A stretch of DNA of 64,000 nt from Halarcobacter bivalviorum (lineage in GTDB: Bacteria; Campylobacterota; Campylobacteria; Campylobacterales; Arcobacteraceae). Below the pieces are notes generated by a model. That model worked only from the letters and a program-made list of their open reading frames with translations, did not search any database and was not told the DNA's origin. The stretch is from the NCBI RefSeq assembly GCF_003346815.1, contig NZ_CP031217.1:682001-746000 (forward strand), read 5' to 3'. Shown piece after piece: positions 1-64,000 of this stretch. The position numbers were made by a program, and so were the translations under genes. Positions within the stretch are counted from its first letter, which is position 1. The number at the start of each line of letters is the position of its first letter.

Positions 1-1
1 T

Positions 2-898
2 CCAGAAACCTTAATGGATAGTGAAGTTTTAAGAGAGCTAAGAAAGCTAACTGATAGAAGAATTAATAATGATAAAAAACTTTTTAAAGAAAAAACAAGT
101 GATGTTAAGAAATTAATAGGTTTTCTTGGAGAATATATAAATAAGTTTTTAGTAAATCATACTTCAACTTATTCTGATATTTCTAAATTGAAAGAGGAGA
201 TTTATTCTCTTGAACTCTCCGAGTCCTCTTTAAAAGATTTAGAACAAATTAAAAGTGATCTAATCTCATCAATTGATAAATTTGAAACTTCTTTAGTAAA
301 AACAGAAAAAAATATAATTAAAAATCAATTAGAATGTAATAATCTTTATGAGCAAATTGAAGAGTTACAACATAATCTTGATAAAGCAGAAGAAGAAAAA
401 TCAATTGATTTTTTAACCAATGTTTTAACAAGAAGAGCCTATGCTGTTGAGATTGAGCGGTTAGAAAATGAATTTAAAATTTATGATTCAAACTATGCTT
501 TAGTTTTTTATGATATTGATCACTTTAAAGAGATAAATGATATGCATGGACATGATTGTGGAGATTCTGTTCTTTCTACTTTTGCACAAATTCTTAAAAA
601 CCTTACTCGTACAGGGGATATAATTGCTAGATATGGGGGAGAAGAGTTTATTTCTATAGTAAATTATAAAAATAAAATGGAAATAAAAAACTATTTAAGA
701 AGAGTAAAAAATATTATTTCAAATAATAGATTTGTATATAATGATATTAAAATCAATGTTAAATTCTCAGCAGGTGTAGCATATAGAAAAAATTATAACT
801 CTTATGAAGAGACAATTAAAAAAGCTGATGAATTATTATATACTGCAAAATCTAAGGGTAGAAATAAAATTATAATAGATAATGGGGAAGAAGTTTAA
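2..898 (+). CDS. Diguanylate cyclase (GGDEF protein), 5' end outside the window
   Basis: The C-terminal half is a GGDEF domain that makes cyclic di-GMP from two GTP. The sequence shows the start motif D-x-L-T-x-x-x-x-R-R, the metal-binding YDIDHFKEIND region and an active-site GGEEF (in RYGGEEF). The N-terminal part before it is a long charged helix, probably a coiled coil. The reading frame is open to the left edge through four codons before the first ATG at 14, so the gene may start upstream and carry another sensory domain. No inhibitory RxxD site is obvious directly before GGEEF. Activity is inferred from the intact motif. Confidence 0.85.
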   Translation, partial: PETLMDSEVLRELRKLTDRRINNDKKLFKEKTSDVKKLIGFLGEYINKFLVNHTSTYSDISKLKEEIYSLELSESSLKDLEQIKSDLISSIDKFETSLVKTEKNIIKNQLECNNLYEQIEELQHNLDKAEEEKSIDFLTNVLTRRAYAVEIERLENEFKIYDSNYALVFYDIDHFKEINDMHGHDCGDSVLSTFAQILKNLTRTGDIIARYGGEEFISIVNYKNKMEIKNYLRRVKNIISNNRFVYNDIKINVKFSAGVAYRKNYNSYEETIKKADELLYTAKSKGRNKIIIDNGEEV

Positions 899-944
899 AC
901 GAAGTAAAAAGGCTTTTGTTCGCGTTAAAAACCTCTCTCTTCGT
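898..944 (+). terminator. Long interrupted hairpin after the GGDEF gene
   Basis: ACGAAG at 899-904 pairs with CTTCGT at 939-944. Inside it an AGG/TTTT segment can pair with AAAA/CCT around the loop GTTCGCGTT. It begins right after the GGDEF stop codon. There is no clear U-run behind it, so it is either a weak terminator or a structured 3' end. Confidence 0.4.
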
Positions 945-1041
945 ATTATGGTATTATCATAGCACTTTTTTAGTAAAAAGTCATCTTTTTTACAAAAAAA
1001 TTTAATTATAAGAACAAATTTATTCAAAAGAAGTTTTTTTG

Positions 1042-1047
1042 TACAAT
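1042..1047 (+). promoter_or_regulatory. -10 box (TACAAT) for the UDG-like gene
   Basis: TACAAT lies five bases before the ATG at 1053. A transcript starting the usual 6-8 bases after the box would begin at or next to that ATG, and no purine-rich ribosome-binding site sits between them. This suggests a leaderless mRNA. Confidence 0.4.
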
Positions 1048-1052
1048 TGCGT

Positions 1053-1718
1053 ATGACAAAAGTAATTAAAAATAGAATTTTATCTCAGTTACATTTTTTA
1101 AAATCAATCGGATATGAATATCATGAAAGTGTAAAAGCTTTTAATAAAGAGATTGTAGAAGACTCTTTACCTAATGATATTAATAGTTTAGAACAAATTG
1201 TAAACAATTGTTACTTATGTGAATTATCAAAATCAAGAAAAAATGTTTTATTCTCTTATGGAAATACAGTAGCAGATATTATGTTTTTAATTGATGAGCC
1301 AACTACAAGTGAAGATGAATTGAACTCTTTTTATGTTGGAAAAGCAGGAGAACAGTTAGCAAAAATGATTGAAAATGTATTGCCTTTAAAAAAAGAGGAT
1401 GTATATATAACAAGTTTAGTTAAGTGTAAAAGCTATAATGGATTTGAATCAACACACTTTAATAGTTGTAGTTCTTATTTATATAAGCAGATTGATTTAG
1501 TAAAACCTAAATTAATAGTTACACTAGGAGATAAAGCTTATCAGTTTCTTTGTAAAGATAAAACACCTTTTTATCAGATACGAGGTAAGTTAATGAATTT
1601 TAAAAATTACGATGTATTACCAACATATAGCCCTGGTTTTCTTTTAAGAAATCCATCTTTTAAAAAAGAGGCTTTTTTAGATATGTTGAAGATTAAATCG
1701 ATTTTGGAGTCAAATTGA
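1053..1718 (+). CDS. Uracil-DNA glycosylase family 4-like Fe-S protein (degenerate active site)
   Basis: It has the fold signature of family 4 (Fe-S) uracil-DNA glycosylases. Four cysteines suit a 4Fe-4S cluster: C53 and C56 (CYLC) plus C125 and C139. YVGKAGEQLAKMI matches the family's FVGxAGxxL segment. The usual motif 1 (GExPGxxE) reads IDEPTTSEDE, and the usual HPxxLLR motif reads SPGFLLR, so the catalytic-region His is Ser. Uracil excision is therefore doubtful and a modified DNA-binding or repair role is possible. ATG 1053 was preferred to an in-frame TTG at 1047, which falls inside the -10 box. It overlaps the next gene by four bases. Confidence 0.75.
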   Translation: MTKVIKNRILSQLHFLKSIGYEYHESVKAFNKEIVEDSLPNDINSLEQIVNNCYLCELSKSRKNVLFSYGNTVADIMFLIDEPTTSEDELNSFYVGKAGEQLAKMIENVLPLKKEDVYITSLVKCKSYNGFESTHFNSCSSYLYKQIDLVKPKLIVTLGDKAYQFLCKDKTPFYQIRGKLMNFKNYDVLPTYSPGFLLRNPSFKKEAFLDMLKIKSILESN

Positions 1719-2908
1719 AAAATATAATTTTAATAGCATTACTTGGTTTTTTAATTGTAGGTTGTGCCCCAAAGGGTAAAGTAACTACGTCTCAAAAACA
1801 AGATGTTTATCAACCAACTTATGAAAAGCCTTCAGAAATAGAAGAAGATGCAGTAGTTCAAATACCTGTAGTTCCCGATGAAAAAGGAGCAAATAAAATT
1901 GCAGTATTATACCCTTCTAAAGTAGTAGGAAAATATGCAAAATCAACGGTAAATGCCATAATTGCATATTTAATTTATAATAATAAAGAGTTTGAAGTAA
2001 TATCTTTTGATAGTTATGATGAAGAGAGCTTAAATATCTTAAGTCAAATTAAAAAAATTGAAGAGCAAGACTTTAAAAAAGTGATTGCACTATTTACACA
2101 AAAAGGTTATGAAACTCTAAATAGAACTCATGCTTTACATTTTGCAAAAGTATATTTTCCTTTAATAAATAAAAATGAGGTATCTCTTCCAAAAGATAAC
2201 TTTGTATTTGGTGGAATTTCATATGAAAAGCAAGTTAAATTATTAAAAACTTTATCAAGTGAAAACAGTACAATGTTTTATGTTCCTTCATATTTAGGAA
2301 ATAAATTAAAAGCACTATATGATACTGAATTTGCTGATACAAATCCTATAACAAAAGTGATACAAATTAATAACAATAAGTATCAATATATCATGAATGA
2401 TGAGAGAATTGTATATAATACAGTTTTATTAAATACACCTATTATTAAAACTTCAATTATTATGTCTCAATTAACAGCTTATGAGGTAGACCCAATTAGA
2501 ATTTTATCTACACAATTAAACTATAATCCTTTATTAGTGAAATTAACTCAGCCAAGAGATAGAGCAAATTTCTTTGTAGTAAGTTCTATAGGAAAAGTTG
2601 ATAGTTTTATTGAAGAGTATGCTGATTTATTAGGTGCTGATATTACTTATAATTGGGTAGATTATTCATCTTTAGTTGGTACAGAATACTTAATGAATTT
2701 AGATACAGATGAAAACAAAAAAATTATAGAAACAGAGATTGAAGATAATCAAGTTCAATATGAACCTAAGTTATTTAGAGGTACTTCTTATGGCTTTAAG
2801 CAAGTATTAGATGTGGATGCTGCATTAGAAGATACATATAACACAATGCTTAAAAGAGAAGAAGAAAAAAAGGCAAAAAAAGAGCAAGAAGCTCTAAAAA
2901 ATCAATAA
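1715..2908 (+). CDS. Outer-membrane or periplasmic lipoprotein, PBP-activator-like
   Basis: It starts with a lipoprotein signal peptide whose lipobox is IVGCA, with the lipidated Cys near residue 17. The mature part begins with a low-complexity Pro/Glu linker, then a segment starting NKIAVLYPS that looks like a type I periplasmic-binding fold, as in LppC/LpoA-type penicillin-binding-protein activators. The C-terminus is a Lys/Glu-rich helix. TTG start 1715 overlaps the upstream stop codon (TTGA) and has GGAG seven bases before it. A role in cell-wall synthesis is an inference from fold resemblance only; the protein could also bind a small ligand. Confidence 0.65.
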   Translation: MKNIILIALLGFLIVGCAPKGKVTTSQKQDVYQPTYEKPSEIEEDAVVQIPVVPDEKGANKIAVLYPSKVVGKYAKSTVNAIIAYLIYNNKEFEVISFDSYDEESLNILSQIKKIEEQDFKKVIALFTQKGYETLNRTHALHFAKVYFPLINKNEVSLPKDNFVFGGISYEKQVKLLKTLSSENSTMFYVPSYLGNKLKALYDTEFADTNPITKVIQINNNKYQYIMNDERIVYNTVLLNTPIIKTSIIMSQLTAYEVDPIRILSTQLNYNPLLVKLTQPRDRANFFVVSSIGKVDSFIEEYADLLGADITYNWVDYSSLVGTEYLMNLDTDENKKIIETEIEDNQVQYEPKLFRGTSYGFKQVLDVDAALEDTYNTMLKREEEKKAKKEQEALKNQ

Positions 2909-2932
2909 TAAAAAGATTAAGAAATCTTTAGA

Positions 2933-2938
2933 TATAAT
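2933..2938 (+). promoter_or_regulatory. -10 box (TATAAT) upstream of aspS
   Basis: TATAAT lies about 30 bases before the TTG start of aspS. A small hairpin (AAAGATT at 2912-2918 with AATCTTT at 2923-2929) sits just before it and could separate this promoter from the upstream lipoprotein transcript. Confidence 0.5.
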
Positions 2939-2967
2939 CGCGAATATTTATAGAAATGGAGTAAGAA

Positions 2968-4719
2968 TTGAGAACGCACTATTGTACAGAAGTAACTGAA
3001 AAAAACATCGGTGAAAAAGTTACTGTTGCTGGTTGGGTTAACAGTAGAAGAGATCACGGTGGAATTATATTTATTGACTTAAGAGATAAGGGTGGATTAG
3101 TTCAACTAGTAGCTGACCCTGCACATAACGAAGCTGCATTAAAAACAGCAGAAGATGTAAGAGATGAGTTTGTTTTAATTGCAACTGGTACTGTAAGAGC
3201 AAGAGGGGAAGGACTAGAAAACCCAAATTTAGTTACTGGTAAAATTGAAATCATTTTAGATGAACTAGTAATTGAAAACAGATCTAAGCCTATGCCATTT
3301 GATTTAAATGATGAAAAAGTAAATGATGAAATCAAATTAAGAAATAGATTTTTAGAGTTAAGATCTAAAAAAATGTTTGATATTTTCAAATTAAGATCTA
3401 AAGCAACTATCCAAGTAAGAAATACTTTAGATGAATTAGGTTTCTTAGATGTTGAAACTCCAATCTTAACTAAATCTACTCCAGAAGGTGCTAGAGATTA
3501 TCTTGTTCCAAGTAGAGTTCATCCAGGTGAATTTTATGCCCTTCCTCAATCACCACAACTATTCAAACAACTATTAATGGTATCTGGATTTGATAAATAT
3601 TTCCAAATTGCTAAATGTTTTAGAGATGAAGATTTAAGAGCAGATAGACAACCAGAATTTACTCAAATCGATGTTGAAATGTCTTTTTGTAATCAAGAAG
3701 ATGTAATCAAAGTTGCAGAAAGATTAATCTATGATGTATTTACTGCTTGTGGTAAAACAGTTCCTCAAACTTTCCCTAGAATTAAATATTTTGATGCAAT
3801 GGAAAAATATGGTTCTGATAAACCAGATATGAGATTTGATATGGCAATGGTAGATGTTATTGATATTTTTGCTAACTCTACAAATGAAATTTTTGCTGAT
3901 ATTGCTAAAGATACAAAAAACAACAGAATCAAAGCTTTAAGATGTCCAAATGGAGATAATATTTTCTCAAAAAGACAAATGAAAGGTTTTGAAGATTATG
4001 TAAGAAAATTTGGAGCTAAAGGTCTTGGTTACTTCCAAATGAAAGAAGATGGATTAAAAGGTCCTTTAACAAAATTCTTCTCAGAAGCTGATTTAGAAGC
4101 AATTGTAAAATCAACTGAATTAGAAGTAGGTGATGTTGTATTCTTTGGAGCTGGAGATAAGAAAACTGTATGGGATTATATGGGAAGATTTAGACTTTAT
4201 CTTGCAGAGCAAATGGAAATTATTCCTGCTGATACTTATGAGTTCATTTGGGTTGTTGACTTCCCAATGTTTGAAGTTGAAGAAGGAAAAATGAAAGCTC
4301 TTCACCACCCATTTACAATGCCAAAATCTTTAGAAGATACAACAGATCTAGAAGCTATTGAATCAATTGCTTATGATATTGTGTTAAATGGTACAGAACT
4401 AGGTGGAGGAAGTATCAGAATTCATAAAGAAGAGATTCAAGCTAAAGTATTTGAACTTATGGGAATTTCAAAAGAGGAACAAAGAGAAAAATTTGGATTC
4501 TTACTTGATGCTTTACAATATGGTGCTCCATCTCATGGTGGATTTGCTATGGGTCTTGATAGAATGGTTATGCTACTTGCAGGAACTGATTCTATTAGAG
4601 ATGTTATTGCATTCCCTAAAACTCAAAAAGCTCAGTGTTTAATGACTCAAGCTCCATCTGAAGTTGATACTGAACAATTAAAAGAATTAAGTCTTAGAAT
4701 CAGAAAGACTGAGGTTTAA
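2968..4719 (+). CDS. aspS: Aspartyl-tRNA synthetase
   Basis: This class II synthetase charges tRNA-Asp, and in organisms lacking AsnRS also tRNA-Asn. The N-terminal OB-fold anticodon domain ([19 protein letters not shown]) is followed by the catalytic domain with motif 2 ([18 protein letters not shown]), the bacterial insertion domain and motif 3 ([13 protein letters not shown]). The length of 583 residues is usual for bacterial AspRS. The start is TTG 2968, with GGAG at 2958-2961. Whether it is discriminating cannot be decided here. The ZnuA-like gene follows after 16 bases and is probably cotranscribed. Confidence 0.98.
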
Positions 4720-4735
4720 TTTTAAAGGCAACAAT

Positions 4736-5542
4736 ATGATTAAATATATATTCGTATTGTTGTCACTATTCTCTTTTTTAAATGCAAAAATAAGCATTGT
4801 CGTTACTTTTCCTGTACATAAAAAATTTATTGAAAAAATTTCAAGAGATGATTTTTTTATTAAAGTTATAGAAACAGGAAATACTAAATTCTCTGACCAA
4901 AGTAATCTTTTCAAAAATGAAATCTATTATAGTGATGTTTTTTTAACTTTAGGGTTAGAAGAGGATAAAAAATATATTGAACTTTTTAAAAAGAAAAATA
5001 GATATATGAAAGTTATTGATATTTCAGAGGGAATAAAAAAAGATATAGTAAATGGAAAAGTAAATCATTATATCTGGACAGACCCTTTATTAGTACGAGA
5101 ACTAATGACAAATCTTTTTAATACTCTTAGTTCTTTACAATCTTATAGAAAAGAGTTTTACGAAGAAAAATATAAAGAGTATTTATTAGAGTTAGATCAA
5201 TTCTTTTTAGATTTAAAAAAGAAATTTGATAGAAATGAGTTCTATAATATTTATGTGTATGAGCCTTATTGGCACTATATTGCAAAGAGATATAGACTTA
5301 ATTTATATTATAAAGAAAATAGGTTTACAGAATTAAATGAAGTCTCAGACCTTATTGAATATTCTGATAAACACCATATTGAAAAACTACTTATAAAAGA
5401 GGGTAGTTCTTATGAATTAGCCCAATCTTTAGCTTCAAATATTAACGCAGATATTGTTGAACACGATATCACTAAATATAATTGGAAAGTGAATCTTCAA
5501 GCCCTTGCTAGAAAATTAGCAAGATACAAAAAAAATCTATAA
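4736..5542 (+). CDS. ZnuA-like metal-binding protein (orphan, reduced ligand set)
   Basis: This 268-residue protein has an N-terminal signal peptide ending at about LNA and the layout of cluster A-I Zn/Mn substrate-binding proteins. NHYIWTDP matches the family's PHxWLDP ligand motif, and YEPYWHYIAKRYRL matches HxxFxYxxxRYGL. The first ligand region usually holds a His (HxYEP) and here reads NTKFSDQSN, so the site is altered. No His-rich acidic loop is seen. No metal permease or ATPase gene lies nearby, which is odd for this family. It may scavenge or buffer a metal, or work with a transporter encoded elsewhere. It follows aspS by 16 bases with AAAGG as ribosome-binding site. Confidence 0.75.
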   Translation: MIKYIFVLLSLFSFLNAKISIVVTFPVHKKFIEKISRDDFFIKVIETGNTKFSDQSNLFKNEIYYSDVFLTLGLEEDKKYIELFKKKNRYMKVIDISEGIKKDIVNGKVNHYIWTDPLLVRELMTNLFNTLSSLQSYRKEFYEEKYKEYLLELDQFFLDLKKKFDRNEFYNIYVYEPYWHYIAKRYRLNLYYKENRFTELNEVSDLIEYSDKHHIEKLLIKEGSSYELAQSLASNINADIVEHDITKYNWKVNLQALARKLARYKKNL

Positions 5543-5626
5543 TTGAATATTTAATAAACAACTTGTATAAAAAAACTGCTTAATTTTTAGTGTAACATAT
5601 TCCTATAACTATTTAGGAGTACTAAA

Positions 5627-8200
5627 ATGTCAAAGAGTTTAGTGGACTACAAAGGTATAAAAGTAAATAAAGAACTTTATCCAATAATCAAACATATTGA
5701 GGATGTGGATAAATATAGAGAAGAGTTAGGAAGGTTAAGCTCTTCTTGGGATATTTTTGCCCTTTTAGGACAATTAGGGGATATAAATATTGATATTGGA
5801 AAAACAAAAGAGAACTTCTTAAATCTTACTACTACTTTATTAAATCACTTAAGTGAAGAGACTGTAAAAAAAGTAACCACTGAAATGAAATTTAAAGCAC
5901 AAGTTGCAATTGATATTGTGATTAGAAATCTTTTTGAAAGAACGGCAGATATTGGCTTTTTAGCAACTGATGATGATATTAGAGAGTTTTTACAAAACTT
6001 TGTGTCAAGATATAATAGTGATAGTGTTGAGTTAAAAGAGCAGATACAAAAAAGATTTTTAGAGTATGTACAAAAGTACTCTGTATATTATGACATTGTT
6101 CTTGCTGATACAAAAGGAAAAGTTGTAGCAAGGCTTGATAATAATATAAAAGTTGATTGGTTAGATAAAGAGTTTACTCAAAAAATAATAACTTCAAATG
6201 AGGAGTATGTAGAGAGTTTTCAATACCATGATTTTATTCCCCATAAAAAGAAATCTTTAGTTTACTCTTATAAGGTAACTCAAACAAATGATTCTGATTC
6301 TGAAGTACTTGGTGTTCTTTGTTTGTGTTTTAGATTTAGAGATGAGATGGAAGGTATTTTTAATAATTTAGTTGAAAAAAGAAATAAAGAGGCTTTAACT
6401 ATTTTAGATGAAGAGGGTTATGTAATTGCTTCTAGTGATAAAGACTATATTCCTTTAGAATCAAAGCTTGAACTTGTACTAGATGAAGATTTTAAAATTG
6501 TCTCTTTTTGTGGAAGAGATTATATTGCAAAAACTTGTTTAACAAATGGTTATCAAGGTTTTAACGGTCTTAAATGGTATGGACATATTATGATTCCTTT
6601 AGAGTATGCTTTTTTAAGTAATCAAAATAATGAGTTTAAAATTGATGAAGCCATTATAAACTCAATGATGGAAAATGAACAACACTTCTCAAAAGAGTTA
6701 AAAGAGGTTTTTAATAAGAGTAAAACTATTCAAGAAAATCTTGGACGAGTAATTTGGAATGGGAATGTTTCTCAAAGTAAACTAAACTCTTCAAATAGAG
6801 AGTTCTCCAAATCACTTTTAAGTGAGATAGGAGTTACAGGAATAAAAGCAAACTCTTCTTTAAGTAATTTAAATCAAACAATTATTAGTTCAATTCTAAA
6901 AGATAGTGAGTTTCTATCTTCTCTTGCAATAGATATTATGGATAGAAATCTTTATGAAAGAGCAAATGATTGTAGATGGTGGGCTTTAACTTCATATTTT
7001 AGAAAAGCCTTTGATGAGAAAGAGTCATTACTTTATAAAGAAGAGGAAATTTCTGCAATTTTAAAATATATAAATGATTTATATACAGTTTATACAAATA
7101 TTTTAGTTTTTGATACAGAAGGTAAAATAATTGCTGTTTCAAATGAAAATGAAAAGTTTTTAGTGGGTAAATATCTCTCTCAAGAGTGGGTAGGGCAAAC
7201 TTTAAAACTAGAAGATACTTCTAAATATTGTGTATCAAAATTTGAAAAAACAAATCTTTATTCAAATGAGGCTACTTATGTTTATTGTGCGGCAATTAGG
7301 TCTTTTGAAAATGCAGATAAAATTAATGGTGGAATAGCTGTTGTTTTTGATTCTACACCTCAATTTGAAGCTATGTTACAAGATAGTTTACCAAAAGGAA
7401 ATGAGAGCGTTTTTGCTCTTTTTACAACAAGGGATAAAAAGGTAATCTCTTCTACAAATAAAGAGATTGAAATCAACTCTATAATTGAACTTGATGATAA
7501 GTTTTTCCAGTTAAAAAATGCAGAACAAAAAAGTGAAGTAGTTGAAATAAATAATAAATATTATGCTTTAGGTGTACGATGTTCGCAAGGATATAGAGAG
7601 TATAAAAGTGCAACAGATGATTATGTAAATGATGTTTTCTGTTTAGTCTTTAATTATATAGGAGAAAAAGCTTTTGATGAAAGAAAATATGAAAATAAAT
7701 CAAAGTTTTTAAATAGTGGTTCTAAAAAAATATTTACAGATTCTTGTGTTGAATTAGCAACTTTTCACTTAGGAAATAAATTTCTTGCAGTTGAAGCAAA
7801 AAATGTTATAGAATCAATCTCTATTGATAAGTTAGAGGTTTCAATAGATATGGATAAAACTAATCCTTTTAAAGGAATGGTTTTGTATAAAGATAATCTA
7901 ATTTCTGTACTTGATATAAGAAGCTTTATTAAAGAAGATATAAAAGATGAAGAGTTAAATACTATTATTCTTTTTGAGTATGATAAGGATAATAAAGAGC
8001 ATTGTATTGGTATTTTAGTCTCTTCTTTACAGAGTGTTTCTGTTGTGGAAAAAGACTCAATTCAACAAATCCAAAGTCATTTTTTAGGAGCAGGAACTCT
8101 AATTGAGAGTTTAGCTGATATTAGTGATTATGAAGAATCACAAGTTGCAATGATACTTGATATTAAAAAGATAGATGATAATTTAACAAAGAAACTCTAA
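5627..8200 (+). CDS. Soluble tandem Cache-like sensor with C-terminal CheW domain
   Basis: This 857-residue protein has no signal peptide and no membrane segment. Two related sensor modules can be seen. Each has a helix with the shared pattern D-I-x-x-R-N-L-x-E-R-x-x-D (about residues 95 and 435), followed by alternating strands like those of a double Cache domain (DIVLADTKGKVVAR; NILVFDTEGKIIAV). The last ~150 residues (from about 705) resemble CheW: VELATFHLGNKFLAVEAKNVIE and NLISVLDIRSF. CheW couples chemoreceptors to the kinase CheA. The inferred role is a cytosolic ligand sensor that joins a chemoreceptor array. It has its own start with AGGAG and no chemotaxis gene beside it. Confidence 0.75.
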   Translation: MSKSLVDYKGIKVNKELYPIIKHIEDVDKYREELGRLSSSWDIFALLGQLGDINIDIGKTKENFLNLTTTLLNHLSEETVKKVTTEMKFKAQVAIDIVIRNLFERTADIGFLATDDDIREFLQNFVSRYNSDSVELKEQIQKRFLEYVQKYSVYYDIVLADTKGKVVARLDNNIKVDWLDKEFTQKIITSNEEYVESFQYHDFIPHKKKSLVYSYKVTQTNDSDSEVLGVLCLCFRFRDEMEGIFNNLVEKRNKEALTILDEEGYVIASSDKDYIPLESKLELVLDEDFKIVSFCGRDYIAKTCLTNGYQGFNGLKWYGHIMIPLEYAFLSNQNNEFKIDEAIINSMMENEQHFSKELKEVFNKSKTIQENLGRVIWNGNVSQSKLNSSNREFSKSLLSEIGVTGIKANSSLSNLNQTIISSILKDSEFLSSLAIDIMDRNLYERANDCRWWALTSYFRKAFDEKESLLYKEEEISAILKYINDLYTVYTNILVFDTEGKIIAVSNENEKFLVGKYLSQEWVGQTLKLEDTSKYCVSKFEKTNLYSNEATYVYCAAIRSFENADKINGGIAVVFDSTPQFEAMLQDSLPKGNESVFALFTTRDKKVISSTNKEIEINSIIELDDKFFQLKNAEQKSEVVEINNKYYALGVRCSQGYREYKSATDDYVNDVFCLVFNYIGEKAFDERKYENKSKFLNSGSKKIFTDSCVELATFHLGNKFLAVEAKNVIESISIDKLEVSIDMDKTNPFKGMVLYKDNLISVLDIRSFIKEDIKDEELNTIILFEYDKDNKEHCIGILVSSLQSVSVVEKDSIQQIQSHFLGAGTLIESLADISDYEESQVAMILDIKKIDDNLTKKL

Positions 8201-8276
8201 CTAGTTAGAAATTTATATATTAGGTTAAAACATCTTTTGGCACAATACGAAAAATTAATAAGAAAGTATAATTTTA

Positions 8277-10028
8277 ATGAGTGCAAATAAACAACAAAGA
8301 TTTTTACCAACTACAAAAAAAGAGATGGATGAACTTGGCTGGGACCAATGTGATGTAATATTAGTAAGTGGGGATGCTTATATTGATTCTCCATTTATTG
8401 GTGTTGCAGTTGTTGGAAGAATACTTGAAGCTTTAGGTTTTAAAGTAGGAATAATAGGTCAACCTGATATAACAAATGAAGATGTAAAAAGATTAGGAGA
8501 ACCTAAATTATACTGGGGAGTTAGTGGTGGAAGTATTGACTCTATGGTATCAAATTATACAGCAACAAAAAAATTTAGAAATTCAGATGATTATACTCCT
8601 GGTGGAAAAAATGATAAAAGACCAGACCGTGCAACATTAGTATATACAAATCTTATTAGAAGACATTATAAAGATACAGTTCCAATTGTATTAGGTGGAA
8701 TTGAAGCAAGTTTAAGAAGAGTTACTCATTATGATTTTTGGACAAATAAATTAAGAAAACCAATTCTTTTTGATGCAAAAGCAGACTATCTTATTTATGG
8801 TATGGGAGAAGTAGCAATTAGAGAGTTTTCAACTGCTTTAAGAGATGGAAAAGACCCAAGAGAAGTTAGAGGAGTTTGTTATATCTCTAAAGAGCCTGTA
8901 GAAGAGTTTTTACAACTTCCATCTCATCAAGAGTGTTTAGATAATAAAGAGAAATATATAGACCTTTTTGATGATTTTTATAAAAATAATGATCCTATAT
9001 CTGCAAAGGGACTTTGTCAAAAAGTAGATACAAGATATGCAATTCAAAATCCTCCATGTGATTATTTAAATGAGCAAGAGATGGATGAGGTAGCTTCATA
9101 TAACTATATAAGAGATTTACATCCATACCATAAACCACAAGGAAAAGTTAAATGTTTAGAGACGATAAAATTCTCTATTCAGACTCATCACGGATGTTGG
9201 GGAGAATGTAACTTCTGTGCTATTGGAGTTCATCAAGGAAGAACAATAAGAACTAGAAGTGAAAAAAATATTCTTTGGGAAGCAAAAGAGTTTACACAAG
9301 ACAAAGATTTTAAAGGTGTAATCTCAGATGTTGGTGGACCAACAGCTAATATGTATGGTTATGAGTGTAATAAAAAGCTTAAAAAAGGAACTTGTGCAGA
9401 GATTAGATGTGTTGATTATGACAGACTTTGTAAGGTAATGAAAGTTGACCATAGTAGACATTTAAACTTATTAAGAGACATAAGGAAAGTTCCAGGGGTA
9501 AAAAAAGCTTTTGTTGCTTCAGGTTTACGATATGACTTTATTCCAGCAGATAAAAAGTATGGCTATGAGTATTTAAAAGAATTGGTAGAACATCATATTT
9601 CTGGACAAATGAAAGTTGCTCCTGAACATACTTCTGATAGAGTTTTAAAACTTATGGGAAAACCAGGAAAACAACCACTAATTGATTTTAAAAAAATGTA
9701 TGATAAATTAAATAAAGAAGCGGGTAAAAAGCAGTTTTTAACATACTATTTAATTGCAGCACATCCAGGTTGTGAAGAGAAAGATATGCATGAGTTAAAA
9801 CAGTTTACAACTCATGAATTAAAGATGAATCCAGAACAAGCACAGATTTTTACTCCAACACCAGGAACTTACTCTTCTGTTATGTACTATACAGAGATGG
9901 ATCCAGAAACAAGAGAAAAAATTTATGTGGAAAAAGATAGAAATAGAAAAGAGAAACAAAAAAGCATAGTAATTGATAAAAAGTATTATCAACGAAGAAA
10001 AAACAGTAGTGCAGGCTTACAAAGCTAA
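8277..10028 (+). CDS. YgiQ family radical SAM protein
   Basis: A 583-residue protein of the YgiQ type. The N-terminal domain (from DVILVSGDAYIDSPFIGVAVVGR) resembles a cobalamin-binding-like fold. The radical SAM core has the cluster motif C307-x3-C311-x2-C314 (CWGECNFC). Two further Cys pairs lie at about residues 361-385. The C-terminus is basic and rich in Lys and Arg. The reaction of YgiQ proteins is not established. A short spacer separates it from the CheW-type gene upstream, and adk follows with its own promoter. Confidence 0.9.
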   Translation: MSANKQQRFLPTTKKEMDELGWDQCDVILVSGDAYIDSPFIGVAVVGRILEALGFKVGIIGQPDITNEDVKRLGEPKLYWGVSGGSIDSMVSNYTATKKFRNSDDYTPGGKNDKRPDRATLVYTNLIRRHYKDTVPIVLGGIEASLRRVTHYDFWTNKLRKPILFDAKADYLIYGMGEVAIREFSTALRDGKDPREVRGVCYISKEPVEEFLQLPSHQECLDNKEKYIDLFDDFYKNNDPISAKGLCQKVDTRYAIQNPPCDYLNEQEMDEVASYNYIRDLHPYHKPQGKVKCLETIKFSIQTHHGCWGECNFCAIGVHQGRTIRTRSEKNILWEAKEFTQDKDFKGVISDVGGPTANMYGYECNKKLKKGTCAEIRCVDYDRLCKVMKVDHSRHLNLLRDIRKVPGVKKAFVASGLRYDFIPADKKYGYEYLKELVEHHISGQMKVAPEHTSDRVLKLMGKPGKQPLIDFKKMYDKLNKEAGKKQFLTYYLIAAHPGCEEKDMHELKQFTTHELKMNPEQAQIFTPTPGTYSSVMYYTEMDPETREKIYVEKDRNRKEKQKSIVIDKKYYQRRKNSSAGLQS

Positions 10029-10054
10029 GATTTTAAAAATAAGAAAGATATAGA

Positions 10055-10060
10055 TATAAT
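10055..10060 (+). promoter_or_regulatory. -10 box (TATAAT) upstream of adk
   Basis: TATAAT in the context AGATATAATGCC lies about 40 bases before the adk start codon and downstream of the ygiQ-like stop. It is the clearest promoter element for adk. Confidence 0.55.
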
Positions 10061-10099
10061 GCCTTTTTTTAATACAAAAAGATTTAAGAAGGAAGATAT

Positions 10100-10684
10100 T
10101 TGAAAAAACTATTTTTAATTATTGGAGCTCCTGGTTCTGGTAAAACTACAGATGCTGAACTTATTGCAAAAAAACATGAAAATATTACACACTATTCAAC
10201 TGGAGACATGTTAAGAGCTGAAATTGCAAGTGGAAGTAAAAGAGGAGAAGAGATTAACTCTTTTGTTTCAAAAGGTTTAATTGTTCCTATTGAGATTGTA
10301 ATTGAGACTATTGTAACTGCTATTAAAAATGCTTCAACTGATATAGTTGTAATTGATGGTTATCCAAGGTCTATTGAACAAATGACAGAACTAGATAAAT
10401 ATTTAGTAAATGAAAGTGAAGTAGAATTAACTAATGTTATTGAAGTTGAAGTATCTCAAGATACAGCTTTTAAAAGAGTTTTAGGAAGAGCTGCTGATGC
10501 AGAAGTTGTAAGAGCTGATGATAATGAAGAAGTATTTTTAAATAGAATGAAACTTTATATTGAGCCTTTAGCAGAAATCAAATCATTTTACACTCAAAAA
10601 AATCTTTTAAAAGTTATCAGTGGAGAGGGAACTATTGAGCAAATCGTTCAAGAGATGGATGAATTTATTCAATCAAGGGTTTAA
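10100..10684 (+). CDS. adk: Adenylate kinase
   Basis: It converts AMP and ATP to two ADP. The P-loop GAPGSGKTT is at residues 8-16. STGDMLR, DGYPRS and the short LID region ([14 protein letters not shown]) without zinc cysteines are visible. The length of 194 residues fits the short-LID bacterial type. Start TTG 10100 has the strong AAGGAAG at 10089-10095. The CinA-like gene follows after five bases, so the two form an operon. Confidence 0.97.
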
Positions 10685-10689
10685 ACAAA

Positions 10690-11454
10690 ATGCTTAAACA
10701 AGCAAATTTCTACTCAGTAATTATTGGTACAGAATTATTAAATGGGCGTCGAAAAGATGCCCATTTTGCTTTTTTAAATGAGCAACTTCTTAAAAGAGGT
10801 TGGACACACAAAGCCTCTTTTGTGATTGAAGATGATACAAGTTTAATGGAAAATATCTATAAGCTCATAAAAGAAGATAAAAATTCTGTGATGTTTTCAT
10901 ATGGTGGTATTGGTGCTACTCCTGATGATTATACGAGACAAATAGCTGCAAAAGTATTTCGAGATGGGAAAATGGAATATAATCAAAAAGCACAAGAGCT
11001 TATAATAAACCAATTTGGACAAGAGGCTTATCCCCATAGAATAGAGATGGGAAATCTTCCTATAAATGCAAAACTTCTTAAAAATGTAGTAAATAATGTA
11101 GCTGGTTTTTATTTAGATGATAGATTCTTTTTTACTCCAGGTTTCCCTTCAATGAGTCAATCCATGGTTATTGAAGCTTTAGATAAACATTATGCTAAAA
11201 ATGAACTAATAAAATATAGAAAGACTCTAACTGCTTTTTGTGGAGAAAATGATTTAATCTCTTTGATGAAAGAAGTACCTAGTGAAATAGAGTTATCTTC
11301 TTTACCTAAAATAATTGAGGATAAAAGACAAGTAGTTCTCTCTTTAAGTTCTTCAAATAAAGAACTCTTAGAAACAAATTTTGAAAAATTTATAAATTTT
11401 TGTCAAGAAAAGAGTATAAAATATACTCTTGAAGATATAAATCAAGTAAAATAA
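10690..11454 (+). CDS. CinA N-terminal / molybdopterin-binding-like domain protein
   Basis: This protein of 254 residues has the MoaB/Mog-type fold seen at the N-terminus of CinA: IIGTELLNGRRKDAHFAFLNEQLLKRG, the glycine-rich SYGGIGATPDDYT motif, and FTPGFPSM. The C-terminal nicotinamide-nucleotide deamidase (PncC) domain of full CinA is absent. Stand-alone members are thought to hydrolyse ADP-ribose-type nucleotides or bind molybdopterin; the function here is not settled. It is cotranscribed with adk (five-base gap). Confidence 0.85.
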   Translation: MLKQANFYSVIIGTELLNGRRKDAHFAFLNEQLLKRGWTHKASFVIEDDTSLMENIYKLIKEDKNSVMFSYGGIGATPDDYTRQIAAKVFRDGKMEYNQKAQELIINQFGQEAYPHRIEMGNLPINAKLLKNVVNNVAGFYLDDRFFFTPGFPSMSQSMVIEALDKHYAKNELIKYRKTLTAFCGENDLISLMKEVPSEIELSSLPKIIEDKRQVVLSLSSSNKELLETNFEKFINFCQEKSIKYTLEDINQVK

Positions 11455-11456
11455 TT

Positions 11457-11491
11457 CTTTATAACTATCGAGAAAGTAGATAGTTGTAAAG
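11457..11491 (+). terminator. 13-bp hairpin after the CinA-like gene
   Basis: CTTTATAACTATC at 11457-11469 pairs with GATAGTTGTAAAG at 11479-11491, with one G-T wobble and a nine-base loop. It begins three bases after the stop codon. There is no strong U-tract, so termination is probable rather than certain. Confidence 0.55.
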
Positions 11492-11541
11492 AGTAGCTTC
11501 TAACTTAAGAAAAAATTTAGTTAAAAACCTTTTTTTTGAAC

Positions 11542-11547
11542 TATAAT
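11542..11547 (+). promoter_or_regulatory. -10 box (TATAAT) upstream of the 2OG oxygenase gene
   Basis: TATAAT lies 30 bases before the chosen TTG start at 11578. It overlaps the region that would be coding if the upstream in-frame TTG at 11536 were used, which argues for the later start. Confidence 0.5.
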
Positions 11548-11577
11548 TGCGTGCTTAACTTTAATTTAGGAACTAAC

Positions 11578-12291
11578 TTGAAATTAGATCAAATTAGTAA
11601 TTATGTTTTCTGTGATAGAAGATTAAATGATTTTGATTTTGAAATAAAACTACTTCCCAATCCCTATTATGATTATCCATTTTTAATTATAAAAGATTTT
11701 TTATCTCAAACAATATGTGATGATATTATAAAAAGTGTCAAAAAAGAAGATGATTTTATTGATGCAAAAATCAAAAAAGAGAACTATTTAAACTATACAG
11801 ATAAAAGTATTAGAAAAACAAAAATTTATAAACTTTCAGATGAGTATAAAAATATCTATACAAAGAGATTTTTAGAGTGCCAAAAACAAATAGAAGAGTA
11901 TTTTTCTTTAGCTCTTACTACAAGTACAAAAGTACAGGTTTTAGAGTATCAAGAAGGCTCTTTTTATAAAGCACACAGTGATGATTCAAATATGATTTAT
12001 AAAGATGAAGAGCTTATAGGTTTTAAAAATGTAGCAATTAACAGAAAAATTACTACTGTTCTTTTTGCTTCTTCATGTGATGAGGAAAAGAAAGAGTATA
12101 ACACTTTTAGTGGAGGAGAATTAGTTTTTAATTTTCTTTTTGATGAAAAGGGTGATGTTATAAAATATAAACCTAAAGCTGGAGAGATGATTGTCTTTTT
12201 AAGTAACCCCTATTTTACCCATGAAGTTTTAGAGGTAAAAAGTGGTTACAGATTGAGCTTAGTTCAATGGCATGATGCTCTTATTTCTTAA
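11578..12291 (+). CDS. 2-oxoglutarate/Fe(II)-dependent oxygenase, prolyl 4-hydroxylase-like
   Basis: The C-terminal half shows the Fe(II) triad: H and D in KAHSDD, and the distal His in FTHEVLEV. An Arg nine residues later (GYRLSLVQWHD) is placed to bind 2-oxoglutarate. The segments TTVLFAS, SGGELVF and KPKAGEMIVF fit the double-stranded beta-helix of the prolyl 4-hydroxylase alpha-subunit family. The substrate is unknown; in bacteria it may be a protein side chain. Start TTG 11578 has TTTAGGA at the right distance. The 3' end overlaps the convergent mscS-type gene by 11 bases. Confidence 0.85.
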   Translation: MKLDQISNYVFCDRRLNDFDFEIKLLPNPYYDYPFLIIKDFLSQTICDDIIKSVKKEDDFIDAKIKKENYLNYTDKSIRKTKIYKLSDEYKNIYTKRFLECQKQIEEYFSLALTTSTKVQVLEYQEGSFYKAHSDDSNMIYKDEELIGFKNVAINRKITTVLFASSCDEEKKEYNTFSGGELVFNFLFDEKGDVIKYKPKAGEMIVFLSNPYFTHEVLEVKSGYRLSLVQWHDALIS

Positions 12292-14065
12292 TATGTAAAT
12301 CCAATTGAGGGAAAGGAATTTCTATATTATTTTTATATAATGTATTATAAATAAGAAGTAGAAAGTCTGATTTTAAAGCATTTGGAGTAACTCTATCGTT
12401 TGTTTTTATCCAAACAAGAAGCTCCAAATCAACACTACTATTATTCATATTTTCAAATCTAATTTCTGGTTGTTTATCTTTATCATCTCTGATAAAAGTT
12501 AAACTGCTATTTAATAACTCTTCTAAAACAACTTCTTTTACCTTTTCAATTTTTGTTCCATAAGCAACACCAAAAGGAACATGAAGTCTTCTTGATTTAT
12601 CTTCTAAAGTCCAGTTGATAACATTGTTTTGAATAAAAGATGAGTTTGGCACAACAATATCAATATTATCAAAAGTTTTAACAGTAGTTGACCTTACTCT
12701 AATATCTGTTACTGTACCTTTTAAAAGATCACTTATCTCAATAACATCTCCAATTCTAATTGTTCTTTCAAACATTAGAATAATTCCAGAAATAAAGTTT
12801 GAAACAACAGTTTGAAGTCCAAACCCAATACCAATAGATAAAGCTCCAGCGATTAGTGAAATTGAGGACATATCAATTCCTAAACTTCCAAGAGCTATTA
12901 TAAAAGTAATAAAAATAATTAGATAAAAACCAACATTTGAAGAGATTTTTAATGACATTTCACTTATATTTGGCCATTTTGAAGAGATTTTAAAAATCCA
13001 TCTTTTGTAGATTTTCCCTATTACAATCCCTATGATAATAAGTATAAAGGCTTTTACTAAACTCATTGGAGTTATGGCTTGTTCATTAAAAACTACTAAG
13101 CTAGTATCAAAAAAAGCTTTTATTGAATCAAAAAAAGTAGAGATTTTTATATTTGATGTTGCTAGGGCAAGTTTCGTATTATTTAACCTCTTTTTTGCAA
13201 GGTGGGCAAAGGCCTCTTTTAAATATTTGTACTCATTTACTTCAAGAATAATTGAGTTTAAAAATCTATACTCTTTTAGATAAGCTTCTTCATTCTTCTC
13301 TTTTAGAAAAAGTAGAAGTTTTTTTGAAGATAAATAGATATTTGAAATAAGTAGATTTTCTCTTTTTTTATCTACTAAGTTAATCTTCTTTTCAAGTTCA
13401 AGAATAGTTTTTGTATTATCATTTAATCTCTCTCGTTGAAGAGAGTTTTTTAAAGAGTTAATACTCTCTTCAAAATTATTTATTTCATTGTTATTTTTAT
13501 TAATACTTGTTGTTAGAGTACTCTCTTTTTCAATTCTTAAATCATTTAAAGAGCCATCAATTCTATTTAAAATTTCTATTTTATGTTTTTCATATAAAGA
13601 GATTTTTTTATCAAGATTAGCTTTTTCTATTTTATTATAAGCAAATTGTAATTGATAAATCAACAGTCTATTTTTTTCAATCTCTAAGATATTTTCAATT
13701 CTCTTTTTTAGATAAGATAAGTTTTCTTGTACTTCAAAAGATAACTCTTTATCTTCATCCTCTTTTTTATCTAAATCAACTAAAAACTTCATAGCTTCAA
13801 TTGCTTCATTCGAAGTTTCAATTTGCGTATCTTTATACTCTTTTATAGAAACAACTTTTTCATTTGCTTCTTTTAAAATTTCTAGATATTTTCTTTCATC
13901 TTCTATTATTTTTAGAGGTTTTTCCTCTTTTTTTAAAGAGTTTTCTATTTGTTGTTCAATTTTTTCAAAATATTGAATGTTCTCTTTTGTATCAAAAAGT
14001 TTTGTATCAATTGCAGCTGAAAGACAAAAAGAGAAAAGTAAAGAAAAAATAAAAATAAATCTCAT
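12281..14065 (-). CDS. Mechanosensitive channel, MscS family with long periplasmic coiled coil
   Basis: A signal peptide (cut near SAA) is followed by about 300 residues of charged coiled coil, then three or more membrane helices from about residue 330. The pore-lining helix has the MscS pattern GLQTVVSNFISGIILMFERTIRIGDVI. The C-terminal cytoplasmic cage begins with VTDIRVRSTTVKTFDN, including the usual IVVPNSSF. It protects against hypo-osmotic shock in this family. Its 594 residues make it larger than MscS (286) and like the mid-sized YbdG/YnaI or MscK-type channels. Confidence 0.93.
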   Translation of the reverse strand: MRFIFIFSLLFSFCLSAAIDTKLFDTKENIQYFEKIEQQIENSLKKEEKPLKIIEDERKYLEILKEANEKVVSIKEYKDTQIETSNEAIEAMKFLVDLDKKEDEDKELSFEVQENLSYLKKRIENILEIEKNRLLIYQLQFAYNKIEKANLDKKISLYEKHKIEILNRIDGSLNDLRIEKESTLTTSINKNNNEINNFEESINSLKNSLQRERLNDNTKTILELEKKINLVDKKRENLLISNIYLSSKKLLLFLKEKNEEAYLKEYRFLNSIILEVNEYKYLKEAFAHLAKKRLNNTKLALATSNIKISTFFDSIKAFFDTSLVVFNEQAITPMSLVKAFILIIIGIVIGKIYKRWIFKISSKWPNISEMSLKISSNVGFYLIIFITFIIALGSLGIDMSSISLIAGALSIGIGFGLQTVVSNFISGIILMFERTIRIGDVIEISDLLKGTVTDIRVRSTTVKTFDNIDIVVPNSSFIQNNVINWTLEDKSRRLHVPFGVAYGTKIEKVKEVVLEELLNSSLTFIRDDKDKQPEIRFENMNNSSVDLELLVWIKTNDRVTPNALKSDFLLLIYNTLYKNNIEIPFPQLDLHIKK

Positions 14066-14141
14066 TATAAACCTTAGAATTTTTTTATTATAATATAATA
14101 CAAAAGCAAAATAGATGTTTAATATTTTAAAGGAATAGAAA

Positions 14142-15113
14142 GTGAAACAAAATGGATTATCTCATGCTGTTATTTTTGATAAAAAAGGAGGTGCTAAAAC
14201 CTTATCTTTTGAGCAAATAGAAAATTATAATAAAGAGATGGGATTATTATGGGTTCATTTTGACTATTCAAGCCAAGAAGCAATAGAGTGGATAAGCAAT
14301 AAAAGTGGAATTGATCCAATCGCAAGTGAAGCCTTGCTAACTGCTGAAACAAGACCTAGAACAACAGTTTTTGATGATTCTATCTTATTAGCTTTAAGGG
14401 GAGTAAATTTAAATGCAAACTCAAATCCTGAAGATATGATTTCAATTAGACTTTTTATTAGTGAAGATTTAATAATAAGTACAAAAAAAAGAGATTTACT
14501 CTCTGTAAAAGATATTTTGGATAGTTTTGAAAAAAATAAAGGACCTGAGAATAGTGCAGAGTTTTTAATATCTCTTACTGATAGGCTTACTTCAAGAATG
14601 GAAGGAACTATTGAGGATTTACAAGATAAATCAAGTGAAGTAGAAGAGATGATGTTAGAATCAAGTAGTATTCAACTAAGAACAGAAATCTCAAAGATAA
14701 GAAGAGAAGCAATATCACTAAGAAGATATCTAGCTCCACAAAGGGAAGCTATGTATAAATTATATCACGATAAAATCTCATGGCTTAATGAGTATGATAA
14801 AATCCAGCTAAGAGAGATAACTGACCAACTAATTAGATATATTGAAGAGTTAGACTCAGTAAATGACAAAGTAACTTTAATACAAGAAGAGTTATTAAAT
14901 AAAGTTAGTGAAGAGATGAACCAAAGAATGTATGTATTATCAATAATCTCTGCAATATTTTTACCTCTTGGTTTTTTAACTGGTCTTTTTGGTATAAATG
15001 TTGGAGGTTTACCTGGAACTGAAAATTCAAATGCTTTTATGGTTTTTTCTGGTATTTTAGCTGTGGTAGGAGTATTTCAGTATTACTTATTAAAAAAATT
15101 TAAATGGATATAA
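14142..15113 (+). CDS. CorA/ZntB-type divalent cation transporter
   Basis: The long cytoplasmic N-terminal funnel is followed by two C-terminal membrane helices. The signature loop reads FGINVGGLPG, a G-I-N variant of the G-M-N motif of CorA. This and the sequence LFGINVGGxPG resemble the ZntB branch (zinc or proton-coupled cation transport). The start is GTG 14142 with AAAGGAA just upstream. The gene overlaps mgtE by ten bases, so two unrelated cation-channel families are translated in one operon. The choice of Mg2+ or Zn2+ cannot be made from sequence alone. Confidence 0.9.
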   Translation: MKQNGLSHAVIFDKKGGAKTLSFEQIENYNKEMGLLWVHFDYSSQEAIEWISNKSGIDPIASEALLTAETRPRTTVFDDSILLALRGVNLNANSNPEDMISIRLFISEDLIISTKKRDLLSVKDILDSFEKNKGPENSAEFLISLTDRLTSRMEGTIEDLQDKSSEVEEMMLESSSIQLRTEISKIRREAISLRRYLAPQREAMYKLYHDKISWLNEYDKIQLREITDQLIRYIEELDSVNDKVTLIQEELLNKVSEEMNQRMYVLSIISAIFLPLGFLTGLFGINVGGLPGTENSNAFMVFSGILAVVGVFQYYLLKKFKWI

Positions 15114-16483
15114 AGATGGAAGAATTAAAAGATTTTGAAGAGATTAAAGAGTTTTTATTTCAAGCAATAGAAGATTATAAAAAGGGAGAGAATTTTGATA
15201 TTCACCCTTATGATTTAGCTGAACAATTATTAAGATTAAGAGAGTTAAATCATGAAGAATACGAGAGTCTGTGTAAAAAAATTCCAAGTGAACTTTTTGC
15301 AGAAATTCTTTGTGAAATGCCAACTTATGTTCAAGAAGAGATTCCAGAAGTAATTAGTAGTAAAAAAGTTGCAAATATTACTTCTAAAATGGATAGTGAT
15401 GATGCCTCTGAACTTATTTATAATATTTCTCAAAAAGATGAGGAAGCAGCACAAACTATTCTTTCTAAACTTGATGAAGAAGATAAAGAAGTTATTGAAA
15501 AACTTAACTCATATGAGGATAATGAAGCTGGTTCATATATGCAAAGTGAGCTTTTTTCCGTATCTTTATATGAAAAAATAGATGTGGCACTAAGAAGATT
15601 AAAAAAGCTAAAAGAAGAAGAGTATTTAGATAATGTTTTTCATGCTTATCTAACAGAAAAAGATGGAACTTTTATTGGAAGTATTGGTCTTGAAGAGTTA
15701 ATTGTATTTGATAGAGATTTAACTTTTGATGATTTACCAAAAGAGAAGATAAAAACATATTCAAGTAGTCACCTTTTAGATATTTCTGAAGTTGTTGATA
15801 TGTTTACAAACTATAACTTAAGTGCAATTGCAATTGTTGATGATAATAATAAATTAGTTGGACGAATTACTCACGATGATATTCATGATGTAATTCAAGA
15901 ACAAGATACTAAACAATTATATTCTCTTGCTGGGGTTAATGATGATGCAGAGCAAGAAGAGAGTATGTATCTTATTGGTAAGAATAGGGCCTTTTGGTTA
16001 GGAATAAACTTAGTTACAGCTATTTTAGCTTCTGTTGTTATTGGTCTGTTTGATTCAACTATTCAATCTTTAGTTGCCTTAGCTGTTTTAATGCCTATTG
16101 TTGCTTCAATGGGAGGAAATGCAGGAACACAAACTTTAACAGTAACAGTTAGACAAATGGCTTTAGGAGATATCTCTTATACAGATGCAAAGAAGACTAT
16201 TAAAAAAGAGGTAATAATCTCACTTTTTAATGGTTTTCTTTTTGCTTTCGTAATTGGTGTGATAGCTTTTTTATGGTTTAAGATGCCTCTTTTAGGAGTA
16301 GTTATTGCTATTTCAATGGTTATAAATTTATTTAGTGCAGGTTTCTTTGGTGCAGTTATTCCTATACTTTTAGAAAAGTTTGAAATTGACCCTGCAATTG
16401 GTTCTACTGTAATTTTAACAACAGTTACAGATGTAGTTGGTTTCTTTAGCTTTTTAGGTCTAGCAACAATTATTCTATTATAA
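15104..16483 (+). CDS. mgtE: Magnesium transporter MgtE
   Basis: The protein (459 residues) has the N-terminal MgtE helical domain, a pair of CBS domains (about residues 135-255, with SAIAIVDDNNKLVGRITHDDI) and five membrane helices in the last 170 residues. VASMGGNAGTQTLTVTVR is the pore signature of the family. CBS domains in MgtE sense cytosolic Mg2+ and gate the channel. The start may be ATG 15104, overlapping the CorA-type gene, or ATG 15116 four codons later. It ends four bases before the convergent Sel1 gene. Confidence 0.95.
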   Translation: MDIKMEELKDFEEIKEFLFQAIEDYKKGENFDIHPYDLAEQLLRLRELNHEEYESLCKKIPSELFAEILCEMPTYVQEEIPEVISSKKVANITSKMDSDDASELIYNISQKDEEAAQTILSKLDEEDKEVIEKLNSYEDNEAGSYMQSELFSVSLYEKIDVALRRLKKLKEEEYLDNVFHAYLTEKDGTFIGSIGLEELIVFDRDLTFDDLPKEKIKTYSSSHLLDISEVVDMFTNYNLSAIAIVDDNNKLVGRITHDDIHDVIQEQDTKQLYSLAGVNDDAEQEESMYLIGKNRAFWLGINLVTAILASVVIGLFDSTIQSLVALAVLMPIVASMGGNAGTQTLTVTVRQMALGDISYTDAKKTIKKEVIISLFNGFLFAFVIGVIAFLWFKMPLLGVVIAISMVINLFSAGFFGAVIPILLEKFEIDPAIGSTVILTTVTDVVGFFSFLGLATIILL

Positions 16484-16487
16484 CTCG

Positions 16488-17153
16488 TTAATTAGAAGGT
16501 TTTGTATAAAAGTTAAACTTCCAACCCTTGTCTTCATCATATTTTTCAAGGTTGTAAGTCTCCCAAACTTTTATGCACTTCTTATTTCCGTTTTTAACTC
16601 CCTCTTTGGCAAACTGATGTGCTCTTCCAAAGTTTGGAAATACTCCTTTTCCATTTGCATACATAAAAGCAAGATTACAATGGGCATCTTCATCCCCTTG
16701 TTTAGAAGCATATTCAAAATATTTAATAGCTAGTTTATAATCTTTATCTACAGCAATTCCTGCTGCTAAAAATTGACCTATCATATTCTGAGCAGGTGCA
16801 TATCCATCATTTGCTGCTTTTAAAAAAGTATTGAAAGCTAGTTTTTCATCAAAATAAGGAGACTTCTTATTAATATAGAGTTTTCCTAAAAAGTAAGTTG
16901 ATTTATGATGATTAAGTAAACTGCCTTGTTCTAAAAAGATTTTTGCAGTTGAGATACTTTTTTGTACCCCTTCCCCTTTTAAATATAAAGTTGCAAGTCT
17001 AAAGATTGAATTAGTATCCTCTCTTTTAGCTAAAACTCTATAAGAGCTTAGAGCTTCTAAAACACCTTTTTCTTTCTCTATCTCTCTTACTTCTTCAAAA
17101 CTAAGACTAAAGGCAAAGCTTGTAATTAAAATAGTTAAGATAAGGTGTTTCAT
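16488..17153 (-). CDS. Secreted Sel1-repeat (TPR-like) protein
   Basis: A signal peptide (to about FSLS) precedes about four Sel1-like repeats, seen as AxxYFExASKQGDEDAHCNLAxMYANGKGV and similar units. Such repeats form a solenoid for protein contacts. Many Campylobacterota carry secreted Sel1 proteins, often with paired cysteines; here few Cys are present, so the cysteine-rich Hcp type is unlikely. It lies 11 bases after alr and appears to be the third gene of the uvrC-alr operon. Its partner is unknown. Confidence 0.8.
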   Translation of the reverse strand: MKHLILTILITSFAFSLSFEEVREIEKEKGVLEALSSYRVLAKREDTNSIFRLATLYLKGEGVQKSISTAKIFLEQGSLLNHHKSTYFLGKLYINKKSPYFDEKLAFNTFLKAANDGYAPAQNMIGQFLAAGIAVDKDYKLAIKYFEYASKQGDEDAHCNLAFMYANGKGVFPNFGRAHQFAKEGVKNGNKKCIKVWETYNLEKYDEDKGWKFNFYTKPSN

Positions 17154-17164
17154 TTTTTACTCTT

Positions 17165-18187
17165 TTATATAATCTCTTTTTCTATATTTGGATTAAGTGT
17201 TGTAGTTATTTCATAAGTTATTGTATCATGAATCTCTGCTAATTGTCTAACATCATCAAAGATACATACTTTTTCATCTTTAGAGTTAATAGAACAATTA
17301 TCCATTGATACTCTTCCTAATATCTCATATCCTTTAGGAGTAGTATATCTTTTTTTACCATTTAATCTTAAGAAGCCATCTCCATATCCAACATCATAAG
17401 TTGATACATCCATATCTTCTTTTGCAGTAAAAATTCCTCCATAACCAACTCTTTGACCTTTCGTTATTTTTCTACTAGAAATTCTTTGTGCCCAAAGAGA
17501 CATTACAGGTTTTAAATCTGGATTATCAAAGATAGAATCTGACTCTAAATAACCATATTGTGCAATACCAACTCGAGCTAAATCTTCTTGGTAATTCTTA
17601 AATCTAAATAAAGCTGAAGAGTTAGCTGAATGAAACTTCGGAATTGGTAAAAAAAGTTTTTCACATGTGTTCACAGTTATGTTTTTTGCGCGCTTGAAAT
17701 TCTCTTTTTGCCAAAAGAATTCACATGATAAAATATCTGCGCTTCTAAAGTGAGTCATTACTCCTGTCAAGTTTAAATTTTTCCTTAAAGTACCATGAAT
17801 AGCCTCTTCTAGAGTTTCTATTGAAATTCCATTTCTATGCATTCCTGTATCAATTTTTAAGTGAACATTCGTATTTTCGGGTACTTTTTCAAGTTGTTCA
17901 AGGCTATTCACAACTATGTGAAAAGAATGTGAATAAGTGTGAAAAGTAGTATCAGCCAAGATTAAGATTTGCTCAAAAAATGTCTCAATTTTTTTAGCTT
18001 CTTCACATGTTCTCACAACTGCATTTTTAATTCCAAACTCTTTTGCCATTGAAGCAATTTCTACAAGTCCATGACCATAGGCATTATCTTTTAAAACCAC
18101 TGCGATTTTATCTTTTGAACCTGCTTGTTCAGAAATTATTTTTAAGTTATGAAAATAATTTTCTTTATTTAAAACGATTTTTGCCAA
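17165..18187 (-). CDS. alr: Alanine racemase
   Basis: This PLP enzyme makes D-alanine for peptidoglycan. The PLP lysine is K33 in [23 protein letters not shown], the substrate-binding YGGIF and DNCSI are also visible. Its 340 residues make it a little shorter than most Alr (about 360). It starts with TTG three bases after the uvrC stop, so translation is probably coupled. Confidence 0.95.
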
Positions 18188-18190
18188 GTC

Positions 18191-20044
18191 TTAATCCTCT
18201 TGATTATTCTGGAAATAATTATTTAGTAAAATAGCATCTTTTTCATTTAGAACTTCTTTTAATTCTTCTATTGAAGCCTCTTTTATTTTCTCAAAAGTTC
18301 CAAAGTAAAGTAGTAGCTTTTTAACCTTTGCTTCACCAATACCTTTTATTTGTAAAAGTGAAACTTGTTTATCTTCTTTTCTTTTTTGTTTTTTATGAAA
18401 GTTTATAACAAATCTATGTGCTTCATCTCTTTGTCTTTGTATAAATTGTAGTCTTTGATCACTTGTTCGTAGTTTTAAACTTCTAATTTCACCACTTCTA
18501 TCTTTATAGTGAACAATATCTTTAGCTGCACCTTTTGCTCTATGAGCTTTTGCATCTACTTTCTCTTTTGCAATAGCTATAATATCTAAGTTTACTCCCA
18601 CAGATTGAACAATATCATAGGCAAGTTTTAATAGAGTCTCTCCACCATCAATTATCCATAAATCAGGAGCAGGATTTTTTTCAAAACTTTCAACTCTTCT
18701 TATTAGCATCTCTCTCATTTGTGAGTATTCATCTTTTGCTTCTAAGTTATAGTGTCTAAACTGTTTTTTATCAAAGGCATTTAGCTCTTCATTCCAAACA
18801 ACCATAGCTCCAACAGTTGCTTGACCCATCATATGGGAGTTATCAAAACTCTCTATTAAATATGGTAGAGTTTGTAGATTAAATAACTCTTTTAACTCAT
18901 CATAAATAGTTGTTTGATTTTTTGAAGATTCAATTCTAAGAAGTTCATCACAGTTATTTAAAGCAATATTTATTAAAGCTTTTTTCTTATCTTTTTTAGG
19001 GTTTATGATTTTAATATTTCTATTAAATCTTGTTTTTAAGAACTCTTCAATCTCTTCTTTTTCTTCAATTTCTTGTGCAATTAAAATCTCTTTTGGAAGT
19101 AGGGGGATTTCATTATCATAATAATTTACTATTGCTCTTTGATATGCTTCATTTAAGTCAATATCTTTATTATCTTCTAAAAAGTCTAATTTTATAAAAT
19201 CATAAGAAGAAGAGGTTATTTTCCCATCTCTTATAAACATTCTTACAACTACACCTTTTTTTGTACCAGCTTTTATTGCAAAAAGGTCTAAGTCTTCGTT
19301 TGAAGCTAAATCTATTCCTGATTTGATTTGAGATTTTTCAATTGATTTTATTCTATCTCTTAATTTCATAGCATCTTCAAATCTAAATTCATCTGAATAT
19401 TGCATCATCTTTTCACTTAGCTTACTTATTAGTTTATTTTTATTATAGATATATTCACAAGCTTCATCAACTAACTTTGCATATTCTGCCGTAGAAATCT
19501 TACCTTCACAAGGTGCATGACATTTTTTTATTTGATAGAAAAGACAAGCTTCTTTTCCTTTAATACATGATTTTTTCTGTACTAAAGGAACTATCTCATA
19601 AATTGAATCAAGCATATCTCTTGCTCCTGTTGAATAAGGACCAAAATATTTAATATTATTGTTTTTATGAACTCTTCTTGTTATTTCAAGTCTAGGAAAA
19701 AGTTCACTATTATCAAGCATTATATAAGGGTAGGTTTTATCATCTCTAAGTAAGATATTGTATTTAGGTTTTAATTGTTTAATTAAAGAGTTCTCTAAAA
19801 TCAAAGCTTCATGTTCATTTGGTACAACAATCCACTCTAAAGAGACTACCTCTGTAATCATTTTATAAATTCTAGGACCTAGCTTTTCTGCTGGTTGTAA
19901 AGAAGGAGTAAATTTAAAATATGATTTAACTCTGTTTTTAAGTACTTTTGCTTTACCTATATAGAGTAAATGACCATCTTTATCAAAATATTGATAAACT
20001 CCTGCTTCGTTTGGCAGTTGCTTTAATTTCTCTTCTAAATTCAT
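18191..20044 (-). CDS. uvrC: Excinuclease ABC subunit C
   Basis: It makes the dual incisions in nucleotide excision repair with UvrA and UvrB. The N-terminal GIY-YIG nuclease (VYQYFDKDGHLLYIGKAK), the UvrB-contact UVR motif (RFEDAMKLRDRIKSIE), the RNase H-like endonuclease domain (IESFDNSHMMGQ, WIIDGG) and the C-terminal helix-hairpin-helix (LLQIKGIGEAKVKKLL) are all present. The 617-residue length is standard. It heads an operon with alr and the Sel1 gene. Confidence 0.97.
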   Translation of the reverse strand: MNLEEKLKQLPNEAGVYQYFDKDGHLLYIGKAKVLKNRVKSYFKFTPSLQPAEKLGPRIYKMITEVVSLEWIVVPNEHEALILENSLIKQLKPKYNILLRDDKTYPYIMLDNSELFPRLEITRRVHKNNNIKYFGPYSTGARDMLDSIYEIVPLVQKKSCIKGKEACLFYQIKKCHAPCEGKISTAEYAKLVDEACEYIYNKNKLISKLSEKMMQYSDEFRFEDAMKLRDRIKSIEKSQIKSGIDLASNEDLDLFAIKAGTKKGVVVRMFIRDGKITSSSYDFIKLDFLEDNKDIDLNEAYQRAIVNYYDNEIPLLPKEILIAQEIEEKEEIEEFLKTRFNRNIKIINPKKDKKKALINIALNNCDELLRIESSKNQTTIYDELKELFNLQTLPYLIESFDNSHMMGQATVGAMVVWNEELNAFDKKQFRHYNLEAKDEYSQMREMLIRRVESFEKNPAPDLWIIDGGETLLKLAYDIVQSVGVNLDIIAIAKEKVDAKAHRAKGAAKDIVHYKDRSGEIRSLKLRTSDQRLQFIQRQRDEAHRFVINFHKKQKRKEDKQVSLLQIKGIGEAKVKKLLLYFGTFEKIKEASIEELKEVLNEKDAILLNNYFQNNQED

Positions 20045-20119
20045 TTTTGGATTTTATCTAAAAGAAGCTTTGTAATTTTGTAAAAGTAAATGTGACTTAT
20101 TTGTGACTTAAATATTTGC

Positions 20120-20125
20120 TATAAT
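20120..20125 (+). promoter_or_regulatory. -10 box (TATAAT) upstream of the orphan kinase
   Basis: TTGCTATAATAG lies 30 bases before the ATG at 20155, with an extended TG-like flank. The uvrC gene diverges from here. Confidence 0.5.
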
Positions 20126-20154
20126 AGTGTTAAAAAGTATTATAAAGTTATAAG

Positions 20155-22059
20155 ATGGAAACAAGCTCTAAGAGAATAATTTTTTTTATTAAATATACCC
20201 CTTTTGTTTTAAATATTCTGTTTTTTATCATAATTGTACAAGTGGTTCTTTACAATATCAATAAAAATTATAAAAATGAAATAGCTTTACTCTCTCAAAC
20301 ATATTTTGAAGAGAATAAAAATAGAATTAAATATGAGGTTGAAAAGGTTTATTCTATTTTAGAAGAGAAGAAAATAAGCTCAGAAGATAGGCTAAAAAAG
20401 GAGCTTAAAAGTAGAGTTTATGAAGCTCATTCTTTAGCAACAAATATTTATAAGCATGAGATTACTCCCCATAATAATAGTATTCATCAAAAAGAGCATG
20501 TCTTTCAAACTATTAAAAATGCATTAGGTGGTATTATTTATAACAATGGAAGAGGGTACTTTTTTATAGATGATGAAAAGGGAACAAAACTTCTTCAACC
20601 TTTAAATAAACAACTTGAAGGACAAAATCTATCAGCATACAAAGATATTACAGGATATAAGTTTGTACAAAAGATTATTGAAACAATAAACAATAAAAGT
20701 GAAAGTTTCGATACTTATTATTGGTATAAAAATGATAAAGATGATAAGCCTTTTAGAAAGATAAGTTTTTATAAATATTTTGAACCTTACAATTGTATTA
20801 TCGGTACGGGCGAGTATATAGATGATTTTGTAGATATTGAAAAAGAAGAGTTTTTAAATAATCTAAAAATGTTTTCTTCTTCTAAAAAGAGTTACTTTTT
20901 TGTAATTGATTATAAAAATGAAAAAGTATATTTAAATGAAGAGTTTTCTTATGATAAGAATGAAATATATTCTTTAAATATTGGCTTGATAAATAGAATA
21001 GTAGAAGAGACAAAAAAAGGTAATAGTTTTATAGAATATACACCAAAAATCAAAGAAGAAAATACTTTAAACAATCTAAAAATATCTTATGTAAAAGATT
21101 TCTCTCAATGGGGTTGGATTATTGGTACAGGCTTTTATATCAATGATTTAAATGAGCAATTAGAACAGAAAAAAGAGTTTCTTCTTGAGAAAAAAGAGTA
21201 TATGTTAAAAGAGTTTTTCTTTATTTGTGCAGTAATGCTTCTTTTAACTTTGTTATTCTCTTTATATCTTTCAAAACTTTTAACTGAAAAATTTACTAAA
21301 TATAAAAATAGTTTAAGAGAAAAAGAAAAATATCTAATGCAACAAAGTAAAATGGCTGCAATGGGAGAGATGTTATCTAATATTGCTCACCAATGGAGAC
21401 AACCTTTAAGTGTGATAAGATCTATTGCAACTGGTATGAAAATGCAAAATGATATGAATATGTTAGATAAAAATAGCTTTGATAAAAATATGGAACTTTT
21501 AAATGTTTCAACAGAATATTTATCACAAACAATTGAAGATTTTAGAAATTTTTTAAAACCAAATGAGAGTAAAAGTTTTATTACATATAAACTTTTAGAA
21601 GAAAAAATTGATAAGATTTTGAACTTAACACTAAAAAATTATGATATTAAATTAACTTTAGACTTAAGTGAAGAACTTTATTTAGAAGAGGTTGATAATA
21701 TTTTACTGCAAGCAATGATAAATATTATAAACAACTCAAAAGATGCTTTTTTGGCAAATGAATTTTCATATAAAAAATATATAAATATTGAAATCTATGA
21801 AAAAGATGAGAAGATAATTATCCAAATAGCAGATAATGCAGGTGGAATTTCTGAAGAGATTATGGATAGAATTTTTGAACCATATTTCACAACAAAACAT
21901 CAATCAGTAGGTACAGGAATAGGATTATATATTGTTAGAGAAATTGTTACAAAATATTTAAAAGGAAGAGTATTTGTAGAAAACTCTGATATGTATATAG
22001 AAGCAGAAGGTTATCAAGGAGTTTTATTTAGAATAGAACTTCCTAAAAAAGGTGAATAA
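20155..22059 (+). CDS. Membrane histidine kinase with double Cache sensor
   Basis: Membrane helix 1 (about residues 8-33) and helix 2 (about 350-375) enclose a periplasmic double Cache region. Both Cache modules show the GYFFI.D / W.WIIGTG.YI pattern (GRGYFFIDDEKG, CIIGTGEYIDD, WIIGTGFYIND). The kinase core has H412 in NIAHQWRQPL, N-box NIINNSKDAF, DNAGGI and the GTGIGLYIV G2 box. It should autophosphorylate on sensing a small extracellular ligand. No response regulator gene is adjacent, so the partner is encoded elsewhere. No clear Shine-Dalgarno sequence precedes ATG 20155. Confidence 0.93.
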   Translation: METSSKRIIFFIKYTPFVLNILFFIIIVQVVLYNINKNYKNEIALLSQTYFEENKNRIKYEVEKVYSILEEKKISSEDRLKKELKSRVYEAHSLATNIYKHEITPHNNSIHQKEHVFQTIKNALGGIIYNNGRGYFFIDDEKGTKLLQPLNKQLEGQNLSAYKDITGYKFVQKIIETINNKSESFDTYYWYKNDKDDKPFRKISFYKYFEPYNCIIGTGEYIDDFVDIEKEEFLNNLKMFSSSKKSYFFVIDYKNEKVYLNEEFSYDKNEIYSLNIGLINRIVEETKKGNSFIEYTPKIKEENTLNNLKISYVKDFSQWGWIIGTGFYINDLNEQLEQKKEFLLEKKEYMLKEFFFICAVMLLLTLLFSLYLSKLLTEKFTKYKNSLREKEKYLMQQSKMAAMGEMLSNIAHQWRQPLSVIRSIATGMKMQNDMNMLDKNSFDKNMELLNVSTEYLSQTIEDFRNFLKPNESKSFITYKLLEEKIDKILNLTLKNYDIKLTLDLSEELYLEEVDNILLQAMINIINNSKDAFLANEFSYKKYINIEIYEKDEKIIIQIADNAGGISEEIMDRIFEPYFTTKHQSVGTGIGLYIVREIVTKYLKGRVFVENSDMYIEAEGYQGVLFRIELPKKGE

Positions 22060-22071
22060 TTCACCTTTTTT
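22045..22071 (+). terminator. Bidirectional terminator between kinase and chemoreceptor genes
   Basis: A near-perfect 13-bp inverted repeat (A6-GGTGAAT, centre A, ATTCACC-T6) spans the kinase stop codon and ends at the convergent chemoreceptor stop. A- and T-runs flank both sides, so it can stop transcription from either strand. Confidence 0.85.
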
Positions 22072-24169
22072 AGATATCTTCTTTAGCTTTTACTTCTTCT
22101 TTCCCTTTAAACTCTTTATCATTTGCATTTGTTACGATTAATTTAGAAATTTTATCTGTTGTAATTGCTACATCATTTGTTTGTGCTGCAATCATTGCAT
22201 TTTCTTGTGTCTGTTTATCTAATTGATTAATTGCAATATTAATCTGTTCAATTCCTTGTAATTGTTCTCTTGAAGCAGTTTCAACATTTGAAATTAGATT
22301 AGTAGTTTGATTAATATTCTCATTTAAGTGTGAATACCCTTCAATCATTAAAGAAGAGACATTTTTACCTTCATTTGCTTTACTTGTAGCAGTCTCTACT
22401 AAAGTTTTAATCTCATTTGCCGCTTCAGCTGATCTATTAGCAAGATTTCTAACTTCAGCTGCAACAACGGCAAATCCTTTACCAGCTTCTCCAGCAGTAG
22501 CTGCTTCAACTGCTGCATTTAGTGAAAGAATATTTGTTTGAAAAGCAATTTGGTCAATAATTGAAATTGCTTCAGTAATTAGTGTTACTTGTTCATTTAT
22601 CTCTTCCATTGATTGTGCTGTTTTATTAGCTAAGTTGATTCCTTGACTTGCTGAAGCCTTTACATCAGTAGAAAGTGATGACATCTTTGAAATGCTTTCA
22701 CTGTTATTTCTAATTGTACTTGTAATTTCTTCTAATGCTGCTGCTGTCTCTTCTAAAGAACTTGCTGCATCTGTTGAACTTCTATTTAACTTATCTACAT
22801 TTCTTAATAAAATATTTGAACTTTTTTCAAGGGTTAATCCGTTTGCTTTATTTTCTATTAACATACTTGTAATAGAATCCCCTAAATTATTAACTCCTGT
22901 AGCTAGTTTTAAAAGATGTTCTTTTAAACTATTTTCATCTATTTTTGATAGATAGTTGTAGTTTGAATAATGGTCTAAAACTTTTAAAATATTTGCTATA
23001 TTTAATTCTAATTTTTCTGCCATTTTGTTTAATACTTCTTTTAGTTCAAGTAATGCAGGATTTGAAACAGTAGTTTTTAATCTTTGAGATAAATCTCCAT
23101 TCTCGAATTCAGATAATACTAAAATTGTCTCTTCAATTAGTTTTTTATCTTCTTCTATATTGTGTTTTGCTTTTTCTATATTTTTATTTACAACTTTAGC
23201 CATTTGAGAAAACTCATCATTTTTTGTATCATTTAAATGAATAATTTCATCATTTTCTCTATTTAGATATGCAAAAAATGATAATAGACCTTCTTGAAAA
23301 GTTTTAAGTGATTTAATTATATCTTTTGAAATAAAATAAGAAATAGAGATAATAACTAAAATATTAAGTAAGATAATTATTATTGTCAAAGTATTGAAAA
23401 AAGATGATTTCTCTTCTGTTTCTGCAACAATAGTATCATGTAATGTTTCCAAAACAGTCTCAGTAGAATGAATGGTTTTTCTTAGATTTTCAAGTAGTCC
23501 ATCATGTACAGTTAAACCTTTTTGTTCTTCAAAGTTTACAACTTTTAAGAAGCTATTTTTATAGTTTAGAAGGTTTTTTTTATACTCTTCATTCGAACTA
23601 TTTGAAATAAGTTTATTTATATTTTTTTCAAAGTTTTTAACATATTTTAAATCTTTTCGTAAGAAAAAGTCTTTTTCATCTTTTCTTAATTCAAGAATAG
23701 AAGTAAGCATAATATAATCATTAGAACTTTTTACATCTTCTTGTACTTTATGAACACTAGCTCTTAACTCTTTTCTTAAACCACTATTTTCATCAAGACC
23801 AATAACTAAATCAATTTTTACAATCTCTTGAAAAATTTCATTATATTTTTTACTAATTTCAATAAAGCTAAGAATGTTTTTTGTTTCCATTCCTAAGTCA
23901 TTTAAAGTAACAAGAATCTCTTTATTTTGTTGCGTTAATTCTTTGTAGCTTTTATTGAATCTTTCTACATATTTTAATTCATTTCTTTGTAAGAAGTCTT
24001 TTTCACTCTTTCTTAATTCTAATTCACTTATTTTTATCTCTTCAATAGATAAAAAAGCTTTATTAAGAGTGTTAATCTTACTCTCTTTGTAGGTTTCTGT
24101 TAAAACTAAAGTGATAAAACCCGCCAATACAGACATAGTTAAAAATATTAATTTATTCTTAATTGTCAT
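22070..24169 (-). CDS. Methyl-accepting chemotaxis protein with HBM-type sensor
   Basis: Helix 1 (residues 7-25) and helix 2 (about 262-284) flank a helical periplasmic domain. This domain holds two copies of the pattern ELRKxEKDFxxRxxLKYVxxFxK (near residues 50 and 160), as expected for a helical bimodular (HBM) sensor, a family known to bind organic acids in some bacteria. The cytoplasmic part has a HAMP-like region and the receptor tip [37 protein letters not shown]. There is no C-terminal xWxxF methyltransferase tether. The ligand is unknown. Confidence 0.92.
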
Positions 24170-24265
24170 AATTATCCTTACTTTTTTTTCTATATTTTAT
24201 AAAAGGATAAAGTCAAAAATAGGTCATGTAGATAACAATTAAAATGATTAGGTAATTTTTAAGAT

Positions 24266-24299
24266 AAAGCCCAAACAAAAGCTAATAGCTGAGGGCTTT
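24266..24299 (-). terminator. Terminator hairpin after the kinase/regulator operon
   Basis: AAAGCCC at 24266-24272 pairs with GGGCTTT at 24293-24299. The loop carries a smaller AGCTAATAGCT stem. It lies in the 182-base gap between the response regulator's 3' end and the chemoreceptor start, and the only other feature of that gap is AT-rich sequence. Confidence 0.55.
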
Positions 24300-24351
24300 T
24301 TACTTAATTTAAAAGTTAATTAATAATAAAAAAATTAGTAAAATTTATTTT

Positions 24352-25011
24352 TTATGAGAGTTTATAATTGAATTTGTAACCAAGATTATAGTCATTTACT
24401 ATAATTTCATTAAAAGTTTTTTGTCTTAGCCTTTTTATAATCATTCTAATTTTATTTTCATTATAAAAATCATTAGGATAAATTTCATTAAAAGCATCTT
24501 CTAAAGAGAACTTTAATTGCTCTTTATTACAGAAGTGTTCAAATAAAATATATTCATTTTTTGTTAATTTTATAATCTTTTTATCACAAGTTAGTCTTTT
24601 AAGACTTTTATCCCAGATATAGTCATTTTCTAAAGTGATTGAGTTTAAAATAGTATTTCTTGAAATAACAGTCTCTACTGTTTTAATAAACTCTTCTTTT
24701 TTTACAGGTTTAACCATATATGTTACTAAATTAAGTGGAATTGCTTTAATAAGAAAATCTTTATTATCATAAGCACTTAAAATAGCTATTTGACAAGTTA
24801 AATTCTTTTCCCTAATTTTTTTTATGAAAGTTAGACCATCCATTTCTTCCAAATTTATATCTACAATCATAAAATCAATATCTTTAGTTCCAACTATATC
24901 AAGAGCATCTTCTGCCCGACTAGTTTCATATATCTCATTAAAATAGTTTTTTAGATAATTTCTATAACCATCTCTAATAATTACATCATCTTCTAGAAAA
25001 AGCATATTCAT
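24352..25011 (-). CDS. Response regulator with winged-helix output domain
   Basis: The receiver domain has acidic pocket E7-D8-D9, phosphoacceptor D51 (IVDIN) and K101 (MVKPV). The C-terminal ~95 residues resemble an OmpR/PhoB-type DNA-binding domain (LTKNEYILFEHFC ... NDYNLGYKF). It starts five bases after the kinase gene, so the two form a two-component pair. Targets are unknown; the secreted protein gene upstream of the pair is one candidate. Confidence 0.88.
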   Translation of the reverse strand: MNMLFLEDDVIIRDGYRNYLKNYFNEIYETSRAEDALDIVGTKDIDFMIVDINLEEMDGLTFIKKIREKNLTCQIAILSAYDNKDFLIKAIPLNLVTYMVKPVKKEEFIKTVETVISRNTILNSITLENDYIWDKSLKRLTCDKKIIKLTKNEYILFEHFCNKEQLKFSLEDAFNEIYPNDFYNENKIRMIIKRLRQKTFNEIIVNDYNLGYKFNYKLS

Positions 25012-25016
25012 ATTAT

Positions 25017-26903
25017 TTATCCTAATATAGAGAATTTAACTCCATTTTTTGTATTTTCAACTAATAGTCTTTTTTTCATTCCATCTTCAATTAACATTTT
25101 TGACATATATAAACCAATACCATTATTGTGTTTATCATTTTTAGTTGTAAAGTATGGTTCAAAAACTCTATTAATATCCTCTTGTTTTATTTTTTCTCCA
25201 TTATTTTCTATTTCTAATAATGGTAAATTTTCTTTATTATGTATATAAATTGTAATTTTAGGATTATTAACTTTGTTTGTCTTTAAACTATCAATAGCAT
25301 TTTGAAGAATTACAGAAACTACTTGTGAATACTCTTCTTTATAACCTTCAGTTGAAATATCATTTTCGTAGTTTAAAGAAAGTTCTATTTGATTTTTATT
25401 AAAGTCACTTGTAAAATATTTAATTTGTTCTTCAATTACTTCACTTATTTTAAAAAAAGTTATAACTTTTTTAGGATGAAAATATTGAGAAAAACTAGAG
25501 ATTGTTTTTGACATTTCAATTACTTCATTTTCTATTAAGTCAATAGCTTTTTGAAAATCTTGTTTAGTACATTTTTCAATAGAATAATTCATATCAAAAA
25601 GAATTGAGTTTACTCTTGCAAGAGGTTGTTTCCATTGATGAGCAATATTATTTATCATCTCTCCCATTGCTGCAAGTTTTGTTGTTCTTAACATAAAAAT
25701 CTCATTCTCTTTAGCTTTTAATTCTAGCTGAATACTTTTCTCTTCAAGATTTTTTACTTTATAAGCAATAATAAGTGAGATAATAATAGTCTCATAAATA
25801 AAAACAAATTTTAATAAATACTCAATTAATAAAGGGTCTACAAAAACAAAAAATTGATTTGATGCAAAAAGTAAAAACATTGAAAATAAAGGAAACCAAA
25901 TTATCATTGAAATAGAAGAAAAAAGTGAATTTTTATAAGTTTTTAAAAGAATAAAAATCACTGTTGCAATTAGTAAAATAAATGAAAAGTTTAATAATAA
26001 AGATAGAGTTTCACTTATATTGTTTGTTATTAATAAATAGAGTCTTCCTATAATAAAGAGTGAAAATAGAAGTAATATATTTATATTTAAAATTTTTTCA
26101 CAAAGAACTTTTATTTTTAAAAATGGTTTCATAATATAAATCAAAGAGAAAATCATCAATAACCCAATAAATTGGAAAATAGATATTTGTAGATTACTTA
26201 ATGGTTCGGTTAAAAGGTATAAATGAATAAAATTAGTTGAAAAAGAGGCTGTGATAATTAATAAAATTAAATAAACAGAATAGTAAATATATATTTTTAC
26301 TTTTGTAATAAAATATAAAAAAGCATGATAAAAAAGCATAAGAAAGATTATTACAAAAAATATATTTGTAAGTGCTGTATCAAAGCCCATCATTTTATAA
26401 AAGTTTATTTCATCATATAACTCTACATTTGATGTAATAGGATAGTTTTGACTGTGAACTTTTAAATAAATAGAATCAAGCTCATTATCTAAAGGGAAAG
26501 AAGCTTTTCTAAAATGAATTGCATTTTTATTTGAATCACTTTTTAAACCCCAAGTAAATTCTTTTTTTACACTATTATCTTTTACATAATAGATATTAAC
26601 CTTATCTATTAAATAGTCATGAAATACTAAAAAATGTTTATTTTTATCTTCTAAGCTTTTGAAATCAAGTTTAATCCAAAAAGGGTCTTTGGAATATCCA
26701 AAAGATATATTTGTACTTTTTTGCCATTTATTTATTTTAATAATATCTGATATTGATTTATTTGAAGTATTATCTTTATAATAAAAGATTTCATCTAAAA
26801 TATGATGTTCAATATCATGTGTAAAATGTGAGCTATAAGCTTTAGAAGGGATTAGTAGGTTGATTGCAATTACAACAACAAATGTAACAAAAAAATTATA
26901 CAT
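25017..26903 (-). CDS. Histidine kinase with 7TMR-DISM sensor
   Basis: A signal peptide (residues 1-24) leads to a periplasmic DISMED2-like beta domain (about 30-165; note WIKLDF and the YLKVHSQ stretch). Next come about seven membrane helices (175-390) and a kinase core with H422 in NIAHQWKQPL, N-box ILQNAIDSL and GIGLYMSKMLIE. 7TMR-DISM proteins are thought to sense carbohydrate or other periplasmic ligands. The partner regulator follows immediately. The kinase starts 49 bases after the stop-side neighbour at 26953. Confidence 0.9.
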   Translation of the reverse strand: MYNFFVTFVVVIAINLLIPSKAYSSHFTHDIEHHILDEIFYYKDNTSNKSISDIIKINKWQKSTNISFGYSKDPFWIKLDFKSLEDKNKHFLVFHDYLIDKVNIYYVKDNSVKKEFTWGLKSDSNKNAIHFRKASFPLDNELDSIYLKVHSQNYPITSNVELYDEINFYKMMGFDTALTNIFFVIIFLMLFYHAFLYFITKVKIYIYYSVYLILLIITASFSTNFIHLYLLTEPLSNLQISIFQFIGLLMIFSLIYIMKPFLKIKVLCEKILNINILLLFSLFIIGRLYLLITNNISETLSLLLNFSFILLIATVIFILLKTYKNSLFSSISMIIWFPLFSMFLLFASNQFFVFVDPLLIEYLLKFVFIYETIIISLIIAYKVKNLEEKSIQLELKAKENEIFMLRTTKLAAMGEMINNIAHQWKQPLARVNSILFDMNYSIEKCTKQDFQKAIDLIENEVIEMSKTISSFSQYFHPKKVITFFKISEVIEEQIKYFTSDFNKNQIELSLNYENDISTEGYKEEYSQVVSVILQNAIDSLKTNKVNNPKITIYIHNKENLPLLEIENNGEKIKQEDINRVFEPYFTTKNDKHNNGIGLYMSKMLIEDGMKKRLLVENTKNGVKFSILG

Positions 26904-26952
26904 TTGTTATTGTAGTCATATCTCTATTAGAAAGAGCTAATAAATATAGCTT

Positions 26953-27864
26953 TTAATGATAGTTTATATAGTAAGGTTGTCTTTTAATATTTCTTGTTCC
27001 AACAGACTCTAATCCTAAAATCTGTTTTGGAGTCATTAAGGGTTTTTTATCATTTTTATAGAAGATTTTAAATCCACTGTTTGCTACAAGAGATTCATCT
27101 TGTGAATATAAATTATTATAAATTTGAACTTTTATTCCACCTCTACCATGTCCATCAATATTATAAATAAGTTCAATATTGTCATAGTTTTTAACTAACT
27201 CTTTTTTTCTTAGCATTCTTTCATGGAACATATGAACAATAAGTTTCTTCTTCTCTTTTATTCCATTTTCTTTTAAGTAATTGCTTATTAATTCTTGAGC
27301 TTGATTTACATCATCTCCAAAAATATGACCAATAAATTTACCTGGAGGATATTTTCTATGTTTTGGAATTTTAAATTCAGGGTCTAAAGCTAAATGAACA
27401 TTATCATATTTTAAATATTTTAAAACGGGTTGTAAAGCTTCATAAGGAGTATAAACACCAAGTTGTAAATCAATAATTACTGCAAAACCTTCTTTTTGAG
27501 CTCTTTCAATATATTTCATAACTGTTTTATGAGGAAGATTAATAATATAGTCATCATTTTTACCAGGATCTTTTGTTGCAAGTCCATAAATTAAGTGAAA
27601 TGCCAATTGAATATCAAAGTTTTCACCTAGTTCTTTTGTATAATAGCTACCTTTTTCTCTTAGTTTTACAACAACATTGTCAATTGGGCTTTCCCCAAGA
27701 ATACCTAAAGATGGAGTATAAGGTCTTCCATAAAAACCTACCATCACTTCACTTTTTTTAATCTCACTATTTTCAGCAGGTTTTTCAACTAAAGTTGTAT
27801 TAGCTAATACATTTTGAGTTAAAAAAGTAAATAGTGCAGTTATAAAAATTAAACTTTTTTTCAT
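26953..27864 (-). CDS. Secreted protein of unknown function, TIM-barrel-like
   Basis: A clear signal peptide (cut after VLA) precedes 280 residues. Strand-helix alternation with VGFYGRPYTPSLGILG, FAVIIDLQLG, VHLALDPEF, PGKFIGHIFGDDVNQAQ, KLIVHMFHERM and ELIYNIDGHG suggests an (alpha/beta)8 fold. The pattern LALDPEF...PG..IG....VN..Q..ISNYL...KKLIVHxF resembles a family of hypothetical secreted proteins that I remember from Actinobacteria. Acidic residues in DPEF and the DGHG turn could be catalytic, but I know of no assigned reaction. It is encoded directly upstream of the 7TMR-DISM kinase on the same strand. Confidence 0.6.
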   Translation of the reverse strand: MKKSLIFITALFTFLTQNVLANTTLVEKPAENSEIKKSEVMVGFYGRPYTPSLGILGESPIDNVVVKLREKGSYYTKELGENFDIQLAFHLIYGLATKDPGKNDDYIINLPHKTVMKYIERAQKEGFAVIIDLQLGVYTPYEALQPVLKYLKYDNVHLALDPEFKIPKHRKYPPGKFIGHIFGDDVNQAQELISNYLKENGIKEKKKLIVHMFHERMLRKKELVKNYDNIELIYNIDGHGRGGIKVQIYNNLYSQDESLVANSGFKIFYKNDKKPLMTPKQILGLESVGTRNIKRQPYYINYH

Positions 27865-27927
27865 TTGTCCGCTTTGTGTTAAATAATTTTCTTTGCGAAA
27901 GTATATTCAAAAATATTGAAAAAAAAT

Positions 27928-28623
27928 TTAAAAATTTGCTTTAAACCAAAGTTTCCAATAATTTTTACAAATAATTTTGAATTTTTTGAATTTTTTCTTT
28001 TGTTTTTTTTCAAGAATTGAAAAATAGGTACTTAAAAGTAGTTTTTCATCTTTTCTATTTAGCTTGAATTTTATAGAAATTGTAGCTAAATCGAAAAATC
28101 TGTTATTTTTTGAAGCAAACTCCCAGTCAATAAAAAATACTCTATTATTAAAAATTATATTTTCTTTATTTAAGTCATTGTGAGATAAAACAAAATCCTT
28201 TTTTTTATCATTTTTTTTAAGAATATCAATAGAATATTTTATCAGTTTTTTACTCTTTTTATCTTTCAAATAGTTTTTGTAATTTAAAAACTCTTTTTTC
28301 AAAGAGTAGGGCTTTTTTTTATATTTTATTCCATGAAGTTTTTTTAAACTCTTAGCTAAAATTTTTATTTGTTTTTTTGATAAACTTTTTTTATGCTTAC
28401 CAGCTAAAAATTCACAAGTCATAAATTTTAAATCTTTATCTAAATAAATAGGTTTAGAAGCAAGATTTTTCTTATAAGCAAGAGTTTGAATTTTAAACTC
28501 TTGTTTTCTATCTATTTTTACTGAATGAGCTTTCTTAAAAAATCTTAATATAAACTCTTTGTTGTTTTTTTCTATCTTATAAACTTCATTACAAAGCCCT
28601 TGGGTTTTAACTCTTTTTATCAT
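27928..28623 (-). CDS. APH/choline kinase-family phosphotransferase
   Basis: This small (231 residues), extremely lysine-rich protein has the aminoglycoside/choline kinase catalytic loop LSHNDLNKENIIF (Asp as base, Asn for Mg) and the metal motif FFIDWEFASKNNRFFDLA. The N-terminal lobe carries an ATP-binding-like strand with VYKIEKNNKEFILRFFKK. It probably phosphorylates choline, ethanolamine, thiamine or another small alcohol. It begins exactly at the base after the glutathione peroxidase stop codon and is the last gene of a four-gene run. Confidence 0.8.
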   Translation of the reverse strand: MIKRVKTQGLCNEVYKIEKNNKEFILRFFKKAHSVKIDRKQEFKIQTLAYKKNLASKPIYLDKDLKFMTCEFLAGKHKKSLSKKQIKILAKSLKKLHGIKYKKKPYSLKKEFLNYKNYLKDKKSKKLIKYSIDILKKNDKKKDFVLSHNDLNKENIIFNNRVFFIDWEFASKNNRFFDLATISIKFKLNRKDEKLLLSTYFSILEKKQKKKFKKFKIICKNYWKLWFKANF

Positions 28624-29160
28624 CTATAGAAGTTTTAAAATATCCTTCTCTATATCTTCTGGTTTTGTCATTGAACCATATCTTTTAATAACTTTTCCCT
28701 CTTTATTGATTAAAAATTTTGTAAAATTCCATTTGATTTTTTGAGTTCCTAAAATACCTGAAGCCTCTTTTTTTAAATATGTATATAAAGGTTCTTCTTT
28801 TTCTCCATTTACATCAATTTTTGCAAACATATCAAAATCAACTCCATAAGTTAATCTACAAAATTGAGCAATCTCTTCATTTGTCCCTGGTTCTTGATTC
28901 CCAAATTGATTAGAAGGGAAACCTAAAATCATAAAATCTTTATCTTTAAGTTTTTGATATAAATTTTCTAAACCTTCATATTGAGAAGTGAATCCACACT
29001 TGCTTGCTACATTTACAATAAGTAAAACTTTTCCTTTGTATTTCGATAAAGAAATCTCTTTTTCTTCTATATTTTTTACTTTAAAATCATAAATACTCAT
29101 AATAGGCTCCTTTGAAAATAAAAATAGGGGAAATAAAAGTAAAATAGCTTTAATAAACAT
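28624..29160 (-). CDS. Glutathione peroxidase-family thiol peroxidase, probably periplasmic
   Basis: The catalytic Cys is C55 in NVASKCGFTSQYEGLE. The resolving-type region FPSNQFGNQEPG and the WNFTKFL motif (Gln, Trp, Asn of the tetrad) are intact. A hydrophobic start (residues 1-16) precedes the usual 158-residue core, and AAGGAT stands before this ATG, so the longer start was kept and export is likely. Bacterial Cys members usually use thioredoxin rather than glutathione. It is in the J-protein/SprT run. Confidence 0.92.
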   Translation of the reverse strand: MFIKAILLLFPLFLFSKEPIMSIYDFKVKNIEEKEISLSKYKGKVLLIVNVASKCGFTSQYEGLENLYQKLKDKDFMILGFPSNQFGNQEPGTNEEIAQFCRLTYGVDFDMFAKIDVNGEKEEPLYTYLKKEASGILGTQKIKWNFTKFLINKEGKVIKRYGSMTKPEDIEKDILKLL

Positions 29161-29191
29161 GTTAATCCTTTTTTATATTTTAACAAATATT

Positions 29192-29689
29192 TTAAAATAG
29201 ATTTGTTTTATCAAAAATTACATCATGGTAATTTACAAATCTATCACATCTTTTCCCTTCTAAGGCTTTGCAGATACTTTGCCATTTTTTAGAGTGACCA
29301 CCATTTTCTTTACTTAAATCACCCAATACAAACATTAAAGCGTGAGCATACTCATGGGGTAAAACGTCTTCTATCATATAATCAATACTCTCTTTAAATC
29401 TTTTTTTATTTAAAAAAACAACAATTTTACCATCTTGGCTAAGTGTTGCTGCTCCAAATAGATTTGAAGGCATTTTATCAGAAACTTTAATAGGTATATT
29501 TTTAGAAATAGCAAATTTACTATAGGCTAATTTTTGTAAATAAACTGTTTTTTCATAGATTTTTCTTTTTGTACTCTCATCTAAATCAGAAGTTTTAAAT
29601 TTATAATTGTCATACCAAAAATATATTAAAAGAGAAGCACTTATTATTGTAAGTAATATAAAAAAGAGTTTTAATCTTTGTAAAAACAT
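29192..29689 (-). CDS. Membrane-anchored SprT-like zinc metalloprotease
   Basis: A single N-terminal helix (about residues 8-24) anchors a periplasmic domain with the zinc motif HEYAH and the downstream third ligand region GGHSKKWQSICKALEGKRCDRF, both typical of SprT/SprT-like proteins. SprT proteins are normally cytosolic and DNA-linked (Spartan type), so an anchored form is unusual. Its position between a J-protein and a peroxidase suggests a role in envelope protein quality control, which is an inference. Confidence 0.8.
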   Translation of the reverse strand: MFLQRLKLFFILLTIISASLLIYFWYDNYKFKTSDLDESTKRKIYEKTVYLQKLAYSKFAISKNIPIKVSDKMPSNLFGAATLSQDGKIVVFLNKKRFKESIDYMIEDVLPHEYAHALMFVLGDLSKENGGHSKKWQSICKALEGKRCDRFVNYHDVIFDKTNLF

Positions 29690-29702
29690 TTAAAAACCTT
29701 TT

Positions 29703-30176
29703 TTATGGAAAGGCTTTTAAAAGAACATCTTTGTAGTGATTTAATTGTTGCATTAACTCATCTCCATGGTCATTTATATCTGGATGATATTTTCTTGCAA
29801 GTTCTTTGTATCTTTTTTTTATCTCTTCTTTTGTTGGGTCACTTGTAAAACCAAAAAACTCTTTTGCCTTTGAAACTTCTCCAAATTGTGGTGCTGCTTG
29901 AAAGTTTCCTCTTCTAAATTGTTCTTGAAAATCATTAAAGTTAAAGTTGTTTGCTCCAGCTTGTGAAAAGTCTTGCCCATTAAAAGTAAATTTAAAATGA
30001 GTTCCACTTCCAGAAGAAGCCTCTCTTATTTTCTTTTTAAATTGATATACAAGATAATAACCAATAGCAATAAGTACAAATAATATAATTAAAAATGTTC
30101 CGAAGTTTGTAAATATTAAGTATAAAATACCAAAAAATAATGCCCATTTAATAAGACTACTAATTAATTGTGCCAA
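29703..30176 (-). CDS. Membrane J-domain protein (DjlA-like layout)
   Basis: Two short N-terminal membrane helices (about residues 8-24 and 26-46) are followed by a polar linker and a C-terminal J-domain with YHPDIND containing the HPD motif for DnaK stimulation. KYxELARKYHPD and the preceding KAKEFFGFTSDPTKEEIKKR match the fold. The arrangement (membrane first, J-domain last) is that of a type III, DjlA-like co-chaperone. It is the first gene of the run with SprT, GPx and the kinase. Confidence 0.88.
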   Translation of the reverse strand: MAQLISSLIKWALFFGILYLIFTNFGTFLIILFVLIAIGYYLVYQFKKKIREASSGSGTHFKFTFNGQDFSQAGANNFNFNDFQEQFRRGNFQAAPQFGEVSKAKEFFGFTSDPTKEEIKKRYKELARKYHPDINDHGDELMQQLNHYKDVLLKAFP

Positions 30177-30259
30177 AATATTAATCCTATTTTTTATAAA
30201 TTTTGCTGGTATTATAGTATTTTAATTTAAAGTGTTAGCTTATCGAAGTTTTAGTTCAT

Positions 30260-30286
30260 AAAAAGGTATGAAACTCATACCTTTTT
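30260..30286 (-). terminator. Rho-independent terminator of the second chemoreceptor gene
   Basis: A perfect 12-bp repeat (A5-GGTATGA, loop AAC, TCATACC-T5) lies 20 bases past the chemoreceptor stop codon on the minus strand. The mirrored A/T runs let it work in both directions. Confidence 0.88.
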
Positions 30287-30307
30287 ATATTAAACTAATA
30301 GATAGTT

Positions 30308-32287
30308 TTAAAATGTTTCCCATTCATCTTCTTTTTCTTCTATTGCTTTAAAAGTTTGATTTTTTACAGGTTTTGAAGAACTATTAGATGAAGTACTCTC
30401 TACTTTTAGAGATTTATTTATTTTTGTAGATGTTTTTGAAATAGATGTTACTTGAATATTAACATTCTCTTTTCCAATAAATTCTTTGCTTTGTGCATCA
30501 GCAACAATCTCTTTTGCAATTCTATCTGTATCAACTGCAATATCTTGAGTTTTGTTAGCTGTGGCTGCATTTTCTTGAGTTTGTTTATCTAAAGAGTTGA
30601 TAGCATCATTAATTTGTGTGATACCAGTCTCTTGCTCTTTACTTGCTCTTGCAATCTCATTAATTTTTTCTGTTGAGTTACTAATGTTTTGAAGTAATGA
30701 GTTATATCCACTAATCATCTCTGCACTAATGTTTTTACCTTCATTTGCTTTATTTGTAGCATTTTCAACTAAATCTTTAATCTCTTTAGCTGCTTCAGCT
30801 GATCTACTTGCAAGGTTTCTAACTTCAGCTGCAACAACGGCAAAACCTTTTCCAGCTTCACCAGCAGTAGCTGCTTCAACAGCTGCATTTAATGAAAGAA
30901 TATTTGTTTGGAATGCAATTTGGTCAATAATAGAGATTGATTCATTGATTAATGTAACTTGCTCTGTAATATCTTCCATTGCAGTTGTTGTTCTTTGTGC
31001 AAGGTTTTGACCCTGTTTTGCAGAAGAATTTAAATCATCTGTATATTGATTCATTTGTTGGATATTTTGACCATTACTTACAATTGTACTTGTAATCTCT
31101 TCTAAAGCAGCAGCAGTCTCTTCTAATGAAGCAGCAGCAGAATTTGCAGAGTTATTTAAAATATCAACATTTTCAATTAAGATATTTGAAGAATCATCTA
31201 GTGTAAGACCAATTTCTAATGATTTCTTTAAAAGTTCAGAGATACTATCTCCTAAAGAATTTACACCTAAAGCAAGTTTTTCTAAATGAGCTTTAATCCC
31301 ATTTGTTGGAACTTTATTTCTATAATCAGAATTAGAGTATTGTCCAAGTACATTTAAAATAGAATCAATATTTCTTTCTAAATTTGCACTCATATGATTA
31401 ATCATTTTTGTTAAGTCATTAAGTGTTTCATTTGAAGAAGTTAAATTGATTTTAGAACTAAAGTCACCTTGTTCATATTCTGTTAAAATTTTAACTGACT
31501 CATCAATAATTTTTCTATCTTGGTCAATGTTGAATTTTGTTTTTTCAATATTTGTATTAACAATTTTCGCCATTTGTCCAAATTCATCTTTATTTGAATC
31601 ATTTAAAAGTTGTACATCTTCTGCTTCATTATTTAGGTATTTAAAGAATGAGATTAATCCATGTTGGAAGTTCTCTAAGTTTGATAAAATATTTTTGATT
31701 AGTAAAATCGCAATAACTAAGAAAAGAATTGAAGCAATCACACCTACTATAAGTAATTGCATTGTTTGTGTACTTTCTGCTTCTGCTCTTTGCATATTTG
31801 CATGTACATTTATTTCATCAAGTTCTTTTTCTAGTTGAGTTCCAACATCAACCATTTTTTTCATACTTTCAAGTACTTCTTGCGTCTCTTCTTTTATGCC
31901 ATTTTCATAGTCTCTTATTCTTTCATTAGCAAAGTCATCAAAAAAAACTAGATACTCTTCAGCTAGTTTGATAATATCTTTAGTTAAGTCAATATCTTTC
32001 TTTTTTTCTAATCTTGCAAGTAATTGTTTGGCTTGCTTATCAATTATTGAAAAAGATTCTCTAACTTTCGTAGCATTATTATCATTTGGGCTTCTTAGAA
32101 ATTGATACACAGTGATTCTTCCTGATAGAACTTGTTGAATCATCTCATCTGTAATTTTAGCATTAGTACTTTTTGTTTTAAGTACACCATTATAGTAAGA
32201 GTAAATACTACCAGCAACCAGTGTTATAAGAAGAAATAAAACAGGTAAAACTAGAAGTTTCATCTTCGTTGAAACATTTGAAAACAT
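30308..32287 (-). CDS. Methyl-accepting chemotaxis protein with C-terminal WETF tail
   Basis: Helix 1 (about residues 10-30) and helix 2 (about 173-197) flank an all-helical sensor like a four-helix bundle. The HAMP-like and cytoplasmic regions closely resemble those of the chemoreceptor at 22070-24169 (shared xLxSFFxYLN, KDEFxQMAKxVNxNIEK). The tip [26 protein letters not shown] is intact. The protein ends in EDEWETF, which fits the xWxxF pentapeptide that docks CheR/CheB in enteric receptors. A flexible Ser/Lys-rich tail of about 45 residues precedes it. Confidence 0.93.
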
Positions 32288-32385
32288 AAACGTCCTTTTA
32301 TTCTCAAGTTGTCACTTTTATGACACTATTACAATTTTATAATATTATAATGAATAATTTTCTGAAATAACTTTTATGCCCTAAT

Positions 32386-34161
32386 TTAGGACTTTGGAAG
32401 CTCTATACAAAACTTGGCACCGTCACGTTTATTTTTAAAATAGATTTTTCCTCTCTCTTGGTTAGTAATAATTTCATAACATAGATATAAACTTATACCT
32501 GTTCCAATAGATTCATGTTTAGTAGTAAAGTAAGGGTCAAAGACTTTTTCAGCAAACTTTTCAGGAACTCCTCCTCCATTATCTTCTATGCAAAGTAGGA
32601 TATTTTCTCTTCTATTTTTAATACTTATTTCTATTTTTCTATTATTTATCTCATTGTTTTTTATAAGAATATCTCTGGCATTATTTAAGATATTTAAAAT
32701 AACTTGGATTAAGTCTCCTACATTTACTGTCACATATAAGTCTTCTTTTTCATAATCTTTGATAATTTCAATATGTTCATAATCAAAACTTGCTTTTATA
32801 ATTTTTATTGTTTCATCAATTTTATTTTGTAAAACAATTCTTTTTTTACTCTCTTCATGATCATTTAAAAACTCTCTAAAATTTTCAATAGTTCTAGATA
32901 GATATTTAGCTTGATTTTCAATTGATTTTGTAAGTAAATAAAAAGTTTCATCATCTAAACTCTCCATCTCTTTGTGAATAATCAAACCACTAGAACTTGT
33001 AGAGATTACATTTAAAGGTTGTCTCCATTGATGGGCTATATGATTCAACATCTCTGCAACAGAAGCCATTTTTGACTGTTTTAATAAAGAGACATCCTTT
33101 TTTCTATTTCTTTTTATTTCTAATTCAATTCTTCTATCTAAATCTTTATTTGTTTTTCTCAATTTCTCATTTGTGATTTTCTGCATAAAAAACAAGTAAA
33201 AAATTAAAGCTAATGCAAATACTCCTGCACTAGAGATTATTATTAAGTTTCTAAACTCATTTTTGATAAGAGTATCTTCTTCACAAATACATAAAACTGA
33301 AACAATTTCTTTACTTATAGGATTTTGAATAGGAATAAAAGATTTTATAAGATTTTTATCTTTTATAAAAATTGAAAATGCTTTTCCTTCTAAGATTTTT
33401 TGAGTTAAATCCTCTGCATCATTTGTAAGACTTACTGGTTTATTTTTATTTAAAAGTTTCTTTTCATAATAGAAATCTTTGTGTGGACTTTGAGCATAAT
33501 TATCTTTTTCATCATCAAAGACTTTACTATCAACAATACTTTTTCTTATTAAAAAATATGATTCATTGTTGTAAGTATTTTTTATAGTATTGATTAAAGC
33601 TAAAGAACTAAATGAAACTTCAACACTTCCTATATGTCTATTTTTATATTTTAGAGGATATACAAATCTAAAGCCATTGTAAACTCTACCTTCTTCAAAG
33701 CCATGTATATATTTCTTATTTTCATTTACATATTTAACTGTCGCTCTAAAAGAGCTTAAATCATCTCCAAATTTACTTGGTCTATGCATTCTTAAAAAAG
33801 ATTCATTATTTGGTAGATGAAAATGAAGCTGTCTTAGATTGTATTTTTTTAGTTTTTTATACTTTTCTTCTAAAAGTTCATAAAGCTCTTTTCTAATAAA
33901 AGCTTTTTTCTCTTCATCTGCAAAATTTGCTTTTTCAAAAGTTTTTAAAATAGTAGATGTATTTATTTCTGTATTAAAAATAATATTTGCAATATCTTTT
34001 TGTTTGTCATATATTGCTTTATATTCTAAGAAGTGTTTATTTGTTTTTGTTTCTAATAATTTTTCTATAGAAATTTTATAATTAGAATAGAAAAATCCTA
34101 TTATAGCGGTAGATAAAATAATAAAAAGAAAAACAAATTTAATAACAATTGATTTATACAT
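32386..34161 (-). CDS. Membrane histidine kinase with Cache sensor (orphan)
   Basis: Helix 1 (residues 7-25) and helix 2 (about 306-326) enclose a double Cache-type sensor; LRQLHFHLPNNESFLRMHRPSKFGDDLS and RFVYPLKYKNRHIGSVEV are typical strands. The core has H377 in HIAHQWRQPLN, N-box ILNNARDIL, EDNGGGV and GTGISLYLC. In the last box a Ser takes the place of the usual Gly (G-T-G-I-S-L). The first helix is preceded by a short cytosolic N-terminus. No response regulator gene is adjacent. Confidence 0.92.
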   Translation of the reverse strand: MYKSIVIKFVFLFIILSTAIIGFFYSNYKISIEKLLETKTNKHFLEYKAIYDKQKDIANIIFNTEINTSTILKTFEKANFADEEKKAFIRKELYELLEEKYKKLKKYNLRQLHFHLPNNESFLRMHRPSKFGDDLSSFRATVKYVNENKKYIHGFEEGRVYNGFRFVYPLKYKNRHIGSVEVSFSSLALINTIKNTYNNESYFLIRKSIVDSKVFDDEKDNYAQSPHKDFYYEKKLLNKNKPVSLTNDAEDLTQKILEGKAFSIFIKDKNLIKSFIPIQNPISKEIVSVLCICEEDTLIKNEFRNLIIISSAGVFALALIFYLFFMQKITNEKLRKTNKDLDRRIELEIKRNRKKDVSLLKQSKMASVAEMLNHIAHQWRQPLNVISTSSSGLIIHKEMESLDDETFYLLTKSIENQAKYLSRTIENFREFLNDHEESKKRIVLQNKIDETIKIIKASFDYEHIEIIKDYEKEDLYVTVNVGDLIQVILNILNNARDILIKNNEINNRKIEISIKNRRENILLCIEDNGGGVPEKFAEKVFDPYFTTKHESIGTGISLYLCYEIITNQERGKIYFKNKRDGAKFCIELPKS

Positions 34162-34338
34162 AGATAATCTTTTAAATACTTATTTATTGAAATATTATAA
34201 CAAAAATAATCTTATTTAATAAAATTTTTCCATCAAAATGTTATTTTTTTTAGAGCCTTTAAATTAATTTAATAAAAGATTAATAATTATAAAGTATGAT
34301 TATAAACTTAATGAAAGTATGTAATATAGGGAAAATAT

Positions 34339-34605
34339 ATGGATTATGAAGAGTTTGAAAAGGCTGTTGACCTTTTTGGTATCTTAACAAGAGTTTCAAA
34401 AAAAGAGTTAAAACAGAAGTATTTAAAACTCTCAAAAAAGTTTCATCCAGATATGCCAGAAGGAAGTGATGAAAAGTTTCAAGAGCTACAACAAGCCTAT
34501 GAACTTTTAAATTCATATATAGACTCATTTATGTACTCGTTTGATGAAGAAGAGTTTAAAGCTCAATTTCCTCCATTTACCAATTATAAAAATTGGAATA
34601 AATAA
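34339..34605 (+). CDS. Small J-domain protein
   Basis: This 88-residue protein is almost only a J-domain: LFGILTRVSKKELKQKYLKLSKKFHPDMPEGSDEKFQELQQAYELL, with the HPD motif. A short C-terminal tail ends in aromatic and Asn residues. It could direct DnaK to a specific client. AGGG precedes the ATG. The next gene, an ADP-ribosylglycohydrolase homologue, follows after 13 bases and is probably cotranscribed. Confidence 0.88.
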   Translation: MDYEEFEKAVDLFGILTRVSKKELKQKYLKLSKKFHPDMPEGSDEKFQELQQAYELLNSYIDSFMYSFDEEEFKAQFPPFTNYKNWNK

Positions 34606-34618
34606 TAAGGGGTTTTAG

Positions 34619-35485
34619 ATGACTGATATTAAAAATATAAAAGAGTTGATACTAAGCACTTTAGTTGCTGATTCATATTCTTTAGGTTCACATTGGGTTT
34701 ATGATGAAAAACAGTTATTAAACCTTGATGTTAATTGGAATGAACTAAATGATGCAAAAGCCTTATGGCATAAGGGTAGAAAAGCAGGAGAGTTTACTCA
34801 TTATGGAGACCAAATTCTTTGGTTATATAACTTTTTACAAAATAAAGAAGAGTTTGATACAAAAGAGTATACCAAATATTGGTTTGATAGAATGCAGTGT
34901 TATAATGGATATATTGATGGAGCAACAAGAGATACTTTAGTAAATATCAATGAAGGTCTTTTTCCTACAGGTTCTTCTTCTACTGATTTATCAATTATTG
35001 GAAGAATAGCTCCTCTTTTATTAGTTTCAAAAAATAAAGAGCAGTTTTTAGAAAATGTAGAAAATTTTGTACAAATAACACATAACTCAAATGAAGCTTT
35101 AGTTGCTTCAAGATTTTTTGCAAAACTTCTTCTTAGAGTTTTAGCAGGGGATGAGTTAAATAAAGCAATTGAAGAGACAAAAGAGAAATTTGATTCAAAA
35201 ATACAAGCTTATGTAAATAGTGCTATCTCTTCTAAAACAGAAGATACCGCCGAAGCAATTAGAAACTTTGGTCCAGCTTGTGATATTAATGGTGGATTTC
35301 AAGGAACAATACATCTTTTAAGTAAATATGATAACTTAAAAGATATGCTTATTTGTAATGCAAAAGCAGGAGGAGAAACAAGTGCAAGAGCAATGCTTGC
35401 AACACTTATTTTTATGGCACAACCTGATAAAAAGTTGTCTCAAATACCAACATCATGGTTAAGTATTAGAGCAACAATTATTTAA
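34619..35485 (+). CDS. ADP-ribosylglycohydrolase-family protein with altered metal site
   Basis: An all-helical DraG/ARH-type protein of 288 residues. The start LILSTLVADSYSLGSHWVYD matches the family's GALxGDALGxxxE. The first metal motif normally reads S/T-D-D-T and here reads FTHYGDQ. The C-terminal GGDTDT motif reads GGETSAR. Thus only part of the binuclear Mg site is kept. It may bind an ADP-ribosylated or other ligand without the standard hydrolysis, or use another substrate, as in the crystallin-like branch. It is paired with the small J-protein, start ATG 34619 after AAGGGG. Confidence 0.75.
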   Translation: MTDIKNIKELILSTLVADSYSLGSHWVYDEKQLLNLDVNWNELNDAKALWHKGRKAGEFTHYGDQILWLYNFLQNKEEFDTKEYTKYWFDRMQCYNGYIDGATRDTLVNINEGLFPTGSSSTDLSIIGRIAPLLLVSKNKEQFLENVENFVQITHNSNEALVASRFFAKLLLRVLAGDELNKAIEETKEKFDSKIQAYVNSAISSKTEDTAEAIRNFGPACDINGGFQGTIHLLSKYDNLKDMLICNAKAGGETSARAMLATLIFMAQPDKKLSQIPTSWLSIRATII

Positions 35486-35498
35486 AATGATTTAGAAA

Positions 35499-35540
35499 AA
35501 AGAAGCTTTATTCTTAAAGCCCTTTAAAGTTTGCTTCTTT
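35499..35540 (+). terminator. Nested hairpin after the glycohydrolase homologue
   Basis: AAAGAAGC (35499-35506) pairs with GCTTCTTT (35533-35540). Inside it, TTAAAG (35514-35519) pairs with CTTTAA (35522-35527). It begins 13 bases past the stop codon. It probably ends the J-protein/glycohydrolase transcript. Confidence 0.5.
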
Positions 35541-35584
35541 AGATAAAATTTATTTTTATCGCTAAAAGAAGTTAAAAGTTACTG

Positions 35585-35602
35585 GTTCCTTTTCATAGGA
35601 AC
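35585..35602 (+). promoter_or_regulatory. Leader hairpin before the PsiE-family gene
   Basis: GTTCCT pairs with AGGAAC across a TTTCAT loop and ends about eight bases before the AAAGGAG ribosome-binding site. It could influence translation of the PsiE gene, but no known riboswitch matches. Confidence 0.3.
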
Positions 35603-35618
35603 TATTAAAAGGAGAAAA

Positions 35619-36044
35619 ATGAGAAGATTTATACGATTTTTTCAAGATAAATTTTATATAGAGATTGTAGTAGCTTCAATTTTATTTTTAGCAGCTTTAG
35701 CATTGGATTTAATGTTAGAGTTTATAATCTATATGCTTTATTTTATTATCTATCTTGAAATAGTAAGAGCAGTAATAAACTATATACGGGAACAAAGAGT
35801 TGTCATCTCTTTTTTAGTTGATGCTTTTATTATCTTAGCACTAAGAGAGTTGATTGTAAATCTTGTAAAAATCAATAATGAAAAGATTGATTCTGTTGAA
35901 GCCCTTTTGTCAAATAGTTTAAACTATAATATTATGATTATTGCAGGGGTTATTATATTTCTTTTTATTGTAAGGTTTTTATCTATTAAAACAGCTCCAA
36001 AATATATTATTGATAACTTAAAGAAAAAAAATATAAAAGAATGA
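35619..36044 (+). CDS. PsiE family membrane protein
   Basis: The 141 residues contain about four membrane helices (residues 12-30, 32-52, 65-80, 110-128) in the order of PsiE, the phosphate-starvation-inducible E protein family. VFFLxxREL-like ALRELIVNL is present between helices 3 and 4. The function of PsiE is unknown. AAAGGAG precedes the ATG. The 3' end overlaps the next gene by four bases (ATGA), so the two are translated together. Confidence 0.85.
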   Translation: MRRFIRFFQDKFYIEIVVASILFLAALALDLMLEFIIYMLYFIIYLEIVRAVINYIREQRVVISFLVDAFIILALRELIVNLVKINNEKIDSVEALLSNSLNYNIMIIAGVIIFLFIVRFLSIKTAPKYIIDNLKKKNIKE

Positions 36045-36931
36045 TATTTTATCATGAGCCTTTATATAGACCACCAGCAGAGGCAGACTCTATAATCATA
36101 CAAGTTACACTTGGTTGTTCTTACAACAAGTGTAGCTTTTGTTCTATGTATGAAACAAAAAAATTCCAAATAAGAACTTTAGAAGAGATAAAAAAAGATA
36201 TTGAAAAAGTTTCTGCTTATTATCCTCAAGCAAGAAGAGTATTTCTAGCTGATGGAGACGCCTTATCTTGTGATACTTCTTTTCTTGTTGAGGTCTTGAG
36301 GTTTTTGAAAAGCTCTTTTTATAAACTTCAAAGAGTCTCTTCTTATGCAAGCCCATATAATCTTTTACAAAAAACAGCCCAAGAGCTAGAACTTCTTAGA
36401 GAAAATGGTTTATCTTTAGTCTATTATGGCATTGAAAGTGGAAATCATGAACTACTAAAATATGTAAATAAACCAATGCTTCCAAGTAAAATGGTAGAGG
36501 GATTAAATAAAGCTACAAATGCAAATATAAAAATCTCTGCAACACTTATTTTAGGACTTGGTGGAAAGAATTTATCAAAACAACATATTGAAGATAGTGC
36601 GAAATTGATTAATGAGTGTGAACATATAAACTATCTCTCTACCTTGCAACTTGGATTAACAGATACAAAAGAGGATAACTTTTTCAAAAGATTTGAGAAA
36701 AAAAATAGTGAATTTATTTTTTGTGATGATAAAGAGATGTTACAAGAGCAAAAAAGATTAATATCACTTATCAATCCTAAAAAGCCTATAGTTTTTAGAT
36801 CAAATCATGCTTCAAATGCTTTGCCTTTAAAAGGAACATTGCCAAAAAACAAGGAAGAGTTGATAGAAATATTGGACTTAGGCATAGAGGATAACTCTAT
36901 GCTAAGACCAATGTTTTTAAGAGGTTTTTAG
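36041..36931 (+). CDS. Radical SAM protein
   Basis: The Fe-S motif C26-x4-C31-x2-C34 (CSYNKCSFC) differs from the common CxxxCxxC by one residue; such CxHNKCxFC forms are known in an uncharacterised radical SAM branch. LADGDAL, YYGIESG and ISATLILGLGG match strands of the partial TIM barrel. There is no TRAM or B12 domain. The product is unknown. It is coupled to the PsiE gene, and its end overlaps the convergent cytochrome c peroxidase stop by four bases. Confidence 0.88.
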   Translation: MIFYHEPLYRPPAEADSIIIQVTLGCSYNKCSFCSMYETKKFQIRTLEEIKKDIEKVSAYYPQARRVFLADGDALSCDTSFLVEVLRFLKSSFYKLQRVSSYASPYNLLQKTAQELELLRENGLSLVYYGIESGNHELLKYVNKPMLPSKMVEGLNKATNANIKISATLILGLGGKNLSKQHIEDSAKLINECEHINYLSTLQLGLTDTKEDNFFKRFEKKNSEFIFCDDKEMLQEQKRLISLINPKKPIVFRSNHASNALPLKGTLPKNKEELIEILDLGIEDNSMLRPMFLRGF

Positions 36932-37959
36932 TTCATATCAGGTTTTGGAGTTTTAGGAGTACTTACCGGTAAAATAGGATAAGATACTTCTGGTTTATCT
37001 CCTGTAAGAGCTTTTAAGAATGTAACAATCTTTTTAGACTCTTTATCTGAAATATTAATTCCAAGTTGAACAGAACCCATTTCTTTTACTGCATCTGCAA
37101 GTGACCAAATAGCTCCATTGTGGAAATATGGTGCAGTCTCTTCAATATTTCTAAGTGTTGGAGTTTTTACCATACCATTTTTATCACCTTGGAAACCACC
37201 TAATGAAGCAAATTTATATTTTTTTGCTACTTGGAATGGTTGCATTGTTCCACCTAAACCAATATCATTGTGGCACGATACACAGCCTTTGTCCACAAAT
37301 AGGTTTAGACCCTCTTTTTCTGCAGGAGTTAAAGCATTTAAATCCCCATGTAAAAAGTCATCAAATCTTGATGGAGTAACTAAAGTTCTTTCAAATACTG
37401 CAATTGTATCTGCAATAAGTTTGAAATCAATTTTTACTTTATCCCCATAAGCACTTTTGAATTCTTCAACATACTCAGGCATAGAAGTAACTCTAGCTAC
37501 AACTAATTCTTTTGGAGCTGCCATTTCTGGTCCAGCTTGGATAGGTCCTTGAGCTTGGTCTTCTAAGTGAGGACTTCTTCCATCCCAAAATTGTACTTTA
37601 TTTAAAACAGAGTTATAAACAGTAGGTGAGTTTAAATGTGCAGGGTTAGCTGTCCATTTATGACCAATAGCAGCAGCTACACCATCTGCTCCACCCATTC
37701 CTAAGTTATGACAAGTATTACATGAAATAAGACCACTTTTTGAAAGTCTTGGTTCAAAGTATAACTTTTTACCTAATTCTACTTTTTTCTCAGTAATTGG
37801 ATTGTTTGGATCATCAACAAGTTTTAAAAGCTCTAATTGGCTTTGAGGAATTGCTTTAATCCCTGATTCTTTAACTTTTTTTAAAAGTTGCATATCGTTA
37901 GCTGCAAATGCACTAACACCTACAAATGCTAAACTTAAAACTACACTAGCTGTTTTCAT
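36928..37959 (-). CDS. Di-haem cytochrome c peroxidase
   Basis: This periplasmic enzyme reduces H2O2 with electrons from cytochrome c. A signal peptide (cut near AFA) precedes two haem c sites: CNTCH (C80-x2-C83-H84) and CVSCH near residue 225. GKKLYFEPRLS, the NSPTVYN segment and a Met near EMGSVQLG fit the CcpA family. The 343-residue length is typical. It has its own promoter region and is not in an operon. The 245 bases upstream are AT-rich and hold no other gene. Confidence 0.95.
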   Translation of the reverse strand: MKTASVVLSLAFVGVSAFAANDMQLLKKVKESGIKAIPQSQLELLKLVDDPNNPITEKKVELGKKLYFEPRLSKSGLISCNTCHNLGMGGADGVAAAIGHKWTANPAHLNSPTVYNSVLNKVQFWDGRSPHLEDQAQGPIQAGPEMAAPKELVVARVTSMPEYVEEFKSAYGDKVKIDFKLIADTIAVFERTLVTPSRFDDFLHGDLNALTPAEKEGLNLFVDKGCVSCHNDIGLGGTMQPFQVAKKYKFASLGGFQGDKNGMVKTPTLRNIEETAPYFHNGAIWSLADAVKEMGSVQLGINISDKESKKIVTFLKALTGDKPEVSYPILPVSTPKTPKPDMN

Positions 37960-38204
37960 ATTTTTCTCCTTTATACTAGATAAATAAAATCATAGGATAA
38001 TTTTTATTAATTGAAAATTAAAGTAAATAAAATATCTTTATTATTGAATAAAATTAATCTCTTATTAAGTTTTGTAATCACTAATGATATTTTTATAAGC
38101 AATCGAAGTATTAATAAAAAGTAACTTAAACTGATACTTTTCTTAATCATGTGACTTGGGTGTGACTGGAAATTGATAGAATAAAATATTAATAAGGAGT
38201 TAAA

Positions 38205-39188
38205 ATGGGTTGGAGAGGAACAGTTAGAAGTATAAATGCAACTATGAATAAAATTGAAAGAGAATCAAGAAAAAGAGAAAGAGAACTAGAAAAAAGAAGA
38301 CAAAACTATGAAAAGATGCAAGAGCTAGAAAGAGCAGCTTTTGAAGTAGAAGAATTTGATAATTATATTGAAAGAATAAAATCTATTCATAAAGAATGTT
38401 CTGCATATATTGATTGGAATGAGATTGTTAATGCAGAGATACCTTTGAAACCAATATTTGATAAAAAAGAAATAATTGCATTAGAAAAAGAGTTAGATAA
38501 TTATAAAGGAACATTTTTTCAAAAGTTGTTTAATTCTGTAGAAAAAAATAAATTAAAATTAAAAGAAAAAATAGCAAGTTTAGAAAAAGAAGAAGAATTA
38601 AAATATCAAAAAAGTCTTAAAGACTATGATTTATTGTTAATAGAAATAGAAAATAATAGGAAAGATGCAAAAAAAATACTTGAAGAAGATGAAACTACAA
38701 TTATTAATATTATAAAAGAATTTTCTCCTTTTGATGAAATTGATAATTTAGGTACAAAAATAAGTTTTAGTTTTATAGATAAAAAGTTACATATAGTAGT
38801 TAATGTATTATCTAATAAGATTATTCCCTTAGAAGTTAAAACATTATTAAAAAGTGGAAAAATATCAATTAAAAAGATGACTAAAAGTAATTATAATGAA
38901 TTATATCAAGATTATGTTTGTAGTGCTGTATTAAGAATTGCAAGAGAAGTGTTTTCATTAATTCCTATAAATGAAATTGTAATTACTGCTAAAGATGAAA
39001 TGTTAGATTCAAAAACAGGATATAAAAATTTAGAAATAATTCTTTCTGCCTTTATTATTAGAAATACAATAGAAAGTTTAAATTTAAATAATATTGACCC
39101 TTCTGATTCAATGCAAAATTTTATTCATAATATGAATTTTAAAAAAACTACTGGATTTTCTTCTGTGAAACAAGTGGTAATTAATTAA
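38205..39188 (+). CDS. Coiled-coil protein of unknown function
   Basis: I do not recognise this 327-residue protein. The start MGWRGTVRSINATMNKIERESRKRERELEKRRQN is strongly basic and helical. Two more coiled-coil stretches follow (about residues 70-130). The C-terminal half looks globular, with alternating strands (KISFSFIDKKLHIVVNVL, EIVITAKDEML) and a helix-rich end. No signal peptide is present, so it is cytosolic. AAGGAG precedes the ATG and a terminator follows at once, so it is a monocistronic gene. Confidence 0.7.
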   Translation: MGWRGTVRSINATMNKIERESRKRERELEKRRQNYEKMQELERAAFEVEEFDNYIERIKSIHKECSAYIDWNEIVNAEIPLKPIFDKKEIIALEKELDNYKGTFFQKLFNSVEKNKLKLKEKIASLEKEEELKYQKSLKDYDLLLIEIENNRKDAKKILEEDETTIINIIKEFSPFDEIDNLGTKISFSFIDKKLHIVVNVLSNKIIPLEVKTLLKSGKISIKKMTKSNYNELYQDYVCSAVLRIAREVFSLIPINEIVITAKDEMLDSKTGYKNLEIILSAFIIRNTIESLNLNNIDPSDSMQNFIHNMNFKKTTGFSSVKQVVIN

Positions 39189-39211
39189 AAGAAGAGCTAT
39201 TCTCTTCTTTT
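39187..39211 (+). terminator. Bidirectional terminator between the coiled-coil gene and xth
   Basis: AAAAGAAGAG pairs with CTCTTCTTTT across a five-base loop. It starts at the coiled-coil stop codon and reaches the convergent xth stop. Confidence 0.85.
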
Positions 39212-40001
39212 ATATCTCTATCTCTAATGCTACAGGGCAATGGTCACTTCCCATTACCTCTGCCATGATATAAGCATTTGAGATGTTTTCTTTTAAATCT
39301 TCACTTACATAGAAGTAGTCAATTCTCCAGCCAACATTATTTGCTCTTGCATTTGCTCTATAACTCCACCAGCTATATGAGTCTTCTATCTCGCCATTTA
39401 TATGTCTAAAAGTATCCACATAACCATGAGCTAAAAATTTATCAATCCATTCTCTCTCCATTGGTAAGAAACCAGAAGTATTTTCATTTGCTTTTGGTCT
39501 TGCTAAGTCTATTGCAGTATGTGCTGTATTTACATCTCCACATACGATGATAGATTTTCCCTCTTTTTTTAGGTTTTCACAATGCTCTAAAAATCTATCA
39601 TAAAACTCCATTTTATATACAAGTCTTTCCTCTTTTGATTGTCCATTTGGAAAGTATACATTAAAGTAAGCAATCTCTTTATTTCCAACTTTAAAGTGAG
39701 CTTCGTTTATTCTTCCTTCATCAAGTATATCTACAGTAGGGCAGTTGCAAGTAAAATGTGGTTTTAAATCTGTGAAAAGTGCAACTCCACTTCTTCCTTT
39801 TATTGCAGAACTTGATACAAGTACATTATCATAGTTTTTATCAAAAATAGTGTTTGGTATTTGTTCAGCTTGGGCTTTAGTTTCTTGTAATCCAAGTATA
39901 TCAATACTTGCGTCATCTACCCATTTTAGGGCTTCTTTTTTATCTACTGCTCTGATTCCGTTTACATTCCATGAAATAAATTTATATCTCTGTTTTGACA
40001 A
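39210..40001 (-). CDS. xth: Exodeoxyribonuclease III / AP endonuclease
   Basis: It cleaves DNA at abasic sites in base excision repair. The catalytic set of the ExoIII/APE1 family is present: WNVNGIR (Asn), LQETKA (Glu), YFPNG (Tyr), GDVNTAH (Asp, Asn) and GSDHCPV (Asp, His). The 263-residue length is normal. It is the last gene of the peroxiredoxin-TetR-xth run, starting 11 bases after tetR. Confidence 0.95.
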   Translation of the reverse strand: MSKQRYKFISWNVNGIRAVDKKEALKWVDDASIDILGLQETKAQAEQIPNTIFDKNYDNVLVSSSAIKGRSGVALFTDLKPHFTCNCPTVDILDEGRINEAHFKVGNKEIAYFNVYFPNGQSKEERLVYKMEFYDRFLEHCENLKKEGKSIIVCGDVNTAHTAIDLARPKANENTSGFLPMEREWIDKFLAHGYVDTFRHINGEIEDSYSWWSYRANARANNVGWRIDYFYVSEDLKENISNAYIMAEVMGSDHCPVALEIEI

Positions 40002-40012
40002 TATTGTTCCTT

Positions 40013-40585
40013 TTATTTTTTTAAGGTATTTAAAAAGATTGTAAGTTGAGTCATGCAGTCTTCAAAGTTTTTTGTATCTTTTGATTTTTTACTCAATAAA
40101 AGAGCTCCTTCAAAAGTAGCAATAATAAAAGTAGCACATTGTTCTAAGTTTATATCATCTTTTATTTGTTGTTTGTTTTGTGCTTTTTTTAAGGCAACTA
40201 TAAATAAGTTTTTCCAGCTGTCTAGTATTTCTTCAAGTAGTTTCGCAAAATCCTCATCTTGGTCAAATGATTCTTGCATTAAGTTTCCAAAGGCGCAACC
40301 ATTTGTTAAATCCCATCTTTTAGTATCTTTTAGACTTGAGATTATTACTGATAAAGTATCATTTTCTTCATCAATCAAAGGTTTCCACTTTCTTTCTATT
40401 CTCTCTTGGTGTTGTTCTTTTACCATGGCTAGTACCATCTCTTTTTTAGAAGAGAAATAGTGGTACATAGCCCCTTTTTTTACTCCTGCACGATTCAAAA
40501 TATTAGATAATGAAGCCCCATTATATCCGCATGTAAATACTTCTTCATATGTTGCTTCAATCAATTTTTCTCTTACAGTACTCAT
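40013..40585 (-). CDS. TetR family transcriptional regulator
   Basis: The N-terminal helix-turn-helix reads FTCGYNGASLSNILNRAGVKKGAMYHYFSSKKEMVLAMV, typical of TetR. The ~130-residue C-terminal ligand domain is generic (two Cys in all), so the inducer cannot be predicted. ATG 40585 was chosen over TTG 40588, as it leaves a better gap after AGAGG. It follows the peroxiredoxin gene by nine bases and probably represses this run through the palindrome at 41271-41284. Confidence 0.9.
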   Translation of the reverse strand: MSTVREKLIEATYEEVFTCGYNGASLSNILNRAGVKKGAMYHYFSSKKEMVLAMVKEQHQERIERKWKPLIDEENDTLSVIISSLKDTKRWDLTNGCAFGNLMQESFDQDEDFAKLLEEILDSWKNLFIVALKKAQNKQQIKDDINLEQCATFIIATFEGALLLSKKSKDTKNFEDCMTQLTIFLNTLKK

Positions 40586-40593
40586 CAAACCTC

Positions 40594-41247
40594 TTATGAA
40601 TTTTTCTGTATTATATCCAATATTGTTTGAGGTTCGCTTCTTTTAGTATAATCTTCATCAATGAAACTATAAATAATCTCTTGATTTTTATTTACAATAT
40701 AAGTAGCAGGCATAGGAAGTTCAAAAGAGTTTTCTTCGTTTGCAGCTTCAATATCTATTCCAAAACTTTTGTAAATAGGTCTTAACTCTTCTGCTAATGA
40801 AAATACTAAACCATACTCTTTAGCTACTTTGTTGTCTTTATCACTTAATACTTCAAATTCTAACTCATTTTTTTCTTTTGTAGTAAGAGATGAATCAGGA
40901 GTTTGTGGTGAAATAGCAATAAGTTTTGCATTTAACTTCTCTAACTCACTGTTGATTGATTGTAAAGCTTGAAGCTCTAAATTACAATATGGGCACCAAA
41001 TACCTCTATAGAAATTAATAACTACAAATTCATTGTTTTCTAAAGCCTCTTTTAGTGAAACAGGTTTATTAACTGCATTTGGTAATTCAAAGTCAATTGC
41101 TTTGTCAGTTACTTTTAGTGCATTTTTAGAAAGACTTAATTTTTTTAAGTTTTCTGTTGCATCTAACATTACTTGCTGAATATCTTGAGGAACTTTTTCT
41201 TTGAAAGCCTCTTGATATTTGTTGATTTCGTCTAATAATCTTGACAT
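40594..41247 (-). CDS. Peroxiredoxin-like (AhpC/TSA) protein
   Basis: Its thioredoxin fold has the peroxidatic region FYRGIWCPYCNLEL with C85 and C88 in a CxxC pair, as in atypical peroxiredoxins. A helical N-terminal extension of about 45 residues precedes the fold, as in the larger AhpC/TSA-like branch. It likely reduces peroxides with thioredoxin-type electron supply. It is first in the run with TetR and xth, linking peroxide removal to DNA repair. Confidence 0.88.
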   Translation of the reverse strand: MSRLLDEINKYQEAFKEKVPQDIQQVMLDATENLKKLSLSKNALKVTDKAIDFELPNAVNKPVSLKEALENNEFVVINFYRGIWCPYCNLELQALQSINSELEKLNAKLIAISPQTPDSSLTTKEKNELEFEVLSDKDNKVAKEYGLVFSLAEELRPIYKSFGIDIEAANEENSFELPMPATYIVNKNQEIIYSFIDEDYTKRSEPQTILDIIQKNS

Positions 41248-41270
41248 GATTTAATCCTTTAAAATAAAAA

Positions 41271-41284
41271 ACCAACCAGTTGGT
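41271..41284 (-). promoter_or_regulatory. Palindromic operator candidate upstream of the peroxiredoxin gene
   Basis: ACCAAC-CA-GTTGGT is a perfect 6+6 inverted repeat with a two-base centre. It lies 24-37 bases upstream of the peroxiredoxin start, where a repressor would block transcription. TetR regulators bind such short palindromes and one is encoded in the same run, so autoregulation is the natural reading. Confidence 0.55.
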
Positions 41285-41336
41285 CTGTTGAAATATTAAC
41301 AAGATTTTTCAATCTTGTCAAGTAGTTTTAAAAAAT

Positions 41337-41567
41337 TTATTTTTCTTGAGTGATAATTGGTTGTTTTGGTTTAGAAGGTTCTGTAGGTTTTTTAATAGTT
41401 AAATCTTGCAAAGAGTTTAACTCTTTTTGATTTGAAAAATGCGATGAATTACCAAGAAGTTTATCTCCTTTTCCTCCATGCATATCGATTTTTCCTTTCT
41501 CTTCTTTGTAATAATCATTTGCAAAAGAAAGACTACATAAAAGAGCTACTAATATACTAAGCTTCAC
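41337..41567 (-). CDS. Small exported protein of unknown function
   Basis: Start GTG 41567 gives a clean signal peptide (KLSILVALLCSLSFA, cut before NDYY) and has AAAAGGA about nine bases before it; the longer frame from 41600 would bury this. The mature protein is about 60 residues, polar, and rich in Lys, Gly and Pro, with GGKGDKLLGNS and a Pro-rich end. No domain is recognised. It overlaps the upstream membrane protein gene by 11 bases and is probably cotranscribed. Confidence 0.6.
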   Translation of the reverse strand: MKLSILVALLCSLSFANDYYKEEKGKIDMHGGKGDKLLGNSSHFSNQKELNSLQDLTIKKPTEPSKPKQPIITQEK

Positions 41568-41814
41568 TTTTTTTCCTTTTAAGATTAGTGTACATACCAT
41601 AAAGTGTAATTAGTATCCAAAATACTTCAATAATAAATGAACCTAAGTTAAAATGCACACATAACGATATGAATAATAATATTGCACCAACTAGGTTTAA
41701 AACCTGATAAGGTAGAGAACTTATAGTATATTTATTAGTTTGAAGTAAAAAATATGCCAATACAACAAAAAGCATTCCTACAAAACCAATAAATTGATAG
41801 ATATCCATTTCCAA
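41557..41814 (-). CDS. Small three-helix membrane protein (CBU_0592-like)
   Basis: This 85-residue protein has three hydrophobic helices (about residues 6-24, 35-52, 58-76), with FVGMLFVVLAYFLLQTNKY followed by a short polar turn. The pattern resembles the CBU_0592 family of small transporter-like proteins of unknown role. The C-terminus is basic (KRKKSE), on the cytosolic side. ATG 41814 or 41808 may be used. Confidence 0.65.
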   Translation of the reverse strand: MEMDIYQFIGFVGMLFVVLAYFLLQTNKYTISSLPYQVLNLVGAILLFISLCVHFNLGSFIIEVFWILITLYGMYTNLKRKKSEA

Positions 41815-41938
41815 AATATTTTACCTTTTATATAATTTTTTATGAAAATGTAATTTTACATATTTAATCTTTGAAGTTCTTTTTTTAGGCATTTTTAAGA
41901 ACAAAATATATAAAATCTAAATTATTAAATTAAGCAAA

Positions 41939-41953
41939 TTCCAAGGCTTGGAA
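41939..41953. promoter_or_regulatory. Perfect palindrome TTCCAAG-G-CTTGGAA
   Basis: Arms of seven bases around one central G stand out as a GC-richer island in an AT-rich gap. It lies 67 bases upstream of the desulfidase-like gene. A nearby AAGCA (41932-41936) can pair with TGCTT (41962-41966). It may be a repressor site or part of a structured leader; no known riboswitch is recognised. Confidence 0.4.
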
Positions 41954-42019
41954 CGACAATCTGCTTCTCTCTTTGTCTAGTGCTTTTTTATAAAAACTGA
42001 AGTTATCAAGGTTTTTTAT

Positions 42020-42574
42020 ATGCACCGTGGAAAAAAAATCATTCTTTTAAGTCATTGTATTTTAAATGTAAACTCAAAGGTTTATGGAATAGGAAATTAT
42101 GAAGGTTCTTTAGAAGAACTGATGATTCCTTTAATCCAAAAAGGTTATGGATTTATTCAACTACCTTGTCCAGAACTTCTCTCATGTGGTCTAAAACGTT
42201 GGGGACAAGTTAAAGACCAATATGAGACACCATATTTTTATAAACATTGTAAAAGCTTACTTGCTCCAATAATTGATCAAGTATTAGATTACAGTAAAAA
42301 TGGGTATAAAATTGTTTCATGTATAGGTATTGATAGAAGTCCTAGTTGTGGTGTTGATATTACCTGTAGAGCTCATAATTGGGGAAGAGAAATAGATGAA
42401 TCTTTTTCTGTTAAAGATGTTACTTCTGCTTTAAACTGGGTAGAAGAAAAGGGTGTCTTTATGGAAGTATTTGAGAAGTTACTTCTTGAAAATGATTTAA
42501 AAATAAATTTTCTTGCAATAGATGAATCTAATCCAAAAGCTTCAGTAGAAAAAATATTAAAGGAACTTGAATGA
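42020..42574 (+). CDS. TudS-related (DUF523-like) putative desulfidase
   Basis: Three cysteines sit where TudS-type thiouracil desulfidases hold a 4Fe-4S cluster: C13 in SHCILN, C50 in PCPE and C110 in RSPSCG. The remainder follows the CD3072 branch of this family rather than classic DUF523. The inferred role is removal of sulfur from a thio-compound. The gene overlaps the amino-acid-type binding protein gene by four bases, so substrate uptake and desulfuration may be linked. AAGG lies eight bases before ATG 42020. Confidence 0.8.
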   Translation: MHRGKKIILLSHCILNVNSKVYGIGNYEGSLEELMIPLIQKGYGFIQLPCPELLSCGLKRWGQVKDQYETPYFYKHCKSLLAPIIDQVLDYSKNGYKIVSCIGIDRSPSCGVDITCRAHNWGREIDESFSVKDVTSALNWVEEKGVFMEVFEKLLLENDLKINFLAIDESNPKASVEKILKELE

Positions 42575-43296
42575 AAAAAATTCTATTAGGAATTATGGTA
42601 CTTTTTGCAATATTTTCTTATGCAAAAGAAGAATTTTTAACTGTAGGATTGTGTGCAGCATATCCTCCTTTTGAATCAAGAGATACAAAAAGTGGGGAAA
42701 TTGTAGGTTTTGATGTTGATTTAGCACATGAAATAGGAAAAATATTAAATAAAAAAGTTGTAATAAAAGATGCTGAATGGCAAGCTTTATTAGGTGGACT
42801 AAAAAACAATCACTATGATATTATTTTAAGTGCTATGAGTAAACAAGAAGCTGGTACAAATAATGTAAATTTATCAAATACTTATTATTTATTAAATGAT
42901 GTGATTGTTGTAAAAAAAGATAACACTTCAATTACTTCTAAAGAAGATTTAAAAGATAAAGTAGTTGGAGTTCAACTTGGAAGTGGAAGTGAACAAGTAG
43001 TTGATAAGTTAGTAGGATTAAAAAAAATATCAAGATATAATTATAATCCTGAAGCTTTCTTAGATTTAAAGCACAATAGAATTGATGCTGTTGTTGTAGG
43101 ATATGCTTATGCAATAAATCAAAAAAACTTTAATAATGAGTATAAGATAGTTGAGAAAATTGCTCCTTCAGAGCTGGTAGTTGTGATGAAAAAAGGGAAA
43201 GACTCTTTAACAAATGATATTAATAAAGCTTTAACTCAATTAAAAGAGAATGGAACTTATGATGAGCTAGTAAAAAAGTGGCTAATAGTTAAATAA
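42571..43296 (+). CDS. Amino-acid-type ABC transporter substrate-binding protein
   Basis: A signal peptide (cut near SYA) precedes a family 3 binding protein of 241 residues. AAYPPFESRD and GEIVGFDVDLAHEIGKIL fit the ligand cleft of the HisJ/cystine-binding group. It shares one base with the permease gene. With the desulfidase beside it, the ligand may be a sulfur-containing amino acid; this is an inference. No ATPase gene follows in this cluster. Confidence 0.92.
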   Translation: MKKILLGIMVLFAIFSYAKEEFLTVGLCAAYPPFESRDTKSGEIVGFDVDLAHEIGKILNKKVVIKDAEWQALLGGLKNNHYDIILSAMSKQEAGTNNVNLSNTYYLLNDVIVVKKDNTSITSKEDLKDKVVGVQLGSGSEQVVDKLVGLKKISRYNYNPEAFLDLKHNRIDAVVVGYAYAINQKNFNNEYKIVEKIAPSELVVVMKKGKDSLTNDINKALTQLKENGTYDELVKKWLIVK

Positions 43297-43946
43297 TGAA
43301 CTTTAGTGCAGTTTTTGATAATTTGGGGTTTCTTTTAGAAGCCTCATGGCTTACTATATATTTATCATTTATCTCTTTTATAATTGCTCTTTTTTTAGGA
43401 GTGGTTGTTGGAACATTAAGAAGCTATAAAATTCATTGGCTTTTAAATTTATTTCTCTCTTCATATATAGAAATTTTTAGAGGAACACCTTTATTAATAC
43501 AACTTTTTTTTATTTACTATGGACTACCACAAGTAGGTATTTCTATGTCAAGTCATGAAGCTGCTATTATAGGGTTATCTTTAAATTTTGGAGCTTATAT
43601 GTCTGAGATTGTTAGAGCAGGGATTCAAGGAGTAGATAAAGGGCAAGCAGAAGCTGCTAAATCTTTAGGTATGAATAACTTGCAAATTCTAGTTTATATT
43701 ATTTATCCTCAAGCTTTAAAATTGAGTTTACCTTCTTTGACAAATACTTATGCTGCAATTTTAAAAGATAGCTCTTTAGTTTCGGTTTTATCTATTACCG
43801 AATTAACAAGAGCAGGGCAGTTAATATATGTAAGAACCTATGAACCTTTTGAAATATATCTTACTCTTGGAGTATTTTATTTTGTAATGACTTATACCAT
43901 ATCAGTTATTTCTAAAAAAATAGAAAAGAGATTAAATTATAATTAA
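43296..43946 (+). CDS. Amino-acid ABC transporter permease (HisMQ family)
   Basis: It has about five membrane helices and the EAA loop EAAKSLGMNNLQILVYIIYPQALKLSLPS, which meets the ATPase. FRGTPLLIQLFF is the HisMQ family signature. The start overlaps the binding-protein stop by one base (TAATG). The expected ATPase subunit gene is absent; instead a terminator and an unrelated permease gene follow. It must use an ATPase from another locus. Confidence 0.93.
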   Translation: MNFSAVFDNLGFLLEASWLTIYLSFISFIIALFLGVVVGTLRSYKIHWLLNLFLSSYIEIFRGTPLLIQLFFIYYGLPQVGISMSSHEAAIIGLSLNFGAYMSEIVRAGIQGVDKGQAEAAKSLGMNNLQILVYIIYPQALKLSLPSLTNTYAAILKDSSLVSVLSITELTRAGQLIYVRTYEPFEIYLTLGVFYFVMTYTISVISKKIEKRLNYN

Positions 43947-43997
43947 TATATAAATAAAATTTAACTACATTTTCTCTTTTTTTATAAGCAACATTTC

Positions 43998-44020
43998 GCT
44001 ATTTTAATAGCTTAATTTTT
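43998..44020 (+). terminator. Terminator of the desulfidase/ABC operon
   Basis: GCTATT-TT-AATAGC followed by TTAATTTTTTT lies 50 bases after the permease stop. It confirms that no ATPase gene is joined to this transcript. Confidence 0.7.
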
Positions 44021-44035
44021 TTATAAAGAGAAGAT

Positions 44036-44752
44036 GTGAATACTGAAATATTATTAGGAATAATCACTTTTCTTACATCTACTATTGCTGGAGTTGTTGG
44101 TCTTGGTGGAGGAATGATACTTATTGCTGTCCTTCCTTCTTTTTTACCTATAAATGCTTTAGTTCCTATTCACGGTTTGACTCAACTAAGTAGTAACTTA
44201 AGTCGTGCAGTATTTGGCTATAAAGATGTAAAAGTAGAAGTGATACCTAAATTTTTGATTGGCTCACTTGCTGGGGTATCTTTTTTTGCTGTTATTTTGT
44301 ATTTTGTTTCATTAACATATATTCCTCTTTTTATAGGAATTTATATTTTGCTTTCTCTCTGGAGTCAAAAATTTAATGACAAAATCAAAAAGTTTGAAAG
44401 CTATTATCTAATTGGTTTTATCCAAAGTGGTTTTTCTATAGTTGTTGGTGCTACTGGACCACTTGCAACTACACTTTTAGTAAAAGATTATAATGATAAA
44501 GATACAGTTGTGGCAACTGCTGCAGCTTTGATGAGTATTACTCATTTACTTAAAGTTTTTGCTTTTATGCTTTTTGGTTTTGTATTTTTTGATTATATTG
44601 GTATCTTAGTTGCCATGATTATAGGAGCAGTTGCTGGAAGTTATGCTGGAACAAAACTAAGAGATAAAATTGATGGTAAAAAATTTATGTTAGCTTTAAA
44701 AATTATTTTATCACTTATGGCTATAAAGCTTGTTATTTTTGTATTTATGTAA
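44036..44752 (+). CDS. TauE/SafE family sulfite/organosulfur exporter-like permease
   Basis: This protein of 238 residues has about eight helices and the family repeat AGVVGLGGGMILIAVLP near the start; the related VVGATGPLA lies in the second half. TauE/SafE proteins move sulfite, sulfoacetate or other organic anions. The start is GTG 44036, because ATG 44034 is followed by a stop. It follows the TudS/ABC operon after a terminator, and its substrate may be linked to sulfur, but this is only by location. The LrgA gene follows after 12 bases. Confidence 0.88.
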   Translation: MNTEILLGIITFLTSTIAGVVGLGGGMILIAVLPSFLPINALVPIHGLTQLSSNLSRAVFGYKDVKVEVIPKFLIGSLAGVSFFAVILYFVSLTYIPLFIGIYILLSLWSQKFNDKIKKFESYYLIGFIQSGFSIVVGATGPLATTLLVKDYNDKDTVVATAAALMSITHLLKVFAFMLFGFVFFDYIGILVAMIIGAVAGSYAGTKLRDKIDGKKFMLALKIILSLMAIKLVIFVFM

Positions 44753-44764
44753 AAAAGAGGACAG

Positions 44765-45115
44765 ATGTTAAAAGGAATTATTACACTAATATTTTTTCAA
44801 TTTATAGGTGAATGTATTGCCAAACTTTTTGATTTATTAGTACCAGGACCAGTTATTGGTATGGTTTTATTACTTATTTTTCTAATTATTAGAAAGGCTA
44901 GTTTTTCAAGTCTTGATAATGCAGTTGCAATTCATTTGAGATATTTACCAATGTTGTTTATTCCCGCTGCAATGGGAATTATTACACAAGTTGATATTAT
45001 CTCAAAAGAGTTTTGGGCTATTACAATTTCATTATTTGCAGGAACAATTATTGCCTTAGCTTTTTGTGCTAAGTTAATGGATTATTTAACCATAAGACAG
45101 GAGAATAAAAAATGA
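44765..45115 (+). CDS. LrgA/CidA family holin-like protein
   Basis: A four-helix, 116-residue protein with VPGPVIGMVLLLIFL and LFIPAAMGI, the conserved LrgA/CidA segments. In Firmicutes these pairs control murein hydrolase export, and in other bacteria and plants they take part in glycolate or pyruvate export. It overlaps lrgB by four bases. It follows the TauE gene closely, so one transcript is likely. Confidence 0.92.
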   Translation: MLKGIITLIFFQFIGECIAKLFDLLVPGPVIGMVLLLIFLIIRKASFSSLDNAVAIHLRYLPMLFIPAAMGIITQVDIISKEFWAITISLFAGTIIALAFCAKLMDYLTIRQENKK

Positions 45116-45825
45116 ATATAGATGCATTAGTACAATATGTTACAAATACTCCTCTTGTATGGTTGTTATTAACTTTAGGGGCATTTAAAATTGGAATAAT
45201 TGTTTATGAAAAATTTGATAAACATACACTATTACAACCAATTATTGTTGCATATTTGATTATTATGACAGCAATTATTATTACAGGGGCTTCATATGAA
45301 GAGTATTTTAAAGGAGTAGAAATTATTCACTTCTTTCTAGGGCCTGCAACAGTTGCTTTGGCACTTCCTTTATATAAGAATTTAAAGCATATTAAGTCAC
45401 TATTTTTCCCAATCTTTATTACCCTTGTTGTAGCAGGGACATTTACTATTGCAATTGCAATTGCTTTATTATGGGCTTTAGATGCACAACTTCCAACTAT
45501 TCTTTCAATGACTACAAAATCAATCACTGCTCCAATTGCAATTATTACATCAGAGCAAATTGGTGCAATTCCTTCTTTAGCAGTTGGATTTGTGATTATT
45601 ACTGGAATTATTGGAGCTCTTTTAGGAACTGCAATTTTTAAATTTCTAAAAATCAAACATGATACTTCAAAAGGTTTTGCTCTTGGAGTAGTTTCTCATG
45701 GTATAGGAACTGCAAGAGCTATTGAAATCTCTGAAAAAGCAGCAGCTTTTGGAGCTTTAGCTATGGGACTAACAGGAATATTAACAGCAGTTTTCCTTCC
45801 TTTAGTTGTACAATTTTTTAAATAG
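45112..45825 (+). CDS. LrgB/CidB family protein
   Basis: This 237-residue, multi-helix partner of LrgA has TKSITAPIAI and SHGIGTARAIEISEKAAAFGALAMGLTGI, the family signature. The complex may export a small organic acid. It overlaps lrgA by four bases and joins the MFS gene with no gap (TAG ATG), so three genes are translated in series. Confidence 0.94.
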   Translation: MNIDALVQYVTNTPLVWLLLTLGAFKIGIIVYEKFDKHTLLQPIIVAYLIIMTAIIITGASYEEYFKGVEIIHFFLGPATVALALPLYKNLKHIKSLFFPIFITLVVAGTFTIAIAIALLWALDAQLPTILSMTTKSITAPIAIITSEQIGAIPSLAVGFVIITGIIGALLGTAIFKFLKIKHDTSKGFALGVVSHGIGTARAIEISEKAAAFGALAMGLTGILTAVFLPLVVQFFK

Positions 45826-46995
45826 ATGGAAAAGATATTCAAATCTCGTGTAGCTTTGCTATACATTATGTCTATATCTATGGTTTTCTCTTTTTCTGCG
45901 TGGATGAGTCTGCTTAATAACTTTGTTATTGAAGCAGCTTCATTTGATGGAAGCCAAATAGGAATTTTGCAAAGTTTAAGAGAGATACCAGGATTTTTAG
46001 CTTTTACAGTTGTATTAGTGATAATTTTTGTAGCTCAACAAAGACTTGCGTATATCTCTATGATGATGCTTGGTGTTGGGGTTTTATTAACTGGATTTTA
46101 TCCTTCTGCACTTGGGCTTTATATTACAACAGTAATTATGTCTATAGGTTTTCACTATCTTGAAACTTTAAATCAGTCATTAGCCTTACAATGGCTAAGT
46201 AAAGAGAAAGCTCCTATTATTTTGGGAAAAATCACAGCTGCTAAATCTTTTACTTCTCTTGTAGTTTTTGTGCTTATTTTTATTATGATGAAGTTTTATT
46301 CTGTAGAGTATAAATATGTTTATGCTTTTTTTGGTGGAATAACTTTAATCGTTGGGATAATTTCTTGGATGGCATTTGAACACTTCAAAGATGATGTGGT
46401 TCAAGAAAAAAAAATTACTCTTAAAAAAGAGTATTGGCTTTTTTATGTATTAACTTTTTTTGCGGGAGCTAGAAGGCAGATTTTTATTGTATTTGCAGGG
46501 TTTTTACTTGTAGAAAAGTTTGGTGTAGATGTTCATAATATGGTTGCACTTTTATTTATAAACTCAGTTTTAAATATGTATTTTGCTCCAAAAATAGGAA
46601 GATTTATCGTAAAGTTTGGAGAGAGAAATACTTTAAGATTTGAGTATCTTGGACTTATGCTTGTATTTGTTTCTTATGCTTTTGTTGAAAATCTTTATGT
46701 AGCATATTTTCTTTTTGTTATTGACCATATTCTATTTTCTATGGCAATTGCACTTAAAACATATTTTCAAAAAATTGCTGACCCAAAAGATATTGCAAGT
46801 GCAAGTGCTGTATCTTTTACTATAAATCATATAGCAGCAGTATTTTTACCAGCACTTTTAGGAATAGTTTGGTTATATTCTACTTCTTTAGTATTTATTA
46901 TTGGAGCAGCTATTGCCTTGATGTCTTTTTCTTTATCCTTTTTGATACCAAGACATCCTGAACAAGGTTTTGAGACTACACTAAAAGTTTTTTAG
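45826..46995 (+). CDS. MFS transporter
   Basis: It has about 12 helices in 389 residues. There is no clear substrate signature; NQSLALQWLSKEKAP and LRFEYLGLML lie in inter-helix loops. It begins at the base after the LrgB stop. Its 3' end overlaps the convergent marR gene by 15 bases. The substrate may be an organic acid shared with LrgAB, an inference from the operon only. Confidence 0.85.
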   Translation: MEKIFKSRVALLYIMSISMVFSFSAWMSLLNNFVIEAASFDGSQIGILQSLREIPGFLAFTVVLVIIFVAQQRLAYISMMMLGVGVLLTGFYPSALGLYITTVIMSIGFHYLETLNQSLALQWLSKEKAPIILGKITAAKSFTSLVVFVLIFIMMKFYSVEYKYVYAFFGGITLIVGIISWMAFEHFKDDVVQEKKITLKKEYWLFYVLTFFAGARRQIFIVFAGFLLVEKFGVDVHNMVALLFINSVLNMYFAPKIGRFIVKFGERNTLRFEYLGLMLVFVSYAFVENLYVAYFLFVIDHILFSMAIALKTYFQKIADPKDIASASAVSFTINHIAAVFLPALLGIVWLYSTSLVFIIGAAIALMSFSLSFLIPRHPEQGFETTLKVF

Positions 46996-47472
46996 CATTT
47001 TAAGAAGCATTTGTTTGAAGTTTTCTTGTTCTTCTTTATTTAAAGCAGAAAAACATTCTGCTTCAAAAGCTAACACCTCATTCATTACTTTATCATGAAT
47101 CTCTTTTCCAAGAGGTGTTAGTTGCACAAGTTTACTTCTTTTATCATACTCATTTTCAACTCTTATAACATACTTTTTTTTCTCTAGTTTTTTTAAAACT
47201 TTAGTGATTGCTCCACCTGTAAATAAAACTCTTTCTTGTATTTTTGTTGGAGATAAAATATTCTCATCATTTTCACTCATTTTTAAACAAGATAAAATAT
47301 CTAATTCACTATGAGTCATTTGAAATCTCTCTTCTTCTAATTTACAAACACCGCCATACATTTTGTTATAAAACATATAAAAAGGTACAGTAAGGTTTGA
47401 AATCTCATTATAAGTTTCAGGAGATTTATCTTTATTTCTTTGTATGTCTTTTTCTAAGTTTTCAATTTTCAT
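46981..47472 (-). CDS. MarR family transcriptional regulator
   Basis: A winged helix-turn-helix of the MarR type: MTHSELDILSCLKM, LSPTKIQERVLFTGGAITKVLKKLEKKKYVIRVENEYDKRSKLVQLTPLG. ATG 47472 was chosen, since the upstream TTG at 47490 lies in the -10 box. No ribosome-binding site is visible, and the box-to-ATG distance suggests a leaderless transcript. It is divergent from the MBL-fold gene, which it probably regulates together with itself. Confidence 0.9.
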   Translation of the reverse strand: MKIENLEKDIQRNKDKSPETYNEISNLTVPFYMFYNKMYGGVCKLEEERFQMTHSELDILSCLKMSENDENILSPTKIQERVLFTGGAITKVLKKLEKKKYVIRVENEYDKRSKLVQLTPLGKEIHDKVMNEVLAFEAECFSALNKEEQENFKQMLLKMLKNF

Positions 47473-47478
47473 AGTGTA

Positions 47479-47484
47479 ATTATA
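47479..47484 (-). promoter_or_regulatory. -10 box (TATAAT) of the marR gene
   Basis: TATAAT on the minus strand ends six bases before the ATG at 47472, so transcription would begin at the start codon. Confidence 0.45.
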
Positions 47485-47520
47485 TATCAAAGTAAATTAA
47501 TTACAAGGTATTTTAAAAGT

Positions 47521-47536
47521 ATTTTACCAGTAAAAT
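47521..47536. promoter_or_regulatory. MarR operator candidate
   Basis: ATTTTAC-CA-GTAAAAT is a perfect 7+7 inverted repeat with a two-base centre. It lies in the 116-base divergent gap between marR and the MBL-fold gene, next to a second partial GTATTTTA copy at 47509-47516. MarR dimers bind such palindromes. Confidence 0.55.
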
Positions 47537-47588
47537 AAATTTAAGTTTTATAATGATACTATTTCAAAATTTTTAAAAAAGGATAGAT

Positions 47589-48452
47589 ATGCAAAAGAGA
47601 TTATTCATACTTTTTAGTTTTGTTTTTCTTCTTTCTAATACATTATTTGCAAAAGAAACAACACTATCTTATGAAGTTCATAGGGCTAAGGAAGATGGCT
47701 TTAATTTTGCTTCAGTTTTAGTTTTAGGAGAAAAAGAAGCAGTTTTAATTGATACTCATTTTACTAAAGCAGATGCTTATAAAGTTGTAGCTCAAATTTT
47801 AGAGAGTAAAAGAGAATTAAAATCAATTTATATAAGCCATGGAGATCCTGATTACTATTTTGGTTTACCAGTTATTATAAAAGAGTTTCCTAATGCAAAA
47901 GTGTATGCTACAAAGCAAACTGTGAAGCATATTAGAAAAACATTTCAAGATAAGCTAAAATATTGGCAACCTAAATTAGGAATTAATGGTTCTGATTATG
48001 TGATTATTCCAGATATTATAGAAAAAGATACTATCACTTTAGAAAATCAGGAACTAAAAATTATGGAGTTTAACTCATCAAGGTCTTATATTTATGTACC
48101 TTCATTAAAAGCAGTTTTTGGTGGTATAAATGTGACAGATAAAGAGCATTTATGGTTAGCAGACACTCCTTATAAAAATGATAGAAAAATGTGGTTAGAT
48201 GTTTTATCAAAGATGAAGAATTTAGAGATAAAAACTGTTATTCCTGCTCACTCAAAAGAGGGAAGCAAAAATGATATAAGTGCTATTGATTTTTCTATGA
48301 AATATCTTGAAACATATGAAAAAGCCAATTCAAAAGCTAAAAATTCAAAAGAATTAATCTCTATAATGCAAAATATATATCCAATGTTAGACAGAGATAG
48401 TTTCTCTTTAAAACTTGGAGCAGAGGTAACAAAAGGTGAGATAAAGTGGTAA
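47589..48452 (+). CDS. Exported MBL-fold hydrolase
   Basis: A signal peptide (cut near LFA) is followed by a metallo-beta-lactamase fold: AVLIDTHF, YISHGDPDYYFGLPVI and TVIPAHS. The metal motif HxHxDH is here HGDPDY, so the second His is Asp and the last His is Tyr, as in several MBL branches of unknown substrate. FGGINVTD marks the later Asp-region. Export and control by the divergent marR suggest detoxification, which is unproved. Confidence 0.85.
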   Translation: MQKRLFILFSFVFLLSNTLFAKETTLSYEVHRAKEDGFNFASVLVLGEKEAVLIDTHFTKADAYKVVAQILESKRELKSIYISHGDPDYYFGLPVIIKEFPNAKVYATKQTVKHIRKTFQDKLKYWQPKLGINGSDYVIIPDIIEKDTITLENQELKIMEFNSSRSYIYVPSLKAVFGGINVTDKEHLWLADTPYKNDRKMWLDVLSKMKNLEIKTVIPAHSKEGSKNDISAIDFSMKYLETYEKANSKAKNSKELISIMQNIYPMLDRDSFSLKLGAEVTKGEIKW

Positions 48453-48464
48453 GCCACTTTATCT
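48439..48464 (+). terminator. Bidirectional terminator between MBL and lysR genes
   Basis: GATAAAGTGG pairs with CCACTTTATC across a TAAG loop that holds part of the MBL-fold gene's stop codon. TTTT follows, and the lysR stop is two bases away. Confidence 0.85.
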
Positions 48465-48465
48465 T

Positions 48466-49293
48466 TTAGTATTCTAAAGTTTTTAAATATTCAGCAATTT
48501 TTGGAATATTATCTTTTCTGCAAATAAGGCAAGTAGGAATATATGCCGTTTTTTTATCTAGTTTTGTGATTTTTAAATCCTTACTAAAGCCTAATTTATC
48601 AACTAAATTTGTAGGAAGTAAAGTTTTTCCCATACCTGATTTTACACAAGCTAAAATAGTCTCTAAACTACCAAAAGCTAGTGACTTTTCTATATCTTCA
48701 CCTTTTTGAATATAGTAGTTTTTTAAAAATTCATCATAAGCACAACCCTCTTTAAAAGATAAAATCACATTTGGACAAGTTTCATCTTGAGGTTCTAAAA
48801 TAGCTATTTCTTCTTCAAGCTTTTGTAAAACCATAAGCTCTTCATGGTTTGGTTCTCCACTTATAAAAGCAATATCAACTTTATAATTTAAAATCATTTG
48901 TATCACATCTCTTGTTGTTCCAGTTAGAAGTTCAAGTTGAATTTTTGGATAGTCTTTATGAAGTTTCATTAAAAAAGAGGAGATTCTAACAGCTGCATTA
49001 CAATCTGTCGACCCAACTACAAGTTTTTTTTGATATTGCATATTTTGCATATCTAAAACTGCATTTTCTACTTTTTTTACTATTTCAACTGCGTGTTTAT
49101 AAAGCTTTTCTCCCTCATATGTTAGAACTACACCTTTTGGAACACGATGAAATAATGAGTAGCCAACTGATTTTTCAAGTTGCTTTATTCTTGATGTAAC
49201 ATTTGATTGAGCAAAGCCAAGTTTTTTAGCACCTAAAGTAATACTTTGTTCTTGGGCAACTACTACAAATACTTTTAGTAAGTTAGAGTCCAT
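48466..49293 (-). CDS. LysR family transcriptional regulator
   Basis: The N-terminal helix-turn-helix LLKVFVVVAQEQSITLGAKKLGFAQSNVTSRIKQLEKSVGYSLFHR is typical of LysR. The effector domain follows (KLVVGSTDCNAAVRI). ATG 49293 was preferred to GTG 49296 because AAGGA then lies at a better distance. It is divergent from the YbfB-type transporter gene with a T-N11-A box between, so it probably controls that gene and the tautomerase. Confidence 0.92.
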   Translation of the reverse strand: MDSNLLKVFVVVAQEQSITLGAKKLGFAQSNVTSRIKQLEKSVGYSLFHRVPKGVVLTYEGEKLYKHAVEIVKKVENAVLDMQNMQYQKKLVVGSTDCNAAVRISSFLMKLHKDYPKIQLELLTGTTRDVIQMILNYKVDIAFISGEPNHEELMVLQKLEEEIAILEPQDETCPNVILSFKEGCAYDEFLKNYYIQKGEDIEKSLAFGSLETILACVKSGMGKTLLPTNLVDKLGFSKDLKITKLDKKTAYIPTCLICRKDNIPKIAEYLKTLEY

Positions 49294-49338
49294 CACTTTT
49301 CCTTATATCATTAATCACGATTTGATATTTGACACATC

Positions 49339-49353
49339 ATCATTTTTAGTGAT
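49339..49353. promoter_or_regulatory. LysR box candidate (ATCA-N7-TGAT)
   Basis: The dyad ATCATTTTTAGTGAT contains the T-N11-A core of LysR sites. It lies in the divergent gap, about 40 bases upstream of the transporter start. A second ATCA/TGAT pair (49313-49325) is nearby. Confidence 0.45.
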
Positions 49354-49391
49354 ATTATACACAAAAGTTTTTTAAAAGGGAAAAGAAACTT

Positions 49392-50582
49392 ATGAATATT
49401 AATCTTCTTGATAGAAATAGTAATCCAGCTATTATCTTAGCTGGAATACTTGCTTTAATTGTAGGAGTTGGAGTTGCGAGGTTTGTTTTTACCTCTTTAC
49501 TTCCTCCTATGTTAGATGATTTTCTAACGATTACTTTTGCAGGAGTATTAGCTTCAATTAATTTTGTTGGTTATTTGGGTGGTTCTATTTTTGCAATCTT
49601 TATTAAAGATATCAATACAAAAGTAAAGTTTTTTAGATTTGGAATATTTTTATGTCTAGCTACTACTTTAGTATTAGGTATAAGTTCAAATGAAACTTTA
49701 TGGGCTATTTCAAGGGTAGTTGCTGGTTTTGGTGCAGCTATGGCACTTGTTGTTGGTTCTGCAATTGTTATGACAAAACTAAAAATGGATAACAAAACTA
49801 AAGCTATGGGAATTCACTTTAGTGGGATAGGTTTTTCTGTTTTTGTAACTGATATTATTGTAAGAATTGTGTTTGCTTATGAGGGAAGTTGGAGAGATGC
49901 TTGGATAGTCTTAACTATCTTTGGTTTTGTAGCTTCTATGTATTCTATGTATATTTTATCTTTTGATAAAGAGCTAAAACAAAATGTAGTAAAACACAAG
50001 TTTGATAAGTCTTTGTTCTCTCCTTTTGTAATTTTACTAATTATTGCATATTTTACAGAGGGTGTAGGATTTGTTGTTCAAGGAACATTTTTACCTGATA
50101 TTATCAATTCACTTGAAGGTTTAAATGGCTACGGAAGTTTTACTTGGACTTTAGTTGGACTTGCTGGAATTCCTTCATGTATTATTTGGATGACATTAGC
50201 AAATAAGTTTGGAAGTGTGAATATTATTATAATAGCTATGCTTTTACAAGTAGTTGGGATACTTATTTCAGCTCTTACAACAAATGTTTATTTAAACCTT
50301 TTTTCTGGGGTTTTATATGGTGGAACTTTTGTAGGACTTGTTGCTCTTTTTATGAATTTAGGTGGAAAATTAGCTGGAAGTAATCCTGTTATTTTGATGG
50401 GAGCTTTTACAACAGCTTATGGAATAGGGCAAGTAGGTGCTCCACTTTATAGTGTAAAGTTAATTGAAATCTATGGAAACTATTCAAATGCACTTTATGT
50501 AACAGCAGCAATTGTTTTAGCAGGAGTTATGCTTTTATTTGTGGCAAAGAAGTTTGCAACACAAGAACAAAGTAAAATATAA
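49392..50582 (+). CDS. YbfB/YjiJ-type MFS transporter
   Basis: A protein of 396 residues with about 12 helices; ILALIVGVGVARFVFTSLLPPMLDDF and the VAGFGAAMALVVGSAIV stretch fit the YbfB/YjiJ family of MFS exporters. AAAAGGGAAAAG precedes ATG 49392. It is transcribed away from the LysR gene. The tautomerase gene follows after 31 bases and may share its mRNA. Confidence 0.88.
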   Translation: MNINLLDRNSNPAIILAGILALIVGVGVARFVFTSLLPPMLDDFLTITFAGVLASINFVGYLGGSIFAIFIKDINTKVKFFRFGIFLCLATTLVLGISSNETLWAISRVVAGFGAAMALVVGSAIVMTKLKMDNKTKAMGIHFSGIGFSVFVTDIIVRIVFAYEGSWRDAWIVLTIFGFVASMYSMYILSFDKELKQNVVKHKFDKSLFSPFVILLIIAYFTEGVGFVVQGTFLPDIINSLEGLNGYGSFTWTLVGLAGIPSCIIWMTLANKFGSVNIIIIAMLLQVVGILISALTTNVYLNLFSGVLYGGTFVGLVALFMNLGGKLAGSNPVILMGAFTTAYGIGQVGAPLYSVKLIEIYGNYSNALYVTAAIVLAGVMLLFVAKKFATQEQSKI

Positions 50583-50613
50583 ATAAAATGGGACATTTTA
50601 AAGGAAAAAATTT

Positions 50614-50820
50614 ATGCCAATAATAAATGTAAAAATGACACATGAAGATGGTGGAGCAACAAAAGAACAAAAAGAACAATTAGCTCAAAAACTAACTCAA
50701 GCTTTTGTGGATGTTTTTGGAAGAGGTGAAAAGACTTGTGTTGTAACTATTGATGAAATATCTACTGATAACTATGCAATAGGTGGAAAAACAATCACAA
50801 ATATAAGAAGAGACTCATAG
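50614..50820 (+). CDS. 4-oxalocrotonate tautomerase family protein
   Basis: This is a 68-residue protein with Pro directly after Met, the catalytic base of the tautomerase superfamily. The EQKEQLAQKLTQAFVDVFGRGEKTCVVTIDEI run fits the beta-alpha-beta unit. AAAGGA precedes the ATG. The substrate is unknown. Together with the MFS gene and the LysR it may form a small aromatic or quinone-related module, an inference only. Confidence 0.9.
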   Translation: MPIINVKMTHEDGGATKEQKEQLAQKLTQAFVDVFGRGEKTCVVTIDEISTDNYAIGGKTITNIRRDS

Positions 50821-50844
50821 AGTCTAAGAACAACTAGTTGTTCT
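50812..50844 (+). terminator. Double hairpin after the tautomerase gene
   Basis: AGACT/AGTCT spans the stop codon. Next comes the perfect 18-base palindrome AGAACAACTAGTTGTTCT at 50827-50844, followed by CTTT. It probably ends the transporter-tautomerase transcript. The remaining ~100 bases before the monooxygenase gene hold no further gene. Confidence 0.55.
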
Positions 50845-50947
50845 CTTTAGCGTTTGTTTTACTTTAGAAACTTTTTACAAGTTTTGTTAAAAGTAAATTA
50901 TTATATAACGGTTCCTGAAAATTAGGGACTAATTTTTAGGAGACATT

Positions 50948-51268
50948 ATGTATGCAGTAATATTTGAAGTTGAAATAGCTGATGGAAAAAAAGAGCAATA
51001 TTTAAATATTGCAGCTCATTTAAAAGAGCAGTTAGTTAAAATGCCAGGCTTTATCTCTATTGAGAGATTTCAATCTTTAGTAAATGAAGGAAAGCTTTTA
51101 TCTTTATCTTTTTGGGAAGATGAGAACTCTTTGTTAAATTGGAAAAAAAATATAGATCATATGGCTGCACAAAAGCAAGGTAGAGAATCAATATTTAAAG
51201 ATTATAAAATTTCTATTGCAAAAATAGAGCGAAGTTACACTATGGAAAGTAGTGATTTTAAGATGTAA
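50948..51268 (+). CDS. Antibiotic biosynthesis monooxygenase (ABM) domain protein
   Basis: This protein of 106 residues has a dimeric ferredoxin-like fold: YAVIFEVEIADGKKEQYLNIA, MPGFISIERFQSL, LLSLSFWEDENSLLNWKKN. ABM proteins oxidise quinols or degrade haem, or have no known reaction. TAGGAGAC lies just before the ATG. It is bounded by hairpins on both sides and appears monocistronic. Confidence 0.88.
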   Translation: MYAVIFEVEIADGKKEQYLNIAAHLKEQLVKMPGFISIERFQSLVNEGKLLSLSFWEDENSLLNWKKNIDHMAAQKQGRESIFKDYKISIAKIERSYTMESSDFKM

Positions 51269-51271
51269 ATT

Positions 51272-51300
51272 TATCTAGGATTTTAAAAATATCCTAGATA
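51272..51300. terminator. Bidirectional terminator between ABM gene and small gene
   Basis: TATCTAGGAT pairs perfectly with ATCCTAGATA across a nine-base AT loop. The small minus-strand gene's stop codon lies in the loop, and the ABM stop is three bases to the left. Confidence 0.75.
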
Positions 51301-51411
51301 TTTGTGATTTTTATATACAAAATGTATAACTTTTTCAAAAACTTCATCTAAAAAAGAGTGTAATTCTTCACTAAATGTTTTTTGTGCATAGGCACTATTT
51401 ATCATCGCCAT
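51283..51411 (-). CDS. Small protein of 42 residues, function unknown
   Basis: ATG 51411 is preceded by a strong AAAGGAGTTCTT ribosome-binding site. The product (MAMINSAYAQKTFSEELHS onward) is a mix of amphipathic helix (FLDEVFEKVIHFVYKN) and an aromatic end (KYLGYF). No domain is recognised. A longer frame from 51543 runs through the upstream promoter region and is not believed. It is divergent from the alanine symporter gene. Its real status needs protein or conservation evidence. Confidence 0.55.
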   Translation of the reverse strand: MAMINSAYAQKTFSEELHSFLDEVFEKVIHFVYKNHKYLGYF

Positions 51412-51557
51412 AAGAACTCCTTTTTTACTTATTTCTTCGTATTTTAAAATAGTAATTATTAAAAAAACATATAAGTTACAATTTACTTTTAAAAAGTAAA
51501 AGACACTTTTATCCCTCCTTGGCATGTTACAATTCTCACACATTTAAAGGAGAAAAA

Positions 51558-53000
51558 ATGTTAGGTGAAATAAACGACTTTTTAAATAACCTGATTTGGG
51601 GGAACATTTTAATCTACTTACTTCCTGCATTGGGTATATTTTTTACTGTAACTTCAAGGTTCGTGCAATTTAGATATTTTTTTAAGATGTTTAATGTACT
51701 AAGGGACACAGTACATGATAAAGAAGGACATATTAGTTCTTTTCAAGCATTAATGCTAAGTGTTGCTGGACGTGTTGGTGGTGGAAATATTGCTGGTGTT
51801 GCTGTTGCAATTACTCTTGGTGGGCCAGGTGCAGTATTCTGGATGTGGATAATTGGTCTTATTGGTATGAGTACAAGTTTCTTTGAGTGCTCATTAGCAC
51901 AATTATATAAAGAAAAAGATGGTCAAGACTCATGCGTATATAGAGGAGGGCCTGCTTATTATGTAACAAAAGCCTTAGGTCAAAGATGGCTTGGTGTTAT
52001 TATCTCTGTTTTATTAATGGTTACTTTTGGCTTTGCTTTTAATGCAACTCAATCTTTTATTATCTCAACATCTTTTGAAGCTTCATTTGATATTCCAACT
52101 TGGATTACAGGTGCAATTGTTACTTTCGTTTTTGCTATTGCTATTTTTGGTGGAGTAAAAAGAATTACAAAGTTTTCAGAAGTTATTGTTCCAGTTATGG
52201 CGATGGGATATTTATTAATTGCAATTGTTGTTATTGCATTAAATGTAGAGAAAATTCCTGCACTTATTACTATGATTGTAGAACAAGCTTTTAATCCATC
52301 TTCTGCTATTGGTGGTGGTATTGGTGCTGTAATTTTACAAGGTGCAAAAAGAGGTATGTTCTCAAATGAGGCTGGACTTGGTTCTGCTCCAAATGTAGCT
52401 GCAGTTGCTTACGTAGCACATCCTGTTCAACAAGGTATTGTTCAATCTTTTTCTGTATTCATTGATACTATTATTTTATGTTCTTGTACAGCATTTATTA
52501 TTCTTTTATCTGGTGTATATACTCCAGGAGCTGAAGGAGTACAAGGTGTATTACTTACTCAAAATGCCTTAATTGAACATATTGGACCATTAGGTGGATA
52601 TTTTGTAACTATTGCACTGTTCTTATTTGGTCTTTCTTCAATGTTATATAACTACTATCTTGCTGAAAATAGTTTAAACTTCTTCTCAAAAGATAGTGCA
52701 GCTTTATTTAATGGATTTAGAGTTTTATGTGTTGCTTTAATTGTTTGGGGTTCACTACAAGATTTAGGTTCTATTTTTGCATTTGCTGATTTATCTATGG
52801 GATTACTTGCTGTAATCAACTTAGTTGTTATTGCAATTTTATATAAACCAGTTCTTAGATTGATTAAAGGTTATGATAGACAATTAAAAGAGGGAAGAAA
52901 ACCTGTTTTAAGATATAATGACTATCATGAATTTAAGATTGATAAAGAGACTTGGAAAGAAATTGTAGATAATATTAACGATAAGAAAGAAAAAGCATAA
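51558..53000 (+). CDS. Sodium:alanine/glycine symporter (AGCS family)
   Basis: The family signature AGRVGGGNIAGVAVAITLGGPGAVFWMWIIGLIGM is near residues 60-95, and GAKRGMFSNEAGLGSAP is the second conserved region. About ten helices span 480 residues. ATG 51558 with AAAGGAG was chosen; an upstream ATG at 51519 has no ribosome-binding site. It imports alanine or glycine with Na+. The aspartate-degrading genes 2 kb downstream suggest a common amino-acid use, but a terminator separates them. Confidence 0.96.
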   Translation: MLGEINDFLNNLIWGNILIYLLPALGIFFTVTSRFVQFRYFFKMFNVLRDTVHDKEGHISSFQALMLSVAGRVGGGNIAGVAVAITLGGPGAVFWMWIIGLIGMSTSFFECSLAQLYKEKDGQDSCVYRGGPAYYVTKALGQRWLGVIISVLLMVTFGFAFNATQSFIISTSFEASFDIPTWITGAIVTFVFAIAIFGGVKRITKFSEVIVPVMAMGYLLIAIVVIALNVEKIPALITMIVEQAFNPSSAIGGGIGAVILQGAKRGMFSNEAGLGSAPNVAAVAYVAHPVQQGIVQSFSVFIDTIILCSCTAFIILLSGVYTPGAEGVQGVLLTQNALIEHIGPLGGYFVTIALFLFGLSSMLYNYYLAENSLNFFSKDSAALFNGFRVLCVALIVWGSLQDLGSIFAFADLSMGLLAVINLVVIAILYKPVLRLIKGYDRQLKEGRKPVLRYNDYHEFKIDKETWKEIVDNINDKKEKA

Positions 53001-53032
53001 ATAAAGAAGTAAGGTTTCTTACTTCTTTATTT
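52999..53032 (+). terminator. Terminator after the alanine symporter gene
   Basis: A perfect 15-bp inverted repeat (AAATAAAGAAGTAAG / CTTACTTCTTTATTT, loop GTTT) begins in the stop codon. It splits the symporter gene from the kinase gene 14 bases on. Confidence 0.9.
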
Positions 53033-53045
53033 TCATGGAGTTTAA

Positions 53046-54170
53046 ATGTTTAATAAAGAAGGGATTCCTTTTTTTACAGTTATTATTCCTTTTTTAAGTA
53101 TATTATTTATAGCTTTTTTTGCTACTTCATATCATTTGAAAGTAACAAATGAAGCCTTTGATAATAGTATCAAAGAGTATAAACAACAATATATTTTAAA
53201 AAGCAATGACTCACAAAACCTAGAAAAACAAATTCATAAAAAAACTTTAGAACATAAAAAATACCAAAAAGAGTTTACTGATTTCATGGTTGTTCTTACT
53301 ATAGCTATAATAATTTTTATGGCTCTTTTCTCTCTGTTAATGATTTCCATAATTTCAGATGTTGTTAAAAAATATAAAGAAGAAGTTGAAAATAAAGAAC
53401 ATAAACTTCAAACTCTAAATAAAAGCCTTGCAAGTAAAGTAGCTATTGGAATAGAAGAGGGTAAAAGAAAAGATAAGGCAATTTTACAACAATCAAAATT
53501 GGCAAGAATGGGTTCTATGATTAATATGATTGCCCATCAATGGAGACAACCTCTTACTGAATTATCTGGCGTATTAATGGAACTTGAAACAGCAACTAGA
53601 TTTAAAAAAGTTACAGATAATCATATTTTAAACTCAATTGAAAGAAGTGATAAGATGATTGAGTTTATGTCAAATACTATTGATGATTTTAGAAACTTTT
53701 TTAAACCTGACAAGAAAAAAGAGAAATTCTCTGTTTTAGATTCTTGTCAAAAAGCTATAAATCTCATAAATGCTTCATTAGATGATGCTAAAATAAAGCT
53801 AATAGTTGATGTAAAAAATGATAAACAAATTAATGGTTATCCCACAGAGTTTTCACAAGTTATTTTAAATCTACTTATGAATGCAAAAGATATTTTAGTA
53901 GAGAAAGAGATTTCAACTCCTAAAATAGTAATAATTATTGAGACTAAAGGTTTATTAAGTATTGTAAGAGTTAAAGATAATGCAGGTGGAATAAAACCAG
54001 AGCATTTTGATTTGATTTTTGACCCTTACTTTAGTACCAAAGATTCTTCAAAAGGGACAGGTTTAGGTTTATATATTTCAAAACTTATTATTGAAAGAAA
54101 TATGGGTGGAGAATTTAGTGTTTCAAATGATGATGAAGGTGCAGTTTTTAAAATCATTTTAGCAGGATAA
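53046..54170 (+). CDS. Compact membrane histidine kinase
   Basis: Two helices (about residues 8-26 and 78-102) flank a short periplasmic loop of only about 50 residues, mostly helical (EKQIHKKTLEHKKYQ), too small for a Cache domain. The core has H164 in MIAHQWRQPL, N-box NLLMNAKDIL, DNAGGI and GTGLGLYIS. It may sense membrane or partner state rather than bind a ligand itself. The regulator gene follows after four bases. Confidence 0.92.
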   Translation: MFNKEGIPFFTVIIPFLSILFIAFFATSYHLKVTNEAFDNSIKEYKQQYILKSNDSQNLEKQIHKKTLEHKKYQKEFTDFMVVLTIAIIIFMALFSLLMISIISDVVKKYKEEVENKEHKLQTLNKSLASKVAIGIEEGKRKDKAILQQSKLARMGSMINMIAHQWRQPLTELSGVLMELETATRFKKVTDNHILNSIERSDKMIEFMSNTIDDFRNFFKPDKKKEKFSVLDSCQKAINLINASLDDAKIKLIVDVKNDKQINGYPTEFSQVILNLLMNAKDILVEKEISTPKIVIIIETKGLLSIVRVKDNAGGIKPEHFDLIFDPYFSTKDSSKGTGLGLYISKLIIERNMGGEFSVSNDDEGAVFKIILAG

Positions 54171-54174
54171 AAAA

Positions 54175-54858
54175 ATGGATGAAAAGTTATTAGAGCAGTT
54201 AAAAAGTATTCCAATTTTATGTGTAGAAGATGAAGATGGAATTAGACAAATAATTGTAGAGACTTTAAAATACTACTTTGATGAAGTTTATGAGGCAAAA
54301 GATGGTGAAGAAGCTTATGAAATATATCAAGAGTATAAGCCAAAGATTATTCTTTCAGATATACAGATGAAAAACTGTAATGGAATAGAATTTGTAAAAA
54401 GAATTAGAAAAGAGGACTCTTCAACTACAATTTTTATGTTGACAGCCTATTCAAATGAAGAGTATTTAGTTGATTTGATAAATTTAAATATTAATCATTT
54501 TATTTTAAAGCCTTTAAACCTAAAAAAACTAAATGAAGCCTTATTAAAGTTTCTAAATAGAACTTTAGAGCCTATTGAGATATATGAAGGAATCTATTTA
54601 GATTTACAAAAACGAGAAATAAACTATAATAATGAGACTATCTCTTTAAGAAAAAGAGAGAAAGAGTTTCTTCAACTTTTATATGAAAAAAAAGGCTCTA
54701 TTTTAAGTTATGAGCAAATAGAAGACGAATTATGGGCTGAAAAAGAGATGACAAGTCATGCTCTAAAATCATTTATAAAAGATTTAAGACATAAATTACC
54801 AGTAAATGTAATCAAAAATGTTCCCCAAGAAGGGTATACTTTAGCAAAATTTGATTAA
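54175..54858 (+). CDS. OmpR-type response regulator
   Basis: The receiver domain has acidic E18-D19 and phosphoacceptor D62 (ILSDIQM). T104-region and K122-type LKPLN complete the site. The C-terminal winged helix shows LRKREKEFLQLLYEKKGSILSYEQIEDELWAEKE and NVPQEGYTL. It is the partner of the kinase just upstream. The aspartase gene follows 75 bases later and is the obvious first candidate target. Confidence 0.94.
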   Translation: MDEKLLEQLKSIPILCVEDEDGIRQIIVETLKYYFDEVYEAKDGEEAYEIYQEYKPKIILSDIQMKNCNGIEFVKRIRKEDSSTTIFMLTAYSNEEYLVDLINLNINHFILKPLNLKKLNEALLKFLNRTLEPIEIYEGIYLDLQKREINYNNETISLRKREKEFLQLLYEKKGSILSYEQIEDELWAEKEMTSHALKSFIKDLRHKLPVNVIKNVPQEGYTLAKFD

Positions 54859-54863
54859 TTTTT

Positions 54864-54909
54864 AAAAAGCACACTTTTTTCTTACTTCGTTTTTATATGA
54901 TTGTGCTTT
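54864..54909 (+). terminator. Hairpin between regulator gene and aspA
   Basis: AAAGCACA (54866-54873) pairs with TGTGCTTT (54902-54909) across a T-rich 28-base loop. It may end the two-component transcript or form the aspA leader. Confidence 0.5.
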
Positions 54910-54932
54910 AAAATAAAAAAAGGTAAAAAATA

Positions 54933-56339
54933 ATGGAAGAGAAAGTTAGAATTGAAACAGATTTTTTAGGTGAAAAAAAGATTCCTAAAGATGCTTATTA
55001 TGGTATCCAAACGTTAAGAGCGAGTGAAAACTTTGATATCACACACACAAGTTTATCACTTTTCCCAACTTTTATTAAGTCATTAGCAAAAGTTAAAAAA
55101 GCTTGTGCTCTTACAAACTATGAGTTAGGTGATTTAAATGATATGCAAAGAGATGCTATTATTCAAGCTTGTAATGAGATAATTGATGGAAAGTTTCATG
55201 ACCAATTTATTGTTGACCCAATTCAAGGTGGAGCAGGGACTTCTACAAATATGAATGCAAATGAAGTTATTGCAAATAGAGCTTTAGAGATTCTAAAAAA
55301 ACCAAGAAGTTCATATGATATTGTACATCCAAATAATCATGTAAATATGAGTCAATCTACAAATGATGTTTATCCAACTGCTATTAAAATCACTCTTTAT
55401 GAGTTAATCTATAAGTTAAAAGATTCTCTTAGATATTTAAGAGACTCATTCAATGAAAAAGCAGTAGAGTTTAAAGATGTACTTAAAATGGGTAGAACTC
55501 AGCTTCAAGATGCTGTTCCTATGACTTTAGGTCAAGAATTTAAAACATATGCTGTAATGATTGATGATGATATTTTTAGATTAAGAGATTGTCAAACTCT
55601 ATTAAAAGAGGTAAACCTTGGTGCAACAGCAATTGGTACAGGAATTAATACTAAAAAAGCATATAGAAAGAAAGTAATTAATAATCTTAGAGATGTAACT
55701 GGTATTGATTATGAAAGTGCAAGTAACTTAATTGAAGCTACACAAGATACTGGTGACTTTGTTCATATCTCTGGTATTTTAAAAAGAGTTGCAATTAAAA
55801 TCTCTAAAATATGTAATGACTTAAGACTTTTAAGTTCAGGTCCTAGAGCAGGGCTTAATGAGATTAATCTTCCTAAAATGCAACCAGGAAGTTCTATCAT
55901 GCCAGGAAAAGTAAATCCTGTAATTCCAGAAGTTGTAAATCAAGTTGCTTATGAAGTAATTGGAGCAGATACAACTATTGCTTTAGCTTGTGAAGGTGGA
56001 CAATTACAGTTAAATGTATTTGAACCTTTAGTTGCTTATAAACTATTTACTTCTATTAATATGATGAGAAGATCTTTTTATACTTTAGCTGAAAAATGTG
56101 TAAAAGGTATTACTGCAAATGAAGAAGTTTGTATGAACAATATTTTAAATTCAGTTACTCTTGTAACTTGCCTAAATCCTATTTTAGGATATGAAAAGAG
56201 TTCAGCTTTAGCAAAAGAAGCACTTGCAACAAACAAAAGAGTATATGATATTATTTTAGAGCAAGAATTATTTACAAAAGAAGAGTTAGATGAGCTTTTA
56301 CATCCAAAAAACATGGTAAATAACTACGACGATATTTAA
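54933..56339 (+). CDS. aspA: Aspartate ammonia-lyase (aspartase)
   Basis: It splits aspartate to fumarate and ammonia, feeding anaerobic respiration or the TCA cycle. The superfamily signature GSSIMPGKVNPVIPEVVNQ is near residues 320-340; TNMNANEVIANRA and TNDVYPTA are also clear. The 468-residue length is that of AspA. The start has AAAGGT at a slightly long distance. The asparaginase-like gene follows after 11 bases. Confidence 0.95.
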   Translation: MEEKVRIETDFLGEKKIPKDAYYGIQTLRASENFDITHTSLSLFPTFIKSLAKVKKACALTNYELGDLNDMQRDAIIQACNEIIDGKFHDQFIVDPIQGGAGTSTNMNANEVIANRALEILKKPRSSYDIVHPNNHVNMSQSTNDVYPTAIKITLYELIYKLKDSLRYLRDSFNEKAVEFKDVLKMGRTQLQDAVPMTLGQEFKTYAVMIDDDIFRLRDCQTLLKEVNLGATAIGTGINTKKAYRKKVINNLRDVTGIDYESASNLIEATQDTGDFVHISGILKRVAIKISKICNDLRLLSSGPRAGLNEINLPKMQPGSSIMPGKVNPVIPEVVNQVAYEVIGADTTIALACEGGQLQLNVFEPLVAYKLFTSINMMRRSFYTLAEKCVKGITANEEVCMNNILNSVTLVTCLNPILGYEKSSALAKEALATNKRVYDIILEQELFTKEELDELLHPKNMVNNYDDI

Positions 56340-56350
56340 AGGAAAAATAA

Positions 56351-56845
56351 ATGAAAGTAACTGTAATAAATACAGGTGGAACATTTAATAAAAGATATAA
56401 TCCAATAAAGGGACAACTTGAAGTCCCTGCGGATAATATTGCTTTAGATAAGATAATAGCTTCTTGTCATAATGTAGAGTTTGAAATAAAAAATATTGTT
56501 TCAAAAGATAGTCTAGATATGATAGATTCTGATAGAGAAGCAATTTGTGAAGCTATTAAATCAAGTGAAAATGACAAAGTGATTATTGTTCATGGAACAG
56601 ATACTGTTCATCTTACTTCTGAACTAATAAAACAAAGAAGAATCAATAAAAAAATAGTTTTTACAGGAGCTATGGTTCCTATGAGTATTGATGAGGTTGA
56701 AGCTACAATGAACTTCTCACAAGCACTTGGTTTTTTAAGTGCAGATGTTGAAGATGGAACATATATTGCTATGCATGGAGTAGTAGTTGATTGTTCAAAA
56801 TTAGTAAAAAATAGAGAGTTGGGACAATTTTTAATTCAAGAGTAA
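56351..56845 (+). CDS. Asparaginase N-terminal-domain protein (half-size)
   Basis: Only the N-terminal domain of type I/II L-asparaginase is present. NTGGTFN (Thr at about residue 11) and HGTDTV (Thr-Asp) are the catalytic motifs and are intact. GAMVPM is also there. The C-terminal domain that supplies part of the active site in full-length enzymes (about 330 residues) is missing, and no remnant follows the stop. AAAGGA precedes the ATG. Cotranscription with aspA suggests a role in asparagine-to-aspartate-to-fumarate use. It could act alone as a smaller hydrolase. Confidence 0.85.
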   Translation: MKVTVINTGGTFNKRYNPIKGQLEVPADNIALDKIIASCHNVEFEIKNIVSKDSLDMIDSDREAICEAIKSSENDKVIIVHGTDTVHLTSELIKQRRINKKIVFTGAMVPMSIDEVEATMNFSQALGFLSADVEDGTYIAMHGVVVDCSKLVKNRELGQFLIQE

Positions 56846-56905
56846 TAATAGTTTTTTTACTAAACTTTAGATAAAATCAGCCAAAAATTAAAATAGGATA
56901 TTTTT

Positions 56906-57826
56906 ATGGCGATTTATACATGTGGGCATACAACTCCTGATTCAGATTCTATCTGTTCAGCGATTTCGTTAGCTTATTTATTAAATAAAATTGGAAGAGA
57001 CGCAATTCCTGCTAGACAAGGACCAGTTTCTCCAGAGACTCAATTTATTTTAGACAGATTTGGTTTTGAAGCTCCTGAGCTTAAAACTGAATTTGCTGGT
57101 GAAGAGATTTTTATTACAGATTATTCTGATAAAGGACAAGCTCCTGCTGATATTGACCAAGCAACTATTGTTGGTATTGTTGACCACCATAAATTAGGGG
57201 ACTTAACTACTTCAACTCCACTTGAATGTTGGATTAGACCTGTTGGTTGTACAAATACAATTGTAAAAGAGATGTATGATTATCACAAAGTTGAAATTCC
57301 TGCAAATATTGCTGGTGTAATGCTTTGTGCAATCCTTTCTGATACAGTTATTTTCAAATCTCCAACTTGTACACCACTTGATATTGAAGTTGTAAGAGAA
57401 CTTGCAGCAATCGCTGGTGTTGAAGATTTTGGTGCTTTAGGTATGGAAATGTTCAAAGTAAAATCAGCAGTAGAAGGTGTTCCTGTTAGAGATTTAATTT
57501 TAAGAGACTATAAACCATTTGATATGCATGGATCTGCTGTTGGTATTGGTCAATTAGAAGTTATTGATTTAGCAATTTTTGATTCAGTTAAAGCTGAATT
57601 ACAAGCTGATTTAGACAAGTTAAGAGAAGAAAATAACTTACACACAGCATGTTTAATCTTAACTGATATTATGAAAGAGGGTTCTGAAGTACTTGTTTCT
57701 TCAGCTGATGCTTCAGTATTTGAAAAAGCATTTGATGTAAAATTAGAAGATGGAAAAGTTTGGTTAGACGGTTGTCTTTCTAGAAAAAAACAGATTATTC
57801 CTTTCTTAGAGCCTGCATTCGCATAA
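56906..57826 (+). CDS. ppaC: Manganese-dependent inorganic pyrophosphatase
   Basis: This family II PPase of the DHH superfamily has H8, D12 and D14 in GHTTPDSDS, DHHKLGD near residue 94, and a C-terminal DHHA2 domain ending in SRKKQIIPFLE. It hydrolyses pyrophosphate with Mn2+ or Co2+. The length of 306 is typical. GGATATTTTTATG is the start. It is 60 bases after the asparaginase-like gene, with a terminator behind it. Confidence 0.96.
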   Translation: MAIYTCGHTTPDSDSICSAISLAYLLNKIGRDAIPARQGPVSPETQFILDRFGFEAPELKTEFAGEEIFITDYSDKGQAPADIDQATIVGIVDHHKLGDLTTSTPLECWIRPVGCTNTIVKEMYDYHKVEIPANIAGVMLCAILSDTVIFKSPTCTPLDIEVVRELAAIAGVEDFGALGMEMFKVKSAVEGVPVRDLILRDYKPFDMHGSAVGIGQLEVIDLAIFDSVKAELQADLDKLREENNLHTACLILTDIMKEGSEVLVSSADASVFEKAFDVKLEDGKVWLDGCLSRKKQIIPFLEPAFA

Positions 57827-57832
57827 TTATAA

Positions 57833-57856
57833 AAGAAGAACTTTTTAGTTCTTCTT
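57833..57856 (+). terminator. Terminator after ppaC
   Basis: AAGAAGAACT pairs with AGTTCTTCTT across TTTT, followed by CTCTTC. It ends eight bases before the AraC gene start, so that gene's ribosome-binding region is very short or absent. Confidence 0.75.
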
Positions 57857-57863
57857 CTCTTCA

Positions 57864-58640
57864 ATGAAAACACAAATTTTCAAATCCTCAAAACTAAATT
57901 TTTTAGAACTAAGATATATAGAAAAAATTACCCAATGTCAAAAAATGCACTTACATGAAGAACTAACTATCACTGCAATTAAAAAAGGCTCTTTAAATAT
58001 CATTTTTAATGAAGGCAAAAAGCTTTTAAAGCCTAAAGAGTTGATAGTTATAAATGACCATATCTCTCATTGTGCTACTTTAAATGAAGTCTCTGAACAT
58101 GGTTATGTTTTATATATAAATAAAGAGTATTTAAAAGCTTTAGAGATTTTTTATGACAAAGATTTTGAGCATATTTTTAGTGAAAAGGTTTATAGAAAGT
58201 TTATCTCTTTATGTAAAATACTTCTTGATGAAAAAGCTTCTTTAATTTTTAAAGAAGAGTGCTTTTTAGAGTTTTGCATTGATACTTTTCATAAAGAAGA
58301 AGCCCAAAAATGTGAAGAAAATGATAATCTAGCTTTTAAAATCAAAGAGTATTTAGACAAAAACTATTTAGAAGAACTTACTTTAGAAGAGATGTCAGAA
58401 ACTTTTAATTTATCAACAATTCATTTGATAAGAGTCTTTAAAAAAGAGTTTGGACTTCCTATTCATTCTTATATTCTTAATAAAAAAGTTCACTATGCTA
58501 AAGAGTTATTAGCGTCAAATCTAAGTATTGTAGAAGTAGCTTTGCAAAGTGGTTTTTTTGACCAAAGCCATCTAAGTAGAAGTTTTAAAAGAGTTTTCCA
58601 ACTAAGCCCAAAAGAGTTTCAAAAAAGCATCTTCGCTTAG
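57864..58640 (+). CDS. AraC family transcriptional regulator
   Basis: The N-terminal cupin-like part (HLHEELTITAIKKGSLNIIFNEGKK) precedes the two helix-turn-helix units LTLEEMSETFNLSTIHLIRVFKKEFGLPIHSYILNKKVHYAKELL and SIVEVALQSGFFDQSHLSRSFKRVFQLSPKEF. There is no Shine-Dalgarno sequence before ATG 57864; the transcript may be leaderless or start in the preceding terminator. The isopropylmalate-synthase-like gene follows after 70 bases, so it is a possible target. Confidence 0.92.
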   Translation: MKTQIFKSSKLNFLELRYIEKITQCQKMHLHEELTITAIKKGSLNIIFNEGKKLLKPKELIVINDHISHCATLNEVSEHGYVLYINKEYLKALEIFYDKDFEHIFSEKVYRKFISLCKILLDEKASLIFKEECFLEFCIDTFHKEEAQKCEENDNLAFKIKEYLDKNYLEELTLEEMSETFNLSTIHLIRVFKKEFGLPIHSYILNKKVHYAKELLASNLSIVEVALQSGFFDQSHLSRSFKRVFQLSPKEFQKSIFA

Positions 58641-58713
58641 GATGTTAATTTTGTACAAGACTTAATTTTTTTTATTTTATATACTTTACAAAAATGAATT
58701 TTGTGGAGTGAAG

Positions 58714-60024
58714 ATGTTATATAAAAAATATAAACAATATCCAAGTGTAGAGAACTTAGAAAGACAGTGGCCTAATAAAACAATTGAAAAAGCACCAATA
58801 TATTGTAGTGTAGATTTAAGAGATGGAAATCAAGCTTTAGTAAACCCTTTAAATGAAGAACAAAAATTAGAATATTTTCAAACTTTAGTGAAGATGGGAT
58901 TTAAAAATATAGAAGTTGCATATCCAAGTGCTTCTGATACTGATTTTAACTTTGTTAGAAAACTGATAGAAGAGGATTTAGTTCCTTTAGATGTAGCTAT
59001 TCAAATTTTAATTCCAGCTAAAAAAGAGTGGATTAAAAGAAGTGTAGAAGCAATGGTTGGAGTTAAAAATGCAGTTTTTCATCTATATAATCCAACAAAT
59101 GAGTTTCAAAGAGAAGTAGTTTTTAAAAAAAGCAAAGAAGAGATTATTTCAATGGCAGTTGAGTCAATGGAGTATCTAATTGAACTTACAAGTGAGTTTG
59201 AAGGGAAAGTTACTTATCAATACTCTCCTGAGAGTTTCTCTCAAACTGAGTTAGAGTTTGCCCTTGAAATTTGTAATGAAGTAATAAAAGTAGTAAAGCC
59301 AACTGTTGAAAATAAAATGATTATAAATCTTCCAAATACTTTAGAAGCATGTACTGCAAATATTTATGCAGATAGAATAGAGTGGATGTGTAATAATCTG
59401 ATAAATAAAGAAGCAGTAATCGTAAGTGTTCATCCTCATAATGATAGAGGAACTTCTGTAGCCTCAGCTGAATTAGCAGTTTTAGCAGGAGCTCAAAAAG
59501 TAGAGGGTACTTTGTTTGGAAATGGGGAGAGAGCAGGGAATTTAGATTTAGTAAATTTTGCTTTTAATATCTATTCTCAAGGAATAGACCCCAAACTTGA
59601 TTTAACTTTTATAGATGAAGTTAAAAAGATGTATGAAAAAATGACACAACTAAAAGTACATGAAAGACACCCTTTTGTTGGAGAGATGATTTTTACAGCT
59701 TTTAGTGGTGGACATCAAGACGCAGTAAAAAAAGGTATAGATTTTTATCGTGCAAATAAAAGTGAGTTTTGGACAGTTCCATATTTACCAATTGACCCAA
59801 GGGATATAAATAGAACTTTTGAAAATATTATTAGAGTAAATTCTCAATCAGAAAAAGGAGGAGTTGCTTTTATTATAGAAGAGTTTTTAAATGAAAAACT
59901 AAGTAAAGAGAGTTCAATAAAGTTTGGAAAAATAGTTAAAAAACAAAGTGATAGCTTACAACGAGAACTAAATAAAGATGAGATAATTAACCTTTACAAA
60001 GAGAATAAAGACTCTTTTAAATAA
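58714..60024 (+). CDS. leuA: 2-isopropylmalate synthase (type 2) lacking the regulatory domain
   Basis: It condenses acetyl-CoA with 2-oxoisovalerate in leucine synthesis. The TIM-barrel motifs are CSVDLRDGNQAL, SVHPHNDRG and GTLFGNGERAGNLDLV. The IRVNSQSEKGGVAF linker is typical of the yeast-like LeuA2 form. Full LeuA2 has about 550 residues, while this one stops at 437, just after the ELNKDEIINLYKEN helix where the leucine-binding domain should begin. ATG 58714 was chosen over GTG 58708, as GGAG then lies six bases away. Feedback control is probably lost. Confidence 0.9.
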   Translation: MLYKKYKQYPSVENLERQWPNKTIEKAPIYCSVDLRDGNQALVNPLNEEQKLEYFQTLVKMGFKNIEVAYPSASDTDFNFVRKLIEEDLVPLDVAIQILIPAKKEWIKRSVEAMVGVKNAVFHLYNPTNEFQREVVFKKSKEEIISMAVESMEYLIELTSEFEGKVTYQYSPESFSQTELEFALEICNEVIKVVKPTVENKMIINLPNTLEACTANIYADRIEWMCNNLINKEAVIVSVHPHNDRGTSVASAELAVLAGAQKVEGTLFGNGERAGNLDLVNFAFNIYSQGIDPKLDLTFIDEVKKMYEKMTQLKVHERHPFVGEMIFTAFSGGHQDAVKKGIDFYRANKSEFWTVPYLPIDPRDINRTFENIIRVNSQSEKGGVAFIIEEFLNEKLSKESSIKFGKIVKKQSDSLQRELNKDEIINLYKENKDSFK

Positions 60025-60043
60025 TCCCTTTTTGGGATTATTT
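60019..60043. terminator. Bidirectional terminator between leuA and the AIM24-type gene
   Basis: AAATAATCCC pairs with GGGATTATTT across TTTTT. It covers the leuA stop codon and the 3' end of the convergent gene. Confidence 0.85.
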
Positions 60044-60787
60044 ATCTGCTATATCAAAATGCCCTTCACCTTTTGGTATTTGAGCAATTATTCTATCAGC
60101 AAGTCTAGAGAATGGTAGAGATTGTAAATAGACAGTTCCTGTACCTTCTAAAGTAGTTAAGAAAATACCTTCTCCTCCAAATAGCATTGATTTAATACTT
60201 GAACTTACTTCAACTTTATATTCTAAACCTTCAGTAAATGCAACTAAACTTCCAGTATCAACTATCAGTTTTTCATCTTTTAACTCTTTTTTTACAATAG
60301 TTCCACCTGCATGAATAAAAGCTTTACCATCTCCACTAAGTGATTGTAAAATAAAACCTTCTCCTCCAAAGAAACCAGATGTTAATCTTTTATTAAACTC
60401 TAAATCAAGTTTTGTTCCCCTTGCTGCACATAAAAAAGAGTCTTTTTGACAAATTAATTTTCCAGTCTCTTTTAAATCAACTGCCATAATTTTCCCTGGA
60501 AAAGGAGAAGCAAAAGCAACTTTTTGTTTTTTATCAACTGTATTTGTAAAGTGAGTCATAAATAAAGACTCTCTTGTTAGAAGTCTTTTACCCATACCCC
60601 ATACTTTTCCAAAAAAGCCTTCATTTAAACTACTTCCATCTCCTGCTTTTGTTTCAAATTTTATATTTGAATCCATCCAAGACATCATTCCTGCTTCTGC
60701 TATTACTGTTTCATCTTTGTCAAGTTCTATCTCTACAACTTGCATAGAATCACCAAATATTTCATAATCAATTTCGTGAGAATTCAT
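60038..60787 (-). CDS. TIGR00266/AIM24 family protein
   Basis: A protein of 249 residues that is almost all beta-strand with repeated glycines: [60 protein letters not shown] and [31 protein letters not shown]. This is the AIM24/TIGR00266 pattern, with a TRAP-like beta-sandwich. Its function in bacteria is not known. AAAAGGAAACAG precedes the ATG. It is monocistronic. Confidence 0.92.
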
Positions 60788-60880
60788 CTGTTTCCTTTTA
60801 TAATAAATCTAAATTACATTTTGCAATATATATTATGGTCAATATAATATTTATATATAATAAAATAAAAAAGTGAAAAA

Positions 60881-61957
60881 ATGGCAGAGCAATTAAAAAA
60901 TGTCTATACTAAAGAGTATATAGGAAACTTAGCAAATAAAATAAAAGAGTATTATTCTTCTTTTGATAAAGAAAAATTTTGCAAAGAAATCTTTGATTCT
61001 TCATGGGAAAGTTTAGAATTAAAACAAAGAATGAGACATATAGCAATAGTTTTAAACAACAATATAAAACTAGAGTATAAAAAACAGTTAGAAGTTTTAA
61101 AGTTTGTGTCTAAATATTTTTACTCTTTTGAAGCGATGTTTTTTCAAGATTTTGTGGAGGTTTATGGCTTAGATGATTATGAAGATTCTATAAAAGCCTT
61201 AGAAGTTTTTACCCTTGAATCTTCTTCTGAGTTTGCAATTAGACAATTTATTTTAAAAGAAGAAGATAAAACAATGTCTCAATTAAAACTTTGGACAAAA
61301 TCTGAAAATGAACACTTAAGAAGACTTGCAAGTGAAGGGTGTAGACCAAGACTTCCTTGGGCAGTTGCTTTGCCAGAGTTTAAAAAGAACCCTACAAAAG
61401 TATTAGAGATACTAGAACTTCTAAAAAATGATAAATCAAAATATGTACAAAAAAGTGTTGCAAATAATCTAAATGATATCTCAAAAGATAATCCAAAACT
61501 TGTAATAGAGTTTATACAATCAAATCTTGGGAAAACAAAAGAGTTAGATTGGATTTGTAAACATGCAGCTAGAACTTTGCTTAAAAAAGGAGATAAAGAG
61601 ATACTTGTTTTATTTGGTTATGAAAAAAGTAAGCATGTAAAGATTGAAAATTTCATCTGTGATGAATCACTTTTTATAGGAGATAACCTAATTTTTTCTT
61701 TTGATTTAATAAGTGAAGATGAACCTTTAGGTAAATTAAGAGTAGAGTATATAATCTCTTATTTAAAAGCAAATGGTTTGTATTCAAATAAGATATTTGT
61801 AATAAACCAAAATGAGATAAAAACATTTAAAAAGAGCTTTTCAAAGAAACAAAGCTTTCAAAATATGACCACAAGAAAACATTATAAAGGAAAACATAAG
61901 CTCTCAATTGTAATTAATTCTTTAATTATTAAAGAGCATGAATTTATTTTAAAATAG
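60881..61957 (+). CDS. AlkD-like DNA alkylation repair protein
   Basis: HEAT-like helical repeats dominate the first ~250 residues, with the conserved segment SEGCRPRLPWAVALPEFKKNPTKVLEILELLKNDKSKYVQKSVANNLNDISKDNP. A C-terminal beta-rich domain ends in HYKGKHKLSIVIN, as in the longer (about 360-residue) AlkD-like branch. AlkD excises or binds alkylated bases. The W and D of the AlkD active site cannot be assigned safely. It has an AT-rich promoter region shared with the convergent neighbour's start. Confidence 0.87.
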   Translation: MAEQLKNVYTKEYIGNLANKIKEYYSSFDKEKFCKEIFDSSWESLELKQRMRHIAIVLNNNIKLEYKKQLEVLKFVSKYFYSFEAMFFQDFVEVYGLDDYEDSIKALEVFTLESSSEFAIRQFILKEEDKTMSQLKLWTKSENEHLRRLASEGCRPRLPWAVALPEFKKNPTKVLEILELLKNDKSKYVQKSVANNLNDISKDNPKLVIEFIQSNLGKTKELDWICKHAARTLLKKGDKEILVLFGYEKSKHVKIENFICDESLFIGDNLIFSFDLISEDEPLGKLRVEYIISYLKANGLYSNKIFVINQNEIKTFKKSFSKKQSFQNMTTRKHYKGKHKLSIVINSLIIKEHEFILK

Positions 61958-62060
61958 GCTTTCTTTAAAATAATGTAATTAAAATGTAACTATTTTGATT
62001 TTGTAAACTTAATTTTATTTAAGTTAAGTTAAGATGGAATATTAGTATAAGGTAATTATT

Positions 62061-64000
62061 ATGAAAACTATAAATATACTTTTATTTATCTTACTATTTT
62101 TAATCCCTTCAGCACTATTTGCAAATAAAGAACAAGTAGTATTACAACTATCATGGTTACATCAATTTGAGTATGCAGGTTATTATGCAGCTAAAGAAAA
62201 AGGTTTCTATGATAAAGTAGGTCTTGATGTAATTATTAAAGAGATGAATTATCTTAGAAAAGACTCTGTTATAGATGATGTTTTATCTCAAAAAATAAAT
62301 TTTGCAATTTCATATTCAAGTATTATAGAAAGATACTTAAATGGCGATGATATAATCTTTGTAGCAAATTTTTTAAAACGTTCTCCTTTAGTTTTAATTT
62401 CTCAAAAAAATATAAAACTTCCAACTGATATGATTGGTAAACGATTTATGGGTGGAAAAGATGCTTTAAAAAACACCTCTTTTAATTTAATGCTTAGTCA
62501 ATTTAATATTAGTGAGAAAGATTTTATAGATGTTCCACAATCTTTTAGTATTGATGATTTTATTCAAAAAAAAGTTGATGTCACTTCTATTTATCTAACT
62601 AATCAAACCTATACTTTAAATAAAGAGCGGGTTGACTATAACATTATAAATCCTGAAGATTATGGAGCAGAGTTTTATGTAAATAATCTATTTACTTCTA
62701 AAACAGAGTATATAAAATATCCAAATAGAGTAAAAGCTTTCAAAATTGCTACTATAAAAGGTTGGAAATATGCTTTAGAACATAAAGAAGAGTTAGTTGA
62801 TATTATTTTAGAAAAATATAACTCTCAAAATAAGACAAGAGAAGAACTACTTTTTGAAGCTAATCAGATTGAAAATCTAATCTTAAAATCAGTATATCCT
62901 TTAGGGAGTATTGATATAAATAGAGTAAAAAGAATAGCTGATACTTATGTTCAACTTGGAATAGTAAAAGATAAATCGAGGTTAAGTAAATTAAATAATT
63001 TTATTTTTGAACCAGAGATAAATAATCCAATTTTTACAAAAGGACAAAAAGAGTATTTAAAAAAGAAAGAGAGACTTTTTTTATGTATAGATCCTAGTTG
63101 GATGCCTTTTGAAGCTATAGATGAAGAAGGGAAACACATTGGTCTTACAAGTGATTATTTTAATATTTTTAGAAAAGAGCTAAAAATTCCTATTACTTTA
63201 GTAAAAACTAAGAGCTGGAGTCAAACTTTAGAATATATGAAAAGTAGAAAGTGTGATATTTTATCACTAGCTATGAAAACAAAAGAGCGAGAAAAATATC
63301 TAAATTTTTCTTCTGCTTATATTACATCCCCTCTTGTTTTAGCTACAAGACCTGATATAACTTTTATAGACGATTTAACTACTTTAAAAGATAAAAAAAT
63401 AGGAATAGTAAAAGATTATAGTTTTGAAAAAACTTTAAAAGATAGATATCCTTATTTAAACTTTGTACAGGTAAAAAATGTAGATGATGGTTTAATGAAA
63501 GTTATAAAAGGTGAGATTTTTGGTTTTGTAGGAGTTTTACCAATTGCTGCATATAAATTCAAAGAGAGTTATCTTGGTCAGCTAAAAATTGCTGCAAAAT
63601 TTGATGAAAAGCTAGAACTTAGTATAGGATTTAGAAATGATGAACCAGAACTTGTACATATTTTTCAAAATCTTTTATCAAGAATTGGGGATGAGGCAAG
63701 ACAGTTTATTTATAATAAGTATGTGGCTATCTCTTATGAAAGCAGAAAAGATTATACTTTGGTTTGGTATATAGTTATCTTCTTTGTTTCTATTATTTTA
63801 GTTTTTGTTTATTGGAATAGAAAATTAACTTCTCAAAAAGAGGAGACAGAAAAACTATTAAATGAGTTAAAAATTACAGAAAAGCTTTTAGAAGAGAAGA
63901 ATGAAAAGTTAGAAAAACTTTATATTACTGATAAGCTTACAAATGTATATAATAGACAAAAATTAGATGCAGAGTTAGAAAAAGAGATTTATAGAAGTGG
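62061..64000 (+). CDS. Dual substrate-binding-domain sensor with GGDEF start, 3' end outside the window
   Basis: A signal peptide (cut near LFA) is followed by an NMT1/THI5-like binding domain (LQLSWLHQFEYAGYYAAKEKGFYDKVGLDV, residues 25-310). Next is a family 3 amino-acid-type binding domain (FLCIDPSWMPFEAIDEEGKHIGLTSDYF, about 340-560), one helix (about 570-590), a coiled coil and the start of a GGDEF domain (LYITDKLTNVYNRQKLDAELE). The frame is open at the edge. It should make cyclic di-GMP in response to one or two periplasmic ligands; the NMT1 part suggests a pyrimidine-like or sulfonate-like ligand. Only the N-terminal GGDEF residues are seen. Confidence 0.88.
   Translation, partial: MKTINILLFILLFLIPSALFANKEQVVLQLSWLHQFEYAGYYAAKEKGFYDKVGLDVIIKEMNYLRKDSVIDDVLSQKINFAISYSSIIERYLNGDDIIFVANFLKRSPLVLISQKNIKLPTDMIGKRFMGGKDALKNTSFNLMLSQFNISEKDFIDVPQSFSIDDFIQKKVDVTSIYLTNQTYTLNKERVDYNIINPEDYGAEFYVNNLFTSKTEYIKYPNRVKAFKIATIKGWKYALEHKEELVDIILEKYNSQNKTREELLFEANQIENLILKSVYPLGSIDINRVKRIADTYVQLGIVKDKSRLSKLNNFIFEPEINNPIFTKGQKEYLKKKERLFLCIDPSWMPFEAIDEEGKHIGLTSDYFNIFRKELKIPITLVKTKSWSQTLEYMKSRKCDILSLAMKTKEREKYLNFSSAYITSPLVLATRPDITFIDDLTTLKDKKIGIVKDYSFEKTLKDRYPYLNFVQVKNVDDGLMKVIKGEIFGFVGVLPIAAYKFKESYLGQLKIAAKFDEKLELSIGFRNDEPELVHIFQNLLSRIGDEARQFIYNKYVAISYESRKDYTLVWYIVIFFVSIILVFVYWNRKLTSQKEETEKLLNELKITEKLLEEKNEKLEKLYITDKLTNVYNRQKLDAELEKEIYRS

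Follow-up and report, generated by a model that had tools for sequence, protein, structure and literature searches.

The window analysed here, a 64,000-nucleotide stretch of the Halarcobacter bivalviorum genome (a single 2.68-Mb contig), contains an open reading frame whose product, P0001, joins two tandem dCache modules to a C-terminal CheW domain (Table 1) and is referred to below as the Cache-CheW protein. An AGGAG lies a few bases 5' of its ATG. The gene follows one for a ZnuA-like metal-binding protein, a pairing retained in ~16 Arcobacteraceae loci, and a YgiQ-type radical-SAM gene lies 76 bp downstream on the same strand. Elsewhere in the window (1715-2908), a 397-aa open reading frame has no Pfam or NCBIfam match. 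The host genome has four CheW-domain genes, which we read as CheW, CheA, CheV and the Cache-CheW protein; no NCBIfam model matches the last of these. Compared with L044, the closest relative among the matches listed, the open reading frame shows a dN/dS of ~0.08, indicating strong purifying selection.

Table 1 Features of the Cache-CheW gene and of related open reading frames. Positions without a locus handle are those of the window.
Feature	Position	Residues	Strand	Basis or remark
Double-dCache-CheW ORF (P0001)	5627..8200	857 aa	+	ATG start
N-terminal helical hairpin	5627..5794	1-56	+	AF2 model; conserved W-D...L-L-G-Q
dCache module 1	5795..6616	57-330	+	Pfam dCache_1, AF2, DctB/PctA structural alignment
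Motif D-I-V-I-R-N-L-F-E-R-T-A-D	5912..5950	96-108	+	Homolog alignment
Inter-module helical linker	6647..6796	341-390	+	AF2 and conservation; invariant W-N-G (377-379)
dCache module 2	6797..7666	391-680	+	DctB alignment; homology to module 1
Motif D-I-M-D-R-N-L-Y-E-R-A-N-D	6932..6970	436-448	+	Then C-R-W-W
Flexible linker	7667..7738	681-704	+	Lowest pLDDT of AF2 model
CheW domain	7739..8197	705-857	+	Pfam CheW, profile search, structural alignment
ZnuA-like metal-binding protein gene	4736-5542		Same as Cache-CheW gene	84 bp upstream
Soluble mini-MCPs	L133:3779-4813; L135:3908-4933; L134 near 4001-4783			
CheW-less double-dCache ORFs	L121:5982-7982; L122:5398-7425; L124:5878-7929; L125:5353-7266; L126:6346-8295			

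Pfam recognised dCache_1 in two stretches of P0001 (E=2.3e-18; 67.1 bits against a gathering cut-off of 45, below which some relatives fall) and CheW at E=8.6e-9, above its gathering cut-off; Response_reg, CheR and MCPsignal gave no Pfam match, and Diacid_rec reached 16.3 bits, below its cut-off of 23.6. An AlphaFold2 (AF2) model of the full-length protein, built with 83 homologs, had a pLDDT of 81.6, and module 1 modelled alone (residues 55-345) reached 87.4. Module 1 is predicted to comprise a long 57-residue helix (57-113) and two PAS-like subdomains, and aligned structurally with DctB (Z 18.4) and PctA (Z 17.2); module 2 aligned with DctB at Z 17.6 (2.9 Å over 215 residues) and its distal subdomain with CitA at Z 15.8. 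Both modules thus have the long N-terminal helix and paired PAS-like subdomains of the dCache fold. The C-terminal domain aligned with E. coli CheW (6s1k) at Z 16.1, and a profile search of the PDB found CheW chains at E=4.5e-12; searching PDB sequences with the Cache-CheW protein as a single sequence returned chance matches only. The two dCache modules are homologous and arose by duplication: hhalign aligned them with 99.1% probability over 251 columns at 22% identity, and the motif D-I-x-x-R-N-L-[FY]-E-R-x-x-D is nearly invariant in both, its core R-N-L-x-E-R being invariant among the 83 aligned homologs. An earlier note, made from the DNA alone, had proposed two related Cache-like modules sharing this helix and followed by a CheW domain, and the searches and models bear out each of these points.

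Cache domains are considered the principal extracellular sensors in prokaryotes, and they usually lie outside the cytoplasm between two membrane helices, a setting in which those of the Cache-CheW protein are not found. Its highest 19-residue hydropathy is 1.06, and the N-terminal 60 residues stay at or below 1.03 across 110 homologs; the corresponding values for two genuine membrane MCPs from related loci are 2.8-3.1. By hydropathy, neither P0001 nor the 110 homologs show an export signal or a membrane helix, which rules out export or a hidden anchor on this measure and indicates, as far as sequence can tell, a soluble protein. The earlier note had likewise read the protein as free of signal peptide and membrane helix, and had named beforehand what would speak against it, namely a missing Cache fold or a hidden signal anchor; both modules are dCache domains and no anchor is visible. 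Extracytoplasmic location is typical of the Cache superfamily and not strictly required (PMC4822843).

Relatives of ~860 aa occur at no fewer than 582 loci in GTDB representative genomes, spanning Campylobacterota, Beta- and Gammaproteobacteria, Desulfobacterota and Deferribacterota. The best 80 of these at least 582 align over nearly their full length at 37-87% identity; most of them belong to Campylobacterota or to Beta- and Gammaproteobacteria, and some to Desulfobacterota-type and Deferribacterota genomes; the best named relatives among the matches listed are Arcobacteraceae. The module belongs to a large family and is no one-off; the earlier note's term "undescribed" stands to the extent that we found no description of a Cache-CheW protein or a nif-linked CheW in the open-access literature, which misses most subscription journals. 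Column identity is ~0.6-0.65 in the sensor half and 0.4 in the CheW half, the least conserved region, and invariant aromatic and charged residues are numerous in both distal subdomains. At one locus (L020, G282:C5:258-2881) the gene is split into two adjacent open reading frames, one with the Cache part and the other with the tail of the second Cache and the CheW part, which may reflect a frameshift or a genuinely split gene. Near the gene in six loci (L071:1916-2479, L062, L083, L092, L095 and L096) we also observed a family of ~187-aa proteins with no Pfam match at E 0.001.

The gene co-occurs with the chemotaxis kinase: of 59 carrier genomes, 58 have CheA (H-kinase_dim), among them all 31 from Campylobacterota, and the exception is G411. 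The absence of an adjoining chemotaxis gene, remarked on in the earlier note, holds in the window but not in every relative. In L068 the gene's stop codon and the start of an MCP gene overlap, in L089 the same MCP gene comes next, and in L130 an MCP-type receptor with a 4HB domain lies downstream. The CheW surface departs in part from the canonical one. The Gly57 equivalent (G750) is kept in 83 of 83 homologs and a later glycine (G795) in 80 of 83, whereas x-Y-K-D-like residues stand in place of the N-L-R-G signature. The Glu38-Arg62 salt-bridge pair (E. coli numbering) is near-absolute in CheW of class F7; here, with residue correspondence assigned by hand, the Glu38 equivalent E729 is E in 57/83 and the Arg62 equivalent K755 is K or R in 46/83. 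This pair is required for signalling and dispensable for assembly (PMC3828127), so docking of the Cache-CheW protein into CheA arrays is plausible.

The same type of Cache also occurs with other outputs. Soluble mini-MCPs of ~340-380 residues, encoded on large plasmids of Caballeronia, Methylobacterium and Niveispirillum, consist of an MCP signalling tip followed by one R-N-L-Y-E-R-type Cache, some of them being 341-344 aa long. Soluble double-dCache proteins of 630-690 aa end right after the second Cache, with neither CheW nor any other output; the one in L122 is encoded after an MCP-like open reading frame that is itself split by a transposase-like one. Together, the mini-MCPs and the CheW-less forms suggest that the R-N-L-[FY]-E-R Cache type is a cytosolic sensor with exchangeable chemotaxis outputs.

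Beyond the window, from which this could not have been seen, the Cache-CheW family is strongly associated with nitrogen fixation, both statistically and physically; this link is new. Among 298 Campylobacterota genomes, nifH (above its curated cut-off) was present in 27/31 carriers, defined as strong matches to P0001, and in 17/267 non-carriers (Fisher p ~1e-22), rising to 24/24 for carriers outside the close Arcobacteraceae clade. Such p-values overstate the strength of the association, since genomes are not independent; fairer counts are those by genus (p ~2e-6) and within one genus with a good mix, where four of four carriers and 2/13 others have nifH. In 200 Burkholderiales genomes, some of them previously reached through the Cache-CheW protein, the figures were 15/26 carriers against 13/174 others (p ~1e-8), and nifH was present in 33 of 42 non-Campylobacterota genomes, all of which had been selected by the Cache-CheW protein. 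On the phylum, order, genus-level and within-genus counts, we rejected chance co-occurrence with nif.

Physical proximity is seen as well, with nifH on the same contig within 38 kb of the gene in 9/33 genomes. In a Methylobacter (L131), the gene ends a same-strand run nifH-nifD-nifK-ferredoxin-nifX; in Sulfuricurvum (L114), the order is fdx-nifX-fdx-x-gene, and the gene faces a NifS-family gene. The 4HB receptor locus (L130, G516) has nifB and a ferredoxin gene upstream on the same strand, L068 carries nifE after the MCP gene, and in L094 draG is directly upstream, with a similar open reading frame in L113. Of 35 non-Campylobacterota homologs, 15 have Sigma-54-like sites in the 150 bp upstream, where mononucleotide shuffles lead one to expect 0.8; within 400 bp such sites occur in 20/36 homologs against 12/90 control open reading frames; NifA-type upstream sites (TGT-N10-ACA) showed no clear enrichment (6/36 against 8/90).

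While many relatives lie in nif clusters, the gene in the window does not, and its genome has no nifH; G030, G241 and G297 also lack it, as do nine of 12 other close Arcobacteraceae relatives examined. The pair L005/L044 is nevertheless under strong constraint, with nifH missing from both. Nitrogen fixation is thus not required for keeping the gene, and a nitrogenase-only role of the window protein, whose gene is constrained in a genome devoid of nifH, was ruled out. From its retention under strong constraint in nifH-lacking Arcobacteraceae it also follows that the signal is not peculiar to nitrogenase; the nif link possibly stems from shared ecology or from a wider nitrogen/carbon or redox signal.

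Our favoured reading, which we hold with somewhat better than even confidence, is that the Cache-CheW protein is soluble, senses a metabolite in the cytosol and docks into CheA arrays, in the manner of CheWS or CheV with another sensor. The earlier note's proposal of this kind finds partial support: it is backed by the folds, the lack of an anchor, the near-universal CheA, the adjoining MCP genes and the fusions to MCP tips, and less by the CheW surface. Against a metabolite sensor acting through CheW are the partial retention of the Glu38-Arg62 hallmark and the CheW-less relatives, in which the sensor can act without a CheW output. These same relatives, together with the low conservation of the CheW part, its altered N-L-R-G signature and the many copies inside nif clusters that lack Che genes, would fit a CheW domain borrowed for protein-protein contact with another partner, such as a regulator of nitrogenase or another Che-like system, with no docking into arrays. 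We consider this unlikely, as almost all carriers encode CheA, MCP genes are next to or near the gene in three loci, both CheW glycines are retained, the CheW part is strongly constrained (dN 0.047, dS 1.17 and dN/dS ~0.04 against L044), and the same Cache type is joined to MCP tips elsewhere. A non-binding role is more improbable still: the dCache modules would have lost ligand binding and act as a dimeric scaffold, setting the spacing or rigidity of the array, an idea with which the long helices and invariant linker motifs are compatible, and the classic dCache amino-acid motif was not recognised by eye. Known dCache domains, however, bind ligand in their PAS-like distal subdomains, and it is in these subdomains of both modules that conservation is concentrated.

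What is sensed is a separate matter, as likeness of fold leaves the ligand of the dCache modules unnamed. The nif link may reflect no more than the shared ecology of motile dwellers in micro-oxic gradients, or hitch-hiking by linkage, with the protein responding to a non-nitrogen signal such as an organic acid, an amino acid or redox state. We regard this as quite possible while not expecting it to be correct: the window genome and close Arcobacteraceae keep the gene under purifying selection without nifH, and 11 of the 26 Burkholderiales carriers lack nifH, but in several distinct lineages the gene lies on the same strand within nif operons or as their last member, draG adjoins it, and the correlation holds within a single genus. 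The more specific proposal that the R-N-L-[FY]-E-R Caches form a distinct cytosolic branch that senses an intracellular nitrogen/carbon-status metabolite and plugs into chemoreceptor arrays via the CheW domain seems to us doubtful in its full form; if true, diazotrophs of several phyla would couple nitrogen-fixation status to swimming. Given the DctB/CitA-like fold, a candidate for the metabolite may be a dicarboxylate such as 2-oxoglutarate.

In the sensor-adaptor model that we prefer, the protein would be a soluble dimer whose tandem dCache modules bind a small intracellular molecule, and its CheW domain would join the rings of receptors and CheA much as CheW or CheV does. Binding to the Cache modules would then alter CheA activity and thereby swimming. 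We infer that what is signalled is a nitrogen, carbon or redox status of relevance to diazotrophs, an input that the nifH-lacking lineage of the window may have retained for a wider purpose. The Cache-CheW protein thus probably enables cells to direct their movement according to internal metabolic state, and its nif context offers a concrete, testable idea of the sensed signal that bears on how metabolism and movement are linked in motile diazotrophs.

In function, the closest precedent is CheWS of Treponema, in which a CheW domain is fused to a SAM-binding CheR-like domain and which is found in chemotaxis arrays (Muok et al. 2023, PMC10653840). Both proteins fuse CheW to a cytosolic ligand-binding sensor, that of CheWS binding S-adenosylmethionine; however, the CheR-like sensor is C-terminal to CheW and occurs in spirochetes, whereas two dCache modules precede CheW here, in several other phyla. 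The same study (PMC10653840) counted 30 CheW architectures without description, and the Cache-CheW protein may be among them. CheV, too, is a soluble adaptor in which a regulatory domain accompanies CheW, but that domain is a receiver, of which none was found in the Cache-CheW protein, and the host genome encodes a separate CheV-like protein (L003). PctA, Tlp3 and DctB share the dCache fold with its long N-terminal helix; theirs is periplasmic, between two membrane helices, and not in tandem in a protein lacking membrane helices. The mini-MCPs, annotated only as methyl-accepting chemotaxis proteins, resemble the Cache-CheW protein in their solubility, their R-N-L-Y-E-R-x-x-D-x-R-W-W Cache and their chemotaxis output, and differ in having a single Cache unit, with an MCP signalling hairpin at the N terminus in place of CheW. 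Upadhyay et al. (2016, PMC4822843) described the Cache families as mainly extracellular, Diacid_rec and YkuI_C being the exceptions; these two intracellular members of the superfamily have other outputs, and Pfam did not assign the Cache-CheW protein to them above the cut-off. A large soluble Cache-CheW family would add to CheWS a second means for cytosolic chemistry to enter the array with no chemoreceptor involved.
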